A DNA stretch of 64,000 nt from Cyanobacterium sp. uoEpiScrs1 (GTDB lineage: Bacteria > Cyanobacteriota > Cyanobacteriia > Cyanobacteriales > Microcystaceae), in assembly GCF_947331815.1 (NCBI RefSeq), contig NZ_OX373462.1, positions 1,537,376 to 1,601,375 on the forward strand, read 5' to 3'. Position 1 is the first letter of the stretch; the number at the start of each line of letters is the position of its first letter. The translations under genes and the position numbers were made by a program. This document shows, piece after piece, positions 1 through 64,000 of this stretch. The notes under the pieces are model-generated. The model saw only the letters and a list, made by a program, of their open reading frames with translations, made no database searches and was not told the origin of the DNA.

Positions 1-2259
1 CAAGTTATACAAAGCCAGTTCTGGGAGGGAATACTTTGAGGCTAACACCTCCCCCTGTTCTGTAATTTTGATTCTTCCATTAATGGTAGAAGTTGGTTGG
101 GCTAAAATTGCTGCATAGGCGGGACCACCACCTCGTCCTACAGACCCACCCCGTCCATGAAACAACCTTAAATCAATACCATGAGGTTTAGCTACTTTTT
201 GTAGGGCTTTTTGAGCTTTGTGGATTTCCCAGTTACTGCTGAGAAATCCAGAATCTTTGTTGCTGTCGGAATATCCTACCATAACCTCTTGTAGGTTAGT
301 CGGTTGTAATATTGAAAGTGTCAAAGAGGTGGGACTATTTGAGTTATTGGAGGACTGAAGTCTATCATATCCCCCCGCCAAAGCTGCACGATACAAGGGC
401 AACTGGAATAAATCTCCCATCACTTGTGGAGCACGTTTCAAATCGTCTACCGTTTCAAACAAAGGTACAATACGGATGGTAGTGGTGCCCATGGCTGGAT
501 CATAAAGCCCCGCTTCTTTCGCCAATAACAGTACTTCTAGAACATCGCTAATATAGTTGGTCATACTAATTATATAAGTTTGGCAAATCTCTAGTCCAAA
601 CTCCTTTTGCAGGTAGCGTAACATCCGCATAGTTTCAACGGTCTCACTGTTCTCCCCTTTTTTAAACTGCATCCCTGTGGGAATCAAAGGCCGTCGAGTC
701 CCTAATTCTTGTACCAACCACTTTACTTTCTCTTCTTCAGGAAGTTGATTATAGGGTTGGGGCAAAATATTTAGGTATTCAGCAATTTCTTCAATCGCAT
801 CAGAATGACGGGAGGAATCTTGACGAAAGTCTAACTGTGTTAGGGTGAATCCAAACATTTCAACTTGAAAGAGTAGATTGTCAAGTTCTTGACAATTAAG
901 TCCAGTTTCTTTTAAGTTGCGTCTAATTAGTTCTAATTCTTGCCGAAATTCTGCTCCCGAACTATAAATATTTTGTACTATCAGACTAGAAAGCAATTGT
1001 CTTTGTTCTGGATTGGCTAGACGATTATTGCGATCACGGGTATTTTCTAAACGTTTTTGAATGTAAGATAGTTTTAGTCGATAAGGTTCGTGTCGGTAAC
1101 GTATTGCCAGCTGCTCGTAAATCTCTGGCATAGCCGAACGGTCACGTTCTAATGCATCAAGTAAGTCTTGGGAAACATTACTCCAGTGAAGAGATGCACT
1201 TAATAGTTCTGTTAAATTATCAATGGAATCCAAATACTTCTCTATAACCAGATTTCGTTGGTAGCAGGCTGTCCGCCAAGTTACTTCTGGAGTAACAAAG
1301 GGATTACCGTCTCGATCTCCACCTACCCAAGAACCAAAACGGCAAAAGGTACTAACAGGGGGGCGTAAAGAAGGAAAAGATGACTTCAAAGCTCGTTGTA
1401 ATCGTTTAGAAAGCTGGGGTAAGGCATCAAATAGGACTTCATCGAAATAGTGGAGAGCATAGTCCACTTCGTCAAGAACACTTGGTTTAAATTGATGGAG
1501 TTCATCGGTGCGCCACCAGAGGCGAATTTCTTCTGTGAGTTGTTCCCTAGCGGTCTGAGCTTCCCAAGAGTCATTTAGTCCCATCCCTCGAAACGACTCT
1601 TCTGCTTGATCTAACCGTCGTAGGATACCTACAATACGTTGTTGTTTACGTCGGATCGTGTGGCGAACAATTTCGGTAGGGTGAGCAGTAAAAACGAGGC
1701 GAATGTCAAGTTGATCAAACAGCCGTTGAATTTGTTGAGGCGGAACATTAAGTTGTTTTAATTGAGGGAATAACCAGTGGAATGTTCCAGCTTTATCAGA
1801 GGCAATATCACCCTCAAAACGCTTTTCTAACAAATTTACCTGTTTTGGTGGACTATATATTTCCTTTTTGTTTCTATTTGAAGATTTATTCTCATTCTCG
1901 GCGCAAGCCGCTCGCCTAGTTAACTGCTGCTCCCGTTGTTCGTAGTGTTGCTCAACAATGTTGATTAATTGGAAATAAAGAGCAAATGCTCGAGCTGCCC
2001 GAATTGCTTCATTGAGTTCTAATTGTTCAATAAGCTCAGTAATCGAGGCCTCAGGGATACTTGTTACCTGTCCCTCGGGAGAACACATCGTCCGAAGTTG
2101 TTTTAGTAAATCCACCAATTCCTGACCACATTCGGCTTTTAATACTGCCTCCCATAAGTCTTCAACAAGTTTAAGACGGTGACGTAAAAATAAGTCGGAA
2201 GTCGAAAAAATATTGATGTCTTCGACCATGAATTGAGATGATTCAAGCAGCGAACTCAT
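1..2259 (-). CDS. ppc: Phosphoenolpyruvate carboxylase, C-terminal end cut by window edge
   Basis: Carboxylates phosphoenolpyruvate to oxaloacetate in the cytoplasm, the main anaplerotic route in cyanobacteria. Reading from the ATG at 2259 leftward stays open for 753 codons to the window edge; the family is about 1000 residues, so roughly the last quarter lies outside. Visible motifs are [12 protein letters not shown] with the catalytic His at about residue 193, GGDRDGNPF near residue 313, [12 protein letters not shown] near 670-690, and [14 protein letters not shown] starting at residue 700, which holds the catalytic Arg. The reading frame is consistent at three widely spaced motifs, so I see no break. 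A hydrophilic Asn/Lys-rich insertion lies between the N-terminal domain and the HPTE motif, as in other cyanobacterial enzymes. It stands alone, without an operon partner in view. Confidence 0.96.
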
Positions 2260-2518
2260 TGGAACCTCAGAGACGTTCTATAAATCTAGTCAAGGATGGA
2301 AATATTCAGGAATCGAGAGCAGTCTTTGTAAAGAGCACTTTTTTCTTTGAGAAGCTTTTGGTAGATTAGGAAATTAAATGATTGTACTTACTCTGTCAAA
2401 GTGAGTGTTTACTAAATCTTTTTAGCCTAACGACCCCATCATTCTATCTGCTCCTATCTGGATTAGAAATTAATCTAAACTATAATCGATGCATAATTAG
2501 CAGAAATTTAATGATACT

Positions 2519-2722
2519 TTAAGAAAGTCGGTTGGCTAAACTTTTTTCAGGAAAGTTTAGTATGGGCAAATAAACACTTCGAAATACTTCTTTGCCAACT
2601 TCTCCCAAGTCTTCTAATCTCTTAACAACCTGGTGAATGACAAGTAGACTACCCAAGAGCGGAACAGTTAGCAAACTTAAGCAGATTATGGCAGGATAGA
2701 GGGGTTGATTAACTTTACTCAC
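2519..2722 (-). CDS. Small single-span membrane protein, unknown function
   Basis: A 67-residue protein with one clear hydrophobic segment (about residues 9-33), then a charged helix ending in a short polar tail. The start is GTG at 2722; an AGGAG ribosome binding site sits 9 nt upstream, and this supports a real gene despite the small size. The composition (Leu/Ile/Val span, KRLEDLGEVGKEVF amphipathic stretch) looks like a conserved small cyanobacterial membrane protein, but I cannot name the family. It lies about 260 bp upstream of ppc on the same strand and could share its transcript. No function is proposed. Confidence 0.6.
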   Translation of the reverse strand: MSKVNQPLYPAIICLSLLTVPLLGSLLVIHQVVKRLEDLGEVGKEVFRSVYLPILNFPEKSLANRLS

Positions 2723-3413
2723 AGATAGTGACTCCTGATGTTAAACCACTAATTTAATCATATACTTTTCTTCTTTGATAGTCTTATAGTTTAAGGCTAA
2801 CTTTTCAAGCTTTATTCCCATTGATGCTAATTATAAAAAACTAATCATAAATGATTAAGACTATAGAAAAATTCGACAAGTTTTTTCTACTAAAATATAA
2901 TAGAGATAGCACAAAGTCATTGGTTTCTAACAAATAATGAGTATACTATAAAAAAGCATATCTTACCTGTTGTTTGCATCAAATCTACTTTTCTTAGACT
3001 TATAATTAGAGTAATAATGCGATTCTATTATATCTCATATATTAAGTACATAAAACAATTTTGATATACATTTTTATAGTTATGAGATTATATTTTGTAT
3101 CGACTTATTGGTAGTCGTCAGAAATGGTTGCTCTGTTATTATCATTTATCTCTTCTTTTTTGAGCTAGATAACTTTCTATTATTAATCTGAAATGGACTA
3201 CTATACTCGTACCTTAATACAAATTATTACAATTGGTAAGGTTAAAGTCAGTTAACTCTATCATGTTCTCTATAGGAATTGGCGTGTTTTACGTGTTAAA
3301 TAGGTGCCTAACGGTTGTCTTTATTTTTCTATTGTTACCGGACTCAATAAAAGCCAATGGTGCCACCGCAGCCGTCTATTCAAAATTAACCATTAACTAT
3401 TAATTTAACCTAG
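2723..3413. other. Gap with no recognised gene
   Basis: About 690 bases, mostly AT-rich with frequent stops in all frames. The last 130 bases before dnaX are less AT-rich, which could be decayed coding sequence or the dnaX leader. No RNA gene or strong terminator was recognised. Confidence 0.5.
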
Positions 3414-5618
3414 ATGTCTTCTTATGAACCTCTATATCATAAATATCGTCCCCAAACATTTGCCGACTTAGTGGGACAGGAAGTGATCGCCACCACTTTA
3501 ACTAATGCTATCGTCTCCCAGAGAATTGCTCCTGCTTACTTATTTACAGGTCCTAGGGGAACAGGAAAGACCTCCTCAGCACGAATTTTAGCCAAATCGC
3601 TTAATTGCCAACATGTCGGAGATCCTACTCCCACCCCTTGTGGCAATTGTGAAGTTTGTCGGGCAATCGTTAGAGGCTCTGCCTTAGATGTTATTGAAAT
3701 TGATGCAGCTAGCAACACAGGGGTAGATAATATTAGAGAAATTATTGAAAGGGCGCAATTTACACCTGTTCAGTGTCGTTATAAGGTATTCATTATTGAC
3801 GAATGTCATATGCTTAGTGTGGCGGCGTTTAATGCTCTTCTTAAAACTTTAGAGGAACCGCCAGATCGAGTAATTTTTGTTCTCGTTACCACTGACCCCC
3901 AAAGGGTTTTGCCAACAATTATCTCTCGCTGTCAAAGGTTTGACTATCGACGTATTCCGATAGAAGCAATGGTGGATCATCTAAGCAAAATTGCTGACCA
4001 GGAAGCTATTGATATCACTGATGAGTCTCTAACGTTAGTAGCTCAAATCGCAAATGGAGGGTTAAGAGATGCTGAGAGTCTTATAGATCAATTAAGTTTA
4101 TTATCAGGGACTATTACCTCAGAAAAAGTCTGGGACTTGATTGGAGCGGTCTCCGAACAAGACTTATTAGAATTATTACAAGCGATCGCCTCGGATATTC
4201 CAGAATTAGTCATAGATAAATGTCGTCATTTAATGAATCGGGGAAAAGAACCTTTAGTCGTCCTACAATATTTGGCAGGATTTTATCTCAATCTTTTGAT
4301 TGCTAAAACGGCTCCCAACCGCCTTGACATTGCAACTGCGAGAGCTACAACCTGGCAAGCTTTATCTATTGAAGCACAAAGGTGGGAGATTAAAACTATC
4401 CTACAAGGACAACAACGTCTTAAAGAAAGTGAAGTTCAACTAAAAAATACTACTCAACCCCGTTTATGGTTAGAAGTTACCCTTTTGAGTTTATTGCCAT
4501 CAGCTTGTCATTACCCAACTATTTGCAACGAAATAAGAGAGAAAAACAAGGAGATAATAGAGAAAGAAGAAATAGTGTCCACTACTTCTTCTTTCTCTAA
4601 CACCACTTCTCAAATATCTCAATTAACCCAAGATTTAAGTATCTCACAAGTAGAAAATACGAGAAAAGATATAAAACTTGATAATGATCAAATCTGGTCA
4701 TTAGTTTTAGGCAAATTGCAACCTTTTCCCCAAGATTTAGTCAGATCTAATTGTCATTTTCTTGATTTGGATGAATCGGCAGCCCATATTGAAGTTCGTA
4801 GTCAAGGATTGCTAAAACTAGTCCAAGGAAAAATTCCTAATCTTGAGACAGCTTTTATTGAGGTTTGTCAACGTCCTATTAAAATAAATTTAAAAGTGGC
4901 CTCCTCTTTTAATGAAACCTTGAAAAGTTCTCAAACTATTCAATCGTCACAATCAAAAATTATTCCAGTTAGCAACAACCAAACATCACAACCTGTTAAT
5001 TCCCAGAAAATTACTAATTCTCATCACCCAAATAAACCTGCAGTAAAATTACAATCTCAACCCAAGACTTATCATCCTGAAAAAAAAATTAATTTAACTG
5101 ATATTTCTGATAGTGTTGCCATCGAAGAAATTGAAAAAGCTGCTAATAGTTTAGCTAAAACGTTTGAGGGGGAGATTGTTGATACAGCCCACCAATTTAA
5201 AAATGAATTTTATAATCCTATTGTAAAGGATTTGGAAGCGGGTAAATGTCATTCATCCGCTCTATCACAAGCATTTGTAGTAAATCATCGAACTGAAGAT
5301 ACTCTTGCCAATGAAACGATTAATCAACAGCAATCAGACATACAGATAGAAAATTCATACTCAACTAAATCAAGTTCAGATTTATCAAAAAATTCATTTT
5401 TAGAAGATACAGATATCTATAATACTCAGACAACTAAATCAGTCGAGTTAAAACAGATTGATAAAATAAACTCAATTTATCAATCTGATTTATCTAACTT
5501 GGATGAGTTAGATAAATCAGCAGAAACTATAAAATATGATACTCATATAATTAAATCAAAACCTTCTGTTCAAGGACGACCAGAAATCATAGAGAATGAA
5601 GAAGATCTTGATTTTTAA
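3414..5618 (+). CDS. dnaX: DNA polymerase III subunit gamma/tau
   Basis: Clamp-loader ATPase of the replicative polymerase. The N-terminal AAA+ module shows the P-loop GPRGTGKT at residues 46-53, a four-cysteine zinc site (C65, C76, C79, C82), Walker B FIIDECHML, sensor-1 LVTTDPQRV and the SRC arginine-finger motif. From about residue 370 the protein becomes a long Ser/Thr/Asn/Lys-rich tail of the tau type with one more structured block near residues 415-495. At 734 residues it is normal to slightly long. The P-loop is continuous, so the DnaX intein found in Synechocystis is absent. It contains the only HIP1 octamer I saw. I saw no obvious slippage site for a short gamma form. It is flanked by long gaps, so it is likely monocistronic. 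Confidence 0.95.
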   Translation: MSSYEPLYHKYRPQTFADLVGQEVIATTLTNAIVSQRIAPAYLFTGPRGTGKTSSARILAKSLNCQHVGDPTPTPCGNCEVCRAIVRGSALDVIEIDAASNTGVDNIREIIERAQFTPVQCRYKVFIIDECHMLSVAAFNALLKTLEEPPDRVIFVLVTTDPQRVLPTIISRCQRFDYRRIPIEAMVDHLSKIADQEAIDITDESLTLVAQIANGGLRDAESLIDQLSLLSGTITSEKVWDLIGAVSEQDLLELLQAIASDIPELVIDKCRHLMNRGKEPLVVLQYLAGFYLNLLIAKTAPNRLDIATARATTWQALSIEAQRWEIKTILQGQQRLKESEVQLKNTTQPRLWLEVTLLSLLPSACHYPTICNEIREKNKEIIEKEEIVSTTSSFSNTTSQISQLTQDLSISQVENTRKDIKLDNDQIWSLVLGKLQPFPQDLVRSNCHFLDLDESAAHIEVRSQGLLKLVQGKIPNLETAFIEVCQRPIKINLKVASSFNETLKSSQTIQSSQSKIIPVSNNQTSQPVNSQKITNSHHPNKPAVKLQSQPKTYHPEKKINLTDISDSVAIEEIEKAANSLAKTFEGEIVDTAHQFKNEFYNPIVKDLEAGKCHSSALSQAFVVNHRTEDTLANETINQQQSDIQIENSYSTKSSSDLSKNSFLEDTDIYNTQTTKSVELKQIDKINSIYQSDLSNLDELDKSAETIKYDTHIIKSKPSVQGRPEIIENEEDLDF
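4182..4189. other. HIP1 octamer GCGATCGC
   Basis: The highly iterated palindrome typical of many cyanobacterial genomes, here inside dnaX. It is the only copy I noticed in 64 kb, whereas free-living relatives usually have one every few kilobases or less. Confidence 0.8.
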
Positions 5619-6577
5619 CAAAAGTGTACTTTTAAAATTTGCTTTATTTACAGTCAATAATTATTTGTTTTAAATTATATTAAAACTAACAAATAAATTT
5701 CAATCTAATATATAAACACAAATAAAATTACTACAGTCAATTAAACTCCATAAAAAACAAAATAAGGATGTAATAGAAAACATGATTATATTGTTATATC
5801 ACAACAGTATAAAAGATAATACATAAAAAGTTTATACAAAATATCTTAATTAAGATATCTAGACAATAGCCTAAAAATTTTGTTTAAAATATTTTTTTAC
5901 TTCCTATACGTTCTATACATTTAAATTGTAATTTTTATTTTGTTTTATTTTTACTTTAGATAATATGTTTTAAAAACTATAAAAAACTAATTATAGTGGA
6001 AATCAAGTTTTATTAGTTATAGAGTACAGTCTATCACGATTAATTTTGTAGGTAGTTAACTATTGATTTATCATAGTGAGTCTAGGTAAACTAAAGTTAC
6101 TGATTTTTAATATTTCAGTACTTGACCAGAGTAATTTTATCCTTTAGTCTAAAGATAGATGATTGCAGCAAAAATAACCTCTCCTATCATTTAAGGTATT
6201 TCTTAAAATACCGATAAATATATTCAGTATCTGTATAGGTGGTAATTAATGGCATCTTTGTTACTAAATAAGATTTTGTCCAGAGTAGAGGCTGTCTTTA
6301 TTGAGTTGGCGCGGGGGATAAAACGAGTTGTACAGGGTCTAATTTTGATATAGGGGTTTCCATGCTTAATATAAAGCGTCTTTCTGGCAGCCACTTTATT
6401 TTTTCTGATAGAGTACCTATTTGACTCACTCTGTTGAATATATAAAGAATGACTTGACTCTTAAAAAACGGGTAATTGGAAATATACAAAGAAGATGGAC
6501 GATTCTGCATGAATACTGTTAGTCCTGAATATCAGGGAGATTCTACACTATCCTAAATCATTACCAGAACTAAAAAA
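5619..6577. other. Gap, extremely AT-rich, one possible tiny ORF
   Basis: About 960 bases. The first 600 are almost entirely A and T with no coding signal. From about 6240 the composition is less AT-rich and includes the short ORF listed at 6249. A 70-codon reverse-strand frame at 6298-6510 has no recognisable content and is treated as chance. Confidence 0.5.
6249..6356 (+). CDS. Possible 35-residue ORF or truncated gene start
   Basis: ATG at 6249 follows a Shine-Dalgarno-like AGGTGG about 8 nt upstream and opens an amphipathic, basic-hydrophobic 35-residue peptide (start MASLLLNKIL) before a TAG. The sequence reads like the beginning of a genuine protein and the local composition is less AT-rich than the surroundings. 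No continuation was found in another frame. It could be a real small peptide, or the surviving 5' end of a decayed gene. I do not recognise it. Confidence 0.25.
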
Positions 6578-7177
6578 ATGGCTATTTATCTACAGAAAGG
6601 ACAACAAATTTCTCTAAAAAAAGAAGCCCCTGGTCTAACCAAATTAATGTGTGGTTTAGGATGGGACATACACAGAGGTTATGGAGGACTGTTAGGTTTA
6701 TTTAAACATCAAGATCATATTGATCTCGATGTTTCTGTTTTATGTTTAAATCCAAATGATAAGCTAACGAATAAGTCAGATGTAGTTTACTTCGGAAATT
6801 TACACCATGATTCCCGTGCTATTACTCATCTAGGAGATAATCTAACTGGTAAGGGGGATGGAGATGATGAAGAGATATTAGTCGATTTACCCCAGGTTCC
6901 TGACACAATTTCTAAGTTAGTCTTTGTAGTTAATATCTATAATTGTATTAAACGGAAACAAGGTTTTGAACAGGTAAAAAATGCTTTTGTTCGATTAGTT
7001 AATTTAGAAAAAAAACAGGAGATCGCTCGTTATAGCCTTTCTGGAAGTGAATATAAAGGGACAACTGGTATGATTTTAGCAGAAGTCTATCGTCATAACA
7101 ATGAATGGAAAATGGCAGCTATTGGGGAAGGAATTAATGTTAAAAATATCCAAGAAGTGGTTAATCAATACTGTTGA
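6578..7177 (+). CDS. TerD-family stress/tellurium-resistance protein
   Basis: A 199-residue TerD-domain protein. The family includes calcium-binding cytoplasmic proteins of the Ter stress-response systems. The start MAIYLQKGQQISLKKEAPGL is typical, and acidic clusters that form the two metal sites are visible around residues 47-51 (DHIDLD) and 87-98 (DNLTGKGDGDDE). The C-terminal part (GTTGMILAEVYRHNNEWK) matches the conserved end of the domain. In free-living cyanobacteria TerD genes are usually clustered with other ter genes. Here it stands alone between gaps of about 1 kb, with no TerC- or kinase-like partner in view. Substrate and role are unknown; the family assignment is firm. Confidence 0.88.
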   Translation: MAIYLQKGQQISLKKEAPGLTKLMCGLGWDIHRGYGGLLGLFKHQDHIDLDVSVLCLNPNDKLTNKSDVVYFGNLHHDSRAITHLGDNLTGKGDGDDEEILVDLPQVPDTISKLVFVVNIYNCIKRKQGFEQVKNAFVRLVNLEKKQEIARYSLSGSEYKGTTGMILAEVYRHNNEWKMAAIGEGINVKNIQEVVNQYC

Positions 7178-8275
7178 ATAACTTTAAATTATATTCAAAG
7201 ATATTTCATAATCAATTAAAAACTTTAACAAGTTCAAGTCTAAAATAACTTGCCTAACTTTTTAAAGATGAAGGGTAATTATTATAAAAACGTGTCGTTT
7301 TTTTATTCTAATACTGACTGAGTAGCTTCTTTAAAAGAGTACATTTAAATTATTTTAATCAGGAGTAAGTTATGCCTTATAATGTTTTAAGTATCCTAAG
7401 AACTTAATTTGATACAACTTTTGCTCTTATAGTTAAAGAATACATTCGTCATAACAGTATAGTGTAATGAGTTATTGACTACTAATCTATAAGAATTAGC
7501 CTACTAAAATAGATATTGTTTCTTAAAAAGATTACAAAACAATTGCTGGGCGAGTTAATAGTTACATCCAAACTAATTAATATCACTAATCAATCTCTAA
7601 TATTATTTAGTGAATCCCTATTTATGTTTATATTCCTGAAGAAATATTATATTTAACTACCCTCTAAAAGATAGAAAAAAACTAAGAAAGATAACATTGA
7701 TGAAGATCAAATTATTCAATAAAATAAATCAATCCTAAATAGCAAATCTGTTATAAATCTTTAAAGATTTATAACAGATTTGCTAACATAATAAGTAGCT
7801 TAATGGATAAATCTAGACATGAGTACTCAATAAGTTTATTATACGAGGACAGAAAGGGTACCAGGAATAAAATCATTAAAGATTCTATGCCTTATTTCCT
7901 TATGTATCGTTCTACTTAGTTTTCATTGATCTTCTATAATTGAACAATCTCAATAGCTTGAAGATGACTAATCTAGATCATCTACTTTTTCTTAATTATT
8001 TTATTCAAAAAAAGTCTGGAGTATCAGCATTACTTAAAAATATTAGAGATTTGCATATCTTTTTTCCAAAAAAATATAAAAATTCTGTATAGCTAAGTAA
8101 GAGAGAGGTCAATTTTGTTGTAATTGATTTAAGATATTTTTTTAAGAAGCTGAGATTTATCATGAATTCAGAAATACATTCGATATTCTTGATTGCCTAC
8201 TCACTTGTAATTTCAGATGTAAAACCCAAATAAGTTCTTAAAATCAACTAGAGATAGTAGAGTAAAACAGATTCT
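7178..8275. other. Gap with a long palindrome and an orphan ribosome binding site
   Basis: About 1.1 kb. It holds the perfect palindrome at 7740-7785. An AGGAG motif at about 7361-7365 precedes ATG at 7372, but that frame stops after 11 codons. No other gene was recognised. Confidence 0.5.
7740..7785. repeat. 46-bp perfect palindrome without loop
   Basis: Two 23-base arms meet with no spacer (left arm ends ATAAATCTTT, right arm begins AAAGATTTAT). It lies 560 bp past the TerD-like gene. It may be an AT-rich terminator, possibly of a gene since lost, or a cruciform-forming site. Confidence 0.85.
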
Positions 8276-9004
8276 ATGAGTAATACCAGTGATTTTCGTA
8301 ACGCCATCCGCGACGTAAAGGGCAGATCTCTTATCGGACCTAACGTCATTGCTAACGCTTTACCCTATCTTGGAGGTGGGTTAGTTTTAACAGCTGTTGG
8401 CACTTATGGGGGATTAGGAGTTATTCAATCCTATCCCAATTTATTTTTTCCTTCCTTAATTGCAGCACTTATTATCGAGTTGATCTTGTTTTTTGTTGCT
8501 CGTAACGTAGCTGAACAAGGTAATAACAGCACTGCGTTACCTTTATTAACCCTATATAGTCTTCTTTCTGGATATACTCTTAGTGGCATTATCTTTATCG
8601 CCTTAGGAACTCAAGGCGTTGGGCTACAAGGTATTGTCATTGCTGCTGGAGGTTGTGGAATTACCTTTATGGCAAGTCGCAATATTGGCTCTAATCTTTC
8701 TGAACAAGATGGCATGGCTTTGATCAAAACCGTTAGCTTAGGGGTCATTGCACTATTCTTAGTAATGGTCGGTCAAGTATTGTTTACCCTATTTGGGGTT
8801 TATACACCGACTTGGTTAGACATTTCTATCTCCGGTCTGGGGGTATTTTTATTTGTCGGAGCTGCTGTGGTAGACTTTTATATCTTGCCTCGCACTTATC
8901 GTAATGATCAGTATCTTTCGGCAGCCTTGTCTATGTATCTGACTTACATTAACCTATTCGTCTTTATCTTACGTCTTTTGATTTCTATCAATAGTCGTGA
9001 CTAA
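8276..9004 (+). CDS. Bax inhibitor-1 / YccA-family membrane protein
   Basis: A 242-residue inner-membrane protein with about seven hydrophobic spans, the layout of the BI-1/YccA (UPF0005) family, whose members act as pH-sensitive calcium leak channels or modulate membrane protease FtsH. Visible family features include Gly-rich spans, the hydrophilic stretch near residues 147-156 (SEQDGMALIK), VDFYILPRTY near residue 200 and a final YINLFVFILRLL span. Length and span number are normal. A strong hairpin downstream (9249-9289) probably ends its transcript. It has no operon partner. The cellular role is uncertain; the family is clear. Confidence 0.85.
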   Translation: MSNTSDFRNAIRDVKGRSLIGPNVIANALPYLGGGLVLTAVGTYGGLGVIQSYPNLFFPSLIAALIIELILFFVARNVAEQGNNSTALPLLTLYSLLSGYTLSGIIFIALGTQGVGLQGIVIAAGGCGITFMASRNIGSNLSEQDGMALIKTVSLGVIALFLVMVGQVLFTLFGVYTPTWLDISISGLGVFLFVGAAVVDFYILPRTYRNDQYLSAALSMYLTYINLFVFILRLLISINSRD

Positions 9005-9435
9005 TTCATTAGAGTGTGGGGAAGCTACTCAAATAACCAGTATTTCCCATACTTCTTCTTAAGTAAGTTTATTTTTCTGATAACTATTTCCAGGAAAATA
9101 GTTCCTCCTAGGTTAAGGATTCTGACTATTGTTGTTTAGTAAGAGATCTGGTAGTTCCAAATAAGCTAAAAACTTCAACTCAATGAAGTGAGATTTTGCT
9201 TTAAAGAATATGCAGAATTTCTTAATGGCAGTGCCGTCATGATTGAATTTTTTCTCTTGGTACAGTAAATAACTGTACCAAGAGAAAAATCATAGACCAC
9301 ACTTTCCAGTTATTTAAGTCTATGTTCTGACTTAGACTAAGTAATTTTTCTGAGATCTGTTCAGTTTTGGGATTGCTTGAGATAAGCTGAGACAAGAATA
9401 GTTAATTGAAATAGCACAATACTTAGTACATCATA
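9005..9435. other. Gap with terminator hairpin
   Basis: About 430 bases between the BI-1-like gene and the next ORF. It holds the hairpin at 9249-9289; nothing else was recognised. Confidence 0.5.
9249..9289 (+). terminator. 18-bp perfect hairpin, likely terminator
   Basis: Arms TTTTTCTCTTGGTACAGT and ACTGTACCAAGAGAAAAA around a 5-nt AAATA loop, A/T-rich on both outer ends so it could work in either direction. It is 245 bp downstream of the BI-1-like gene. Confidence 0.65.
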
Positions 9436-9729
9436 ATGAATTCTTTTTTTCTGCGTTTTCCTCGTTTTCTAAAAAGAGCTTATCATAAGGAGCCAATTTC
9501 TAGCTTTATTCTAGTAATAGGAGTGGTCGATGCAGTAATTGGGGGGATAGGAGAAAAGTCGACTTTGCTGTCCTCAGGATTGGTGGTAATTTTACTCTCT
9601 GTAATTCTACGCTATTGGCAAACTCAAAAGACACAACCCTTAGCGACTGAAGAGCCCCCTAGACGATATCTCCCCCTGAGTTCGGTGAGATCACCTCTAC
9701 CGAGATTAACTAATGATAAGCCTCGTTAA
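9436..9729 (+). CDS. Conserved cyanobacterial small membrane protein
   Basis: A 97-residue protein with a basic N-terminus (FFLRFPRFLKRAYHKEP), two hydrophobic segments (about residues 22-38 and 43-60) and a Pro/Arg-rich cytoplasmic tail. The pattern resembles a short cyanobacterial hypothetical with the conserved stretch SSFILVIGVVDAVIGG. I cannot assign a function. It lies 103 bp upstream of the DUF3288 gene on the same strand, and the two could share a transcript. Confidence 0.65.
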   Translation: MNSFFLRFPRFLKRAYHKEPISSFILVIGVVDAVIGGIGEKSTLLSSGLVVILLSVILRYWQTQKTQPLATEEPPRRYLPLSSVRSPLPRLTNDKPR

Positions 9730-9832
9730 TAAAAATATTAATTACTAAGACTTTGTGGTAAACATTTTTAGTAACTACTGAGAAATAACCTAAAGATTCT
9801 CTTCATATTGCAGTGTCCTTGAATTGTTATTT

Positions 9833-10114
9833 ATGCCTAAAATCCAACAACATCCTCAAGAAAAAAGAGACCAGGAATTAATAAGTGTCCTTCTCCAAGA
9901 ACAGGCTAACTCTTATAATCTAGCAGAATTAGCTCGGTTGCGTATCCGCTATCATAATTTTCCAGGAGCCATACGGATCCAAGAGGATTTAGACTTACTA
10001 TTACAACGATGGAAACTAACTGAAGAACAACTATTCGAACAAACCCGTCAACTCCATAAGACCCGTCAAGTTTATCAAAGCATTAAAGGTAAAGATGCTC
10101 AAGATTGGAGTTGA
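9833..10114 (+). CDS. DUF3288 family protein
   Basis: A 93-residue soluble protein restricted, as far as I know, to cyanobacteria. Family signature visible: QHPQEKRDQELISVLLQ, then YNLAELARLRIRYHNFPGA, then a Leu-rich helix with QRWKLTEEQLFEQTRQ. I chose the ATG at 9833 (MPKIQQHP) over an upstream TTG at 9824, since it begins just before the conserved part. Function unknown. It is followed by a 2.3 kb gap. Confidence 0.75.
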   Translation: MPKIQQHPQEKRDQELISVLLQEQANSYNLAELARLRIRYHNFPGAIRIQEDLDLLLQRWKLTEEQLFEQTRQLHKTRQVYQSIKGKDAQDWS

Positions 10115-10629
10115 CGGGTTTTATGGATAGTGTTAAGTGCCAATTCCCTATTTGTGTAAACAGATGAGCTTTAATTGAAGTACAGCGAAAAGATAGTCAA
10201 AAAAAAGTGATCTTTAAGTGTCAACCTACTTAAAAAGTGGGCCGGTGGGATTGTGCAAGAACCATTGAAAAAAATAGCCAAAGTGTAGAGTTCATACGTA
10301 GAAGATAAAAGATAATAATAACCAGGGAATTCTTATCACTAGAGATAAGTTTCAAGTTCCCAATTTTTGTGTTAACAAACATAAATAAATATATTCTCTC
10401 TCTCTTTTTATTCTTATTAAAGATTGCTTATTACTATTATCAATAACGTTGCGGTAACCGCAGTACAATTTTTTAATCCCAAAAATCGGGCATAAAAGCT
10501 AGATAAACAACATCCAGTATAAATTCGTTCAAAAATAATGTAATAAAAATTTTTTGAAAAATATTTAAGATCTTATATTTAGACTTTAACTAGATAACTA
10601 TATAAAAACTCTCAAATCCAATAAGAAAA

Positions 10630-10692
10630 ATGAAAAGACCTTTGGGCGTCTTACCTTGTTTCGACTCCAAAGGTCTTTTCATATCACTCTTA
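10630..10692 (-). terminator. 16-bp perfect hairpin with T-rich tail on the reverse strand
   Basis: Arms ATGAAAAGACCTTTGG and CCAAAGGTCTTTTCAT, 31-nt loop. Read on the reverse strand it is followed by TTTTTCTTATT, an intrinsic-terminator layout. On the same strand the hairpin also overlaps a 30-codon ORF that begins at its ATG, 10 nt after GAGGAG. Which reading is right cannot be decided by eye. Confidence 0.5.
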
Positions 10693-10968
10693 CTCCTCAC
10701 ACACATGTAGATGATACCAAACTCATCAATAATATTTGACTACAAATATGACAGTTTATTAATTGTCACAAAAGTAACTTGGAGAACTGAGTCTAGATTA
10801 CTGATCATCATTTCACAAGACATATTCAGATAAGCTCATGTTAACAAGAAGACAGAAAGATTAAGGATAATTATCCACAACTTAACTATTTACTAATAAA
10901 AATAACTATAAAAACTTCTTTATTTGTTAGTATCGTTATTTGCTGTCTTAGTAACTTTTTATTTAATC

Positions 10969-11023
10969 ATATTCAAATATAATTTAATTAGTCTATAAAA
11001 ATAATTAAATTATATTTGAATAT
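10969..11023. repeat. 22-bp perfect inverted repeat, 11-nt loop
   Basis: Arms of 22 bases (left starts ATATTCAAATATAATTTA) in the middle of the gap, far from any gene end. Purely A/T-rich except two G:C pairs. It may be a relic terminator. Confidence 0.8.
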
Positions 11024-12379
11024 ACTAGTACATTTGGCTTTCTATTATTCAGCATAATATAGTTATTTTTTGCTTTAAATAGATTTATTTTTGCCTTTAA
11101 TAACTAAATTAAACAATATTTATTGTTAACAATAAACACAAAGTATTAATTAAACTTATACCGCAATATACTAATAGACTAATGTTAATAGGCAATATTA
11201 TTTAACTGTTTTATATTAAATATTAAAAATACATCAATATATTAAGTTAGAATAAATGTATTTAAAGTTTTTTTGTATAAGCATTGACGTTAATATTGTT
11301 AATATTTTGCTAGTCATTTTATATACACCAACTAACTTTAATTTTAAATCAAAATACAGAGATTACTTGACATATTTGGCACATATTTAAACTCTTTTGT
11401 AATTTAAAATTAAAAATATTATATATATTTAACTTTTAAGCAAAAATAAAGATTCTACGTATGTTAAGTGCAATCCTTTTATTAAAAAAACTTAATAAAA
11501 ACTGATAATCAATATATAATACACAACTCAGTCAGTTTACTTTTGTTAAAAAATCTACTATGAAATAATAAAAATCAGGGTAATTGCCTTCCTTTTAATA
11601 GAAGATGTTAGAGTTTTTATTTGTAATTTTTAAATTTCTAGTATTTAAGAGAATAAATCTAGGATATTTTCTTTACAATTTTTCTCCTCGGTTTTCCTCT
11701 TTGAATAGTCACTAGTAGTAGAAAAATTTGCTGAGAAAGAAGAATATAGATAATTATATAGATATAATAACAAATAAATAACTATAGAAACAAAAGCTAA
11801 TTATCGTCTATATGATGGAGTAAATTTTAGTTTTCTACTTTTTCAAAAGTTTTTCGTAATACTATGTATCACAGTAATCAAAGTGGCGCCCAAAAACACA
11901 TTACATTCTATAGTAGATTTCAATATAAAAAAAAAACTACTTAACCAAATGTATCAATCGAACAGGGTAAAAAAAAGTTTGATTTGTACATAAAATATTT
12001 AAAACGAGCACAAGTATAGTTAGAAGACACAACTAACTTTGTTTTATACAACTTATTTATGGACTTTGATTTTAAGTTCTATCGATTTTAATTTAAACTT
12101 TATTACTCTAGCTAGAATAGATCAGGATTAAGCGACAATGTAGTATAATTATTCAAGTCCAAAATCTGATTGGCTAAGCCCAAGACAGTAGAAACAGGCT
12201 AAGCTCTAGTGTTATCTGATTTGTCAATAGTCTTAACAATGAGTTAACCAATATAAATTTGGATAATTGTCTAATAAGACTTTCAAAACATTATTGTTAA
12301 TGATCAAGTTTGATTTAATCTCGAAATTAGAAACAAAGGAACTACAATAAAAAATATTCGCCTACTATTTGGTAGAGAT

Positions 12380-13493
12380 ATGGAAGCAACAGAACTAAAA
12401 CGAGAAATCCAAGGGTTTAGTACGCGCCTGGGTAAAACTCAGGAATATCTTTGACTTACCTGCTCTGAAAGCTAATATTCAAGATTTGGAAACTTTAGCT
12501 ACTCAGCCTGAGTTTTGGGATAATCCTGAAATAGCTCAAATAACTTTGCAACAACTTAACAATCTCAAATCTAGTGTCGAGCAATATCAACAGTGGCTAG
12601 ATAAATTAGAAGATGTAAAGGTAATTATTGAATTACTGGAGCTAGAAGAGGATGCAAATCTGTCTCAAGAAGCGGAGACAATTATTAGCCAACTTAACCG
12701 TGAACTTGATCGCTGGGAGTTACAACAATTATTGTCGGGTATTTATGACACTAAAGGAGCCTTTCTAACTATCAATGCAGGAGCCGGGGGAACCGATGCT
12801 CAAGACTGGGCACAGATGTTGTTGCGTATGTATACTCGTTGGGGAGAGAAACAAGGTTATAAAGTACATTTAGCTGAGCTTTCTGAAGGAGAAGAAGCCG
12901 GAATTAAGTCGGCTACTCTAGAGATAGAAGGACGCTATGCTTATGGCTACCTAAAAGGAGAAAAGGGAACTCATCGACTAGTGAGGATTTCCCCTTTTAA
13001 TGCTAATGGAAAACGGCAAACTAGTTTTGCGGGAGTAGAAGTTATGCCAGCCTTAGAAGAAGAAGATATTACTGTTGATATCCCTGAAAAAGATTTAGAA
13101 ATTACTACCACTCGTTCTGGCGGAAAAGGGGGGCAAAACGTTAACAAGGTAGAAACGGCAGTTCGTGTAGTTCACTTACCTACTGGAATTGCAGTTCGTT
13201 GTACACAAGAACGCTCCCAACTTCAGAATAAGGAAAAAGCTCTTGCCCTGCTTAAGGCAAAATTATTGATTATTGCTCGAGAACAACGTGCTCAAGAAAT
13301 TGCTGAAATTCGGGGAGATATAGTGGAAGCAGCTTGGGGCAATCAAATACGTAATTATGTTTTCCATCCTTACCAGATGATTAAAGATGTAAGGACAAAT
13401 AAGGAAACCACGGATGTCAATGGAGTTATGGATGGTAATCTTGACACTTTTATCGAGAGTTATCTGCGTTATAGGGGTCGTAGCGAAGACTAA
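12380..13493 (+). CDS. prfB: Peptide chain release factor 2, with programmed +1 frameshift
   Basis: Recognises UGA and UAA stop codons and triggers peptide release on the ribosome. The true start is ATG at 12380. The first 24 codons run into TGA at 12452-12454 inside CTTTGAC, and a +1 shift continues at GAC 12453 to the stop at 13493, giving about 370 residues, the normal RF2 length. In the shifted product the SPF stop-recognition tripeptide is near residues 204-206 and the catalytic GGQ near 250-252, as in E. coli RF2. A translation starting at the internal ATG 12486 would lose 35 residues and is not the native product. No neighbour shares an operon with it. Confidence 0.95.
12442..12455 (+). 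promoter_or_regulatory. prfB programmed +1 frameshift site
   Basis: AGGA (an internal Shine-Dalgarno) lies a few bases before CTT TGA C. When RF2 is scarce, slow termination at TGA allows the CUU-decoding tRNA to slip +1, so RF2 regulates its own synthesis. Layout matches the known bacterial site. Confidence 0.92.
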
Positions 13494-13826
13494 TTAATAC
13501 TGGTATTGTCAATACATCAGGGCGAATTCTGCCGAATTTGACTTGATAAACATCCCAAAAGATAGATTCCTTGAATATCGATTATTCTTGCTGAGCAGTC
13601 TAGTAACGGTTTAATTGCCGATAAATTTAACAAGTAAATACAAATTCTCCACCATTAATGCAACGGTAGTAACTGGATCTTTGTAAGAGTAGATTTAGTT
13701 AACTCAAAATATAAAGAAAGATATTAGTACTGACACTAATTAGGTAAAGAAGATAGCAGAAAACGTTTTCAAAAACTTCGCCCATGAGTTAGCCTAACCA
13801 GTATACAAAATTTCAGTATTTACTTT
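13494..13826. other. Gap, nothing recognised
   Basis: About 330 bases between prfB and the GHL10-like gene. The composition is less AT-rich than most gaps, but I found no gene, RNA or terminator. Confidence 0.4.
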
Positions 13827-15101
13827 ATGACAAAAAACCTATTTGATCGCCAAGCTAACCAACTAGTTAACTTTAGCCGTTTATGGGGTTATCAGGCCTG
13901 GTTAGTCTTTCTGGTTATCTTCAGTCTCTGTATTAGCCTAATAATCTTTACCATTCAATCTCCAGTACAGTCTCATAACCAACCCCCAGAAATTAGGGGA
14001 GTGTGGCTGACAAATGTTGATAGTGATGTACTTTTTAATAAAAATACTTTGTCCGAAGCCATTACCACCCTCAATCAGTTCAATTTTAATACTCTTTACC
14101 CCACTGTCTGGAATTGGGGTCATACCCTGTATCCTTCTGAGGTTGTCCAAACTATTACTGGAAGCAATTTAGACCCTACAGAAGGGCTACAGGGACGAGA
14201 TATTTTGCAAGAAATTGTAAATAAAGGACATCAAGAAAATATGGCAGTTATTCCTTGGTTTGAATTTGGATTTATGGCCCCTGCAGACTCCAAACTTGCC
14301 AAAAATTATCCTCAATGGTTAACCCAACGACAAAATGGTGACAGAATCTGGCTAGAAGGAAAACTCCATAAACGAGTTTGGCTAAATCCTTTACATCCAG
14401 AGGTTCAAACTTTTATTACTAATTTAGTTACCGAAATTGTTAGTAAGTATGAAGTAGATGGCATTCAATTTGATGATCATTTTGGCATCCCTTTCGACTT
14501 TGGTTATGATGATGTTACTGTCGCGCTTTATCAACAAGAACATCAAGGTAAATTACCTCCACTCCCTCCAAAAAACCTTAAGATGAACAACAATTGTATA
14601 ATTAACGATCAGGCTTGGCAGGAATGGACAAAATGGCGGGCAGAAAAAATTACAGATTACATGGCAAAGCTATCTAAAGCTATTAAAGTCATTAATCCTG
14701 ATATCGTCGTTTCTTTATCTCCTAATCCTCAACCATTCTCAGCTAACTGCTATTTACTTGACTGGCACCAATGGGAACGCCAGGGCTTAATAGACGAATT
14801 AGTATTGCAAGTTTATCGTCCCAATCTCCGCAACTTTCAACGTGAACTAAGACGTCCTGAAGTTCAACAAGCTAAACAACATATTTCCTTTGGAGTTGGG
14901 GTTCTTTCTGGTTTAAAAAATCGTCCAGTTCCTATAGAATGGATAGTAAAACAGGTAGAAACTATCCGTCAAAAACAGTTTTCTGGTGTCTCCTTTTTCT
15001 TTTATGAAAGCTTGTGGAATATTGGCGCAGAATCGTCAAAAGAGCGGCAATTTAGTTATAAAAGATTATTTCCAACTAAAGTAAGTAGACCAGAAGTTTA
15101 A
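13827..15101 (+). CDS. GHL10 / DUF187-type glycosyl-hydrolase-like exported protein
   Basis: A 424-residue protein with a basic N-terminus, one membrane span at about residues 24-43, then a TIM-barrel-like domain of the GHL10 (DUF187) family. Visible family motifs are EIRGVWLTNVDSDVL just after the span, LYPTVWNWGHTLYPS, the V-I-PWFEFG block and VDGIQFDDHFGIP, with paired Asp likely in the active site. Family members are predicted to hydrolyse or bind polysaccharide, but substrates are mostly unknown. The span suggests anchoring to the plasma membrane with the domain in the periplasm. It is upstream of rpmB with a 157-bp spacer. The function is inferred from family only. Confidence 0.82.
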   Translation: MTKNLFDRQANQLVNFSRLWGYQAWLVFLVIFSLCISLIIFTIQSPVQSHNQPPEIRGVWLTNVDSDVLFNKNTLSEAITTLNQFNFNTLYPTVWNWGHTLYPSEVVQTITGSNLDPTEGLQGRDILQEIVNKGHQENMAVIPWFEFGFMAPADSKLAKNYPQWLTQRQNGDRIWLEGKLHKRVWLNPLHPEVQTFITNLVTEIVSKYEVDGIQFDDHFGIPFDFGYDDVTVALYQQEHQGKLPPLPPKNLKMNNNCIINDQAWQEWTKWRAEKITDYMAKLSKAIKVINPDIVVSLSPNPQPFSANCYLLDWHQWERQGLIDELVLQVYRPNLRNFQRELRRPEVQQAKQHISFGVGVLSGLKNRPVPIEWIVKQVETIRQKQFSGVSFFFYESLWNIGAESSKERQFSYKRLFPTKVSRPEV

Positions 15102-15258
15102 TGGGGTAATTTTAAGATGTACTGTACTGAAGCACCATTAATTTACATACCAATGATTCAATCTCTCATCCTAACTTAAGATGAAGGCATTTTTAGATGA
15201 TTTTTGATAGGATTAAAGACTATGAGAAAATTAATACCAAAAGACAAGGAGGTTTTCT

Positions 15259-15495
15259 ATGGCCCGTAAATGTCAATTAACAGGAAAACATGCTAATAAT
15301 GCTTTTGCTGTTTCCCACTCCCACCGTAGGACTAAAAAATTACAAGAAGTAAACTTACAGTGGAAACGTGTTTGGTGGAATGAGGGCAACCGTTGGGTTA
15401 AATTACGTTTATCCACAAAAGCCATTAAAACTATAGAAAAGAAAGGGTTGCAAGCTATGGCCAAAGAAGTAGGGATTAACTTGAATAAACTCTGA
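15259..15495 (+). CDS. rpmB: 50S ribosomal protein L28
   Basis: A 78-residue L28 of normal cyanobacterial length, part of the large ribosomal subunit near the tRNA exit site. The start [20 protein letters not shown] is diagnostic. The basic central region and Leu/Lys-rich end follow. A strong AAGGAGG ribosome binding site sits about 7 nt before the ATG and fixes the start. It is not in a ribosomal operon, as is usual for this gene in cyanobacteria. The conserved zinc cysteines of some L28 forms are not present beyond C5. Confidence 0.97.
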
Positions 15496-15645
15496 TCCTA
15501 CAATTAATACTTATAGAGGTAAATTTTGGGAGCATACAGAGGATGGGGAAAAGTAGATTTGGTTAATAGCATGAGTAATAATGGATTGTTTCACATTAAA
15601 TTCAATCTTAGCTTCTTATTGTTGATAAGACATGAGAAACTAAGA

Positions 15646-15684
15646 TTGACTCAAGCTTTAATTCCTAATTACCCTCACTGGTAG
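15646..15684 (+). repeat. Decayed direct duplicate of the manC 5' end
   Basis: This stretch repeats the first 39 or so bases of manC (15696-15735) at an offset of 50 bases, with about six substitutions, mostly transitions, and a one-base insertion. It would read TTG-start L-TQALIP and then diverge into NYPHW and a stop, against MTQALIPVILAGG in the gene. It is a tandem partial duplication that has started to decay. Confidence 0.8.
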
Positions 15685-15695
15685 ACAACCTAATT

Positions 15696-16757
15696 ATGAC
15701 CCAAGCTTTAATTCCCGTTATCCTCGCTGGTGGTAAAGGAGAACGTTTTTGGCCTCTTAGTCGCCGTCATCGCCCCAAACAGTTCCTCTGCCTTGATAAT
15801 AGTGGACAAAGCTTATTGAGATCAACAGCTAATCGTCTACTTCCTCTAGCCCAAAACTGGGACAATCTTTGGGTAATTACCTCCGCTGCAATTGCTGATG
15901 GAGTTCGAAAACAATTACCAGAGTTAGGTGAAAGAAATCTCTTGGTGGAGAACCAAGGACGGGATACCGCCCCTGCAGTTGCCTGGGCTACTCTAAAAGT
16001 GGCTGAACGTTATGGACCAAACACAGTTGTTGGCTTTTTTCCTGCTGATCATTTAATTGCTGATATTCAAGGGTTTGAAAGAAGCATCAAAGCTTGTTCC
16101 CAGTTGGCTATAGCTAAAGATGCTATTGTTACTTTAGGGATTAAACCTAACTACCCCTCTACAGGTTATGGTTATATCGAACAAGGAGAAAAACAGGGTG
16201 ATTGTGGAAAATTACCCATCTATCGTGTTAGTCGCTTTACTGAGAAACCTGATCAAAAAACGGCTCAATCTTTTATTGCAACAGGAAAGTTTAGTTGGAA
16301 TAGTGGGATCTTTATTTTTCGGGCAGAAGTAGCCCTTAAAGAATTAGAAACCTATGCTCCTAAGATGATGCAGTTGTTGAAAGACAAAGGTGAAGCGGCC
16401 TATTCTGAATTAGAAAAGATAAGTATTGACTATGCCCTAATGGAAAAAACTCAATTAGCTTACGTTTTACCGGCAAATTTTGTTTGGGATGATTTGGGAG
16501 ATTGGAATTCCTTAGAAAGAATTAACGAAGGAGATAGAGCTAATGTAGACTTAGCTAACCACGTGCATTTTGACACTCAAGGGGCAATCGTTTATTCGAG
16601 TGATAAGAACCATATTATTGCCACCATCGGACTAGAAAATGTGGTGATTGTGTGCGACGGCGATGTTACCCTCGTAGTCAATAAAAAACGTACTCAAGAC
16701 ATAAAAAAACTATTAAAATTATTGCAGTCTGATGAACAATTAAAAAGATTTTTGTAG
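15696..16757 (+). CDS. manC: Mannose-1-phosphate guanylyltransferase
   Basis: Makes GDP-mannose from GTP and mannose-1-phosphate for surface polysaccharides and glycosylation. The nucleotidyltransferase signature AGGKGERFWPLSRRHRPKQF is at residues 11-30; GFFPADH (near residue 111), GYGYIE and FTEKPD (about 188) follow as in the family. At 353 residues it lacks the C-terminal isomerase domain of two-domain ManC/AlgA enzymes, so isomerisation must come from another gene. A partial duplicate of its 5' end lies just upstream. It is followed by a terminator-like hairpin. It may supply the glycan cluster at 34-39 kb and the GT2 gene at 42 kb, but is unlinked. Confidence 0.93.
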   Translation: MTQALIPVILAGGKGERFWPLSRRHRPKQFLCLDNSGQSLLRSTANRLLPLAQNWDNLWVITSAAIADGVRKQLPELGERNLLVENQGRDTAPAVAWATLKVAERYGPNTVVGFFPADHLIADIQGFERSIKACSQLAIAKDAIVTLGIKPNYPSTGYGYIEQGEKQGDCGKLPIYRVSRFTEKPDQKTAQSFIATGKFSWNSGIFIFRAEVALKELETYAPKMMQLLKDKGEAAYSELEKISIDYALMEKTQLAYVLPANFVWDDLGDWNSLERINEGDRANVDLANHVHFDTQGAIVYSSDKNHIIATIGLENVVIVCDGDVTLVVNKKRTQDIKKLLKLLQSDEQLKRFL

Positions 16758-16890
16758 ATATTCTCGTCTGGCTGATTAGATTACTACTATATCTAAACTA
16801 TTATTAATATTGGCTCTTCTAGATTTAAGCAGAACTAGTTTATGACTAATAAATTCCAAAGCTTTTATTCTTAACTATGTTTTCCGAATA

Positions 16891-16919
16891 TTGAAAGTCT
16901 TGTACAGCGAGACTTTCAA
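16891..16919 (+). terminator. Hairpin with T-rich tail after manC
   Basis: Arms TTGAAAGTCT and AGACTTTCAA around a 9-nt loop, followed by GTTTTGTTTG. It lies 134 bp past manC and 47 bp before the next gene, so it could end manC transcription or act as a leader attenuator. Confidence 0.55.
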
Positions 16920-16965
16920 GTTTTGTTTGCTATGATGTTGTCACAGCTAGTTTAGAAGAGCCTCA

Positions 16966-18615
16966 ATGTTTTCTTTGACTCAAACCAGTGCACGTCAACG
17001 TGAAATTATCGAAGTGGTACTTGGTAATGGCTGGGACTATATGCGAGGGGTATTGACAGGGGGAAAAGCTGATAACCCTCAAATTCCCCCACCGGAAGTT
17101 TTGCGAAACATTCTAGTAGAATTGGGTCCATTCTACGTAAAATTAGGACAAATTCTTAGCACGCGCCCTGATATTCTTCCCCCCAGTTATATTAAGACAT
17201 TGACCGCCCTACAGGCTAATGTTCCTCCTGTCTGTTGGGCTGAAATTGAAGAGCTGCTTTTACAAGAATTACAAAAACCTCTAGATAACGTATTTAAAAC
17301 CATTAATCATGAGCCAATTGCAGCTGGTTCTATTGGTCAAATTCATCGGGGAACTTTGATCGATGGAACTGAAGTTGCAATAAAAATTCAGCGACCAGGA
17401 ATTGATAGAATTGTTGCTCAAGATATTGCTTTAATTAAGGGAATTGCTGAATTAGTTTCTTTCACGGAGTTTGGACAAAACTATGATATTGTCAATTTGG
17501 CAGATGAGTTTGCACAGGCTATTAAATTAGAATTAGATTTTACGCAAGAGGGACGCTATACTGAGCGCATTAGCCAGAACTTAGCAGCTAGTGGCTGGTT
17601 TGATCCTAAAGATTTAGTCGTTCCCAAAGTTTATTGGGAAGTTAGTACAAAAAAAATCTTAGTATTGGAATGGTTGAATGGTAAACCGATCCTTAGTGCA
17701 GACCTTAGTATCCCTTCTAGTCGTCAATCGGTTGAAAAGTACAAACAAAAGATAACGACTTTACTATTTAGAGCTTTTTTTCAACAACTTTATATTGATG
17801 GTTTTTTCCATGCTGACCCTCATCCGGGGAATATTTTTTACTTAGATGATGGACGGGTTGCTATTATTGATTGCGGCATGGTAGGACGGCTTGATCCTCG
17901 AACTCAACAAATTTTAACGGAACTATTGTTAGCGATTTTTGACCTAGATGCTCAAAGTTGTACTCAGCTAACAATTGAGTTATCGGAATCAGGACAACCC
18001 GCTAGTTTAGAAAAGTTAAACACAGATTATGAGAAAATTTTACGAAAGTATTATGATTTGAGCATCTCTCAATTTAACTTTAGTGAAGTAGTTTACGAAA
18101 TTCTACAAATTGCTCGACAAAATAAAATGAAAGTTCCTGGAAATTTGGGACTATATGCTAAATGTTTAGCCAATTTAGAGGGAGTAGCTAGACAATTTAA
18201 TCCTTCGGTTAACTTGTTTGATGAGATAAAACCATTGATGACGGATTTATTTCACCGTCAATTAGTAGGAAATACTCCATTACAAACTAATTTAAGAACT
18301 ATTTTAGATTTAAAATCTATTTATTTAAAAACCCCCCGACAGATTGAGATTTTATTAAACCGTTTATCCTCAGAAACTTTACAATGGAATTTGCGAATAA
18401 AAGAATTAGATCCTCTACGCCGTAGTATTGATGCTTCTGCTAATCGTCTATCTTTTAGTATTGTTTTAAGCTCATTAATTATAGGTGCTGCCATTATTTC
18501 TAATGGGTCCCAAACTCAACAATTATCTTTTATTAGTGTTGCTTTATTTACAGCAGCAAGTTTGTTAGGAATGTGGTTACTTATCAGTATTTTAAGATCA
18601 GGGCGTTTAAAGTAA
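16966..18615 (+). CDS. ABC1/AarF/UbiB-family kinase-like protein
   Basis: A 549-residue atypical kinase-like ATPase of the ABC1 (UbiB/ADCK) family, linked to isoprenoid quinone synthesis in bacteria, mitochondria and plastids. Visible are the Ala-rich nucleotide loop AAGSIGQIHRG, the Lys in VAIKIQRPG, ELDFTQEG, the catalytic-loop motif FFHADPHPGNIF and the metal-binding DCGMVG. An N-terminal KxGQ motif (VKLGQILSTRPDILP, about residues 59-73) is the family-specific element. Two C-terminal hydrophobic spans (about residues 490-545) anchor it in the membrane. Cyanobacteria usually carry several paralogues, so the exact role cannot be set from sequence. It is monocistronic. Confidence 0.9.
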   Translation: MFSLTQTSARQREIIEVVLGNGWDYMRGVLTGGKADNPQIPPPEVLRNILVELGPFYVKLGQILSTRPDILPPSYIKTLTALQANVPPVCWAEIEELLLQELQKPLDNVFKTINHEPIAAGSIGQIHRGTLIDGTEVAIKIQRPGIDRIVAQDIALIKGIAELVSFTEFGQNYDIVNLADEFAQAIKLELDFTQEGRYTERISQNLAASGWFDPKDLVVPKVYWEVSTKKILVLEWLNGKPILSADLSIPSSRQSVEKYKQKITTLLFRAFFQQLYIDGFFHADPHPGNIFYLDDGRVAIIDCGMVGRLDPRTQQILTELLLAIFDLDAQSCTQLTIELSESGQPASLEKLNTDYEKILRKYYDLSISQFNFSEVVYEILQIARQNKMKVPGNLGLYAKCLANLEGVARQFNPSVNLFDEIKPLMTDLFHRQLVGNTPLQTNLRTILDLKSIYLKTPRQIEILLNRLSSETLQWNLRIKELDPLRRSIDASANRLSFSIVLSSLIIGAAIISNGSQTQQLSFISVALFTAASLLGMWLLISILRSGRLK

Positions 18616-19492
18616 ATATTATATTGTTTAAACAGTTTTTTTACAACTGAACTATAGTAATAAATTTGGTGATAGCTTATAAATATTTGCAATATAAAAA
18701 GGTTTGATTTTGTATACACAATCTAATATTATAATAAATATTTTATTTTTATCTGAATTATATTTAATTTTTTAGTAAGAAGTTTGTAAAATTTTAAGTA
18801 TTTTGTAAAAAGACTCTATGAAATTATAATAACTTAATGATAACCGTAAAATTTTGTGTATTAGTGTCCGTTTACTTATACTATCTAGGTTAGATGATAT
18901 ATGCAGTTTAAAGTTATTGTAATACTTGTATACGTTTTATTTTATATAATTCTTTAGCTATTTCTATTAGATTTATCTTTAAGCTGTTTTTTTGTAAAAC
19001 AATATAAATATATATTATTTGCAAGTAGTGAGTTTGACAAGCGTTATTATCAAACTATTTTTAATTAAAAACAATTATTGTCTTATGTACTTACTTTGTT
19101 GTCTAAACTAAATATTTTTATCTTCTAAAGAAGTATTTTTTATAAAAAATAAATGTATACCTATTTAGGTTGATTAGTTAAATAACTGAGCTACTAAAGT
19201 ATTTTTGTTTTATTTAATATTTTTTATGAGCTTCAAAAGTTCTGATGTAATAGCAAACAAAAAAATAAGTTAAATTTACTAAAGGAATAAATCTTTTATT
19301 TTCTCTTTTAGAATTTAATATTTTTGCTTGTTAACTATTGATATAATAAGTCATTAATGAGTAAAAGTTATAATATTTACATAAATATTATAACTTTTAC
19401 TTTTAAAATTATATCTTGTTGATATTATTTAATCAGACAAAATATAATATTGAGTTCATAGTCAATAGTCATTGACGTTTTATTAGACTACA
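18616..19492. other. Gap with one inverted repeat
   Basis: About 880 very AT-rich bases holding the inverted repeat at 19360-19401, 92 bp before the next start. No gene recognised. Confidence 0.5.
19360..19401. repeat. 20-bp perfect inverted repeat, 2-nt loop
   Basis: Arms start AGTAAAAGTTATAATATTTA and mirror around CA. It sits 745 bp past the ABC1 gene and 92 bp upstream of the phosphoesterase, so it could be a distant terminator or a promoter-proximal operator. Confidence 0.8.
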
Positions 19493-20590
19493 ATGATGAA
19501 TTTAAATCGCCGTCAGTTCTTAATTGTTAGTGGAGGTCTATGTGGGTGGCAAATTGCCGTTTCAACCCATCCAGGATTGAGCGGCGGCAATGCAGCTTCT
19601 CAACACTTATCTACCTCTATTCAAAAATCGGAAGAGGAACTAATTCCTAGTCCTGTAGCTGTTGCTCCTCCAGGATTATTTGCTCCTGTACGGGGAGACA
19701 CCAGAATTGTTGTCATTAGCGATCTCAATAGTCAATATGGTTCTACTAGTTATGAATCAGAGGTTAAACAAGCAATCACTCTTATTCCAGGATGGGAACC
19801 TGACTTAGTATTGTGTGGAGGGGATATGATTGCTGGACAAAAAAAATCTCTTACAAAAACCCAAATTCAAGCTATGTGGTCAGCTTTTGATATTAATATT
19901 AGTAACCCTTTACGTCATGTTAATATTCCATTTGGATTTACCATAGGTAACCATGATGGATCAGGAATAGTTTATCAAGGACAATATACTTTTGCATCTG
20001 AAAGAAAATTAGCCTCAGACTATTGGAATAAGCAAACTAATAATCCAAAATTAAACTTTATTGATCAGGTTAACTTTCCTTTCTATTATAGTTTTATTCA
20101 AAAAAATATTTTCTATCTAGTTTTAGATGCCTCTACCCATATTATCTCCTCTAAACAATTAACTTGGATTAAAAACAGTTTAGCAAGTGATACAGCACAG
20201 AAAGCCAGATTAAGAATAGTTATTGGACATCTACCCCTTTACCCTATAGCCGTAGGACGAAATAACTTAGGAGATTTTTTAAGTAATGGGGAAACATTAC
20301 AATTAGTGTTAGAAAACTATAAAGTTCATACTTATATTAGTGGACATCATCATGCCTATTATCCAGGAAAAAAAGGCCGATTAGAATTACTTTATAGTGG
20401 CACTTTAGGGGCAGGTCCAAGGAAGTTACTAAACGACAATATTTCTCCTAGTAAAACTTTAACAGTGGTTGATATTGATCTACATTCTCAAACTACTGCT
20501 TATACAACCTACAGTATGAAGACTATGAAAGTGATTGATATTAAAACTTTACCTAAATTTATTGGCAAGGTACGACGTAAAGATATTTAA
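19493..20590 (+). CDS. Tat-exported calcineurin-like metallophosphoesterase
   Basis: A 365-residue protein predicted to hydrolyse phosphoesters outside the cytoplasm. The start MMNLNRRQFLIVSGG carries a twin-arginine motif (R6-R7) and a hydrophobic stretch, so it should use the Tat pathway (tatC is in this window). The two-metal site is visible: D77 in ISDLN (Asn in place of the usual His two residues on), GGD with D111, GNHD at 152-155, GHLPLYP and GHHHAYY. Length is usual for the single-domain family. ATG at 19493 is directly followed by a second ATG, either of which could start. Substrate unknown. No operon partner. Confidence 0.87.
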   Translation: MMNLNRRQFLIVSGGLCGWQIAVSTHPGLSGGNAASQHLSTSIQKSEEELIPSPVAVAPPGLFAPVRGDTRIVVISDLNSQYGSTSYESEVKQAITLIPGWEPDLVLCGGDMIAGQKKSLTKTQIQAMWSAFDINISNPLRHVNIPFGFTIGNHDGSGIVYQGQYTFASERKLASDYWNKQTNNPKLNFIDQVNFPFYYSFIQKNIFYLVLDASTHIISSKQLTWIKNSLASDTAQKARLRIVIGHLPLYPIAVGRNNLGDFLSNGETLQLVLENYKVHTYISGHHHAYYPGKKGRLELLYSGTLGAGPRKLLNDNISPSKTLTVVDIDLHSQTTAYTTYSMKTMKVIDIKTLPKFIGKVRRKDI

Positions 20591-21256
20591 CTTGATTAAA
20601 ATTTTTAACAGAAAATGAACAATAGACCTTTGCTATACAAAGTATATTGCCAGACTAATTTATTAAATGTCTACTATTATAAGTTTTTAACCCAGAACGA
20701 GGTGACAAATAAAAACCATTTTGTAAGATATTGTTAACAATTTAACTTGTAATCTTTTCTTCATCACTAAAAATGTTCTATTTGTATTTGTCAAATAAAG
20801 TAGCTTTGACAATTATTTATAATAATAAAACTTTATTTATTTACGACAAAAGTAATATTTAAAAATATATAATCAATATTGATAGTTAAAATATCTAACT
20901 TGACCATGTTAGGAACATAACAATAGCACGTCACTCACAACTTTAACTTTCGTTCAAAATAAAGAATTAGAATTGTAGGTATTTACTATCTGAAATTTTA
21001 GATTAAGCATAATCTTCTTGATTCAAGAAGATTATCTTTGATATTTACCAAACTGTAGTCATGACGAAAATAGAACGGGTTTTGATATATTATTTTACCA
21101 AAAATTTTCTATTAGCATTTATAAACGCTATAGGGATTGAGAAACTTCATCTTTAAGTTTAGTTAAAATAAAATTACGAAAAATATTCTAAAGAATCTTG
21201 TGACTCAGCGTCGAACTAAAGCACAATCAGCCCAGAGTAAAGTTTCTATACGAATA
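20591..21256. other. Gap with one short hairpin
   Basis: About 670 bases, AT-rich. It holds the hairpin at 21009-21035; no gene recognised. Confidence 0.45.
21009..21035. repeat. 13-bp perfect hairpin with 1-nt centre
   Basis: ATAATCTTCTTGA and its complement around a single T. It lies between the phosphoesterase and the J-protein; a possible terminator. Confidence 0.6.
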
Positions 21257-21673
21257 ATGTTTACTCATAGCTACTATGCTATTCTGGGGCTTTATCCATC
21301 AGCTTCTGCTATTGAAATTCGGAAGGCTTATCGCAAGCTGAGTAAACGCTACCATCCGGATACTACAGACTTATCTCCAGAAGTAGCCACACAGCAATTC
21401 CAACAGCTAAATGAAGCCTATGGAACTCTAAGCAATCCTAATAAGCGATTACTCTATGACATTAAAATTGGTTATTCTCATCATAATACAATTGAAATTC
21501 CTAAAAATCCCCCTCAGCAAAAGGGTTCCAGAACTTCTCAGTGGACGAAATCAGTTGATTCCAATTCAAGTAATCGCCCTTTGTCAGCCGGAGAAATTTT
21601 TGTTTTGTTTATGTTTGGATTAACCTTTGTAGGATGTGTGATACTAATTCTCGCCATGAGTCTCTTTAGATGA
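21257..21673 (+). CDS. Membrane-anchored J-domain protein
   Basis: A 138-residue co-chaperone that would stimulate an Hsp70 (DnaK). The J domain fills residues 1-67 with the HPD motif at 33-35 (KRYHPDTTDL) and NEAYGTLSNPNKRLLYD after it. A polar linker leads to one C-terminal membrane span (about residues 114-137, after RPLSAGEIF), so the J domain faces the cytoplasm from the membrane. There are no Gly/Phe or zinc-finger regions, so it is not a classical DnaJ. I prefer ATG at 21257 (MFTHSYYAILGL); a GTG at 21200 would add 19 residues without family support. It is a conserved cyanobacterial architecture. Confidence 0.85.
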   Translation: MFTHSYYAILGLYPSASAIEIRKAYRKLSKRYHPDTTDLSPEVATQQFQQLNEAYGTLSNPNKRLLYDIKIGYSHHNTIEIPKNPPQQKGSRTSQWTKSVDSNSSNRPLSAGEIFVLFMFGLTFVGCVILILAMSLFR

Positions 21674-22104
21674 AATAAAATCTCTCCCTCCACTACAGTT
21701 TTCCTTAACGACCTACTTTTTAAGTAAAGGATAATACGATTGTCCGACCGCTGATAGATTGATTTATGAACTTGTGGAGTTTCCAACTGGGTGAATTCAT
21801 TATGATATTGTCTTTTTTTGGAACCTTACTTTATAATCATCTTCTTACTGAAAATTTGATAATAGCCTATGAACAACAGAACATCCGACCTGAAACACTA
21901 AAATTAGTCTAAACTGTTGAATAAATAATAGTTTACTACCTTAAAGAGTAAAAATTATAAACTAGAAGCCCACACTAGCTGTTGAATACCCTTTAAAATT
22001 TGCCAATAGCTTAGATTTCCTATTTGTTCAGATTCTTCGAATACCCTCGATGGTGATCTTTTTTTCTGAAACGAGACGAAGTGACTCATTTGCTAATAAA
22101 ATAG

Positions 22105-22215
22105 AAATAAGAGGCCTGCTGTCCTCCGGGACCTGCAAGCCGTGGTTCAATGTTGTTACCTTGATTGAAGCAGTAAGCGTTGTTTAGTTTAGCCTCTAAA
22201 CGACGCTATTTTTTA
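22105..22215 (+). ncRNA. Candidate structured small RNA ending in an intrinsic terminator
   Basis: A GC-richer island between convergent genes with no ORF. Internal pairings are visible: GTCC/GGAC with a TCCG loop at 22121-22132, CTGCT (22116-22120) with AGCAG (22169-22173), and AGAGGC (22110-22115) with GCCTCT (22192-22197). It ends in an 11-bp hairpin and a run of T. The size and layout would suit a 6S-type or other housekeeping RNA, but I could not match it to a known family. The 5' end is a guess. The AGAGGC pairing would compete with the terminator hairpin, so it may alternatively be an attenuator-like element. Confidence 0.45.
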
Positions 22216-22218
22216 TTT
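22177..22218 (+). terminator. Intrinsic terminator
   Basis: GCGTTGTTTAG pairs with CTAAACGACGC (11 bp with one G-U) around TTTAGCCT, followed by TATTTTTTATTT. It is the clearest GC-containing terminator in the window and points forward, toward the convergent cyAbrB gene. Confidence 0.85.
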
Positions 22219-22256
22219 GGTTAAGTCTAGAAAAACTGAATAGATTAACCATAAAT

Positions 22257-22643
22257 TTATTCCTCGTAATCACCAAGTTCACCCAATTGTCTGAGATGAA
22301 TGTGCTTCCGCCCTAGAGTAATTTCAAATTCATCTCCTGGTTGTAACCCCATTTTCTTGGTATAAGCTGAACCAATTAAAAGGTTTCCATTAGATTGCAC
22401 ACTAATTCTATAACTAGCTGAACGGCCGCCTCTTCCCTGCCCTTCCGAAGAGCTATCTAACTCAATTCCTTCTGCGTCAATTAAGGCGTTGAGAAACTTC
22501 ATCATGTTGACTCGTTCTATCCCATTTTTAGTTTGGGTATAATAGCCACAAGCTCTAGCTTTTTCTTCTTTACCTAGGTTACCTAGCTCTTTAACTTTTT
22601 CGACTAATGCTGTACCGGTCAGGGGTGTATCTTGACTCATCAA
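22257..22643 (-). CDS. cyAbrB transcriptional regulator
   Basis: A 128-residue member of the cyanobacterial AbrB family, DNA-binding regulators that tune nitrogen and carbon metabolism genes. The N-terminal helical region (TGTALVEKVKELGNLGKEEKARACGYYT) is family-specific. The C-terminal AbrB swapped-hairpin domain is seen as YRISVQSNGNLLIGSAYTKKMGLQPGDEFEI. Cyanobacteria usually carry two paralogues; I cannot tell which this is. Two Met codons are adjacent at the start. It is divergently arranged with the Rrf2 gene, about 310 bp apart, so the two promoters share this region. Confidence 0.92.
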   Translation of the reverse strand: MMSQDTPLTGTALVEKVKELGNLGKEEKARACGYYTQTKNGIERVNMMKFLNALIDAEGIELDSSSEGQGRGGRSASYRISVQSNGNLLIGSAYTKKMGLQPGDEFEITLGRKHIHLRQLGELGDYEE

Positions 22644-22954
22644 CTTAAACAGTAACTAAATGAATAATATGGTCGACAGATTAGAAATCTAAGATGACAT
22701 CGAGCGACTTAAAAAGCACTACGATTGCTAACTATCTCCCCTCTATTTTACACATAACAAGTAAACTTTATCCACCATCTGACCAAATAAATAATAATCT
22801 ATTGTTTTCGATCTTTAAACAAGAATCATTTGCAGAATTTACAAATATTTAGGTCTCAGGGTTTTTGTTGAGAAGAACGTGTTATAAAGTCAACAACACA
22901 TTTTTTATACAGTGTCTTATAGTCTACTCAAAACTAAAGAGACAAACTGAGCAA
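22644..22954. other. Divergent intergenic region
   Basis: 311 bases between the starts of cyAbrB and the Rrf2 gene, expected to hold both promoters. I could not identify a confident operator or -10/-35 pair. Confidence 0.4.
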
Positions 22955-23398
22955 ATGAAATTAACAACTCGCAGTCATTATAGCGTTAAAGCCTTACTGG
23001 ATCTTAGCTTACAGCCTAACTATGGTCCAACTTCAGTAAAATCGATAGCAAAACGACAAGATTTACCTGCTCCTTACTTAGAAAAATTGCTGATTGAAAT
23101 GCGTCATTCTGGGTTAGTTAAGTCAGTACGTGGTTCTCAGGGAGGTTATCAATTAGCCTGTCAGCCTAATCAAATTTCCTTAGGACAAATTCTAGACGCA
23201 GTTGAAGAAAAAATACAACCTTTATCAGGTTATCAGCCTGATCTTACTCAAGGCTCAGATTGGGTTACATTTAGTTTATGGAAACGGCTTCATGAGAAAC
23301 TTAAAGAAGCGCTTTACAAGATTACTCTTGCTGATCTTTATTATGATGCTCGCAGTTGGCAGGCCTCTCAAGGAGAAGCTACAAGTTTCGTTGTATAA
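22955..23398 (+). CDS. Rrf2-family transcriptional regulator
   Basis: A 147-residue winged-helix regulator. I start at ATG 22955 (MKLTTRSHYSVKALLDL), the family's conserved beginning; the longer open frame from TTG 22865 adds residues with no family match. The helix-turn-helix covers SVKSIAKRQDLPAPYLEKLL, the wing VRGSQGGYQLA. IscR and NsrR hold an iron-sulfur cluster with three cysteines around residues 90-110; here only one Cys (in LACQPN) is present, so this protein should not bind a cluster in that way and is closer to CymR-like members. Target genes unknown. Confidence 0.9.
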   Translation: MKLTTRSHYSVKALLDLSLQPNYGPTSVKSIAKRQDLPAPYLEKLLIEMRHSGLVKSVRGSQGGYQLACQPNQISLGQILDAVEEKIQPLSGYQPDLTQGSDWVTFSLWKRLHEKLKEALYKITLADLYYDARSWQASQGEATSFVV

Positions 23399-23630
23399 GA
23401 GATTAATGTTTAGTACCTAAGAATCAATTAGATTATATTTGAACTTGCTGTAACTTTTGTTAGCTAAGCCTTGACATCGTCATAAAATAATATTTAACAT
23501 TCAATTTAATATTATTAAAGCTTTAACAAAAAAAAATACCAACTAACTAAAAATTAAAAAAAAATATGTACAATTGAAAATATTAATAACTTAGTACAAT
23601 AAATAACTTGAACTAAAAAATAATCAGAAA

Positions 23631-24662
23631 ATGAAGACAAATATAGAAGCAATTATTTTAGGAATAGCTGCTGTAATTGATTATAGAATAGGTGATCCCA
23701 GAGAATGGTGGCATCCTGTACAAGGGATGGGGTGGATTATATCAAGGTTAAGTAAATTTACAATCATCACTTGTCAAAGAAAATGGCAACGTCGCTGGTG
23801 TGGAATTATCCTAGGATTAGGAGTAATTCTTGGTAGTGGAACTGCTGGTTGGATAATCGTTTATTTAGCTAAAAATATTCATTCCCTATTAGGAATTGTA
23901 GTCCAAAGTATTCTCTTAGCAAGTTGTTTTGCCGCTCGAAGTTTATCGTTTGCAGCCAAAGCAGTTCTTTCGTCTTTAGTCAAAGGAAATATCGTAATTG
24001 CGCGGAGTCAACTTAGTCAATATGTGGGAAGGGATACGGATAATCTCTCGGAAGAAGAAATCTTACGCGCTGTCCTAGAAACGGTCTCAGAAAATGCTAT
24101 TGACGGAGTAACAAGCCCTTTATTTTATGCAATTGTTGGGGCATTTTTTCCAGAGATTGGAGTAGTCCCCTTGGCCTTGGGTTATAAAGCGGTAAGTACT
24201 CTTGATTCAATGATTGGTTATCAAGAAGACCCCTTTAAAGATTTAGGTTGGTTTAGTGCAAAATTAGAAGATTATTTAACTTGGCTTCCCTGCCGTTTGA
24301 CTGTATTAACCTTAGCCTTAATATCAGGAAAACCTCTAACTGTTCTATCAATTTGTTGCCGAGATGCCTCCCATGATCCTAGCCCCAATTCTGGTTGGAG
24401 TGAATGTATTTACGCAGCCATTTTAGGAGTTCAACTAGGAGGGACAAATACTTACCAAAGTCAATTAAAGTACAAGCCATTGTTGGGAGATTGCTTGCAC
24501 CCAATTACCCCAACGATTATCTATCAAGCTTTACAATTAACTCGGATTTGTTTTCTATTGTGGTTGGTATTGGGTATGGTCGGTCTATTTTGTCTAGCAA
24601 AATATTATCTTAACTCTGCTGCAAGCCCCCATTTCCACATTGTTAGTTTTCTGCTTACTTAA
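23631..24662 (+). CDS. cbiB: Adenosylcobinamide-phosphate synthase
   Basis: Membrane enzyme (CbiB, called CobD in the aerobic nomenclature) that joins aminopropanol phosphate to adenosylcobyric acid in cobalamin synthesis. 343 residues, normal length. Visible motifs are DYRIGDPREWWHPVQGMG at residues 17-34, the GRDTDNLSEEEILRAVLETVSENAIDG block near residues 130-155 (typical and diagnostic), ALGYKAVSTLDSMIGY and CCRDASHDPSPNSGW. Several membrane spans are evident at both ends. It faces the CobD-type decarboxylase gene, tail to tail with 24 bp between, so the two sequential-pathway genes are convergent and not co-transcribed. Confidence 0.94.
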   Translation: MKTNIEAIILGIAAVIDYRIGDPREWWHPVQGMGWIISRLSKFTIITCQRKWQRRWCGIILGLGVILGSGTAGWIIVYLAKNIHSLLGIVVQSILLASCFAARSLSFAAKAVLSSLVKGNIVIARSQLSQYVGRDTDNLSEEEILRAVLETVSENAIDGVTSPLFYAIVGAFFPEIGVVPLALGYKAVSTLDSMIGYQEDPFKDLGWFSAKLEDYLTWLPCRLTVLTLALISGKPLTVLSICCRDASHDPSPNSGWSECIYAAILGVQLGGTNTYQSQLKYKPLLGDCLHPITPTIIYQALQLTRICFLLWLVLGMVGLFCLAKYYLNSAASPHFHIVSFLLT

Positions 24663-24686
24663 ATTTACTTAACTACCCCCGCCGTA

Positions 24687-25757
24687 CTATATTTGATTTG
24701 ATTCAAATTTAGCCAAAGCTTTTAATAATTGTTGGTTTTCAGCCTCGCTTCTTACCGCTACTCGAAAATAACCGTTGCCTAGTTCAGGAAAATTCAGACA
24801 ATCACGGATTAAAATATGATGTTTTTCTAACAATTCTTGTTGTAGCTGAGAACTAGGAATTTGAGTTTTCACTAATAAAAAATTAGCAGCACTGGGAAAC
24901 GGTTTTAATCCCTTAAGAGCTGATAGTCCTCTCAATAAGCTTTTTCTGCTAGCAACTAACCAAGACCAAGTTTTTTGTTGAAACTCATGATCATTGAGTA
25001 CTGCTTCTCCTACAGCTACTGCCAAGCTGTTAACCGACCAAGGATCTCGCCATAATTGCCATTGCTGAAGACGACTAGGATGAGCGATGGCATATCCTAG
25101 TCGAAGCCCAGGAATACTATAAAATTTAGTAAGTGATCGTATAATCACTAAATTGGGATAGTCGCCCACCATCGGAATTAAACTTTGTTGCTTATGGGGA
25201 GTTAAAAAGTCCATAAAAGCTTCATCAACTACCACTAAAGCGAATTTTTCAAGCAAGGATAGTAAAATATCCCTATGAAATAACTTTCCAGTGGGATTAT
25301 GAGGATTGTTAATGATGACTCCACTTGATTGGGGATCAACAAAGGGAAAGTCCAAAAGACAAGTTTTACTTTCCCAAGAGAATGGGTAACATTTTATTTT
25401 GGCACCAAATCCTTGTAGAGCTCGCCAATAGTCCTGAAAACAAGGAACTATTAAATAAGTAAACTTTAGATTAGCTAATTCCCGACCCGCCCAAGTTAAT
25501 AGTTCGGCTGCTCCATTACCAGGAAAAATCCAATCAGGTGATATGTTATGCATTTTTCCTAGGGCTAATCGCAATTGAAGATAATGGGGATCAGGATAAT
25601 GAGCAATAGCGGTTACTCCCTGCTGAAAGGCAGTTATCGCAGTGTTGGGGGGTCCTAAAGGATTAATACTTGCAGAAAAATCTATAATAGAAGTAACTGG
25701 GCAACCTGCTTGGTTAGCTGCCCAGATTAAATTTCCTCCATGAATAGGCCGTTTCAT
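24687..25757 (-). CDS. Threonine-phosphate decarboxylase (CobD type)
   Basis: PLP-dependent fold-type I enzyme of 356 residues that makes (R)-1-amino-2-propanol phosphate from threonine phosphate, the partner substrate for CbiB. Visible are the substrate-side FSASINPLGPP near residue 27, GNGAAELL at 80-87, NNPHNPTG at 150-157, D178 in VVVDEAF and the Schiff-base Lys K211 in SLTKFYSIPGLRLGYA. These also fit histidinol-phosphate aminotransferase, its close relative; the neighbouring cbiB and cobO favour the cobalamin role. It begins 17 bp after the HU stop codon on the same strand and may be expressed by read-through from HU. Confidence 0.87.
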   Translation of the reverse strand: MKRPIHGGNLIWAANQAGCPVTSIIDFSASINPLGPPNTAITAFQQGVTAIAHYPDPHYLQLRLALGKMHNISPDWIFPGNGAAELLTWAGRELANLKFTYLIVPCFQDYWRALQGFGAKIKCYPFSWESKTCLLDFPFVDPQSSGVIINNPHNPTGKLFHRDILLSLLEKFALVVVDEAFMDFLTPHKQQSLIPMVGDYPNLVIIRSLTKFYSIPGLRLGYAIAHPSRLQQWQLWRDPWSVNSLAVAVGEAVLNDHEFQQKTWSWLVASRKSLLRGLSALKGLKPFPSAANFLLVKTQIPSSQLQQELLEKHHILIRDCLNFPELGNGYFRVAVRSEAENQQLLKALAKFESNQI

Positions 25758-25774
25758 CCCAATGGAATAATAGT

Positions 25775-26056
25775 TTATGACTTGGGTGCCACTTTTTCCT
25801 TAAATAGTTTACCAGCAGAAAATGCCGGAACTCTTGTCGCTGGAATTAACATTTTTTCATTTGTTTTTGGATTACGTCCCTCACGAGCTTTACGATCACG
25901 CGCCTCAAACGAACCAAAACCAACAAGGGTGACTTTGTCGTCTCCGGAGACTGCTTCCATAATGGTATCAATGGTAGCTGAAATAACTGCCTCGGCCTGT
26001 TTTTTGGTGACATCGGCTCTATCTGCTACTGCGTCAATTAATTCGCCTTTATTCAT
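25775..26056 (-). CDS. HU family DNA-binding protein
   Basis: A 93-residue histone-like nucleoid protein. I start at ATG 26056 (MNKGELIDAVADRADVTKKQAE); the longer frame to 26116 adds 20 residues that do not belong to the family. VTLVGFGSFEARDRKAREGRNP is shown here only by its ends: VTLVGFGSFE then REGRNPKTNE, the DNA-binding arm. Cyanobacterial HU binds DNA as a dimer and bends it. It sits 17 bp upstream of the CobD-type gene. HU is usually highly expressed, so the cobalamin gene may be driven from its promoter. Confidence 0.95.
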   Translation of the reverse strand: MNKGELIDAVADRADVTKKQAEAVISATIDTIMEAVSGDDKVTLVGFGSFEARDRKAREGRNPKTNEKMLIPATRVPAFSAGKLFKEKVAPKS

Positions 26057-26640
26057 ACGGAAATCTCCCTTTGTTCTTAATTTGATGGTTTTTAGGATTA
26101 ACTCCTCCACTGACATCTTGCCATGGAAAATTTTCTAAGTGGCCAATTTAGAGAAATGTTGGTTTGGAGAAATTTCCCAAATCCTCATAGGCTAGATGTT
26201 TTACTGCATTATTCTAAGCCCTATTTGCCTTCTTTGGGATCGCTCAAACCTTTAATTTATGTAGATTTTGTCGACTTTTTTGTAAATTTGTTCCCTAAAC
26301 TCACCTGTTGTATATTGAAGTATTCGAAGAAACACTGGCGATAATGGAATGATAGTTTGAATAGTTAAAACATAAATGAATATGAATTATAAAAACTAAA
26401 ACTAACTGAGTACAGTGATGCATGTATAGAAAACAAAAAAGGAATAAATAACTTGTTTGTTCAACCTTTTGTCCCTTAGAACAAATATTCTCTTAGAGAA
26501 TATAATGGTGACAGATTAATCAGGGGGCAAAAGTATACAGAAAAATTTAACAACCAAAGCCATAATATAGTTAAATGATTGTAGCGTGAGCACTGACGAT
26601 AGAAGTGTCAAAAGCTCAGATTTCAGTTATAATCATTTCC
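26057..26640. other. Divergent region between HU and cobO
   Basis: About 580 bases with promoters for both genes expected. A 73-codon forward frame at 26123-26344 has no family features and is probably chance. A short inverted repeat, ATATTCTCT T AGAGAATAT, lies at 26485-26503, 137 bp before cobO. No cobalamin riboswitch B12 box was seen. Confidence 0.45.
26485..26503. repeat. 9-bp inverted repeat upstream of cobO
   Basis: ATATTCTCT and AGAGAATAT around one T. Its size suits a dimeric repressor operator, but no regulator can be named. Confidence 0.5.
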
Positions 26641-27258
26641 ATGGTTAATAAAACGTCTCTTTCTCCAAAACAATATCAGCAGAAGATGCAGCAGCGTAAG
26701 GAGGTACAAACACGACGTTTAGCTCAAGCGTCCAAAGAAAAAGGACTTATTATTGTTAACACTGGTGATGGGAAAGGTAAGACCACAGCTGCTTTAGGAA
26801 TGGTTATAAGAGCTCTTGGTCACGGTTTTCGAGTGGCGATTGTTCAATTTATCAAAGGGTCCTGGGAACCTGCAGAAAAAGTTGCATTGAGTCGTTGGGG
26901 AGAGCAATTAGAATTTTATGCTATGGGAGAAGGATTTACATGGGAAACCCAAGATAAGGAACGAGATATCGAAAATGTTCAAGTTGCTTGGGAAAAAGGG
27001 CTGTCTTTTATTCGTAATAAAAACTATCAGTTAGTATTACTTGATGAAATTAATTTTGCTCTTAAACTAGGTTATCTGGATGTCGATACAGTCTTAGAAG
27101 GACTGTCTAAAAAATCGATTACTACTCATGTGATATTAACGGGACGAGGTGCGCTTCCTCCTTTAATAGAAAAAGCTGACTTAGTGACAGAAATGAGTTT
27201 AATTAAGCACCCTTTTAGAGAACAAGGAGTTAGGGCTCAACCAGGAATTGAATTTTAG
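26641..27258 (+). CDS. cobO: Cob(I)yrinic acid a,c-diamide adenosyltransferase
   Basis: Transfers the adenosyl group of ATP to the cobalt of corrinoids (CobO/CobA/BtuR family), an essential cobalamin step. 205 residues from ATG 26641 (MVNKTSLSPKQYQQ); an upstream GTG at 26605 would add 12 unsupported residues. The P-loop variant GDGKGKTT is at residues 42-49, then VAIVQFIKGSW, the metal-site LVLLDEINFAL, LTGRGA and VTEMSLIKHPF. With cbiB and the CobD-type gene it forms a late cobalamin neighbourhood. Its stop codon directly abuts the stop of the convergent next gene, zero bases apart. Confidence 0.93.
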   Translation: MVNKTSLSPKQYQQKMQQRKEVQTRRLAQASKEKGLIIVNTGDGKGKTTAALGMVIRALGHGFRVAIVQFIKGSWEPAEKVALSRWGEQLEFYAMGEGFTWETQDKERDIENVQVAWEKGLSFIRNKNYQLVLLDEINFALKLGYLDVDTVLEGLSKKSITTHVILTGRGALPPLIEKADLVTEMSLIKHPFREQGVRAQPGIEF

Positions 27259-27792
27259 CTAACCTGAAGGTAAACAAGCATTGAGAATGCGTTGGTCATT
27301 GTTACTGAGACTACCAAGACGATAGTATCCCTCCAAAGTAACTTCTGAAGCCTGTTGATCATGGTTAGCTACCGGAGAGACAACCCGTAAACTTATGGAG
27401 TAATCATACTCTATACCATCATATGGGTCGACAATGGAAAGATTAATTTGACGACTGTCAAAACTACCTGAAAAACAATTAAACTCTGACCTAGGCATAT
27501 AGAATGCTCCTATAACTTCCCCTTTTTGGACTTTAAAAACTAAATATTCTTGTCCCATAATTTCTGGTTCAGGAGATCTCCCATATAAATAGACCCCGTT
27601 AGCTAAGCTATTAGTTCGCTTAAAGGAAACCTCTTCAGATAAATTTTCTCTACTATGAGATAAACTTTCTTCTGTTGCCTGTGCAAACTTAGCACTAATC
27701 GTCCCTGAACTAATAAGTAGACTCAAAAGTATTGTTGTTGGTAACAATTGAAGATGTGTAAGTGAAAATAAGAGTGTTGGAACAAAAGACAT
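27259..27792 (-). CDS. Exported protein of unknown function
   Basis: 177 residues. An N-terminal hydrophobic segment (about residues 13-35, ending near SAKFAQA) looks like a signal peptide, followed by a soluble domain. Conserved-looking blocks are NGVYLYGRSPEPEIMGQEYL, VFKVQKGEVIGAFYMPRSEF and LNACLPSG at the end, and two cysteines (in FNCFSG and NACLP) could form a disulfide. I recognise it as resembling a hypothetical found in related cyanobacteria but cannot assign a function. It is tail to tail with cobO with no spacer. Confidence 0.7.
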   Translation of the reverse strand: MSFVPTLLFSLTHLQLLPTTILLSLLISSGTISAKFAQATEESLSHSRENLSEEVSFKRTNSLANGVYLYGRSPEPEIMGQEYLVFKVQKGEVIGAFYMPRSEFNCFSGSFDSRQINLSIVDPYDGIEYDYSISLRVVSPVANHDQQASEVTLEGYYRLGSLSNNDQRILNACLPSG

Positions 27793-28207
27793 TGGATTTC
27801 CCTAAACATATGAACTGATATCAATTGCAAAAAATATGCTTGTTTAAGCCAACAAGGAAGTTCTAATTGGGGACGACCATTTATGCCATTAGACAGTAAT
27901 GTTGAACTATTCGTCTCTAAACATGCCCAACCGAAACTATTTCTCCCTAAAAGAATAAAATCGATAGAAACACTACATCTGCTAGGTTCAACTTTTCTTA
28001 GAGCAATTACCTAACCCTTCTGCAAAATACTGCCGAGAGCGGACGCTAATTAACTAAAAAAGGTTTCTCCATGGTTGTCTTCATTGTGCAGTAGTTTTCT
28101 AGAACGGAGAAACTTTTTTCGTAAGTTTTAATAAATGATTAACAAGTAGACAAGATTTTGACTAACTAAGCCAATGTTTGTAGAATAGCTGACGACCAAA
28201 TATTGAT
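27793..28207. other. Gap with a terminator-like hairpin
   Basis: About 415 bases between two reverse-strand genes. It holds the hairpin at 28056-28119 downstream of the sigma factor gene; nothing else recognised. Confidence 0.5.
28056..28119 (-). terminator. Hairpin downstream of the sigma factor gene
   Basis: GTTTCTCC pairs with GGAGAAAC, extended by A6/T6 tracts with one bulge, around a loop of about 34 nt. On the reverse strand the hairpin is followed by TTTTTT, fitting a terminator 90 bp past the sigma gene. Confidence 0.6.
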
Positions 28208-29194
28208 TTAACTAGCAGCTAAATAGTCCTTTACATTTACTTTACGTCTACGTAAGTGAGCTAAGGCTTGATGCTCCAACTGGCGAACTCTCTCACGGCT
28301 AATATTGAGCTCTTTACCAATTTTGGCTAGGGATAATTCTTTTCCATCTTCTAACCCGAAGCGCAAGGTAAGGATAGCCTGTTGCTGTGGAGTTAATTCC
28401 TTCATTAATTTGTTTAAATCTTGGCGTAATAATTCTTGAGTAATATAGTTGTCAGGAGAAACACTCTGATCTTCTAACAGTTCTAAAAGTTCTGTGTCTT
28501 GATTATCTCCGACTTTGATATCTAGAGAAATAGGCTTACGCGCTAAATTTAAATACTCCCGCACTTGAGACGCTTCAAAATCCAAGACTTCACTAATTTC
28601 AGTTGAAGTAGCACTGCGACCTAACTTTTGAGATAGTTCTCGTTGTATTCTCTTAATTTTGTTGAGCTTTTCAGTAATATGAATTGGTAATCGAATAGTA
28701 CGTGCTTGTTGGGCGATTGCTCGAGTAATTGCTTGACGAATCCACCAATAAGCGTAAGTAGAAAACTTATAGCCTTTAGTTGGATCAAATTTCTCTACTC
28801 CTCGCTCTAATCCTAAACTTCCTTCTTGAATAAGATCGAGGAATTCCATATTACGCTTCTGATATTTTTTAGCAATAGCAACTACTAGACGCAAGTTAGC
28901 CTCAATCATTTTACGCTTTACACTCTTTCCTTTCTCAATAGCTTTTTCAAGATTTGCTTGGCTAAGGTTGACAGCTTTCGCCCATTCTTTAAGACTTGGT
29001 TCTTGTCCTAAGTCTTGAGTAAGTTGCTCTTTTATTTCCAATAAATGCATCATTCTTTGTACTTGTTTCCCATATATAATCTCTTGCTCATAGGTTAACA
29101 GCGGTACTCGCCCAATTTCATGCAGATAAGTACGCACCATATCTACTGAGTAAGTGGACTGTTTTGTTGTTGAGTTGACATTAGCAGTGGGCAT
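28208..29194 (-). CDS. Group 2 RNA polymerase sigma factor (RpoD family)
   Basis: A 328-residue cyanobacterial group 2 sigma factor: regions 1.2 to 4.2 are present, but the long region 1.1 of the primary factor is missing. Region 1.2 starts at [20 protein letters not shown] (about residue 18), region 2 includes [13 protein letters not shown] and the -10-reading [17 protein letters not shown], region 3 [14 protein letters not shown], and region 4.2 [21 protein letters not shown] binds the -35 box. Group 2 factors handle light, nutrient and stationary-phase responses. The N-terminus looks closest to SigB-type proteins, but I do not assign the letter. A terminator-like hairpin lies downstream. 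Confidence 0.92.
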
Positions 29195-29965
29195 TGGTAC
29201 GTTATGACTCCTTTAAACCTGCTTCAAAATCCTTCACTATACTTAGTATCTTCCCAGAAATCTAGTAAATACACACAAATGCACTGGGAGACAAAACAAA
29301 AGCGTAGTCGGTATGACTTTTGCTTTATTCTATATTAGCTTATTTATCTAAATAATGGCAATTATCAAAGGAGTTATCGTTAATTTATACAAGCAGATTA
29401 ACGATAACTCCTTTCAGCGTGAAGATGACGTAACAACAAATTATGATAAAAGATTAAAGTTTAGATGTATTTTAGAATATTAGGATAACTATATTTCTTC
29501 GTAAACCATTTTACTAAACGATTGATTAATATGACTGACAAAAAATAAAGCTTAGCCATGAGTTTATACAACTTAAAATAAATACATCAATTCTAATAGT
29601 TATTTTTCAAGAACTATCTCAAAGGCATTATTAATAAATAATAGTAATTCTTAAATCTTAGAAAGAATTACAATAAAAGTTAACAAAAATATCTCTCAGA
29701 TTGAGTGTAATAAAAACTGAAGTGTTTGAAACCGTTATGTTTACTTGGTCAACTAAATTATTCATATCCATTTACTAATAGGCGAGGCTACCTTAAAAAT
29801 AAAAATTGTAGTCTCAATTGTTTAGAGATTATCATATCAAAGCAGAATAACTATCAAATTTATCTTGGATAGACTTGTACATTAAGAATAATAGAAGTAT
29901 TTTTCAAACTTGTCGAACTCATAATGCTCAATCAAATGATATGATTTACAAGGGGTTAATCCCTT
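29195..29965. other. Gap between sigma factor and tRNA gene
   Basis: About 770 bases. It contains the inverted repeat at 29367-29414, which ends no gene in view. The remainder is AT-rich with no recognised feature; the tRNA promoter should lie at its right end. Confidence 0.5.
29367..29414. repeat. 18-bp perfect inverted repeat, 12-nt loop
   Basis: Arms AAAGGAGTTATCGTTAAT and ATTAACGATAACTCCTTT. It lies 170 bp upstream of the sigma gene start and has no gene ending near it. It may be a terminator left from a lost gene or a leader structure of the sigma gene. Confidence 0.8.
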
Positions 29966-30299
29966 GGGGCTGTGGCTCAGCAGGATAGAGCAAGCGCCTC
30001 CTGAGGTTCGGGCATCATGGATGGAAACACCATGGATGAATGTGGTCAAATTCAAGGAAGCCTAAGTCTTCTTAATGATAAGGTAATCTTGAGCCAAGCT
30101 CTACGTCCCTGGTAGAGAAGGTGCAGAGACTGGTTGTAGATCGCCAAAGGGAAATAAAAACAGTAAGGCGAATCATATCTACAACATAACGGCCACCACC
30201 TAAGGGCATCAAGTCTAAGGCGAAGGAATAGTCCAGAGAGTGGGGAAACTCACACCAATCTGAAGCGCTAGGTCGCCGGTTCGAATCCGGCCAGTCCCG
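29966..30299 (+). tRNA. tRNA-Arg(CCU) interrupted by a group I intron
   Basis: Exon 1 is 29966-30002 and exon 2 is 30263-30299. Joined, they give an acceptor stem GGGGCTG/CAGTCCC, D stem GCTC/GAGC, anticodon stem AGCGC/GCGCT, loop CU-CCU-AA, T arm GCCGG-TTCGAAT-CCGGC and discriminator G. The anticodon CCU reads the AGG arginine codon. CCA is not encoded. The intron interrupts directly after the last anticodon base (U36), leaving the usual U before and G at the end of the intron. Only precise removal gives a seven-base anticodon loop, so splicing is needed for function. Confidence 0.95.
30003..30262 (+). ncRNA. Group I self-splicing intron in tRNA-Arg(CCU)
   Basis: 260 nt, no ORF or homing endonuclease. 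Core elements resemble the cyanobacterial and plastid tRNA-Leu intron: an AATTCAAGGAAGCCTAAGTC block (P4/P5) near 30048, a returning GGTAATCTTGAGCC block (P5'/P4'), AAGGTGCAGAGACTGG (P6'/P7) near 30118-30133 and ATAGTCC (P7') near 30228-30234. The intron ends in G at 30262, the expected terminal guanosine. Inserted after U36, as in the tRNA-Arg(CCU) intron known from Agrobacterium. Structural class IC3 is likely by resemblance. Confidence 0.93.
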
Positions 30300-30599
30300 T
30301 CAGTCCGTAAGCAGGTCTTTATCAAGAAATAACTAGAGGGAGCATAATATTAATCCTCAGTGTCATCTATAACCGGATGCTCGCTCTAGTCACTTCTTCG
30401 TTTAGGTCAGGATAGTTTATAGTTGACCTCGCTGTGATTAATTTTGAATGTCTAATGACTTTCAAATAATGTTCCTCACAAGAGATGGAGTTAAAGTGTA
30501 TACTGATCTACTTCCCATTACCTAACATTAAAAAACTTTATATCTCAGCAGTATGCTTTACGGCTATCCAATTAACTCGATAGTTCCATTGTTGTATTC
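30300..30599. other. Gap with imperfect hairpin after the tRNA
   Basis: 300 bases. ACTAGAGGGAGCAT (30332-30345) pairs with ATGCTCGCTCTAGT (30377-30390) with one mismatch and a 31-nt loop, possibly ending the tRNA transcript although no T-run follows. Confidence 0.5.
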
Positions 30600-31196
30600 A
30601 TGTTGTTAAAAATCAATAAAAAAAAACATTGTGTAACAGTTCTTTTATCAATGATTCATCCGAGGTATAAATTATGGACTCTAATTTTGTTTATGGGCAT
30701 TAGTCTGTGGGCGGGGTATAAAGAATTACAGAGTTATATAGTACAACCTGAAGCAATTTTTGTTTTGGGAGGACATGAAGAACGCGAACACTTTGCCGCT
30801 CAATTGGCTACTCAACACCGCGATCTCCCAATTTGGGTGTCTTCTGGAAGTCCTCAAAGCTATGCCAAAAAGATTTTCAGAGAAGCAGGTATTTCGAGTA
30901 CTCGCCTTTATCTAGACTATCGAGCAAGGGATACAGTAACTAACTTTACAACTCTAGTAGATACCTTAAAAATACAGGGCATTAATAGTGTTTATTTGGT
31001 AACTTCCGCTAATCACATGAACCGTGCTCGCATCATTGGGGAAATTATTTTTGGTACTCGGGGAATTATACTTAAACCTATAGCCGTTGAGTGTGATCGT
31101 CCTCCAGAACCCTTCAAAAAAATTCTCAGAGATGTAGCCAGATCACTGCTGTGGTTGGGAACAGGAAAGACAGGGGAAACTTTAATTGTTCCTTAA
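30600..31196 (+). CDS. YdcF/DUF218-family envelope protein
   Basis: 198 residues: a short basic N-terminus, one membrane span (about residues 25-42) and a DUF218 (SanA/ElyC/YdcF) domain outside. Visible are AIFVLGGHEEREHFAAQLAT near residue 53, LPIWVSSGSP, the YLDYRARDTVTNF block and LVTSANHMNRARIIGEIIF. Related proteins affect envelope integrity and precursor lipid handling in E. coli. An internal ATG at 30651 (MIHPRYKLW) is an alternative start closer to the span. It is 105 bp upstream of gltX on the same strand and may be co-transcribed with it. Confidence 0.8.
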   Translation: MLLKINKKKHCVTVLLSMIHPRYKLWTLILFMGISLWAGYKELQSYIVQPEAIFVLGGHEEREHFAAQLATQHRDLPIWVSSGSPQSYAKKIFREAGISSTRLYLDYRARDTVTNFTTLVDTLKIQGINSVYLVTSANHMNRARIIGEIIFGTRGIILKPIAVECDRPPEPFKKILRDVARSLLWLGTGKTGETLIVP

Positions 31197-31301
31197 ATTA
31201 AACTCTTAGGTGGCATCTGGTTAAGGTCCGTTATTCAATACAATAGAATTGAAACCCTACTTTAAGTTTAAAGTAGCAAACACAGACCTAGGAGAAATGT
31301 C

Positions 31302-32753
31302 GTGACCCCCAGAGTTCGTATTGCACCAAGTCCTACTGGAAATCTACACATTGGAACTGCGAGAACAGCTGTTTTTAATTGGTTATTTGCCCGTCATCAT
31401 TCGGGACAATTTATTTTACGCATCGAAGATACAGATCTTGAACGATCACGAACAGAATACACTGAAAATATTAAATCAGGGCTCACTTGGCTAGGGTTAG
31501 ATTGGGATGAAGGTCCATTTTTGCAAACCCAACGTATTGAGCTCTATCGTCAAGGAATTCAAACCTTACTTGATAAGGGACTTGCTTATCGTTGCTACTG
31601 TACCCCTGAAGAATTAGAACAGATGAGGGAGAAACAAAAAGCAAAAAATCAAGCTCCCCGCTATGATAACCGTCATCGTTATCTTACTGAAGTAGAATGT
31701 CAAAAGTTTGAATCTGAAGGCAGGAAACCTGTTATTCGCTTCATCATTGATGATGATCGTGAAATCGTATGGAATGACTTAATTCGAAATCGAGTAGTCT
31801 GGAAAGGGAGTGATCTCGGTGGAGATATGGCAATTGCTCGCATTTCTCAAATTGAAGAAGGGGCTTTCGGACAACCTCTATATAATTTAGCGGTAGTAGT
31901 TGATGACCTAGATATGAAAATTACTCATGTCATTCGGGGTGAGGATCATATCGCTAATACAGCAAAACAGATTCTACTTTACGAAGCCTTGGGAGAGAAA
32001 GTTCCATACTTTGCTCATACCCCTCTTATTTTAAATCAGGATGGACGAAAACTATCTAAACGAGATGGAGCATCATCTATTGATGACTTCCGTAAAATGG
32101 GCTTTTTACCTGGTGCTCTTGCTAATTATATGACGCTTTTAGGCTGGACTGCTTGCGACTCCACGAAGGAAATTTTTAGCCTAGGTGAGGCAGCAAAAGA
32201 ATTTAGTTTAGAAAGAGTAAATAAAGCGGGGGCAAAATTTGATTGGGATAAACTAGATTGGATTAATAGTCAATATCTCCATAAAGTTCCGGCCCCAGAA
32301 TTAGTTGAGCTAGTTCTCCCTTATTGGCAGGAAGCGGGATATGAAGTTAATTTGGAAAGTGATCGCACTTGGCTAGAACAGTTAGCCTCTCTAATAAGTC
32401 CTAGTTTAATTAGATTAACTGATGCTATTAAAGAAAGTCGTTCATTGTTTGGAGCAAAACTTATCTATAGTACAGAAGCTATAGAGCAATTGCGAAAAGA
32501 GGGAGTCAAAGACATCATACAAGCTGTAATGAATAATCTAGTCAATTATTCTCAGTTAACTGAAGACAGTGCTAAAGATATTATTAAAAAAGTTACCAAA
32601 GATTTTAAGGTAAAAAAAGGTTTGACCATGCGTTCTCTCAGAGCAGGTTTAATGGGTGAATTACACGGTCCTGATTTAATTCAATCTTGGCTTTTATTAC
32701 ACAAAAAAGGGTGGGATGTAACTCGTTTACAAGATATTTTAAGTAAAATTTAG
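31302..32753 (+). CDS. gltX: Glutamyl-tRNA synthetase
   Basis: Class I synthetase of 483 residues charging tRNA-Glu; in cyanobacteria the product also feeds tetrapyrrole (haem, chlorophyll, corrin) synthesis and, for the nondiscriminating form, Glu-tRNA-Gln. The ATP site shows [14 protein letters not shown] with HIGT at residues 16-19, and KLSKRDG near residue 250 is the KMSKS loop. The start is GTG at 31302, with AGGAGAAA about 6 nt upstream; an ATG 5 nt before it reads into a stop after two codons. The C-terminal helical anticodon domain is complete. Of normal length, no breaks. Confidence 0.96.
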
Positions 32754-33945
32754 AATAAACAAATACCTGATTTGGAGTAAATATTTATTAATAATACTGT
32801 TTCAGTTTAGAAAGTTAATGTCTAATTTTTTATTGATATTATCATTTTTTGATTTAATAACAAATAGACTAATGTGAGAGGATTTTAAAACTATCTTAAT
32901 CCTCTATATACATTTCTTTTTCAGAAAATGATTCTTAGACTAGAAAACTATTAGTTCTTTTTTAAACTTGTTTAAATATTTTCAATAAAAAAATAAGGTT
33001 AATCATTGATTATATTTCTTATTTAATTAGTATATTTTTTGTAAGCAGTGTAGTCTTTCCGAAAACTATTAAGTAGTTAAATAATAACATTCTTAAATAT
33101 TATCTATATACAAATATATATTGTTCTCTTGTAAAAGAGATATCTTTAAGAGGATTAATAGTAAAATACTGTAAATTATTTTTTAATTAGAGGTTTTAAA
33201 TTTCCTTAAAAGTAATCAATAATAAAAGTTTCTTCTTGTTTTTAATAAACTAAAAGATTTAACTAAAAAATTATCATTGTCTCTTTAAGTTATTAAATAT
33301 AATTCTTGCAAAGAATAAATATAATTCATGGTATTATTTTCTGTAGATTTAAGTTATTTCTTAGTAAGTGACCACAAAAAATATCATTATAAGTTTATTA
33401 TACGATTTAACTAGTTAGATATTAAGTTAATTACAAGTTTAATAATTAAAGCAATTATTAAACTTGTAATTAACAGTTTAAAATATTAGTTTAAAGCCAT
33501 ATCTATATTAGATAGTAGTAAACATTTCTTGGTAAAAATCAATAAAATAAAAGTAAAACAAGGATTAAATCAACTTAAATATATAAAATATTGTACGGAT
33601 AATTATAATATTATTTACTATAATAATTTATTTTAACTTTTTATTGCTAAACTTAAAATAAATAGAATATATACAGTTAGTATAGACTTATTGAGTTAGC
33701 ATTATCAATATAGTTAATAGAGGAGTAGATGAATAGTAAAATTTGTAGCTTAACTGTATAATTATACAGTTATCAGTTGCTGTAATACTGATTTATAAAT
33801 TAGTAAAATTACATTTAAATAAATTAAATAAAAACGAACAGTATACTGAATTATTGAAAGTATCTTATTTTTTAGTTTCTAAACTTAATATCAGCCTTGT
33901 AATTAAATTACAATAAATCTATCCTTTAATTAATTAGCTTAGTAT
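32754..33945. other. Gap with one long inverted repeat
   Basis: About 1.2 kb between convergent transcripts, very AT-rich. It contains the hairpin at 33426-33474; no gene recognised. Confidence 0.5.
33426..33474. repeat. 22-bp perfect inverted repeat, 5-nt loop
   Basis: Left arm begins GTTAATTACAAGTTTAATAA, loop AAAGC. It lies between the gltX stop and the end of the glycan operon, so it could terminate either, but it is 670 and 470 bp from them. Confidence 0.8.
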
Positions 33946-35040
33946 CTAAAGAAATCTCTTCAAAATCTCTAAAGTAGAATGACCAGTTTTTTGCCAACTG
34001 AATTGACTAGACTGTTTTAAACTCAAAGTTTTTAACTTTGAGCGTAATTTATTATCGTTGATAATTTGTTCCATTGCATCCGTAATTTCTGATATTTGAT
34101 AAGGATCAATTAATAACCCAGCATCTCCTGTAATTTCAGGCAAAGAAGATAAGTTAGAAGTAATAACAGGTGTTCCACATCCCATCGCTTCTAAAACTGG
34201 AAAACCAAACCCTTCCCATAAAGAAGGAAATACCAATGCTAATGCCTGATTTAATAGTATAGGCAATTGATCATAAGAAACGTAATTAAGAAATTTAATC
34301 TGATTTATTACTCCCCATTCTGTTGCTTGTTGTTTCAATTTTGGAGTGTAACGTTGATCTATTTGCCCCGCTAGCCAAAGTTCATAATTTTGATAATTCT
34401 TAATTCCTGCAAATGCTTTAATTAAACGAGATAAATTTTTATGGAGATCATGACGACCTAAATACAGAAAATAAGGTAGTTTAGTGCGGCACTCTATTTT
34501 TTTTGTTAACTTTATTGGACGAAAATGATTTGAATTATAAGCAAGAAGAATAGGAGTTATCTTATTAGCAGAAATCCCAAAAAAATTAATTATATCTGTC
34601 GCTGTTGCTTGAGAATTACAAAGAATGTGTTTGGCTTGTTTTAGCACCTGTGGAATATATGTCTTAAAATAAGGTGTTAAAGGAGAATTTTTTTTAGGAA
34701 AACGTAAGGGAATTAAATCATGCACCATTACGATAGATCGACAATTAGTATATAATGGGGCTTCTGGCACTGGTGAAAATAATAATGAGCCCTCTAACTT
34801 TTGATAAATTTTAGGTAACTTAAACTGTGTCCATAATAATCTACGAAAATGACCAGCAGTTCCTTGTTCTGGAGTTAAGTTGTTCGGAACTAAATAGTAA
34901 TTAAAGTTGCAATCATTGTTAGATCTTAATAAGATAGGATTAAGTTTTTTCAAATAAGGAAAAATACTATCAGCATAAATAGAAATACCTGTCGGTTTAG
35001 ACATCAACATAGAAAGATTAATAAGTAATTCTTTTGTCAT
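33946..35040 (-). CDS. Glycosyltransferase family 4 protein (operon gene 6)
   Basis: 364 residues, GT-B fold retaining glycosyltransferase transferring a sugar from a nucleotide donor to a glycan. N-terminal acceptor half begins MTKELLINLSMLMSKPTGIS; the C-terminal donor half shows YLGRHDLHKNLSRLIKAF near residue 192 and the E-x7-E motif in FPSLWEGFGFPVLEAMGCG near residue 270, then GDAGLLIDP. Cytoplasmic or membrane-associated. Last gene of the reverse-strand glycan operon, 12 bp after the preceding GT4 gene. Its C-terminal half is clearly similar to that neighbour, suggesting an old duplication. Donor and acceptor unknown. Confidence 0.88.
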   Translation of the reverse strand: MTKELLINLSMLMSKPTGISIYADSIFPYLKKLNPILLRSNNDCNFNYYLVPNNLTPEQGTAGHFRRLLWTQFKLPKIYQKLEGSLLFSPVPEAPLYTNCRSIVMVHDLIPLRFPKKNSPLTPYFKTYIPQVLKQAKHILCNSQATATDIINFFGISANKITPILLAYNSNHFRPIKLTKKIECRTKLPYFLYLGRHDLHKNLSRLIKAFAGIKNYQNYELWLAGQIDQRYTPKLKQQATEWGVINQIKFLNYVSYDQLPILLNQALALVFPSLWEGFGFPVLEAMGCGTPVITSNLSSLPEITGDAGLLIDPYQISEITDAMEQIINDNKLRSKLKTLSLKQSSQFSWQKTGHSTLEILKRFL

Positions 35041-35052
35041 TTAAACAAACCA

Positions 35053-36210
35053 TTAATCAATAAATTTATAAGCTTTAAAAGTTTCTTGTGCTGTTTTCTC
35101 CCAAGAAAATAGGTTTGCTCTTTCTTTTCCTTTTTCAATCAATTCTTTTCTTAACTGAGAATTACCAATTATTTTTAAAATAGACTCCGCTAACTCTAAG
35201 AAATCGTTAGGATTGATCAACAATGCTGCATCTCCCGCGATTTCAGGAAGAGATGAAGTGTTAGAGGTAATTACAGGAGAACCTAACGTCATTGCTTCTA
35301 GAATAGGTAAGCCAAATCCTTCATAAAAAGAAGGATAAATAAAAGCATCAGTTTTAGTATAAAATAAAGCCAGTAGTTCATCAGATAAATAATTTAAATG
35401 ATAAATATTTTTTTTGTATTTGGATTTATTTATCGCCTTAAAACTAGATTCATACTTCCATCCTTTTTGTCCAATTAAAATCAAGTTATGAGGGATTTTA
35501 TGTTGTTCTTTTAAATGGTCAAATGCTTTGATTAAAGTAATCACATTTTTCCGTGGTTCAATAGTACTTACAAAAAGAAGATAGGGAACAGAAAAATCAT
35601 AATTTATAGAATCTTTAAGTAGCTCAATTTTATCAAGCATGACTTTATTAGAAGAGTAACGACTTGCTTGATGGGTTATCTTAATTCTATCGGGATTAAT
35701 TTTGAAATGTTCAATGATATCCTGTTTAGTATTTTCAGAAAAAGTTATAATTAAATCCGTCCATGATAAACAGCGTTTAATTCTTTCTAAATATCCTTGA
35801 ACAATGGTAGTAGAATATTGAGGATACTTAAGAAAAGTAAGATCATGAATAGTCATAATTTTCTTACTTTTACAATGAGGATAAACGTAATGATCCGTTC
35901 CATGAAGAATATTTGGTTTATTTAGATATCCTTCTAAATATGATAGGATAGGATTAGGATATTTTGCTAAAAAATTAGCAATAGTAACGGGAATAGGTAA
36001 AACAGAAACCTGAGGATAGTAAGTCAAAAAATGTGGTACAGAAAAATTCCTTAGCAGCCAATTTTTAATAGAGGGATGAAAATAAACTGTTAACTCAAAG
36101 TGTTCGGACTCTTGTAACTTAGCTAATGCTGCTATTGTATTTAAAGTATAGAATCCTATTCCGCTAAGTCTTCCCCTCAGTGGTGTTCCGTCAAGACAAA
36201 CTTTAAACAT
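35053..36210 (-). CDS. Glycosyltransferase family 4 protein (operon gene 5)
   Basis: 385-residue GT-B enzyme. N-terminal [16 protein letters not shown] glycine-rich loop (residues 11-27), HDLTF block, then [16 protein letters not shown] near residue 215 and [18 protein letters not shown] near residue 290 with the E-x7-E catalytic/donor motif, followed by GDAALLINP. Start and upstream stop share a base (TAATG at 36208-36212), so translation is likely coupled to the preceding gene. It belongs to the same reverse operon as GmhA, GmhB and two other transferases. Adds an unknown sugar to a surface glycan. Confidence 0.88.
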
Positions 36211-37379
36211 TATTTCTGGTTGATTATTTTCTGCATAGCTTCAGCATAACCGTTCAAACAATGATAATTGAGGTAGCTGTTTTGCATGACTTTTATTTTA
36301 TTCTTTATATTTCCATATTTAATTATTCTAAATATGGAAATAAACACTTGTTCAGAAATTTCCCAATTAATGATTAATTCGCCTAAATCGTACTTAAGTA
36401 ATTCGTGAGCCATCCAAGTCCTATCAGTTACCAAAGGTATTTTACCAGCGATAATTGACTCAGTGAAAATCCCTGATGTTCTTTCTTCATAAGCCTGGCA
36501 ATCATATGGTAGTAAAATAATATCACTAACACTCAGCCAGTAATTATATTCTTCTCTTGTCAATTTATTTTGAATTAATTTAAGTCTAATACCTCCTTTA
36601 GATACTACTAAATTAGATTTTTGGGCTGCAACTAGACAAATTTTATCATTGTTATTCAAGTTAATATCAACTAATTTTTTGATAATATTCCACCCTTTTT
36701 CCTTTCGAGGAAGTCCTGGCCACCAACATAAAATTTCAGAGGATTTACTTTTTATTTTACAATTATCTACTTTAATATCAGTATGAGGAATAGGCATTAC
36801 TGTAACAGGTTCTTGAAAATAATTAGATAAAGACTTACCTAATAAATCACTATCTGTTAATAACTTTAAGTTTCCTGTTGGTAGACTTTTTTTAATTAAA
36901 AAATTAAGAAATTTATAAATATATCTGGTTTTATCTTTATGAGTATTCCTACGATATAGTAACCAAACTGATAAATTCTTTGTAGGAACTAGCCATAAGG
37001 CAATCGTTAAGGCAAGTAATTGTAAATGGATAAACCTTTCGAGAAAAATGATGGATGATTCTGTTTGATAAATAACGCTATTTCGTAAATATTTAGCTGT
37101 TGTTGTTCCTAGAGAAAAAACTCCAATTAACTTAAAAATTTTTCTAAAAAAATTATCTCCTCTTTCAAGATCAAAGTTACTCAAACAGTCATCCCATTCT
37201 GTAAATAAATAATCAACTTTTGACTGAGAAGGAATAGCGGCTAAATGTCTCCAACCTAACTTAGAAACTGCTTTACCAACTGCCTGATGGTAGGGAATAA
37301 TGTGTCCTTCCCCGTCCATCAAGTTAGGAATTAGTGAAACCAATATAGGTGTTGAAGACTTTTTTTGATTTTCAATCAT
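36210..37379 (-). CDS. GT-B-like glycosyltransferase (operon gene 4)
   Basis: 389 residues. The sequence is divergent, but the GT-B pattern is visible: a donor-half start LCWWPGLPRKEKGWNIIKKL near residue 222, LLPYDCQAYEERTSGIFTES near residue 300 and IIAGKIPLVTDRTWMAHEL after it. The N-terminal part has a hydrophobic stretch around residues 119-145 that may associate with the membrane. Its stop overlaps the start of the next GT4 gene by one base. It is 69 bp downstream of gmhB. I cannot tell the donor or linkage; the family is inferred from these motifs and the operon. Confidence 0.72.
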   Translation of the reverse strand: MIENQKKSSTPILVSLIPNLMDGEGHIIPYHQAVGKAVSKLGWRHLAAIPSQSKVDYLFTEWDDCLSNFDLERGDNFFRKIFKLIGVFSLGTTTAKYLRNSVIYQTESSIIFLERFIHLQLLALTIALWLVPTKNLSVWLLYRRNTHKDKTRYIYKFLNFLIKKSLPTGNLKLLTDSDLLGKSLSNYFQEPVTVMPIPHTDIKVDNCKIKSKSSEILCWWPGLPRKEKGWNIIKKLVDINLNNNDKICLVAAQKSNLVVSKGGIRLKLIQNKLTREEYNYWLSVSDIILLPYDCQAYEERTSGIFTESIIAGKIPLVTDRTWMAHELLKYDLGELIINWEISEQVFISIFRIIKYGNIKNKIKVMQNSYLNYHCLNGYAEAMQKIINQK

Positions 37380-37448
37380 TAATGAATCTTGTCTAATTAA
37401 GTTGACCGTTCATATTTTTTTGTTTACTTGTCAACAGAACTTATAATT

Positions 37449-38024
37449 CTATCCTAAACCTATTAGTTTAACTGTCTCCAATAGTTCTTTAAAAACTTTA
37501 ACTTCTATCGGATATTTTTCTAGTTTTGCCATGGTCTCTCGTCCTCGTCCTGTTAAAATCAAAATGGGCTTGCAGTCAGCTCTAATAGCAGCTTCTAAAT
37601 CACTAAATGCATCACCAATAAAGAAAGATTGAGACAGCATTATATGATGTTTTTTAGAGGCATTAATTAACATTTCAGGGGAAGGTTTACGGCAAAAACA
37701 TTTGTCATCGGGATGATGCGGACAAATAAAAATATCAGAGAATGATACTCCAAAATGGCTATATTGTTGTCGGATATAATAGTGAACTTTCTCAACATCC
37801 TGTAGGCTATAATATCCCCTACCAACTCCGGACTGGTTAGTGATTATTATCAGTAAATAACCTGCATCTTGCCATTGTTTTAAAGCTTCCCCTGCACCAT
37901 CGGGAAGCTTAACTTGTTCAGGTTGACTCAAATAGGGGACGTAGTCAACAATCACCCCATCTCGATCCAGAAACAGGGCTTTATTGAAACGTGTATGAGA
38001 AGTATTGGTTGGATAGTCCACCAT
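37449..38024 (-). CDS. gmhB: D-glycero-D-manno-heptose 1,7-bisphosphate 7-phosphatase
   Basis: 191-residue HAD phosphatase. Nucleophile and acid Asp are D20 and D22 in LFLDRDGVIVDYVPYL, motif II is IITNQSGVGRG, a zinc loop with CPHHPDDKCFCRKPSPEM follows, and motif III/IV is FFIGDAFSDLEAA. It removes the 7-phosphate from heptose bisphosphate in nucleotide-activated heptose synthesis. The start is 8 bp after the gmhA stop, so the two are in one operon. HisB-type histidinol phosphatase is a relative, but the zinc loop and the neighbour gmhA favour GmhB. Confidence 0.88.
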   Translation of the reverse strand: MVDYPTNTSHTRFNKALFLDRDGVIVDYVPYLSQPEQVKLPDGAGEALKQWQDAGYLLIIITNQSGVGRGYYSLQDVEKVHYYIRQQYSHFGVSFSDIFICPHHPDDKCFCRKPSPEMLINASKKHHIMLSQSFFIGDAFSDLEAAIRADCKPILILTGRGRETMAKLEKYPIEVKVFKELLETVKLIGLG

Positions 38025-38032
38025 TCCAGATA

Positions 38033-38626
38033 TTAAACCGCAATTTGTCCTTCTAAGCCAACATTAGCGAATAATTGTGCTTCCACTTGTTCACAAATCC
38101 GATGATAGGTCATTAAGTGAATTTCTTGAATATAGGGGGTGTGGTGTTGTTTTACAAAAAGGGGATAATCTGACATTTCCTTAAGCATGCCGCCATTATT
38201 TCCTGCCATTCCGATAGTAATTAATCCCATGTCTTTAGCCATCTCAAAAGCACGCATTACATTAGCAGATTTTCCAGAAGTAGAAAGCCCCCAAAGAATA
38301 TCTCCTGGTTGCCCGAAAGCTTCCACCTGGCGAGCAAAGATTGTTTCATATTCGTAGTCATTGGCCCAAGCGGTCAAAGTTGCAGGATTAGTTCCTAGGG
38401 CAATTGCTGGCAAACCCTTACGATGAATTTGGAACCGACCCACAAATTCAGCCGCAATGTGTTGAGCATCAGCGGCAGAGCCACCGTTACCACAAATAAG
38501 TAATTTATGCCCATTTTGGAACCGTCTAGCAATTAAACTGATTGTTTGTTCAACTGAACGACAATATTTGGGGTTAAACGCTTCTTCTAGACTCTTTAGC
38601 CTGTGTTGAATCCAATAATAGTTCAC
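38033..38626 (-). CDS. gmhA: Sedoheptulose-7-phosphate isomerase (SIS domain)
   Basis: 197-residue SIS-domain protein converting sedoheptulose 7-phosphate to heptose 7-phosphate, the first heptose-specific step. Visible are the substrate loop LLICGNGGSAADAQHIAAEF near residue 42, GDILWGLSTSGKSANV near residue 108 and the C-terminal HLMTYHRICEQVE with active-site His and Glu. Normal GmhA length. It lies between the epimerase gene (22 bp) and gmhB (8 bp). DiaA is a relative, but the operon clearly favours GmhA. A heptose kinase (HddA or HldE) is not visible here. Confidence 0.9.
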   Translation of the reverse strand: MNYYWIQHRLKSLEEAFNPKYCRSVEQTISLIARRFQNGHKLLICGNGGSAADAQHIAAEFVGRFQIHRKGLPAIALGTNPATLTAWANDYEYETIFARQVEAFGQPGDILWGLSTSGKSANVMRAFEMAKDMGLITIGMAGNNGGMLKEMSDYPLFVKQHHTPYIQEIHLMTYHRICEQVEAQLFANVGLEGQIAV

Positions 38627-38648
38627 CGTTACTCCTCACTTAACTCAC

Positions 38649-39575
38649 TTACCTAGCTGGAACAAGTTTTTCTTGTTCGAGCCAGAACCACTCTATAGTT
38701 TTAGCTAACCCTAATTCTAATGGAGTTAACTTGAAATTGGGTAAAGATTCCTTAAGTTTGTCAACAACTAAACACTTAGACCTAGCTCCTACATAGCAAG
38801 ATGTATCAAATCTGATTTGACTGAAGTTGTAGTCAACTTCTTCACAGATTAGCTTGGCAAAATGTCGGATAGTGTACTCCTCCCCTGCACCAATGTTAAT
38901 TGAATTATTATCAATGGTAGCAGCCAGTTGGGTGGCAATCTTAGCAAAATCTTCAACAAAGACCAACTCCCGTGATTGATTTCCATCTCCCCATAAGACC
39001 ACAGGTTCGCCATAAAGTTTCCCCCGAATTATCTTACGGATGAGATCGAAAATAAAGTGCATCTGTCGACCATCGGTATGATACCCGGACCCATAAAGGG
39101 TAGAAGGAATTAGATAAAGGTATTTTAGACCATATTGTTTATTTAAAGCTAATAAACCTGCATAGAGCATTCGTTTAGTCATTGCATAAGTAAATAAACT
39201 GTTTATAGGTATCCCTGTAAGGTAATATTTCTCCAACAAGGGTAGATTTGGGTCATATGCACAACTTGTCCCCATACAAATTAATTTCGCCTGGGCTTGG
39301 TATTTCTGCCACCATGTTAGAACATTAGTGTTTATTTGCTGGTTAATAATCCATTGTTCTCCCGGATGAGATAAACAAAAATCACCTGCTTGAGTCCAGG
39401 CAGCTAAATGGTAAATCTGATCATAGTTGCAATCGTTAAAATTAAGCAAAGACTCAGGTTGAGTGAGATCACAGTTGTTCGAGTTGAGACGGACTATTTC
39501 ATCTCCTTGTGCTTGAAGTTGAGAACAAAGATTAGTTCCGAGAAACCCCGTTGCACCAGTAAGTAAAATTTTCAT
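38649..39575 (-). CDS. NAD-dependent sugar-nucleotide epimerase/dehydratase
   Basis: 308-residue extended short-chain dehydrogenase. NAD site GATGFLG at residues 7-13, the active-site Ser region MGTSCAYDP, Tyr/Lys catalytic pair in TYAMTKRML, and substrate-side STLYGSGYH. It resembles GDP-fucose synthase/heptose epimerase-like members and by context would modify a nucleotide sugar, perhaps a GDP-heptose. First gene of the six-gene reverse operon, 22 bp upstream of gmhA. The exact reaction cannot be fixed from sequence alone. Confidence 0.85.
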   Translation of the reverse strand: MKILLTGATGFLGTNLCSQLQAQGDEIVRLNSNNCDLTQPESLLNFNDCNYDQIYHLAAWTQAGDFCLSHPGEQWIINQQINTNVLTWWQKYQAQAKLICMGTSCAYDPNLPLLEKYYLTGIPINSLFTYAMTKRMLYAGLLALNKQYGLKYLYLIPSTLYGSGYHTDGRQMHFIFDLIRKIIRGKLYGEPVVLWGDGNQSRELVFVEDFAKIATQLAATIDNNSINIGAGEEYTIRHFAKLICEEVDYNFSQIRFDTSCYVGARSKCLVVDKLKESLPNFKLTPLELGLAKTIEWFWLEQEKLVPAR

Positions 39576-40299
39576 TATTAAGGACTCGTTTTATTAGTAT
39601 TTTTTGATTGCCATAAAAGGAGAGTAGCGTAGAGACACTATAACGATGACATAGAGTTTTGTAAAGAGTGCCAAAGGATGAAGAGTATAAAGTCTTGGAT
39701 TTTTATTTAACGTCAAAACTTAAACACGGAAAAATGATGAGTCACAGTATTATTGATGAATACAATTTAATTTAAAAAACAAACATGGTTACTTGATATA
39801 AAAATATTTATAAATATTTAAAATACTGCAATCAAGCTCAACAATATTAAAGTCAAATGCTGTAGAAACAAAAATATTAAAGCACATCAATAATAGTGGC
39901 TAAAATCAGCCTGTATAACTAATAAAACAACAAATGATAAGATAGTAATTCTTGTTTGTCTGTACAAATATTGAAACCAATCAATAAAAGATGTAAGATT
40001 TTTACTGATTTATTTTTTATTTTTTATAAATACTTAAAAATATTGTCATATAAACAAAATAAATAAAGTATTTTTAAATATTTTTGTTTCTTATTGAAAA
40101 TTTTTAAAAATAATTCGATTTGATCGAATCAACATGTACTATTGTCTAGGATAAGCTTAATTGACTTCAAGTTATACAAATCTATTTATCTCATTTTTTG
40201 AAAACTCATTATCGATCCAATTGGATTAAGTTTTTAAGATTACCATTAAGCTATCAAACAAATAGATAATTATCAATTATTCTTTATTAGTTATTACTC
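39576..40299. other. Divergent gap upstream of the glycan operon
   Basis: About 720 bases between the epimerase and ldcA starts. Promoters for both are expected. AT-rich, with no recognised gene or strong hairpin. Confidence 0.45.
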
Positions 40300-41193
40300 A
40301 TGAAACTACCTTCTTTCTTAAAATCAGGAGATTCAGTACAAGTTATCGCTCCCAGTGGTCGGTTAAAAGAATTATCTACATTTAAAAAAGGATTAGAAAT
40401 CTGGCGAGCACGAGGCTATCAAGTTCACTTGGCAAGTCACTGGAACGCCCATACAGGATATTTAGCCGGAACCGACATTCAACGACGACAAGCATTATTA
40501 GAGGCTTGGGAAAACCCTTACTGTAAAGCCATTATTTGCGCTAGGGGAGGCTATGGAAGTACCAGATTGTTAGAAGACTGGCAATGGAACTCTGTTTTGG
40601 CTTCACCACCAAAATGGATAATCGGTTTTTCTGATATCACAGGATTATTGTGGAGTTTAGCCAAAGAAGGGATTGCTAGTCTTCATGCTCCTGTTTTAAC
40701 CACCTTAGGATCAGAACCTTATTGGTCAGTTCAACGATTATTTAATTACCTTGAAAGAGGACTACTATCTCCTCTCAAAGGTTTAGGATGGGGAGGTGGA
40801 AAAACCATAGGAACCCTACTCCCGGCAAATTTATCCGTCGCTACCCACTTACTAGGAACTTCCTTGCAGCCCTCCCTAAACGGGGTGATATTAGCGCTGG
40901 AAGACGTGGGAGAAGCTCCATATCGTGTGGACCGTTATGTAACTCAATGGCGATTAATGAAAGCATTTAAAGGAATTAAAGGGATTGCTCTAGGGCGGTT
41001 TAGTCAATGTGAATTATCACCATCAGATTCGAGCTGGACGGTGGAGGAAGTATTACGTGATCGTCTTGGGGATCTCAATATTCCTATAGTGTCAAATCTT
41101 CCTTTTGGCCATGATGGAGAAAATGCCGCCTTACCCGTAGGGACTCAAGCCAGTTTGGACGGAGATCTCGGTATTCTTAGTTTCATTAATTAA
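40300..41193 (+). CDS. ldcA: LD-carboxypeptidase, S66 family
   Basis: 297-residue serine peptidase that trims the terminal D-Ala from murein tetrapeptides during cytoplasmic recycling or wall remodelling. The catalytic Ser S111 lies in the nucleophile elbow IIGFSDITGLLW, preceded by ARGGYGSTRLL; ALEDVGEAPYRVDRY near residue 200 carries the catalytic Glu and the C-terminal PFGHDGENAALPVG holds the His. No signal peptide, matching a cytoplasmic enzyme. Monocistronic; a small AGAGAAA/TTTCTCT hairpin lies about 55 bp downstream. Confidence 0.92.
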   Translation: MKLPSFLKSGDSVQVIAPSGRLKELSTFKKGLEIWRARGYQVHLASHWNAHTGYLAGTDIQRRQALLEAWENPYCKAIICARGGYGSTRLLEDWQWNSVLASPPKWIIGFSDITGLLWSLAKEGIASLHAPVLTTLGSEPYWSVQRLFNYLERGLLSPLKGLGWGGGKTIGTLLPANLSVATHLLGTSLQPSLNGVILALEDVGEAPYRVDRYVTQWRLMKAFKGIKGIALGRFSQCELSPSDSSWTVEEVLRDRLGDLNIPIVSNLPFGHDGENAALPVGTQASLDGDLGILSFIN

Positions 41194-41860
41194 AATTGAT
41201 CTGAGAGAATAATATAATTGACGATAAATTGAGATCTAAAATTTCTTAGAGAAACAATTTTTCTCTGTGTTTATTGTACCAATAGAAAGGAATAATGCTT
41301 GAATTACTCTTAAATTAATTAACATCCTAATTGTTTATTAGCTTGATTGATGGGATAATAATCAGACTGTTGAGATAAAAAATGCTAATGTACATTCCTT
41401 TTTGCTATAACAACCTTCTAGAGTGATTTTAGATTTTTAAATAAATTAATCTTAAGTTTTATTAACACTTTAAAATTTTATTTTTCATATTTATCTCCTA
41501 TGAATATAAATTGTTAAACTATAGTATTTTATTAGTTGTTGACAATAGGTAAAAATTAGAAAATTTGTGGTAATTGCTTATATTGTAATTTATAAGTTTA
41601 AAGAATAACCAACTTGAGTCAAACTAGCTGATACTAGTAGCTTAGAAGATGGATAGTCAGACTGTTACCGTTAGTTAAGCGGGAGAATTAATGAAATAGA
41701 AGTTTGATTTTTGTCAGATACTTTTGTAAAACACTGTACATACTTATTTATATGAGCATAATGGAGACATTTGTGGATTATCTTTTAGATTTAATAAAAT
41801 TAATCTCTTAAGTTCTTCTAATATACATTTTGTGTGGGATTTACTTATAGCGTATTAACT
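41194..41860. other. Gap between convergent genes
   Basis: About 670 AT-rich bases. AGAGAAA caatt TTTCTCT near 41248-41266 could end ldcA. Nothing else recognised. Confidence 0.4.
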
Positions 41861-42826
41861 TTATGACTTAGTCACTTCGTTATCATTAATAGTTAGACCA
41901 TAACAATCTCGCACAAGATAGAGAGGACGTTCCTTGACTTCTTCGTAAACTCGGCCTAGATATTCCCCAATTACCCCTAGGCTGATTAATTGTATGCCGC
42001 CCAAAAACAAAACGGTTACCATTAAAGATGGATAGCCAGGAACGTCGATTCCTGAAGCTAATGTCCAGATAATTAAAAATAATCCATAAAAAAAAGCAAA
42101 CAAAGATAGTACTACCCCGATATAACTCCAAACCTTTAACGGAACCATACTAAAAGAGGTAATTCCATCAATAGCAAAATTCCAGAGTTTCCAATAATTC
42201 CATTTAGTTTGTCCTTGATAACGAGGAAGACGATCATAGAAAATCGCCGTTTCCTTGTATCCTACCCAGGCAAATAGCCCTTTCATAAAACGGGTTCGTT
42301 CTGGAATTTTTTTAAAGGCTATGACCACCCGTCGATCTAAGAGTCGAAAATCTCCCGTGTTTCTAGGAATGGGCACACGACTCATCTTACTGATGACCCG
42401 GTAAAACATGTCAGCTGTAAAGCGTTTAAACCAACTTTCTCCCTGGCGTGAACGCCGTTTAGCATAAACAACATCATAGCCTTCGCGCCACTTGGAAATT
42501 AATTCTCCAATTAATTCTGGGGGATCTTGTAAATCTCCATCGATGGGAATAACAGCTTTTCCCTGAGCATAATCTAAACCAGCGGTCAATGCGATTTCTT
42601 TTCCAAAATTTCGAGATAATCCAATCACTTTAATTTCGGGATAATGTTGATGATAATCAACTAAGTTCGTAAGGGTATTATCTCGACTTCCATCGTCAAC
42701 ACAGATAATTTCATAGGTCATATTTAATTGGTCTAAGATTAAAAATAGTCGCTTAAAAAGCTGGTCTATATTTGGTGCTTCGTTATATAAAGGAACGACA
42801 ATCGATATTTCCGGTGAATCTATCAT
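41861..42826 (-). CDS. Polyprenyl-phosphate glycosyltransferase, GT2 family
   Basis: 321-residue membrane GT2 enzyme of the DPM1/GtrB/ArnC type that makes polyprenyl-phosphate-linked sugar for transfer outside the membrane. N-terminal GT-A domain: SIVVPLYNEAPNI at residues 8-20, ICVDDGSRDNT near residue 42, GLSRNFGKE, and the DxD-like IDGDLQDPPE near residue 95. Two C-terminal membrane spans (about 232-256 and 266-292). Most relatives use UDP-glucose or GDP-mannose; I cannot decide which. It is near argG but in its own unit. Start ATG 42826 is natural for the family. Confidence 0.9.
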   Translation of the reverse strand: MIDSPEISIVVPLYNEAPNIDQLFKRLFLILDQLNMTYEIICVDDGSRDNTLTNLVDYHQHYPEIKVIGLSRNFGKEIALTAGLDYAQGKAVIPIDGDLQDPPELIGELISKWREGYDVVYAKRRSRQGESWFKRFTADMFYRVISKMSRVPIPRNTGDFRLLDRRVVIAFKKIPERTRFMKGLFAWVGYKETAIFYDRLPRYQGQTKWNYWKLWNFAIDGITSFSMVPLKVWSYIGVVLSLFAFFYGLFLIIWTLASGIDVPGYPSLMVTVLFLGGIQLISLGVIGEYLGRVYEEVKERPLYLVRDCYGLTINDNEVTKS

Positions 42827-42893
42827 ATAGAATAGCTATAATAAAATAACAATAAATAAAAGTTAAAAATCTTATTTTACAATTATCACAAAA

Positions 42894-42939
42894 TTCCAAA
42901 AACTCGATTTATATAAACATCAAGTTTCTGGAATTTTAT
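42894..42939 (-). terminator. Imperfect hairpin after argG
   Basis: AAAATTCCA-AAACT pairs with AGTTT-TGGAATTTT with two internal mismatches. It lies 170 bp past the argG stop and upstream of the GT2 gene, so it probably ends the argG transcript. Confidence 0.5.
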
Positions 42940-43106
42940 GATACAGTCGGAACAAAAGTTGTTGTGGCAGTTATTAGCTATCAATGTATCATAACTTAGT
43001 TTGAAAGAACTAGATTATTCAACATAAGACCATGATAAGAGCCTGATATCATCATTCCCTACTAACGAAAATAAATTCTACGACAATTATGATTTTCTAA
43101 ACGCAA

Positions 43107-44309
43107 CTATCTTTTATTCTTTTGCGCCCAAACTCTGGTAGGAAGTCCCCAGATATAAATAAACCCTTCAGCCGCCTTATGATCAAAGTTATCATCTGCT
43201 CCATAGGTAGATAAGTTGGGACTGTAAATAGAATTATCTGAACAGCGACCTACAATGACAGCATTCCCCTTAAATAATTTAATCCGGACTGTTCCCGTAA
43301 CACGGTCTTGGGTTTGGGAGATAAAAGCATCGAGAGCCTCTTTTAATGGACTGTACCATAATCCTTCGTAAATTAGTTTACTGTAAGTATCTCCCACTCC
43401 CTGTTTATATTGAGTTACGTCAGCAGTAAGAGTCAAACTTTCTAAGTCGCGGTGAGCATCAATTAACATTAATAATGCAGGAACTTCATAGATTTCCCTC
43501 GATTTAATACCTACAACGCGGTTTTCAATCATATCTAGACGTCCAATCCCATGATTACCTGCTATTTTATTTAACTGACTAATCAGAGTTACAGAATCAA
43601 GGTTTTGACAATTAAGACTAACCGGAACTCCTTTTTCAAACCCAATCTCTATATACTCAGGTTTGTCAGGAGTATTGGCAATTGCTTTAGTCATTAAATA
43701 GATTTCTTCAGGAGGTTCAAACATTGGATCTTCTAACGGACCTGCTTCAATACTACGTCCAAGAATATTACGATCAATACTGAAGGGAGAAGATTTTTTT
43801 ACGGAAAATTCAATACCAAATTTCTCCCCATAGGCAATAGCTTCCTCCCTACTCATATTCCACTCCCGTGCTGGAGCGAGAATTTTTAAGTCAGGATTAA
43901 GAGCGAGAATCCCTAAGTCAAAGCGGACCTGATCATTTCCTTTAGCAGTACAACCGTGAGCAACTGCATCCGCTCCATATTTTTCTGCCACTTCTACTAA
44001 GAGCTTAGAAATTAAAGGGCGAGCTAATGCGGTGGACAGAGGATAACGGTTTTCGTAAAGAGCATTTGCTTGAATAGCCCGAAATCCATAGTTTGTTATA
44101 AATGTTTCTTGAGCGTCAACTATTAAAGATTCTAAAGCCCCACATTCTAGAGCTTTAGCTTGAATAGGACCTAATTCGTCTTCTTGCCCCAAATCAACAG
44201 ATAAGGTGATTATATCTTTTATCCCCCATTCTTGCTTAAGATAGGGAATACAAACGGATGTATCAACTCCTCCAGAATAAGCGAGAACAACTCTATCAGC
44301 ACAACCCAT
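43107..44309 (-). CDS. argG: Argininosuccinate synthase
   Basis: Joins citrulline and aspartate in arginine synthesis with ATP to AMP. 400 residues, normal length. N-type ATP loop AYSGGVDTS at residues 10-18, LSVDLGQ near residue 37, [15 protein letters not shown] near residue 115, and C-terminal [10 protein letters not shown]-type block ([16 protein letters not shown]). No breaks. Monocistronic in the window. The gene is complete, so arginine synthesis at this step is retained. Confidence 0.96.
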
Positions 44310-44833
44310 AAAAATTTATCTCTAACAAATAACTATTGAGGTTATTTTACTGGAGTCAAGAGTTTTTAGTTATGAGTCCTTATCAAGAATACATAACAAT
44401 TAATAAATTTGGGAATTGCGTAATTGATAGATAAACATAATTATAGTTTCTGTAAAGATATGAAATGATGACTACAAATAGAGAACAAAATAATTACACA
44501 AACTATAAAATATGTTTTTATGGACAACACCTTTTATATTACTAGCAGTTGGGTTTACTTAAACAAAAATTCACTATTTATATTTCAAATATAAATAGTG
44601 AATTTTCTATACTTATGCCGGATTAAATGGTAGCTGCTAACTTCTAAAGTTTTTGATCTAAAATATATATTCATACATTAAATAATATCAATATATAAAT
44701 TCTTTACCGTAAGAAAATAAATATACAATTTTAAGAAATCAATTAGAATTAGCTTTGAGTTTTACAACAAAAAGTTGAGGTATATATGGGTAAAAGATCC
44801 TAAATCAACATACCTCTATTCTTCTATTAATAT
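44310..44833. other. Gap with smpB-side inverted repeat
   Basis: About 520 bases between the argG start and the smpB stop. The hairpin at 44566-44606 lies in the middle; no gene recognised. Confidence 0.45.
44566..44606. terminator. 20-bp perfect hairpin with 1-nt centre, likely smpB terminator
   Basis: Arms AAAATTCACTATTTATATTT and its complement around a C. It is 228 bp past the smpB stop, on the far side of which argG begins. A/T-rich at both ends. Confidence 0.55.
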
Positions 44834-45301
44834 TTAATGTTGTTTCATTGCTCGTGACATCTCTCTCTCATCCTGACGGCGTTTAATAGTTTCCCGTTTG
44901 TCATGAAGTTTTTTCCCTCGTCCTAAACCCAAACTGACTTTAACTAAACTTCCTTTGAGATATATTTTCAGAGGGATTAAAGTAAGACCTTTTTGTTCAA
45001 TTTTGCCAATCAACTGATTAATTTCTTTTCGGTGCAACAATAATTTTCTACTCCGGCGGGGATCATGATTAAAGTATTGACTACTAGCCTGATAAGGAGA
45101 GATATTAACATTAAGCAACCAGACTTCTCCATTTTTAATTAATGCATAGCCATCACTTAGGTTAACTTTACCAGCCCGAATAGACTTAACCTCTGTTCCA
45201 TTCAATACAATACCTGCTTCGTAAGTTTCTAAAATTTCATAAAGAAAACGAGCTTTACGATTGTTACTAATGATTTTGATTGGTTGTTTTTGATTACCCA
45301 T
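44834..45301 (-). CDS. smpB: SsrA-binding protein
   Basis: 155-residue partner of tmRNA in rescuing stalled ribosomes. The conserved start [20 protein letters not shown], then [38 protein letters not shown] and the C-terminal basic tail [16 protein letters not shown] are all visible. Length and order are normal. The tmRNA gene is not in this window. The gene stands alone with gaps of 0.5 and 1.1 kb on the sides. Confidence 0.96.
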
Positions 45302-46354
45302 AGGCCTTCAAGTATAATATGATTTTTCTTTAAAGTTATAGCTGTAAGTCATCCAGACAAAAGATGTTCAAGTGGGAGTTAATAACTTTTATAGCTCTTA
45401 TTATAAGAGTATAATATAATGCTAAGATTTAATGTTGTTCAATGTGAGATTTTTAGTGTTTTAAAAACTTTGTAAAATAAGTGTCAAAGAGTCATTACTT
45501 TTATCTTGTATAAGGTAAAGATAGTCCATAACTGTATAATTATTATTTTTTGTAAAGATTGTGACTTCTCAACTGTTATATAATTTATCTAAATAAGGTT
45601 TAAATAACTATTATTAATATTGCTGTTTAAAATATATAAAAACATAAGTACCTTTATAAAAATAAATGTTGTCTACTAACAATATTTTAATATTGTACTA
45701 AAAACAATAATATAATTATGTACATCAATATATAACACTTAAAAATTAGACAAATGTTTTTTTATTTGCATCCTAAATAAAATATTGGCATTTATTATCT
45801 TTAATCAGAATAATTAAAGATAAATAGAATTGAATAACAGCTATGTTAATATAGCAAAAATATAGAATTTATTATCTATTTTTTAGAGTTAGTATCCTGT
45901 CTTGATTGATTATATATTAAATCAAATATTGATCTATTTTTAAATAAATCAACTTAATCTAATTATTTTAGTAATGAGTTCATTGTGACTTATTTTAGAA
46001 AAACTATTTATACTATAAAACTCAAATATTGTGACTATATAAATTATAGATAGAATACTATCCACAATATAACGTTTTTAAAAAACTATCCATTAATCTT
46101 TAAGGTTGTATGATGTAAATAATATTTTAGATAAAATAGCATATTTTATTGAGAGTCATATTGCTGGTATTATTAAACAACATAGTTTTGTGATTCTAAC
46201 AAATCACAAAAAATAAATAAATCTTATTGTCATGAAATATTAATTAAAATTATGTTACCCAAACTTAATATAAATATATCTATAATTTTTTGATTTGTTT
46301 AAAACGAAATATTAATCAATTTATTTGATTTTCATTTAAACTTTAACTATTGAG
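45302..46354. other. Gap with no recognised feature
   Basis: About 1.05 kb of very AT-rich sequence, stops in all frames, no RNA or strong hairpin recognised. Confidence 0.5.
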
Positions 46355-47551
46355 ATGCTTGATATTATCAAACTCACAAAAAAAATACCTGAAATCAATC
46401 AACATTTTCAAGAAGAATTAAATGCTAATTGTGAACGATTGCAAAAAGCACAAAAAATCCTACCAAGAATATATGATCTAGAAGTAGAATTAATTAAAAA
46501 ATATGAGAAATGGCATAATTACCTGACTTTTTCACCAGCTATTCCTATAGAACCTCTAAATACACGAATTAATTTGATTTCACCTCCCCATAAACATAGT
46601 GTTTTTGCCACTGATGGTTCTCAAATTGCTCCTTCTCACCATGAAATAGCGTATTGTTATTTAATCAATGTGGGGCGGGTAATGCTTCATTATGGACAAA
46701 ACTTATATCCTTTACTTGACAGTTTACCTGAAGTTTACTATCGTCCAGAAGATCTTTATATTTCCAAACAATGGGGAATTAGGACAGAAGAATGGATAGG
46801 TTATCGCCGTAGCGTTTTAGAAATAGAAACTCTTTCTGATATGGCTTGTAGTTGGGTAAATCCCCCAGGTGCACATTATGAAGCAAATTTGGCAATGGTT
46901 GATGGCTCATTGATTTACTGGTTTTTAGACGGATTACCCAAAGAAGTACGGAAGAACATCTTACCACCAATCCTAACAGCCTGGGCCAAATTACAAAAAT
47001 CACAGATCCCTATAATGGGTTATTTAAGTGCATCTCGTAGTGTGGAAAGTATAACCTTTTTACGGTTATACTCTTGTCCTTTCAGTACTCCAAATTGTCT
47101 TGCTAATTGTGGAGGCTCAGAAGAAAAAAATTTACCTTGTAAAATAATAGAACCTTTGCGAGATATAACCCTTTGGGGACAGTTTTTAGAACCTGGCCAG
47201 CGAGGTCCCTTATGGCGCAGTTCTCAACGAATTTTAAAGTTATATGAGAAAGCACAACAGATTTATTTTTGTTACATTAATTTTGGATCAGAAATCGCTA
47301 GAGTGGAAATTCCCGCGTGGGTTGTAGAAGATAAACCCTTATTAGAACAAGCTTTAGGTATTTTGTTGGGCCAAGTTAGTAAAGGGTATGGTTACCCTAT
47401 TGCTTTATCTGAGTCCCATAATCAAGCTGTTATTAGAGGAGGTGATCGCGTCAGATTCTTTGCTCTACTGGAACAACAAATGATCCGTACTGGGTTGCAA
47501 AACGTTGGTACGTCTTATAAAGAAACTAGAAAACGAAATGGTATTGCTTAA
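46355..47551 (+). CDS. NurA-domain nuclease
   Basis: 398-residue protein with a NurA domain, a 5'-3' nuclease fold partnered with the HerA helicase in archaea and with a role in DNA end resection there. Motifs are visible: FATDGSQIAPS with catalytic D87, the second Asp/Gly block AMVDGSLIYWF near residue 186, and AVIRGGDRVRFF near the C-terminus. An N-terminal coiled-coil (about residues 1-55) precedes. Cyanobacteria carry such a protein without an evident operon with HerA; none is next to it here. A role in DNA repair is an inference from the family. Confidence 0.82.
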   Translation: MLDIIKLTKKIPEINQHFQEELNANCERLQKAQKILPRIYDLEVELIKKYEKWHNYLTFSPAIPIEPLNTRINLISPPHKHSVFATDGSQIAPSHHEIAYCYLINVGRVMLHYGQNLYPLLDSLPEVYYRPEDLYISKQWGIRTEEWIGYRRSVLEIETLSDMACSWVNPPGAHYEANLAMVDGSLIYWFLDGLPKEVRKNILPPILTAWAKLQKSQIPIMGYLSASRSVESITFLRLYSCPFSTPNCLANCGGSEEKNLPCKIIEPLRDITLWGQFLEPGQRGPLWRSSQRILKLYEKAQQIYFCYINFGSEIARVEIPAWVVEDKPLLEQALGILLGQVSKGYGYPIALSESHNQAVIRGGDRVRFFALLEQQMIRTGLQNVGTSYKETRKRNGIA

Positions 47552-47856
47552 TTAATGATTTTTGAAAGTTTTAGTTTTTATCTTTATAAAAACGTTGAAG
47601 ATAAGTTACCTTTCTCTATCTTTTAGAAAAAAGTGATTTTGACCACCCTAGATTAGGAATCATATATTCAGTAACTAATAACTTATGATTTTTATAAAAA
47701 ATTCTATGGTATAAAAAAACATATCTCGATGAAAACTAAGTATTTGAAGTCTAAAAAGACCTATGAAATAAGATTATCAGTTTTTTACTTTTAACATATA
47801 AAAACTATTTTGAATAATCCGTAATTATTTATTATTTAAATAGTTATTATCTAAGT
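47552..47856. other. Gap, nothing recognised
   Basis: About 305 bases between convergent genes. No strong hairpin or gene was found. Confidence 0.4.
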
Positions 47857-48420
47857 CTAAAGCTCTTTTTTTAGTCTATTTAACTCATCATCAAGTTCCC
47901 ACTTTTGAAATTCAGCTTCTAGAGGATCAATTGCCTTATTGTAAGAATAGTAATTAATTCCTTTATTCCAACCAATATTATTGTAATTTTCTTTAGCGTA
48001 AATTGTCTTAGCTTGTGTAATTTGGTTTTGAACTACTTGTTTACGTTTTTCAATTTGACTAAGTAATTCTTTAGTTTGAAGAATTTGTTGTTTTGTCCCC
48101 TGCATTTGTCCCCAAAGTTGATTTCCTTGACGTAATAAAGCCGCCTCTCTTTGTTGTGCTGGTTCTGCTAAATCTAAGCGTCCAACTGCTTTAGCTTTAG
48201 CAATTCTTTGATGCCACCGCTGAATATCTTTAGCCAAGGTCAAAATATCATTTTCTAAGCGTTTTTCTTGTCCTTCTAATTCAATAACCAATTTAAGCGT
48301 TTTTTTTTCCTGTTCTCGTAATTGTTCTAGAAGAGCTTGTAACTCTAAATGAGGATTGTTTTCGAGGAATTCTTCAAGTTGTGTTTCGAGAAATTGACTA
48401 AAATTTTTAAAAATTTTCAT
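47857..48420 (-). CDS. Coiled-coil protein, TIGR04376-like
   Basis: 187 residues, almost entirely predicted coiled coil (residues 5-145; heptad-like stretches LEFL, LQALLEQLREQEKK, LQTKELLSQIEKRK), then a Tyr/Asn-rich linker and a final amphipathic helix WELDDELNRLKKEL. It resembles the cyanobacterial family TIGR04376 in length and layout and is PspA-like in its helical organisation. Function unknown. No operon partner. I would hold the family name as likely, not proven. Confidence 0.7.
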   Translation of the reverse strand: MKIFKNFSQFLETQLEEFLENNPHLELQALLEQLREQEKKTLKLVIELEGQEKRLENDILTLAKDIQRWHQRIAKAKAVGRLDLAEPAQQREAALLRQGNQLWGQMQGTKQQILQTKELLSQIEKRKQVVQNQITQAKTIYAKENYNNIGWNKGINYYSYNKAIDPLEAEFQKWELDDELNRLKKEL

Positions 48421-49377
48421 ATGACTATTAGCTAATTTAGGATTTATATTCTACTCCAAAATAACGTGTTTGCACTTTATCTTGAAGTATTACTTTCAGA
48501 TTTTATACTCTTATCAATGCTCAACCACTTATCTTAATAGATTATCCAAGAAAAAAATGTTAACTAATTAATTTTTTAACAAAGACAACAGTTCATATCT
48601 CATATATATAGTGAGATATAAATCTAAGTAAGATAAGTCAGTGATTAATTTAAATAAAAAAAGAGGTAATCATCAAATCATATCGCTTCTGAGTAAAATT
48701 TCTGTGTTAGATAGACTAACATACAAACCAGTTCAATAACTTTCAATAAACTGGTGCAGCACTTGACTAGAAAAATTACGAATAAGTAATTCATTATTAG
48801 ATTTAACTAGAGTTTAAAAATTATATTTTGTGTCAACAACTTTTAGTCACTGCTCTAGATACATAAGACACTAAGTCTCAGCTAGGAGTAAAAGAAGATT
48901 TTAAATTTTTTATTTTTGACAATTATAAAATAAGTAACTGTAACTAAACCGAATACAGCACTACTGGTGTAAGACCAATTGTATCTGTCCCAACAAGAAT
49001 TTAATCCAAATGTTCTAGTATAGAATAAGCAAACAGTCTTAATTAGATACACCAATTGTCTTTACATACTTACTAAACTAAGCCAGTTTTTTATTAAGTG
49101 ATAAAATATAAATGAACAATACCATATTAGGAACTATTGAGGAAAGAAAGAAAATTTTAATCAAAAAACACTAATTCATAAGCTCTAACAATTATCTATG
49201 ATTTTAAAAAACTTAAATCAAATTATAAAAAATTCGCAAATTTTAAAGAAGCTAAAAATAATAACAAAAAATGATAAAAAGGACTCATCTATGTCCCAAT
49301 TTTTATTTAGGACTACCGATTCATTTTCAAACGATAATTAATCAATTCTATCCCTGCGCAATTATTTATTTACAGTT
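48421..49377. other. Gap with short hairpin only
   Basis: About 960 bases. ACCAGTT (48727) and AACTGGT (48749) form a small hairpin. No gene, tRNA or long repeat was recognised. Confidence 0.45.
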
Positions 49378-50025
49378 CTAATCCTCAGCTCGCCATTCTC
49401 TATTGCCCATCCTAGGTAATATAGTATCGTTGGGAACTTCTGAGCGTGAAGAACGAGTTCGAGTATTTCTACGAACATTAGTAACTCCATCAGGTTCAGG
49501 CAAAAAAGCAATAGGATCAACTGCTGTTCTTCCTTGAGGGTGAATCTCGAAATGTAAATGGGGCCCAGTACTGTTGCCGGTGCTTCCCATCTCAGCAATT
49601 TGTTGTCCTTGTTCAACTTGTTGCCCACGGCGAACTAAAAGCCGACGATTATGTCCATAAAAACTTACACTACCATCAGGATGGCGTAATTTTACCAGAA
49701 TTCCATAGCCTTGAGAGTTCCATCCTGCTGAAATAACTACTCCAGTGGCTGCCGCAAAAATAGGGGTACCCATTGGTCCTGCAATATCAATTCCTTCATG
49801 CATATTGCCGTAGCGTATTCCAAAACCGGAAGTCATTCTCCCTTGAGTTGGCCAAATATAACCTGTAGATATTTGAGGGGTTTTTAATTTATATCGATTA
49901 GAGGTATTGGGAGAAAACTTTATCCTGCCGTTTGACTCCCCCGATGCTTCAACTATATTATTACAAAACACGGATAGGAGTAAACTAACACTTGTTAAGG
50001 CTAATCCAGAAGATAATCTTTTCAT
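49378..50025 (-). CDS. M23-family (LytM/DD-endopeptidase) metallopeptidase
   Basis: 215 residues. I start at ATG 50025 (MKRLSSGLALTSVSLLL), which gives a good signal peptide ending near residue 27; a TTG at 50040 adds five residues. The M23 domain starts GYIWPTQGRMTSGFGIR, with the zinc motif MHEGIDIAG (His and Asp), GHNRRL, and the final HLHFEIH. It cleaves peptidoglycan cross-bridges in the periplasm and would take part in wall growth or division. The Arg-rich tail is a basic extension. Length is normal for a single-domain member. Confidence 0.9.
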   Translation of the reverse strand: MKRLSSGLALTSVSLLLSVFCNNIVEASGESNGRIKFSPNTSNRYKLKTPQISTGYIWPTQGRMTSGFGIRYGNMHEGIDIAGPMGTPIFAAATGVVISAGWNSQGYGILVKLRHPDGSVSFYGHNRRLLVRRGQQVEQGQQIAEMGSTGNSTGPHLHFEIHPQGRTAVDPIAFLPEPDGVTNVRRNTRTRSSRSEVPNDTILPRMGNREWRAED

Positions 50026-50987
50026 CTGTTCTAAAGGCAATTAAAGTATATGAGTAAGCAGATTTTGTTAAAAACTTTAAAATGTTGTGGAATTACTTTA
50101 CTTGATATATGTCAGAACGTAAAGGCCGTAATAATAGCTATCCTGTTTTATAAAAAATACATGATTTTTTATAAAAGCATTCGTATTCAATTTCTGTTAT
50201 AACCTAGAAAGTTAAATTCTTTTTGCCATTGATGGAGTGCACTTGAAAAGATTAACTTTACCTCTAAAGAGAGTATTTAATTTTTTCCTCTTCACTTATT
50301 CATAAGTGAAGAGGAAAAAATAATTTGTCTGAAGAAACTCGACAATTAACGCTTTGGAATATTCTCCTTTAACAGTACAAAAAATTTTTTAAAACTAAAA
50401 TATTATCAAGTAAATTTTTGTAACTAATGACACTCAAGGTTAGTCTTGAGTTAGACTATATCTAGGTCTTAACATAAATAGCTTTTAATTGAAGGCATTA
50501 ATCCAAACTTATAAACTGAAATAAATATTCTTTCGATAGTTAAAGCTGAGTTCTATCTCGATCAATAGGATAGTGATTACTAATAGTCATTATTATTGAT
50601 TATGATATTATTTACATTAATAATTGATACCTATGGCTAATGAGGAAACAATCTTGCCTCATTGACCATAGTATGTCTGGCATTAGAGCCAAGTTGAGTC
50701 TACATTGATATCTTGTGCAATATAATCATCCCCAAACTCAGTCTACTCTTCTACTCCATATTAATTCTATGGCTACTTTAAGCTTGCCTATCTTTTGATT
50801 TTTTAAAAATCATATTACAAATATAAATATTAGTCCGCTTTCCGACCTACCAAGTCATTTTTTAGCTAATTAACCTAGTTTCTAGAAACTAGGTTAAGAC
50901 ATCATTTGTAAATTAATCCCATATTTAAACCAGGGACATGGAAACTGATCTAAAATTAGGCTGGGTAAAACTTATTTGTAATAATCA
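50026..50987. other. Gap with a long terminator-like hairpin
   Basis: About 960 bases. It holds the hairpin at 50280-50321. On the reverse strand near 50690-50740 a 19-codon stretch reads TEFGDDYIAQDINVDSTWL before a stop, possibly a relic of a lost coding region; it is too short to assign. Confidence 0.45.
50280..50321. terminator. 20-bp perfect hairpin, bidirectional terminator candidate
   Basis: Arms TTTTTTCCTCTTCACTTAT with its complement plus one A-T pair, loop TC, flanked by T- and A-runs on both sides. It lies 667 bp past the phosphatase gene stop and 255 bp upstream of the M23 peptidase start. Confidence 0.6.
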
Positions 50988-51470
50988 TTACGAATATAGA
51001 TAATTTTGACAAATTTTCTCTAATAATCCCTCACAAGCATCCAACAACAAGTCAATGACCTTATCAAACTCTGCCTGACCTCCATAATAAGGATCGAGAA
51101 CTTGTCTTTCTGGATGTCGTGTTACAAACTCACATATCAAATGTACTTTATCTTTATATTTTTCTTGAGAATCAAGCGCTAAAATATTTTGATAATTTTC
51201 TTCATCCATTGCTAAAATCAGGTCAAATTGTTTAAAGTCAAACTGCTCGAATTGTCTGGCCCTGCCTCTAAACTCAATTCCCCGGCTCAGTGCAGCAGAT
51301 TTCATTCTACGATCTGGGGCAGCACCGATGTGGTAACTTGATGTTCCTGCTGAATCACAAACAATTTGTTCTTCTAAATTTGCCTCTTGAATTAAGTGGT
51401 TCATAATATTTTCCGCTGCCGGAGAACGACAAATATTACCAAGACAGACAAACAGTAATTTGTATACCAT
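50988..51470 (-). CDS. Low-molecular-weight protein-tyrosine phosphatase
   Basis: 160 residues. The P-loop C9-x5-R15 is visible in VCLGNICRSPAAE and the general-acid Asp in VLDPYYGGQAEF near residue 127. Bacterial members dephosphorylate tyrosine kinases that control capsule or exopolysaccharide export, so a link to the surface-glycan genes in this window is plausible but not shown by position. Length normal, no breaks. Monocistronic. Confidence 0.92.
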   Translation of the reverse strand: MVYKLLFVCLGNICRSPAAENIMNHLIQEANLEEQIVCDSAGTSSYHIGAAPDRRMKSAALSRGIEFRGRARQFEQFDFKQFDLILAMDEENYQNILALDSQEKYKDKVHLICEFVTRHPERQVLDPYYGGQAEFDKVIDLLLDACEGLLEKICQNYLYS

Positions 51471-51619
51471 GAAGTTTATTAAAATATCTTAGAGCGATTA
51501 TTGTAACTGAATTTTATACTGTAATACATTCTAGATGATATTCTGTATTCCGACTCTAAAACAATGCTAAGGTTCAACAATCAAACTTGTAACTCTGTTT
51601 ATTAAAGGTAAATCTTGAA

Positions 51620-53029
51620 ATGTTAAATTTACTAAAGAAAACTCGCTCTTATAGTTCTTATTACAACAATTTCTACAATAAAAAACCTAATCGGGTTTCT
51701 AAAATTTCCTTCTTTTGGCTGCTCTTTGCTTGTCCTGTCTTAATTATCCTTTCGGAGTTTTTAGCTCAAGCTTACTTAGGAGTGACAGGTAAAGATAACA
51801 ATATAGATGGTGAGTCTTCTTTAGTGAAAGCTTACCAGCTTAATTTCTTGACTGCTAATAAACAGCCAATAGAAGGATTAACTAACGGAGGAGGCTTAGT
51901 AGTTAAACGCAGTTCCACCTTAGGCTATGAACTAATAAGTCCTCAAAAAAGTAAATTTTGGCAAATAAATGAACAAGGAGTACGTGATAGTAAATCTCTG
52001 CCTTTAGCAAAACCAAAAAGTGAAATTCGTATTTTTATCTTAGGCGGGTCTACCGCTTTTGGACAGTTAAATCCTAATAATCAAACTACCATTAGCTATC
52101 ATCTTGAAGCTCGTCTTCAACAACGAGTTAAACAACAAAAAAATTCTCCTGATCAATATCGTCCTGATATTTTCCCTTTCTTTATACCCACTAGACGACA
52201 ATTAATAAAATTACCCCCCAAGATTCGTGAGGGTAATTATCGGGTTATTAATGCCGCAGTTCCAGGATATACTTCAGGAAATCAACTAGCTAAATTAGCC
52301 TTGAAAATCCTACCTTATCAACCGGATTTGATTGTGGTCTTAGACGGATATGAAGACTTGATGTTACAAAGTAATTATCCCGAGACTGATATTCCTCATA
52401 TTGACGAATTTTTAGCTGATGCAAAAGGTTATTTTCGTGATTATTTGGATTTTTCTATTGATAAATGGTTAAAAAGTACAGCATTAGTGAAAACCTTTAA
52501 GTCTTTTACCCCTCAATCTTCTGTTTCTCCAGACCAAACCAGTTTAGTTATTAATAATAATGGTAAATCTCTTAAGTCCTATTTGCCTAGCGATATCAAA
52601 GAATTGAAACGTCGGGTTGACCGTTATAAAGAAAATCATCAGCAGTTAATTAAGTTATCTGCACAATGGGGAATTCCCGTTGTGTTAGCTATTCAACCGG
52701 AAATTACTTCTCGTAGTATTGATAAACTTTCAGTTAGAGAAAAGGCTATCCGTAATCATTTGGGAAAGGATTATCTTGATAACTTTCCACAAGCTTATAA
52801 TGAATTAGCAAAAACAAGTCAGTACTTAGCTAAAGTGTTCCCAAAAAATGTAAAATTTATTAGTTTTTATCAAAATAACTCTTCTTTTCATACTCCAATG
52901 TTCTCTGATACTATCCACCTAACAGAGCAATCTAATAAAACCATAGCAGAAAAGCTTTATCATGTAATTACTGCTTGGGAAAAAATACAGATTATTCCTC
53001 AATATTTTTATCTCAAAACGAATAATTAA
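51620..53029 (+). CDS. Membrane-anchored SGNH/GDSL-like hydrolase
   Basis: 469 residues: basic N-terminus, one membrane span (about 31-52), then an SGNH-type domain. The nucleophile block LGGSTAFG carries S144, block II VINAAVPGYTSGNQ supplies the Gly, block III is LDGYEDL in place of the usual GxND, and block V DTIHLTEQ holds the Asp-x-x-His pair. Such proteins often act as acyl or acetyl hydrolases or transferases on polysaccharides. The odd block III means the enzyme could be atypical. Likely periplasmic side. Role in surface glycans is an inference. Confidence 0.8.
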   Translation: MLNLLKKTRSYSSYYNNFYNKKPNRVSKISFFWLLFACPVLIILSEFLAQAYLGVTGKDNNIDGESSLVKAYQLNFLTANKQPIEGLTNGGGLVVKRSSTLGYELISPQKSKFWQINEQGVRDSKSLPLAKPKSEIRIFILGGSTAFGQLNPNNQTTISYHLEARLQQRVKQQKNSPDQYRPDIFPFFIPTRRQLIKLPPKIREGNYRVINAAVPGYTSGNQLAKLALKILPYQPDLIVVLDGYEDLMLQSNYPETDIPHIDEFLADAKGYFRDYLDFSIDKWLKSTALVKTFKSFTPQSSVSPDQTSLVINNNGKSLKSYLPSDIKELKRRVDRYKENHQQLIKLSAQWGIPVVLAIQPEITSRSIDKLSVREKAIRNHLGKDYLDNFPQAYNELAKTSQYLAKVFPKNVKFISFYQNNSSFHTPMFSDTIHLTEQSNKTIAEKLYHVITAWEKIQIIPQYFYLKTNN

Positions 53030-54194
53030 CTAGAACAATTTATGAGTTATATAGAAATAACGATTTTTTAAGTAGTTACTGCTATACTATAATTTAACCC
53101 TATTCTCACTCTTAATATACAAGGCGTGGTCTAATTAGCTAGAGTTAAATGGCAATCCATGAACAGCCGCAACATTAAGTATCTATAATTGTATTATTTG
53201 TGATATTTATTTGCATTACGTTAGTTTTCATTTTATATAACTTATTATTTTTCTGGATCACCATTATTTTTTTACAGATATTATAATTTTCTGTTGTAGA
53301 TTGTTTAGCAATGAAAGGAATCATTTTCTGCAAAGTTTTTCGATAAACTTCGTTTTGATTTGATTCTATATCTTCCCTGTTTTATCACATGACAACGGTA
53401 ATATCCTTATCAGCTCCTAGTTTTTGCTAAAAATAAGCTTATCCTGACTCGTGTATATGAATAGTAATAGCTTTTTGATATAATCTTTAAAATTAAGAAA
53501 ATTTACTAAGTTTTAATTGACCAATCGTAATATAGACGTACTTATATTATAGAAAATTGATAGATTATTTTGACATAGTTAAATTACAGAATAAATATTA
53601 GTTGAGTTGGACGAAACATTTAACTGACTAGGTCAATATTTTTCGTCTATAGTAAGAAAATTTATTTTTACTATTTTATACTGATTATCTCAATTAATAA
53701 TCATACTAAATATAATATTCAAAGTTATTTTTATTTATAATTTCTTTGAAAGTATTTACTGTTTAAAATTACAATGTTCTTGAATTTACTTAGTAAAGGT
53801 TAAATTTTTGCCAGTATCTTTCCTGGAAAAATAGCTATCTTTTTTTATGAGCTCAGCTAAATTTATTTTTAAAATTTTTAGATCAACTAATTCTTTAGCT
53901 ACGATAAACTCTCCTAATTCAATTAATTTATTTATACTTTACCCCGAGTTATATTTCTTTAATGCACATAAGTATCATAAACAGTTCAAATAACATTATT
54001 AATATAGTATACTAGAACTAATTATATGTTTTTTTACTAAAAAAGCATAAGACTATCGACTAATCAGCTTAGTTATTACCGTCGTAGTTTTGAACTATAA
54101 ATGAAATCTTAATAATTTTCGAGCTTTCACGATTAAGACTGTAAATTTAACTTACAATAAAAAAGATGGTTAAGTTTGTCAACAATAGGAAATA
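53030..54194. other. Gap with no recognised gene
   Basis: About 1.2 kb, AT-rich. A GC-richer patch at about 53120-53180 may be decayed sequence. No repeat or RNA gene recognised. Confidence 0.45.
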
Positions 54195-54506
54195 ATGACT
54201 GGACAAGAATTACATACACTTTTATTTAGTAAATGGGGCAAATCTTATGATGTTCAGATAAAGAAAATCAAGGGTAAGTTTTTTTTTCAAGTGATGTGGA
54301 AATACCTTGAACAAACTTCTTTTCCCATGTCTCAAACTTGGTATTTCAACCATTTAGATACCGTAGCAAATTATTTAACAGCTTGGGGAAGCACAGATCA
54401 GATTATTACTTATTTAGAACAAACTCATAATCGCCCCCGTATGGGGAAAGCAATCAGTATTGCGCTGGATTTAGGAGAAAAAACTTCTGAGTGGATTTTA
54501 GATTAA
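54195..54506 (+). CDS. DUF3067 family protein
   Basis: 103 residues. The DUF3067 family occurs in cyanobacteria and plastid-bearing eukaryotes. Visible are the start TGQELHTLLFSKWGKSYDVQ, the WKYLEQTSFPMSQ region, and a conserved end NRPRMGKAISIALDLG. Soluble, no known function. It ends 210 bp before the convergent tatC gene with a small hairpin between. The assignment to family is from pattern memory. Confidence 0.78.
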   Translation: MTGQELHTLLFSKWGKSYDVQIKKIKGKFFFQVMWKYLEQTSFPMSQTWYFNHLDTVANYLTAWGSTDQIITYLEQTHNRPRMGKAISIALDLGEKTSEWILD

Positions 54507-54567
54507 TAAAATATAAAAAATAAATCAATAAATTTATTCTTTATATTTACTCTTGACTTACAAAACA

Positions 54568-54585
54568 AAAACTATAAATAGTTTT
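54568..54585. terminator. Small hairpin between convergent genes
   Basis: AAAACTAT AA ATAGTTTT, with an outer ACAAAAC/GTTTTGT able to extend it. It may serve both DUF3067 and tatC transcripts. Confidence 0.45.
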
Positions 54586-54716
54586 GTATTTTATAGTAAA
54601 AATTAATTTTTTATAAATTAGATTCGATATCAGGATTAATAGATATTTTTAAAGAAAGAATCAATTCTATTTGATAGGTTTTATTACTCATATCTTATTG
54701 CATAAACTGTGAACTA

Positions 54717-55481
54717 TTAATTTCCTGTTAATTTTAATATTCCGATTCCAGCAAAATATAGTCCTAATACGGCGGTAGCTAATAAAGATTGGGTTAATGG
54801 ATCAGTAGAAGGAGTTAAGACAGCACCTAAAATAACAGAACCTAGAACAATTACACGCCATCTTTTAAGCATTGCTTTTGAAGAAATAATTCCTAAGAAA
54901 CCTAATGTTAGTTGAATAATAGGAATTTGAAAAGCAAGTCCAGTGCTAAACATTAATAGTAAAATAAACTCAAAATATCGATCAATTGACCAGGACTGTG
55001 CAACGATACCAGCTCCATAACTGATAAAAAACTGTAAAGCAGCAGGAATTAATGCCCAATAAGCAAAGGACAATCCCAGTAAAAATAAAATACTTGATCC
55101 CAAAACAACAGGACCTAACAAACGACGCTCTCGACGAGTTAGACCAGGTAAAATAAATTGAAGAATTTGGTAGAGAATGAAAGGACTCGATATCAAGAAT
55201 CCACTATACCCGGCAACTTTGATCGACACAAAGAAGAATTCTCCTGGAGCTAATTGTAAGAATTCAACGTCTTGAGCAGGAAACTGTAACCATTTTACTA
55301 AGGGTTTCACAAAGATAAAACAGCCAATTATTCCAATAAAAACTGCGATTAATCCATAAAAAATACGTTTACGCAATTCTTCAAGATGATCGAACAATGA
55401 CATTTCTATATCATTGGGTATTTCATTTAAATAAGTCTGCTGATCGGTTGATGATGAAGTTTTAATGTCTGTCGTAGCCAT
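54717..55481 (-). CDS. tatC: Sec-independent protein translocase TatC
   Basis: 254-residue core of the twin-arginine translocase, which recognises the RR signal of folded exported proteins such as the phosphoesterase at 19.5 kb. The N-terminal cytoplasmic motif [14 protein letters not shown] lies at about residues 27-40, the conserved loop [14 protein letters not shown] and the [11 protein letters not shown]-type loop ([13 protein letters not shown]) are visible, and six membrane spans can be counted. Length normal. TatA/B are not in the window. Confidence 0.95.
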
Positions 55482-55970
55482 AATCTAGATATAATCATAA
55501 TTACTGCTTTACTATTCTAGTCCGTCATGACTTGAGTACAAATTTTTATCTAAAAAAATATTTTTCAACAACCCTTTATAAAATAAATCAAATTATATTT
55601 GAGAATAAAGAAGAATATTATAATTATTTATTAACGGGTTGTTTTCATATTTTGCTTTGATTAAGCTGAAAGCATAGATTTATGACCCAAAGTTTCACGC
55701 TCTTGGTAAACAATAATATCAACAATAGTTAATATTCACTATAAAAATAAATTACTATAAATAAGTTATACGATTATTCCTTAAGTAGATTTTAACTTAC
55801 TTGTGATACATATTTATATATGGTAGAACCAGTTGTATGACTGCTAAAGCGTAAATAGAGTACATCTTACTAGATGTCTTAATTTTATGAAAGTTGTTAG
55901 TGGTTTGGCTATTTAGATAACTACTGGCTGCATCGTGTTGAAAAAAAGTTATCAATATGTTCTAAGGAAG
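55482..55970. other. Gap, nothing recognised
   Basis: About 490 AT-rich bases between two reverse genes. No hairpin of note. Confidence 0.4.
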
Positions 55971-57302
55971 TTAAGTCTCGGTTTTCATACTAGTACAAAC
56001 TTTAGTTAAAAAAGAAATTACATCATCAGCTAGCAATTCTAAAGTATCTTGAGTAACAGAAGGCTGGGAAACAGTAAAATTAAGAATCATTTTGTCGTTA
56101 AAGGTTGCAACAGCAACTGTAAATATTTTATTAAAAACAACATTAGAGGGGATAAAACTTATTTCTTCTAAGATTAACTTTCCTTTAATTTTAGGTACAT
56201 TAATTTTGCCAATATTGGTAACTGAAATTGTCGCAAAAAATGATTCAGAATTAACTAAAAAATAATCTACTATTTTTCGAATTATTAATAGAGGTTTAAA
56301 CATATCTTTTTGCTTTAATCCCTTATTAATTTGTCGAGTGACATCTCTTGCCAATTCCCAAAATAATGTTTCTGATTTTATAGTATGAAAAGATGTTAAA
56401 AATGAGACAAACATTCCCATATTTTCTAGGGGAACTTTTGGCTCAATTCTTCGCCGCAAATCTATATAGGAAGCACAGGAAATATTGATTTTTCTAGATT
56501 GATTTTTCCTGATTTTATTGGCAACTGCAATCAACATTGCTGAACATAATGCTCCATGGACAGTCGTATTCTCTAGATGACATAGGTTAATTAGTGTTTT
56601 TGTTACTTCTGGCTCTAAATATCGCTGGGTTATTCCACAATTACGTAACTCAATTACTACATTCTCTTCAGACTTCAATGATTCTATCTGATAAAAAAAC
56701 ATTTTAAATCCAAGTATTCCTAAAAAATAAACACTATTAATTATATTTATTTTGTTCTTAATCCATTTAAAAAATGAATTATCTAAGGATAAGAGAGAAG
56801 ATTTTAGAGACAAATTAGAGTTTAATTCCAAATTTTGCCCCGAAGCAATCATTTGACAATAATTAAATATTTCTTCCTGGAGTCTCACAGATGAGAGTCC
56901 ATCCGATATGGCATGATGTATGGTCGTAATTATATATTTAATATCAGGTTCTTCTCTGTGTAAAACTAATAGACATCTTAATAAATATTTATTGCTTTCT
57001 AAGGGAGTATTTAACTCTTTCAATATGAATTTTTTAAAAGAAATATTCTGATCAAAATAAACAGTACTTAGAGGAATTTCATAAGTATTTTCAACAGTAA
57101 AATATAGATTTTTTAAAGTACCTATAATTTGATAATCTAAACAGGGATAATTAGATTGAACTATCTTTAAAGCTTTTCTTAGTATTTCTTCATTAAGATC
57201 TCCCTTAATGCGACTTATAGTGACTATATTTAATGAGCCCCCGCAGCGATTTAAGATCTCCATAATTTGTTCGGCAGGAACTAACTTTTTTATTTTAGAC
57301 AT
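55971..57302 (-). CDS. Stand-alone condensation-domain / acyltransferase-like protein
   Basis: 443 residues with a condensation-domain fold. The catalytic HHxxxDG motif is at residues 129-135 (HHAISDG). This places it with condensation domains of nonribosomal synthetases and with PapA5/alcohol acetyltransferase-type enzymes that ester-link acyl groups. C-terminal TNIGKINVPKIKG and VATFNDKMILNFTVSQP resemble the latter. There is no carrier or adenylation domain, and no synthetase gene nearby. It is divergent from ispD (79 bp apart). Substrate unknown; a transferase working on an envelope lipid or glycan is one possibility. Confidence 0.78.
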   Translation of the reverse strand: MSKIKKLVPAEQIMEILNRCGGSLNIVTISRIKGDLNEEILRKALKIVQSNYPCLDYQIIGTLKNLYFTVENTYEIPLSTVYFDQNISFKKFILKELNTPLESNKYLLRCLLVLHREEPDIKYIITTIHHAISDGLSSVRLQEEIFNYCQMIASGQNLELNSNLSLKSSLLSLDNSFFKWIKNKINIINSVYFLGILGFKMFFYQIESLKSEENVVIELRNCGITQRYLEPEVTKTLINLCHLENTTVHGALCSAMLIAVANKIRKNQSRKINISCASYIDLRRRIEPKVPLENMGMFVSFLTSFHTIKSETLFWELARDVTRQINKGLKQKDMFKPLLIIRKIVDYFLVNSESFFATISVTNIGKINVPKIKGKLILEEISFIPSNVVFNKIFTVAVATFNDKMILNFTVSQPSVTQDTLELLADDVISFLTKVCTSMKTET

Positions 57303-57381
57303 AATAATAAATCGCTCATAGTGATCAAAGCGTATCTAAAATAATATACTAGTCTGAAACATATCATTAAACTATAAAAGA

Positions 57382-58071
57382 ATGCACTTATTAATTACAG
57401 CAGCAGGACTAGGAAAGCGGATGGGAAGTGCTAGAAACAAACTACTTCTTAGTCTCTTGGGAAAACCTTTATTAACTTGGACACTTTTGGCTGCAGAATC
57501 ATCTGAAAAAATTTGCTGGATCGGCATTATTGGAAAGCCTTATGACTTTCCTAGTTTTCAGGAAATTATTACCAATCTTTCTGTGACCAAACCAGTAGAA
57601 TTAATCCAAGGAGGCAAAACTCGCCAGCAATCAGTATACAATGGACTACAAGCTTTGTCCATAGAAGCACAAAAGATCTTGATTCATGATGGAGCACGAT
57701 GCTTAGCTACTCCAAAATTGTTTGACCGTTGTGCTGATGAATTATTGACTTGTCATGGGTTAATAACAGCTGTCCCCGTCAAAGACACCATTAAAGTAGT
57801 TGACAAACATAAGTTTATTAAAAATACCCCAAATAGATCTCAACTATGGGCAGCTCAGACTCCCCAAGGATTTGATGTTAAACTCCTAAAAAAATGTCAT
57901 GAAAAAGGACGTATTTGCAATTGGGAAGTTACTGATGATTCAGCTTTATTTGAAAAATGTCAATTACCTGTAAAAATTATGGAGGGGGAGGAAACAAACT
58001 TGAAAGTCACAACTCCAACTGACCTAAAAATTGCTGAGTATATTCTTAAAAATAATCTTGGTATATCTTAA
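57382..58071 (+). CDS. ispD: 2-C-methyl-D-erythritol 4-phosphate cytidylyltransferase
   Basis: 229-residue MEP-pathway enzyme making CDP-methylerythritol for isoprenoid synthesis. The nucleotide loop AAGLGKRMGSARNKLLLSL lies at residues 7-25; VELIQGGKTRQQSVYNGL near residue 72, ILIHDGARCLATP near residue 98 and TAVPVKDTIKVV and QTPQGFDVKLL follow in order. Length normal. It is divergent from the condensation-domain gene and ends 1.4 kb before the next gene. Confidence 0.95.
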   Translation: MHLLITAAGLGKRMGSARNKLLLSLLGKPLLTWTLLAAESSEKICWIGIIGKPYDFPSFQEIITNLSVTKPVELIQGGKTRQQSVYNGLQALSIEAQKILIHDGARCLATPKLFDRCADELLTCHGLITAVPVKDTIKVVDKHKFIKNTPNRSQLWAAQTPQGFDVKLLKKCHEKGRICNWEVTDDSALFEKCQLPVKIMEGEETNLKVTTPTDLKIAEYILKNNLGIS

Positions 58072-59506
58072 TTTATTAGTCCACTATAAATGTTTATAAT
58101 CTCATTTCATATATGAAACAATAAAATTATTTAGTCTAGTGTTAGACATAGATTATAGTGTTAATTTAACCAGTTAATACTGTAATCTATGTATATATAA
58201 AATATACTCAATGTCCCTTCTGTAGAGAAAGTATCAAAGTAACGTTATATACAGAAAATATTATTGAAGTTTCTTGTTAAGAGAGGCAAAGATTATAAGC
58301 TCATCTGATATGGGAAAGAAATAGCTAACAATTATCTAAAATTTTCAAAAAATAGAAAAGTCAAATTGACTCCCGATTGCATTAGCAACCCAGAGTTAGT
58401 TATCGTCCATACCATCAATCTATTCATTGTTCAGTCGTATTTACTCCCTCAGTTTACCCCACAGAAAATGTCAATCACCAGTTTAGTGTATTAATCCCTG
58501 CATTATTGATTGGATTGTATCCTCATAAGTCTAATTAGAATCAACTTATGCCACCAAAGTCTGAGAATACTCGACTTATTAGCACAAAGTGTAATCAAAA
58601 ATGGAATATTTAGTCATTAACAACTTTCTATTTAATTACATTCTATACTGTTTGAAGTAGCTAAACTGGCTTATCAGAATAGCTAGTACAGTTTAACGAA
58701 CAGTCTTTTAGGCTTCTTGAGGTTAAGATTGTGGCTTCAAGAAAATTACAGTTTTTGTATCTCAATGTGTCTCTGCGATAACTCTTGATTCTCAAGGTTA
58801 TAAATTTCTGCATCAATAGCAGGAATTTTATGACGTCACATTTTCCTGAGAGATAACTGTCGTTATCTATGCGGTTATTGTTTGTCGAAACTTTAAATTG
58901 AAGAAGATAATAATTCTTCCATTCTGAAGATATTTATCTTAATATTTATCTCTCAATCTTAATATAAGGTAGTTGCATAAAAATAAGGTTTCTACTGAAA
59001 TTTATTATTAACTCATAATCAGCAACTCTTACATCCAGTTCAAAATAATTATCATAAAAATGATAATCAGGCGGTATTAGAAGTAACTAGTAAAGTTTTA
59101 TTAACATAAATTGCCGTCTAGCTTAAAATAAATAATTACCATTATTACTTATGATACTTAGCAAATCTACTATTAATCCTGGCTGAAAACGTAATGTAAT
59201 TTTTCTAGCCTAATAAGTGTTAAAATACCAATTTTTTCTATATATTATCTATAAGTCTGTCTGAAAAATTAAACTAACAGACTATCCTAGTCTGAGTTTA
59301 ATCACTTGACACTGATTGCAACTATAGAACTTATATTAATTTTGAAATTAAAAGTAGCTATAAGCTGACTATAAATAATATAAAACTAACACAAAAATAC
59401 AAAATATAAGATAAATATCTGTGGATTACATAATTAATAACTAACAATATCAGTAGTGTAGTTTTATTATGTATAAACTTATTTTACCATTTTTATAAAC
59501 TTTCTT
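58072..59506. other. 1.4-kb gap, possible decayed coding sequence
   Basis: Between 58360 and 58900 the composition is less AT-rich, suggesting former coding sequence; the candidate relic is listed separately. The rest is AT-rich with no gene, RNA or long hairpin. Confidence 0.45.
58386..58535 (+). pseudogene. Possible pseudogene fragment
   Basis: A 50-codon open frame between stops, with no start codon, rich in protein-like residues (for example SYRPYHQSIHCS and HQFSVLIPALLIGLYP), followed after a TAG by another 24 open codons. I cannot identify a parent family. It may be a relic of a lost gene or a chance open stretch in a less AT-rich patch. Confidence 0.2.
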
Positions 59507-60778
59507 TTAATGTTCAGCATCTTGTTCGACAATATCCTTTTCAGTAGAATAGCTAATATCGGATTCGACAATTAATTTTTCTGTTGCAAACTTACGAGCG
59601 TATGTAATTTTTTGTTTTAATGTTTTACTTAGTTGTAATAAATTTTGTGCTCTTTTTTGTCGGAGCATATTACGGTATTCAATTTTCTCATTACGCCACT
59701 GAATCCAAAAATAGCGAATTAGAGGGATTCCTAAAAATCCTATTGCATAAATTAATAATATCCAATAAATAGAACTAGTAAATTTAACTAATCCCGTCAT
59801 TTTATTAATAAATTCATAATTTTTAATCAAAGATCCTAAAATAAGAACAAGAATAAAATTAAATCCACCTAGCCCGATTGCCAACATAATTTGCTTACTA
59901 CTAGCTTGACTAAAGTAGTAATATTTTTCTTTCAAATAGCTAGTCATTAAATACTTTTGATGTAAAATAGTTGTTACTTGTAATTCAGGAAAATAATATA
60001 TTATTTCCCCTTGAGGAGACACCTCAGGATAACCATTAAATCTAGTTAATATAGGCAAAATATAATCTTCACTATCTTCGTTATATTGAGTAATGTTATC
60101 GATATAAGGAAAAATTTGTTGAGCAATTATTGCTCCTTTATTATTACGAATTACTGCTCCAATTTCTCGCCAACGACATTCTTCTAAGTCATGATTAGGA
60201 TTACCATCTCCAAAAATAAATGAAAACACGGACTCTAGGAAGTTAAGCTCACTTGTCTGTTGATTTATTGCGCGACTTGTATCTAATTTATCTTGATTAA
60301 TATCGTGGTTTAAATTGGGTCTAAAAACCCAAAATAAGTTTAAAAAATTTGGAAAATAAATGAAATTACTTCTATTATATGAACCTCTACTGTCCTGATA
60401 GTCTCTATTTTGTTTACTACTAAAACTAATAATAATAATAGTAATGGCAATCATCGTCAAAATAATAGAAATGATCAAAATTATTCCAAAAGAAATACGG
60501 ATTAAATAAAAAATAATATTCCATATACTATCACTAGTTTCTTTGAAGCGAAGTTTCCAATATTTATTACGGAGAATAATCTTAAAATTTTTTGGAAAAA
60601 GATAGATGACTTCACCAGACTCGGTTACCTGCAAATGTCCTCCGCTATCAGAAGCTAAAGTGAGCAATCCCTGTTGTACTAAATTCAGTTTAAGCCCTGT
60701 TGCGGTAACGACATCTCCAACAGTCACACGATGTTCTAATTGTTCTACAGACATCATGATTTCAGTTATAGGAATCAT
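59507..60778 (-). CDS. Conserved membrane protein with duplicated motif
   Basis: Up to 423 residues. Two related blocks are visible, VTESGEVIYLFPKNFKIILR near residue 51 and VSPQGEIIYYFPELQVTTIL near residue 248, each preceding a hydrophobic span region, so the protein looks internally duplicated. Four or so spans (about 89-115, 284-308, 326-350) and a charged C-terminal tail. It resembles a cyanobacterial protein with plastid homologues of unclear function; I do not give a role. Starts at 60778, 60757 or 60754 are all possible (MIPITEIMMSVEQLEHRV); I list the longest. Confidence 0.75.
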   Translation of the reverse strand: MIPITEIMMSVEQLEHRVTVGDVVTATGLKLNLVQQGLLTLASDSGGHLQVTESGEVIYLFPKNFKIILRNKYWKLRFKETSDSIWNIIFYLIRISFGIILIISIILTMIAITIIIISFSSKQNRDYQDSRGSYNRSNFIYFPNFLNLFWVFRPNLNHDINQDKLDTSRAINQQTSELNFLESVFSFIFGDGNPNHDLEECRWREIGAVIRNNKGAIIAQQIFPYIDNITQYNEDSEDYILPILTRFNGYPEVSPQGEIIYYFPELQVTTILHQKYLMTSYLKEKYYYFSQASSKQIMLAIGLGGFNFILVLILGSLIKNYEFINKMTGLVKFTSSIYWILLIYAIGFLGIPLIRYFWIQWRNEKIEYRNMLRQKRAQNLLQLSKTLKQKITYARKFATEKLIVESDISYSTEKDIVEQDAEH

Positions 60779-61811
60779 ATTAAATTGCCTTTTTTATGAT
60801 CTTTATTTTATCTTTAGTATATGATAAGATAAAGATTATAACACTCACCACTTTTCTTTAACTTTAAAGAAATGTTTATAATATATTTTTGATAAAAATC
60901 ACATAATATCCATTTATCTATAATTTTGTTAATTGATGATAATGTCAGATATTAAATATGAAGATATATATGAAAGTTTGAGTTTAGTTTTATCTAAATA
61001 AATTAAAATTTTCGTAAGATTATAGTTTTAATATATCTAACCTTAGTAGATACTACTTATGAGTAGAGAGACTAAGTGAAAAACAAAAACTATTATTCTG
61101 AAACTATCGTGTTAAACAAGGTAAATAGATTTATTTAATTAATCAGGACTTTAATATATATTTGATTACTATAATTTATTTATTTTACATAATAGTTATT
61201 TATTTAGGTACTTAAAGTTGATTTTGTTTATTCTTAAGAATTATGCTCTTAACAAGATAATCTTTTGCTTGTTCCTATTTCTTTTTTATTTTTTATTTTT
61301 TACAAAAATATTTGTTACTTTATTTTGTTGTTATTTGTATAAACTTTTTCGCCCTAAAAAACACTATTATTTTTGTTAGCCAAGTAAATCTTTAAAAATT
61401 ATTTTTATTATTTTGATTCTAATTATTTTACTTGAATTATAAATATTTTGATTATTGTTATTATTTAAATTAAATATTTATAATTTTGTTCTTGTTCTGG
61501 ATAAAATTATATATAAAAGTTAATTTTAGTAGTTCTCATTTGTATAATACTTGCTCTCAACCGAGAGAAATAATTCATTAGATTTATCTAAATATTTACT
61601 TCAAGTTAGTATTATACTATATTTAACTAAAATTAATAAAATATAAAAATTAATAAACAACTAATATATATTACTATAAATAGAAAAACCAGTCTCTTCT
61701 AATTAAATTAATCTATTGTATAGATAATTTTTATTTATATATTCTAATTGTTTATGAGTTTTAGATACATAATATATACTGATTCAGTATCACTAAGAAT
61801 ATAAGTCTAAT
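60779..61811. other. Gap with no recognised gene
   Basis: About 1.0 kb of extremely AT-rich sequence. Only small hairpins (CTCTC aacc GAGAG near 61554) are visible. Confidence 0.5.
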
Positions 61812-63164
61812 TCACTCAATTACGGATATCAAAGGGGTAGTATAAACGATAAGTTCAGCATCCTCAAGAGAAGAGATTACTTTACATTCATTTTGTACCC
61901 AATAGTTTCGACCAAAGCGAACAAATTTTTGTTGGTTGCCAATGCCGATTATAGCAATAACAGGAATTTTAGCTTTTAGTGTATCCTTATGATTTTCCTG
62001 TAAAATTCTTTTTAAATTCTGTTGAAAATTTTGATTAACTGCCTGTTTAATAGTTAATTTAACTATTAAAATTTTTACGTTGTCTACAATTTCTCCATCT
62101 TCAATGATAAGTTGAACCTTATCATCTCGACGATCAACTTTACCCCAAATAATCAGCTGATTATCTTCAACTAATAGTTCTTTAATACGTTTGTAAACTT
62201 CAGAAAAAACTACCCCTTCTGATTGTCCTGAAACATCTTCTAATGTTAGAAATGCCATTTCTTTTCCAGTTTTTGTTACTATTTTTTTTACCTCATTAAC
62301 GATAACAACAGCACTGATTTTAGATTTAGATTTTTTATTTTCTAGCTCACTTAAATTGATCGGAGATAAAATCTTAGCTGCTTCTTTCACTGACTTTAAC
62401 GGATGTTCAGAAATATAAAAACCTAAATATTCTTTTTCTAGCTTAAGTCGTTGGGGTTGCGGGAAATCAGCTACAGGGGAAGAGCTTGGTTCCTGATTAA
62501 ATTCAGACTGATTATTATTATTATTTTGAATACCATTTCCTAGCATATCAAAAATATTTAATTGACCAGTTTCTTTCTCCTTAGCTCGTTTTTGTGCCCA
62601 AGAAATAACTAAATCAATATCATTTATCAGTTGATTTCGGTTTGCTTTAACTTTATCAAATGCTCCACAGTAGATTAAAGTTTCTAAGGATCGCCTATTG
62701 ACTACTCGTAAGTCAACACGACAACAAAAATCAGCTAAAGATTTAAAAGATCCTTCTTTATTCCTAGCTTTTAATATATTATCAATAGTTCCTTCTCCCA
62801 AGTTTTTTACTGCTGACAGACCAAATAAGATGTTATCTCCAATGGGAACAAAATCTTTTTGAGAACGGTTAACATCAGGAGAAATAATATGAATTCCCAT
62901 CTTTTGGCAATTCTCTCGGTACTTTTCTATCTTATCTTGATTGTCGCTACTAGCTGTCAATAAGGCAGTCATGTATTCGACCGGATAATTTGCTTTTAAA
63001 TAAGCAGTTTGATACGTAATATAAGCATAAGCAGTTGAGTGAGATTTATTAAAACAGTTAGATGCGACCGTGCCGTTAGCGAGCAGAAAATTATGATCTT
63101 GAGCAACTCCAATATCATAAACTGGTCTTTTTCCTAAAGACTTACAACTAATGATTTTAGCCAT
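61812..63164 (-). CDS. dnaE: DNA polymerase III alpha, C-terminal half with split intein C-fragment
   Basis: 450 residues: a 36-residue intein C-fragment followed by the C-terminal half of the replicative polymerase catalytic subunit. The intein part runs from [19 protein letters not shown] to GTVASN, and the extein begins with Cys in [20 protein letters not shown]. The rest is the finger/palm end, helix-hairpin-helix region and an OB fold near residues 280-370 ([15 protein letters not shown] and [10 protein letters not shown]). Trans-splicing with the separately encoded N-half is needed for an active subunit. The N-half is not in the window. Length fits the Synechocystis type. Confidence 0.97.
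63057..63164 (-). other. DnaE split intein, C-fragment coding segment
   Basis: Encodes residues 1-36 of the dnaE-C product. The block [16 protein letters not shown] is typical of the cyanobacterial DnaE inteins, ending in Asn before the +1 Cys of the extein. Terminal Asn cyclisation and the Cys nucleophile are both available, so splicing competence looks intact. Confidence 0.95.
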
Positions 63165-64000
63165 GTTATTTCAACTAATAATATTCCTGATGAATACCAT
63201 AACTTCTCCAAATAAATATGCCTGTCAATAGTCTTTGGAATAAATCACGATTAACAGTGAGACTGAGTAAACTCAATAAATTTGCTTTCCCAATTTAGAT
63301 AGGATAACTTAGAGAAAGATGCAAGTCAAATAACACTTTAAAAAAAAATCTAAGTTGATTAGACTGTAGTCTTCTGTTAATACTCAATTCAATTTAATTA
63401 TCAATTTATTCTGTTATTTTTTAGAAGACTTGATTGTAAAAATAAATTACAACGCCATGAATCTGTTTACTTATTATCTGAATAACTCTTAATAAAATGT
63501 TAATAAATAGTTTTTTGCTATAAGTTTTTTAAATTTTTGTTACTTGTTATTCAAGTTTTATAGATATATTTTATTTGTAAACCGAAACTAAAAACAATTT
63601 CTTTATTTATTTTAGTTTTCTTTTTTTATTAAAGCTACAGGCTATTTCATAGAAATAGATACACAAATTTATTCTCATTTAAAATAAATTATTTCATCTA
63701 AAATAAATTATTTCATCTAAAATAAATTATTTCATCTAAAATAAATTATTTCATCAAGTCTTAGTTTTCTATTTGCTAAAGTTTCCTACAAAAAATATAC
63801 ATTATTTATAATATAAATTATATTGTTCTATTTATTTTAGAGGATAACTATAGTTTTAATGCTCTAATACATCTAAAAATATATTTTAAATGTATTAAAA
63901 ATAATCTATAATTGTCATCAATAATATACAATAATTATTCAGTCAATAAAAGAATTTAATAGATTAACATCACATATATTATGATACTTATCATACTGTA
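63165..64000. other. Gap to window end, with tandem repeat
   Basis: About 840 AT-rich bases. It holds the four-unit tandem repeat at 63680-63755. No gene recognised. Confidence 0.5.
63680..63755. repeat. Four exact tandem copies of a 19-bp unit
   Basis: The unit TAAAATAAATTATTTCATC is repeated four times without change. Each contains an internal AAATAA/TTATTT inverted repeat. The copies are identical, which indicates recent expansion by slippage. Confidence 0.95.

Follow-up and report, generated by a model that had tools for sequence, protein, structure and literature searches.

A group I intron behind the anticodon of tRNA-Arg(CCU) in a cyanobacterial endosymbiont, and the LAGLIDADG proteins of its relatives

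The genome of the nitrogen-fixing endosymbiont Cyanobacterium sp. uoEpiScrs1 consists of 2,483,960 bases in one contig. We analysed a stretch of 64,000 nucleotides from it (“the window”), in which positions 29966-30299 hold a tRNA-Arg(CCU) gene with a group I intron of 260 nt inserted behind U36, at 30003-30262 (Table 1). The locus raises the question of whether such an intron can still be at work in a reduced genome, and what has kept it there.

The interrupted gene and the boundaries of the intron

Read together by eye, the two exons form an acceptor stem GGGGCUG/CAGUCCC with one G-U pair. The anticodon arm has a stem of 5 bp (AGCGC/GCGCU) and a loop of seven bases, CUCCUAA, that contains the anticodon CCU. 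The coordinates of the initial annotation were exact to the base, and its tRNA identity and restored full cloverleaf are borne out. As expected for an interrupted gene, ARAGORN reported no tRNA in the window; gene finders miss this tRNA-Arg(CCU), and its annotation is corrected here. An inverted repeat, AAGGG-GTTAAT-CCCTT, lies at 29950-29965 of the window and ends directly at the tRNA 5' end.

Relatives with an intronless tRNA-Arg(CCU) carry the exact empty site, CCTCCT followed by AAGC with no base between, at 16 of the 18 loci fetched (13 by pattern and 3 by eye; L045 and L047 did not match the exon-1 pattern). The boundaries at 30003 and 30262 are therefore secure, and the proposed insertion after U36 is borne out. 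One further locus, L092 in G116, has a pair of tRNA-Arg(CCU) 5' halves at a distance of 67 bases. An exon 2 follows immediately on the second half, and this copy is an intronless partial or tandem duplicate.

To the Rfam group I intron model RF00028 the intron matched over the full model length with 67.5 bits (E 4e-16), above the curated gathering cut-off of 50. The match is therefore not due to chance, and the covariance-model check agrees with the group I identity first assigned from the sequence. A third RF00028 match in the genome, at C1:311079, scored 16.9 bits, and the stretch there (L053) had no match at E 0.01. At the same E-value RF00028 gave matches in 8 of 14 control genomes, only two of them over the cut-off; we rejected C1:311079, whose score is below the cut-off, as an intron. 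A TUG1_3 match (E 0.62) was set aside as chance, and a search of plasmids found nothing.

The Rfam tRNA model found 39 tRNAs in the genome, to which come two interrupted genes, the split tRNA-Arg(CCU) and tRNA-Leu(UAA). The two published sister endosymbiont genomes are given with 39 tRNAs each (PMC5638926). Besides the split CCU, the arginine anticodons found were UCU, ACG and CCG, so that the split gene is the only tRNA-Arg(CCU) found in the genome. The tRNA-Leu(UAA) intron belongs to the same Rfam family (91.3 bits) and has a similar core, 78% identical over 86 nt, as the initial annotation had anticipated in ascribing tRNA-Leu-type core elements to the tRNA-Arg intron; in contrast, it sits in a different tRNA and has, by eye, no hairpin between P7 and P3. 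The window intron may be of the IC3 type, the subgroup of tRNA introns.

Table 1. Features of the tRNA-Arg(CCU) locus in window coordinates
Feature	Position	Strand	Evidence
tRNA-Arg(CCU) 5' exon, ends in anticodon CCU (30000-30002)	29966..30002	+	sequence reading; uninterrupted counterpart in relatives
Group I intron, 260 nt, without an ORF of at least 60 aa	30003..30262	+	RF00028; empty site in relatives
Internal guide GGG, pairs with exon CCU; U30002.G30010 at 5' splice site, short P1	30010..30012	+	GGG invariant in 48/48; pairing predicted from sequence
P2 with GAAA loop (30024-30027)	30016..30034	+	two-sided changes in all 7 pairs; pairing in 90.7% of cells
P3 5' strand (3' strand 30191-30196)	30042..30047	+	99.7% of cells paired
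P4 5' strand (3' strand 30088-30093)	30051..30056	+	98.6% of cells paired; 4/6 pairs change on both sides
P5	30061..30083	+	MFE fold; mapping over 48 introns
P6 and P6a	30094..30121	+	P6a: two-sided changes in 6/6 pairs; pairing in 95.5% of cells
P7 5' strand GACU (3' strand 30230-30233 AGUC), pseudoknot	30128..30131	+	paired in 48/48, no variation
Extra 53-nt hairpin between P7 5' and P3 3'; place of LAGLIDADG ORF in relatives	30133..30185	+	pairing over 48 introns; same stem borders relatives' ORF
P3 3' strand	30191..30196	+	mapping over 48 introns
P8	30199..30220	+	89% of cells paired
P7 3' strand	30230..30233	+	mapping over 48 introns
P9 with GAAA loop	30240..30253	+	100% of cells paired
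Terminal intron G (omega-G)	30262..30262	+	invariant in 48/48
tRNA-Arg(CCU) 3' exon	30263..30299	+	sequence reading; uninterrupted counterpart in relatives
Downstream gene, 198 aa, conserved neighbor of the tRNA	30600..31196	+	tblastn: in 48/77 tRNA/intron loci

Fold of the intron and proposed splicing

We mapped P2, P3, P4, P5, P6, P6a, P7, P8, P9 and the extra hairpin onto 48 distinct ORF-less introns, that of the window included. Standard pairs occupied 91.1% of the 2800 cells spanned by the 61 pairs, and 38 of these pairs had changes on both sides. None of 500 shuffles reached the observed values on any of five measures. When the partners were slid by 1-3 columns, covariation fell to at most 0.083 (0.289 for the true structure) and pairing to at most 42.1%, although on pairing the true version is favored from the outset, as the structure was drawn from the window sequence. 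A P3-P9 core with the P7 pseudoknot, P7 being paired in 100% of cells, is thus backed by covariation, which bears out the group I core that had been read from the window alone. Set against 100 shuffles, the single pre-tRNA has a better fold than 97 of them (z -2.38). Its MFE fold contains P2-P6, P8 and P9, the same helices as the mapped structure except for the pseudoknot P7. In the extra hairpin, 8 of the 9 pairs of the outer stem change on both sides (80.3% of cells paired); its inner 4 bp are paired in only 44% of cells.

With boundaries and fold established, splicing would follow the steps of known group I introns. After transcription the intron would fold, and a guanosine bound at P7, which we take to be the guanosine site, would cut after U36, which is held to the guide GGG by a U.G pair. 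Once free, U36 would attack behind the terminal G of the intron, and joining of the exons would give a normal 74-nt tRNA-Arg reading AGG. As in other group I introns, the base before the 5' splice site is a U (U30002) opposite a guide G (G30010) and the intron ends in G (G30262). The P1 pairing, modelled on known introns, would have only 3 bp, and P10 looks weak by eye.

The window intron belongs to an established kind, and alphaproteobacteria have introns at the same site. Group I introns with CCT flanks occur in tRNA-Arg(CCU) of Agrobacterium and, as BbgpI, of Bartonella, and that of Bartonella bacilliformis reportedly self-splices in vitro and also splices in vivo (PMC7717549). Like the window intron, they are small, and lie directly behind the anticodon CCU of the same tRNA gene, a tRNA that standard annotation misses (PMC7717549). 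In contrast, they belong to a different phylum, their likeness to the cyanobacterial introns, as compared here, is one of site, and the passages of PMC7717549 that describe them mention no ORF-bearing members. The window intron is a genuine group I intron, without an ORF and probably active.

Group I introns have a minimum size near 200 nt. The “group I introns” of about 22-49 nt described in tRNA-Arg(ACG), Gly and Lys (PMC5733544) are far too short for this class, and we rejected them as examples of the present feature. In the openly licensed literature searched, we found no description of a cyanobacterial tRNA-Arg(CCU) intron or of its LAGLIDADG ORF.

An intact homing endonuclease ORF, the mark of a mobile group I intron, was not found in the window copy, and the genome held no relative of the LAGLIDADG protein described below at E 1e-5. 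Both results uphold the earlier statement that the intron has no endonuclease. The window copy thus cannot home by a protein of its own and must splice without that protein's help.

One alternative is that the intron is dead; the genome being in erosion, the split gene would then be a pseudogene, and AGG would be read by tRNA-Arg(UCU) alone. The latter tRNA is present, AGG is rare (29 of 9171 codons in 23 window ORFs), and the congener G006 has a far larger genome (4.8 Mb against 2.48 Mb). This is nevertheless very unlikely, as all core helices of the window copy are intact in both the MFE fold and the mapped structure and the exons still form a full cloverleaf. Moreover, 6-8% of intron positions differ from G001, G003 and G005, yet no core helix is broken. 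The codon and tRNA data do weaken one of the two reasons for persistence offered by the initial annotation, a tight link to an essential tRNA: the split gene is the only tRNA-Arg(CCU) found, but tRNA-Arg(UCU) could wobble onto the rare AGG. The split tRNA is single but perhaps not strictly essential.

Distribution and descent

The intron is carried by 35 of 59 relatives, the window's own genome included (by reading of the match table). In an even sample of 386 genomes across the phylum, with matches listed down to about E 2e-4, at least 33 have it, and every one of these belongs to the window's order; very diverged copies outside the order could be missed by this BLAST survey. G287 was counted on exon 1 and the intron start, with N thereafter. 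The intron is thus common in the order, a point that lay beyond the reach of the initial annotation, as did the LAGLIDADG ORF that relatives have in it. All seven genomes of the window's genus (G000-G006) carry it, and the window intron is 91.9-93.5% identical to those of G001, G003 and G005, 88.1% to that of G002 and 81-82% to those of G004 and G006.

Across the order, the intron core loosely follows the GltX distances of the hosts (Spearman 0.39 over 54 genomes). None of 2000 permutations was as high (highest 0.31); the test covered 54 of 55 introns, leaving out G028, which is without a joined GltX. Near the window, host and intron trees largely agree, in that the endosymbiont genus groups with its free-living relatives, and G014 and G008 stand with the genomes of 1.4-1.5 Mb. 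On the other hand, the introns of f26, G159 and G007 fall in the window's intron cluster though their hosts stand elsewhere. In the intron tree, 30 of 51 inner forks are without resolution. In an AU test, a single intron clade for the window's family was not rejected (p 0.138), a result that does not demonstrate the clade.

The extra hairpin is absent from 8 of the 48 ORF-less introns, whose core is still present. Six of the eight form one fully supported clade across five families, which includes G143 and G309; the remaining two (G049 and G154) are placed elsewhere in the tree. Close relatives of G143 (L070, f2) and G309 (L087, f25) carry the hairpin type, and these two are cases of intron replacement at one locus. 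The conflicts between host and intron trees indicate that inheritance is not purely vertical, and that descent has been mixed with replacement and loss.

That this is one old locus is indicated by the gene downstream of the tRNA, which recurs beside it in relatives (Table 1). Its product had no NCBIfam match; we take it to be YdcF-like.

A recent horizontal transfer that brought the intron into the endosymbiont lineage has to be considered, since group I introns move and replacement did occur over the order, in G143 and G309. It is extremely unlikely here: every genome of the genus carries the intron at graded identities to the window copy, and the genome has no relative of the LAGLIDADG protein at E 1e-5. 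Vertical inheritance, the other reason given at the outset for persistence, is supported near the window, where the groups are much as in the hosts. In the order as a whole there has been replacement and loss as well, and the cluster of the window intron includes some distant ones.

We conclude with high confidence that the window holds an ORF-less group I intron after U36, an old resident of this locus in the order, which was inherited with the host in the window's lineage and kept through genome reduction, and which lost its LAGLIDADG ORF or never had one. Vertical inheritance together with harmless splicing best accounts for its survival in the endosymbiont. Two tRNA group I introns have thus outlasted genome reduction in a nitrogen-fixing endosymbiont, a parallel to plastids, which keep the tRNA-Leu intron.

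Two further elements were noted in the window. The C-terminal DnaE half at 61812-63164 (- strand) starts with an intein C-terminal region (TIGR01443), so the split DnaE intein seems to have been kept in the reduced genome too. In prfB (12380-13493, + strand, in-frame ATG at 12380), CTT TGA C at 12449-12455 is preceded by AGGA and resembles the site at which release factor 2 undergoes its programmed +1 frameshift.

The LAGLIDADG ORF of related introns

In 6 of the 386 phylum genomes the tRNA-Arg intron contains a LAGLIDADG ORF; three weaker matches in this set (E 1e-6 to 1e-9) proved to be other proteins. Seven of the ORFs were aligned, and the three proteins tested matched LAGLIDADG_2 (PF03161) with E about 1e-33. 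Long ORF-bearing introns score below the RF00028 cut-off (L034 35.9, L035 40.2 and L036 30.3 bits). A scan of 84,980 species genomes yielded 27 LAGLIDADG loci, of which 25 were placed in tRNA-Arg(CCU), 24 by script and L100, with its slightly different exon 2, by eye; the hosts are filamentous relatives. As for the other two, L126 shows exon 1 and the intron start before the sequence ends, and L125 (30% identity) has no tRNA-Arg(CCU). The same search in viral contigs found nothing.

The ORF sits between P7 and P3, where the window has its 53-nt hairpin. The stem that borders it corresponds to the one in ORF-less introns and differs from it in a compensatory way. At least five contiguous pairs form in 22 of 28 introns, and three more (L105, L106 and L112) have one C-A mismatch and are otherwise full by eye; these statements leave out L118, L119 and L122, in which the script mislocated the 3' end of the stem. 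Some ORF members begin KIDxHV, and in these the start codon is ambiguous. In L100-L104 and L111 a ribosome-binding-like GGAG before the ORF is paired within the bordering stem, and in most relatives the last ORF codons, encoding NITATT before the stop and the like, are the P3/P8 core itself. From these two features we infer that translation and folding may compete.

The window copy either lost this ORF or never had one. A shrunken in-frame relic (GTG CAG AGA CTG GTT GTA ... ACA ACA TAA) was considered and rejected, because the relatives' ORF ends in another frame and the likeness is by chance. It could be speculated that the extra hairpin is a mere scar of a deleted ORF, without purpose. This is consistent with the shared stem at the border of the ORF and with the hairpin-less introns that keep their core. 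However, among ORF-less introns nearly all pairs of the outer stem show two-sided changes that preserve it, which suggests that the stem assists folding or holds the insert aside, and we regard the scar as possible but rather doubtful.

We aligned 28 of the proteins (ORF loci L034, L035, L084, L086 and L100-L124) to I-SceI and I-WcaI. The two columns that we take, by reference to I-SceI, to be the catalytic aspartates lie in motifs that are otherwise fixed, yet they are among the most variable (ranks 4 and 14 of 207 by entropy). The first aspartate is kept in 9 of the 28 proteins, the second in 4 and both in 2, that of G369 being one with both. Neither is present in 17, one of which has Glu in the first position; the Laspinema protein has lost both. 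When the tree was built with these columns left out, each of them changed 10 times (per-column median 4, maximum 15). Scored as aspartate or not, each column needs only 3 changes; the losses were therefore few and old, and the positions then drifted.

The frames are well kept, as 26 of 28 run for at least 200 codons from ten residues before motif 1. By a simple counting method, under which distant pairs are saturated, dN/dS had a median of 0.18 (87 pairs; L110, which stops early, and the truncated L123 and L124 were left out). In a six-member clade lacking both aspartates it was 0.12-0.33 in all 15 pairs. The predicted fold of one dead protein (pLDDT 91) aligned with I-SceI over 186 residues (Z 20.8, rmsd 2.5), and with I-WcaI (Z 20.3), WhiA (13.5), the bI3 maturase (11.4) and I-AniI (10.9). 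Since the regulator WhiA is among these matches, the fold does not tell the function.

That the nuclease residues are mostly lost while the protein stays under purifying selection would fit a helper in splicing better than a nuclease. From these sequences, the straightforward reading would be that the relatives' protein is kept for binding RNA, as a maturase, and a LAGLIDADG fold encoded in a group I intron is what such maturases present; a DNA-binding role is also conceivable. The surprise at this locus is the nuclease-dead protein of the relatives, not the ordinary intron of the window. As a tentative account, which falls just short of probable, the protein would have largely given up DNA cutting and been kept as a splicing factor of the tRNA intron. 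The ribosome-binding site in the stem and the last codons in the core would make folding and translation mutually exclusive, and the endosymbiont lineage would keep the intron without the protein. If this were true, the filamentous relatives and the nitrogen-fixing endosymbiont lineage would form a with/without pair for maturase dependence. The family allows a comparison, at one intron site, of a LAGLIDADG protein that has lost its nuclease residues, one that is maintained and none at all.

Cyanobacterial tRNA introns with a protein gene have a precedent in the tRNA-fMet intron of Synechocystis; in contrast to the LAGLIDADG_2 proteins of the window's relatives, its I-Ssp6803I belongs to the PD-(D/E)xK family (PMC1995217). 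The relatives' protein shares a LAGLIDADG fold within a group I intron with the maturases yeast bI3 and I-AniI and with the protein of the Thermotoga neapolitana 23S intron, already reported as a LAGLIDADG maturase (PMC3984707). It differs from these in being a cyanobacterial, putative maturase in a tRNA intron, and the window copy of this intron lacks the protein.
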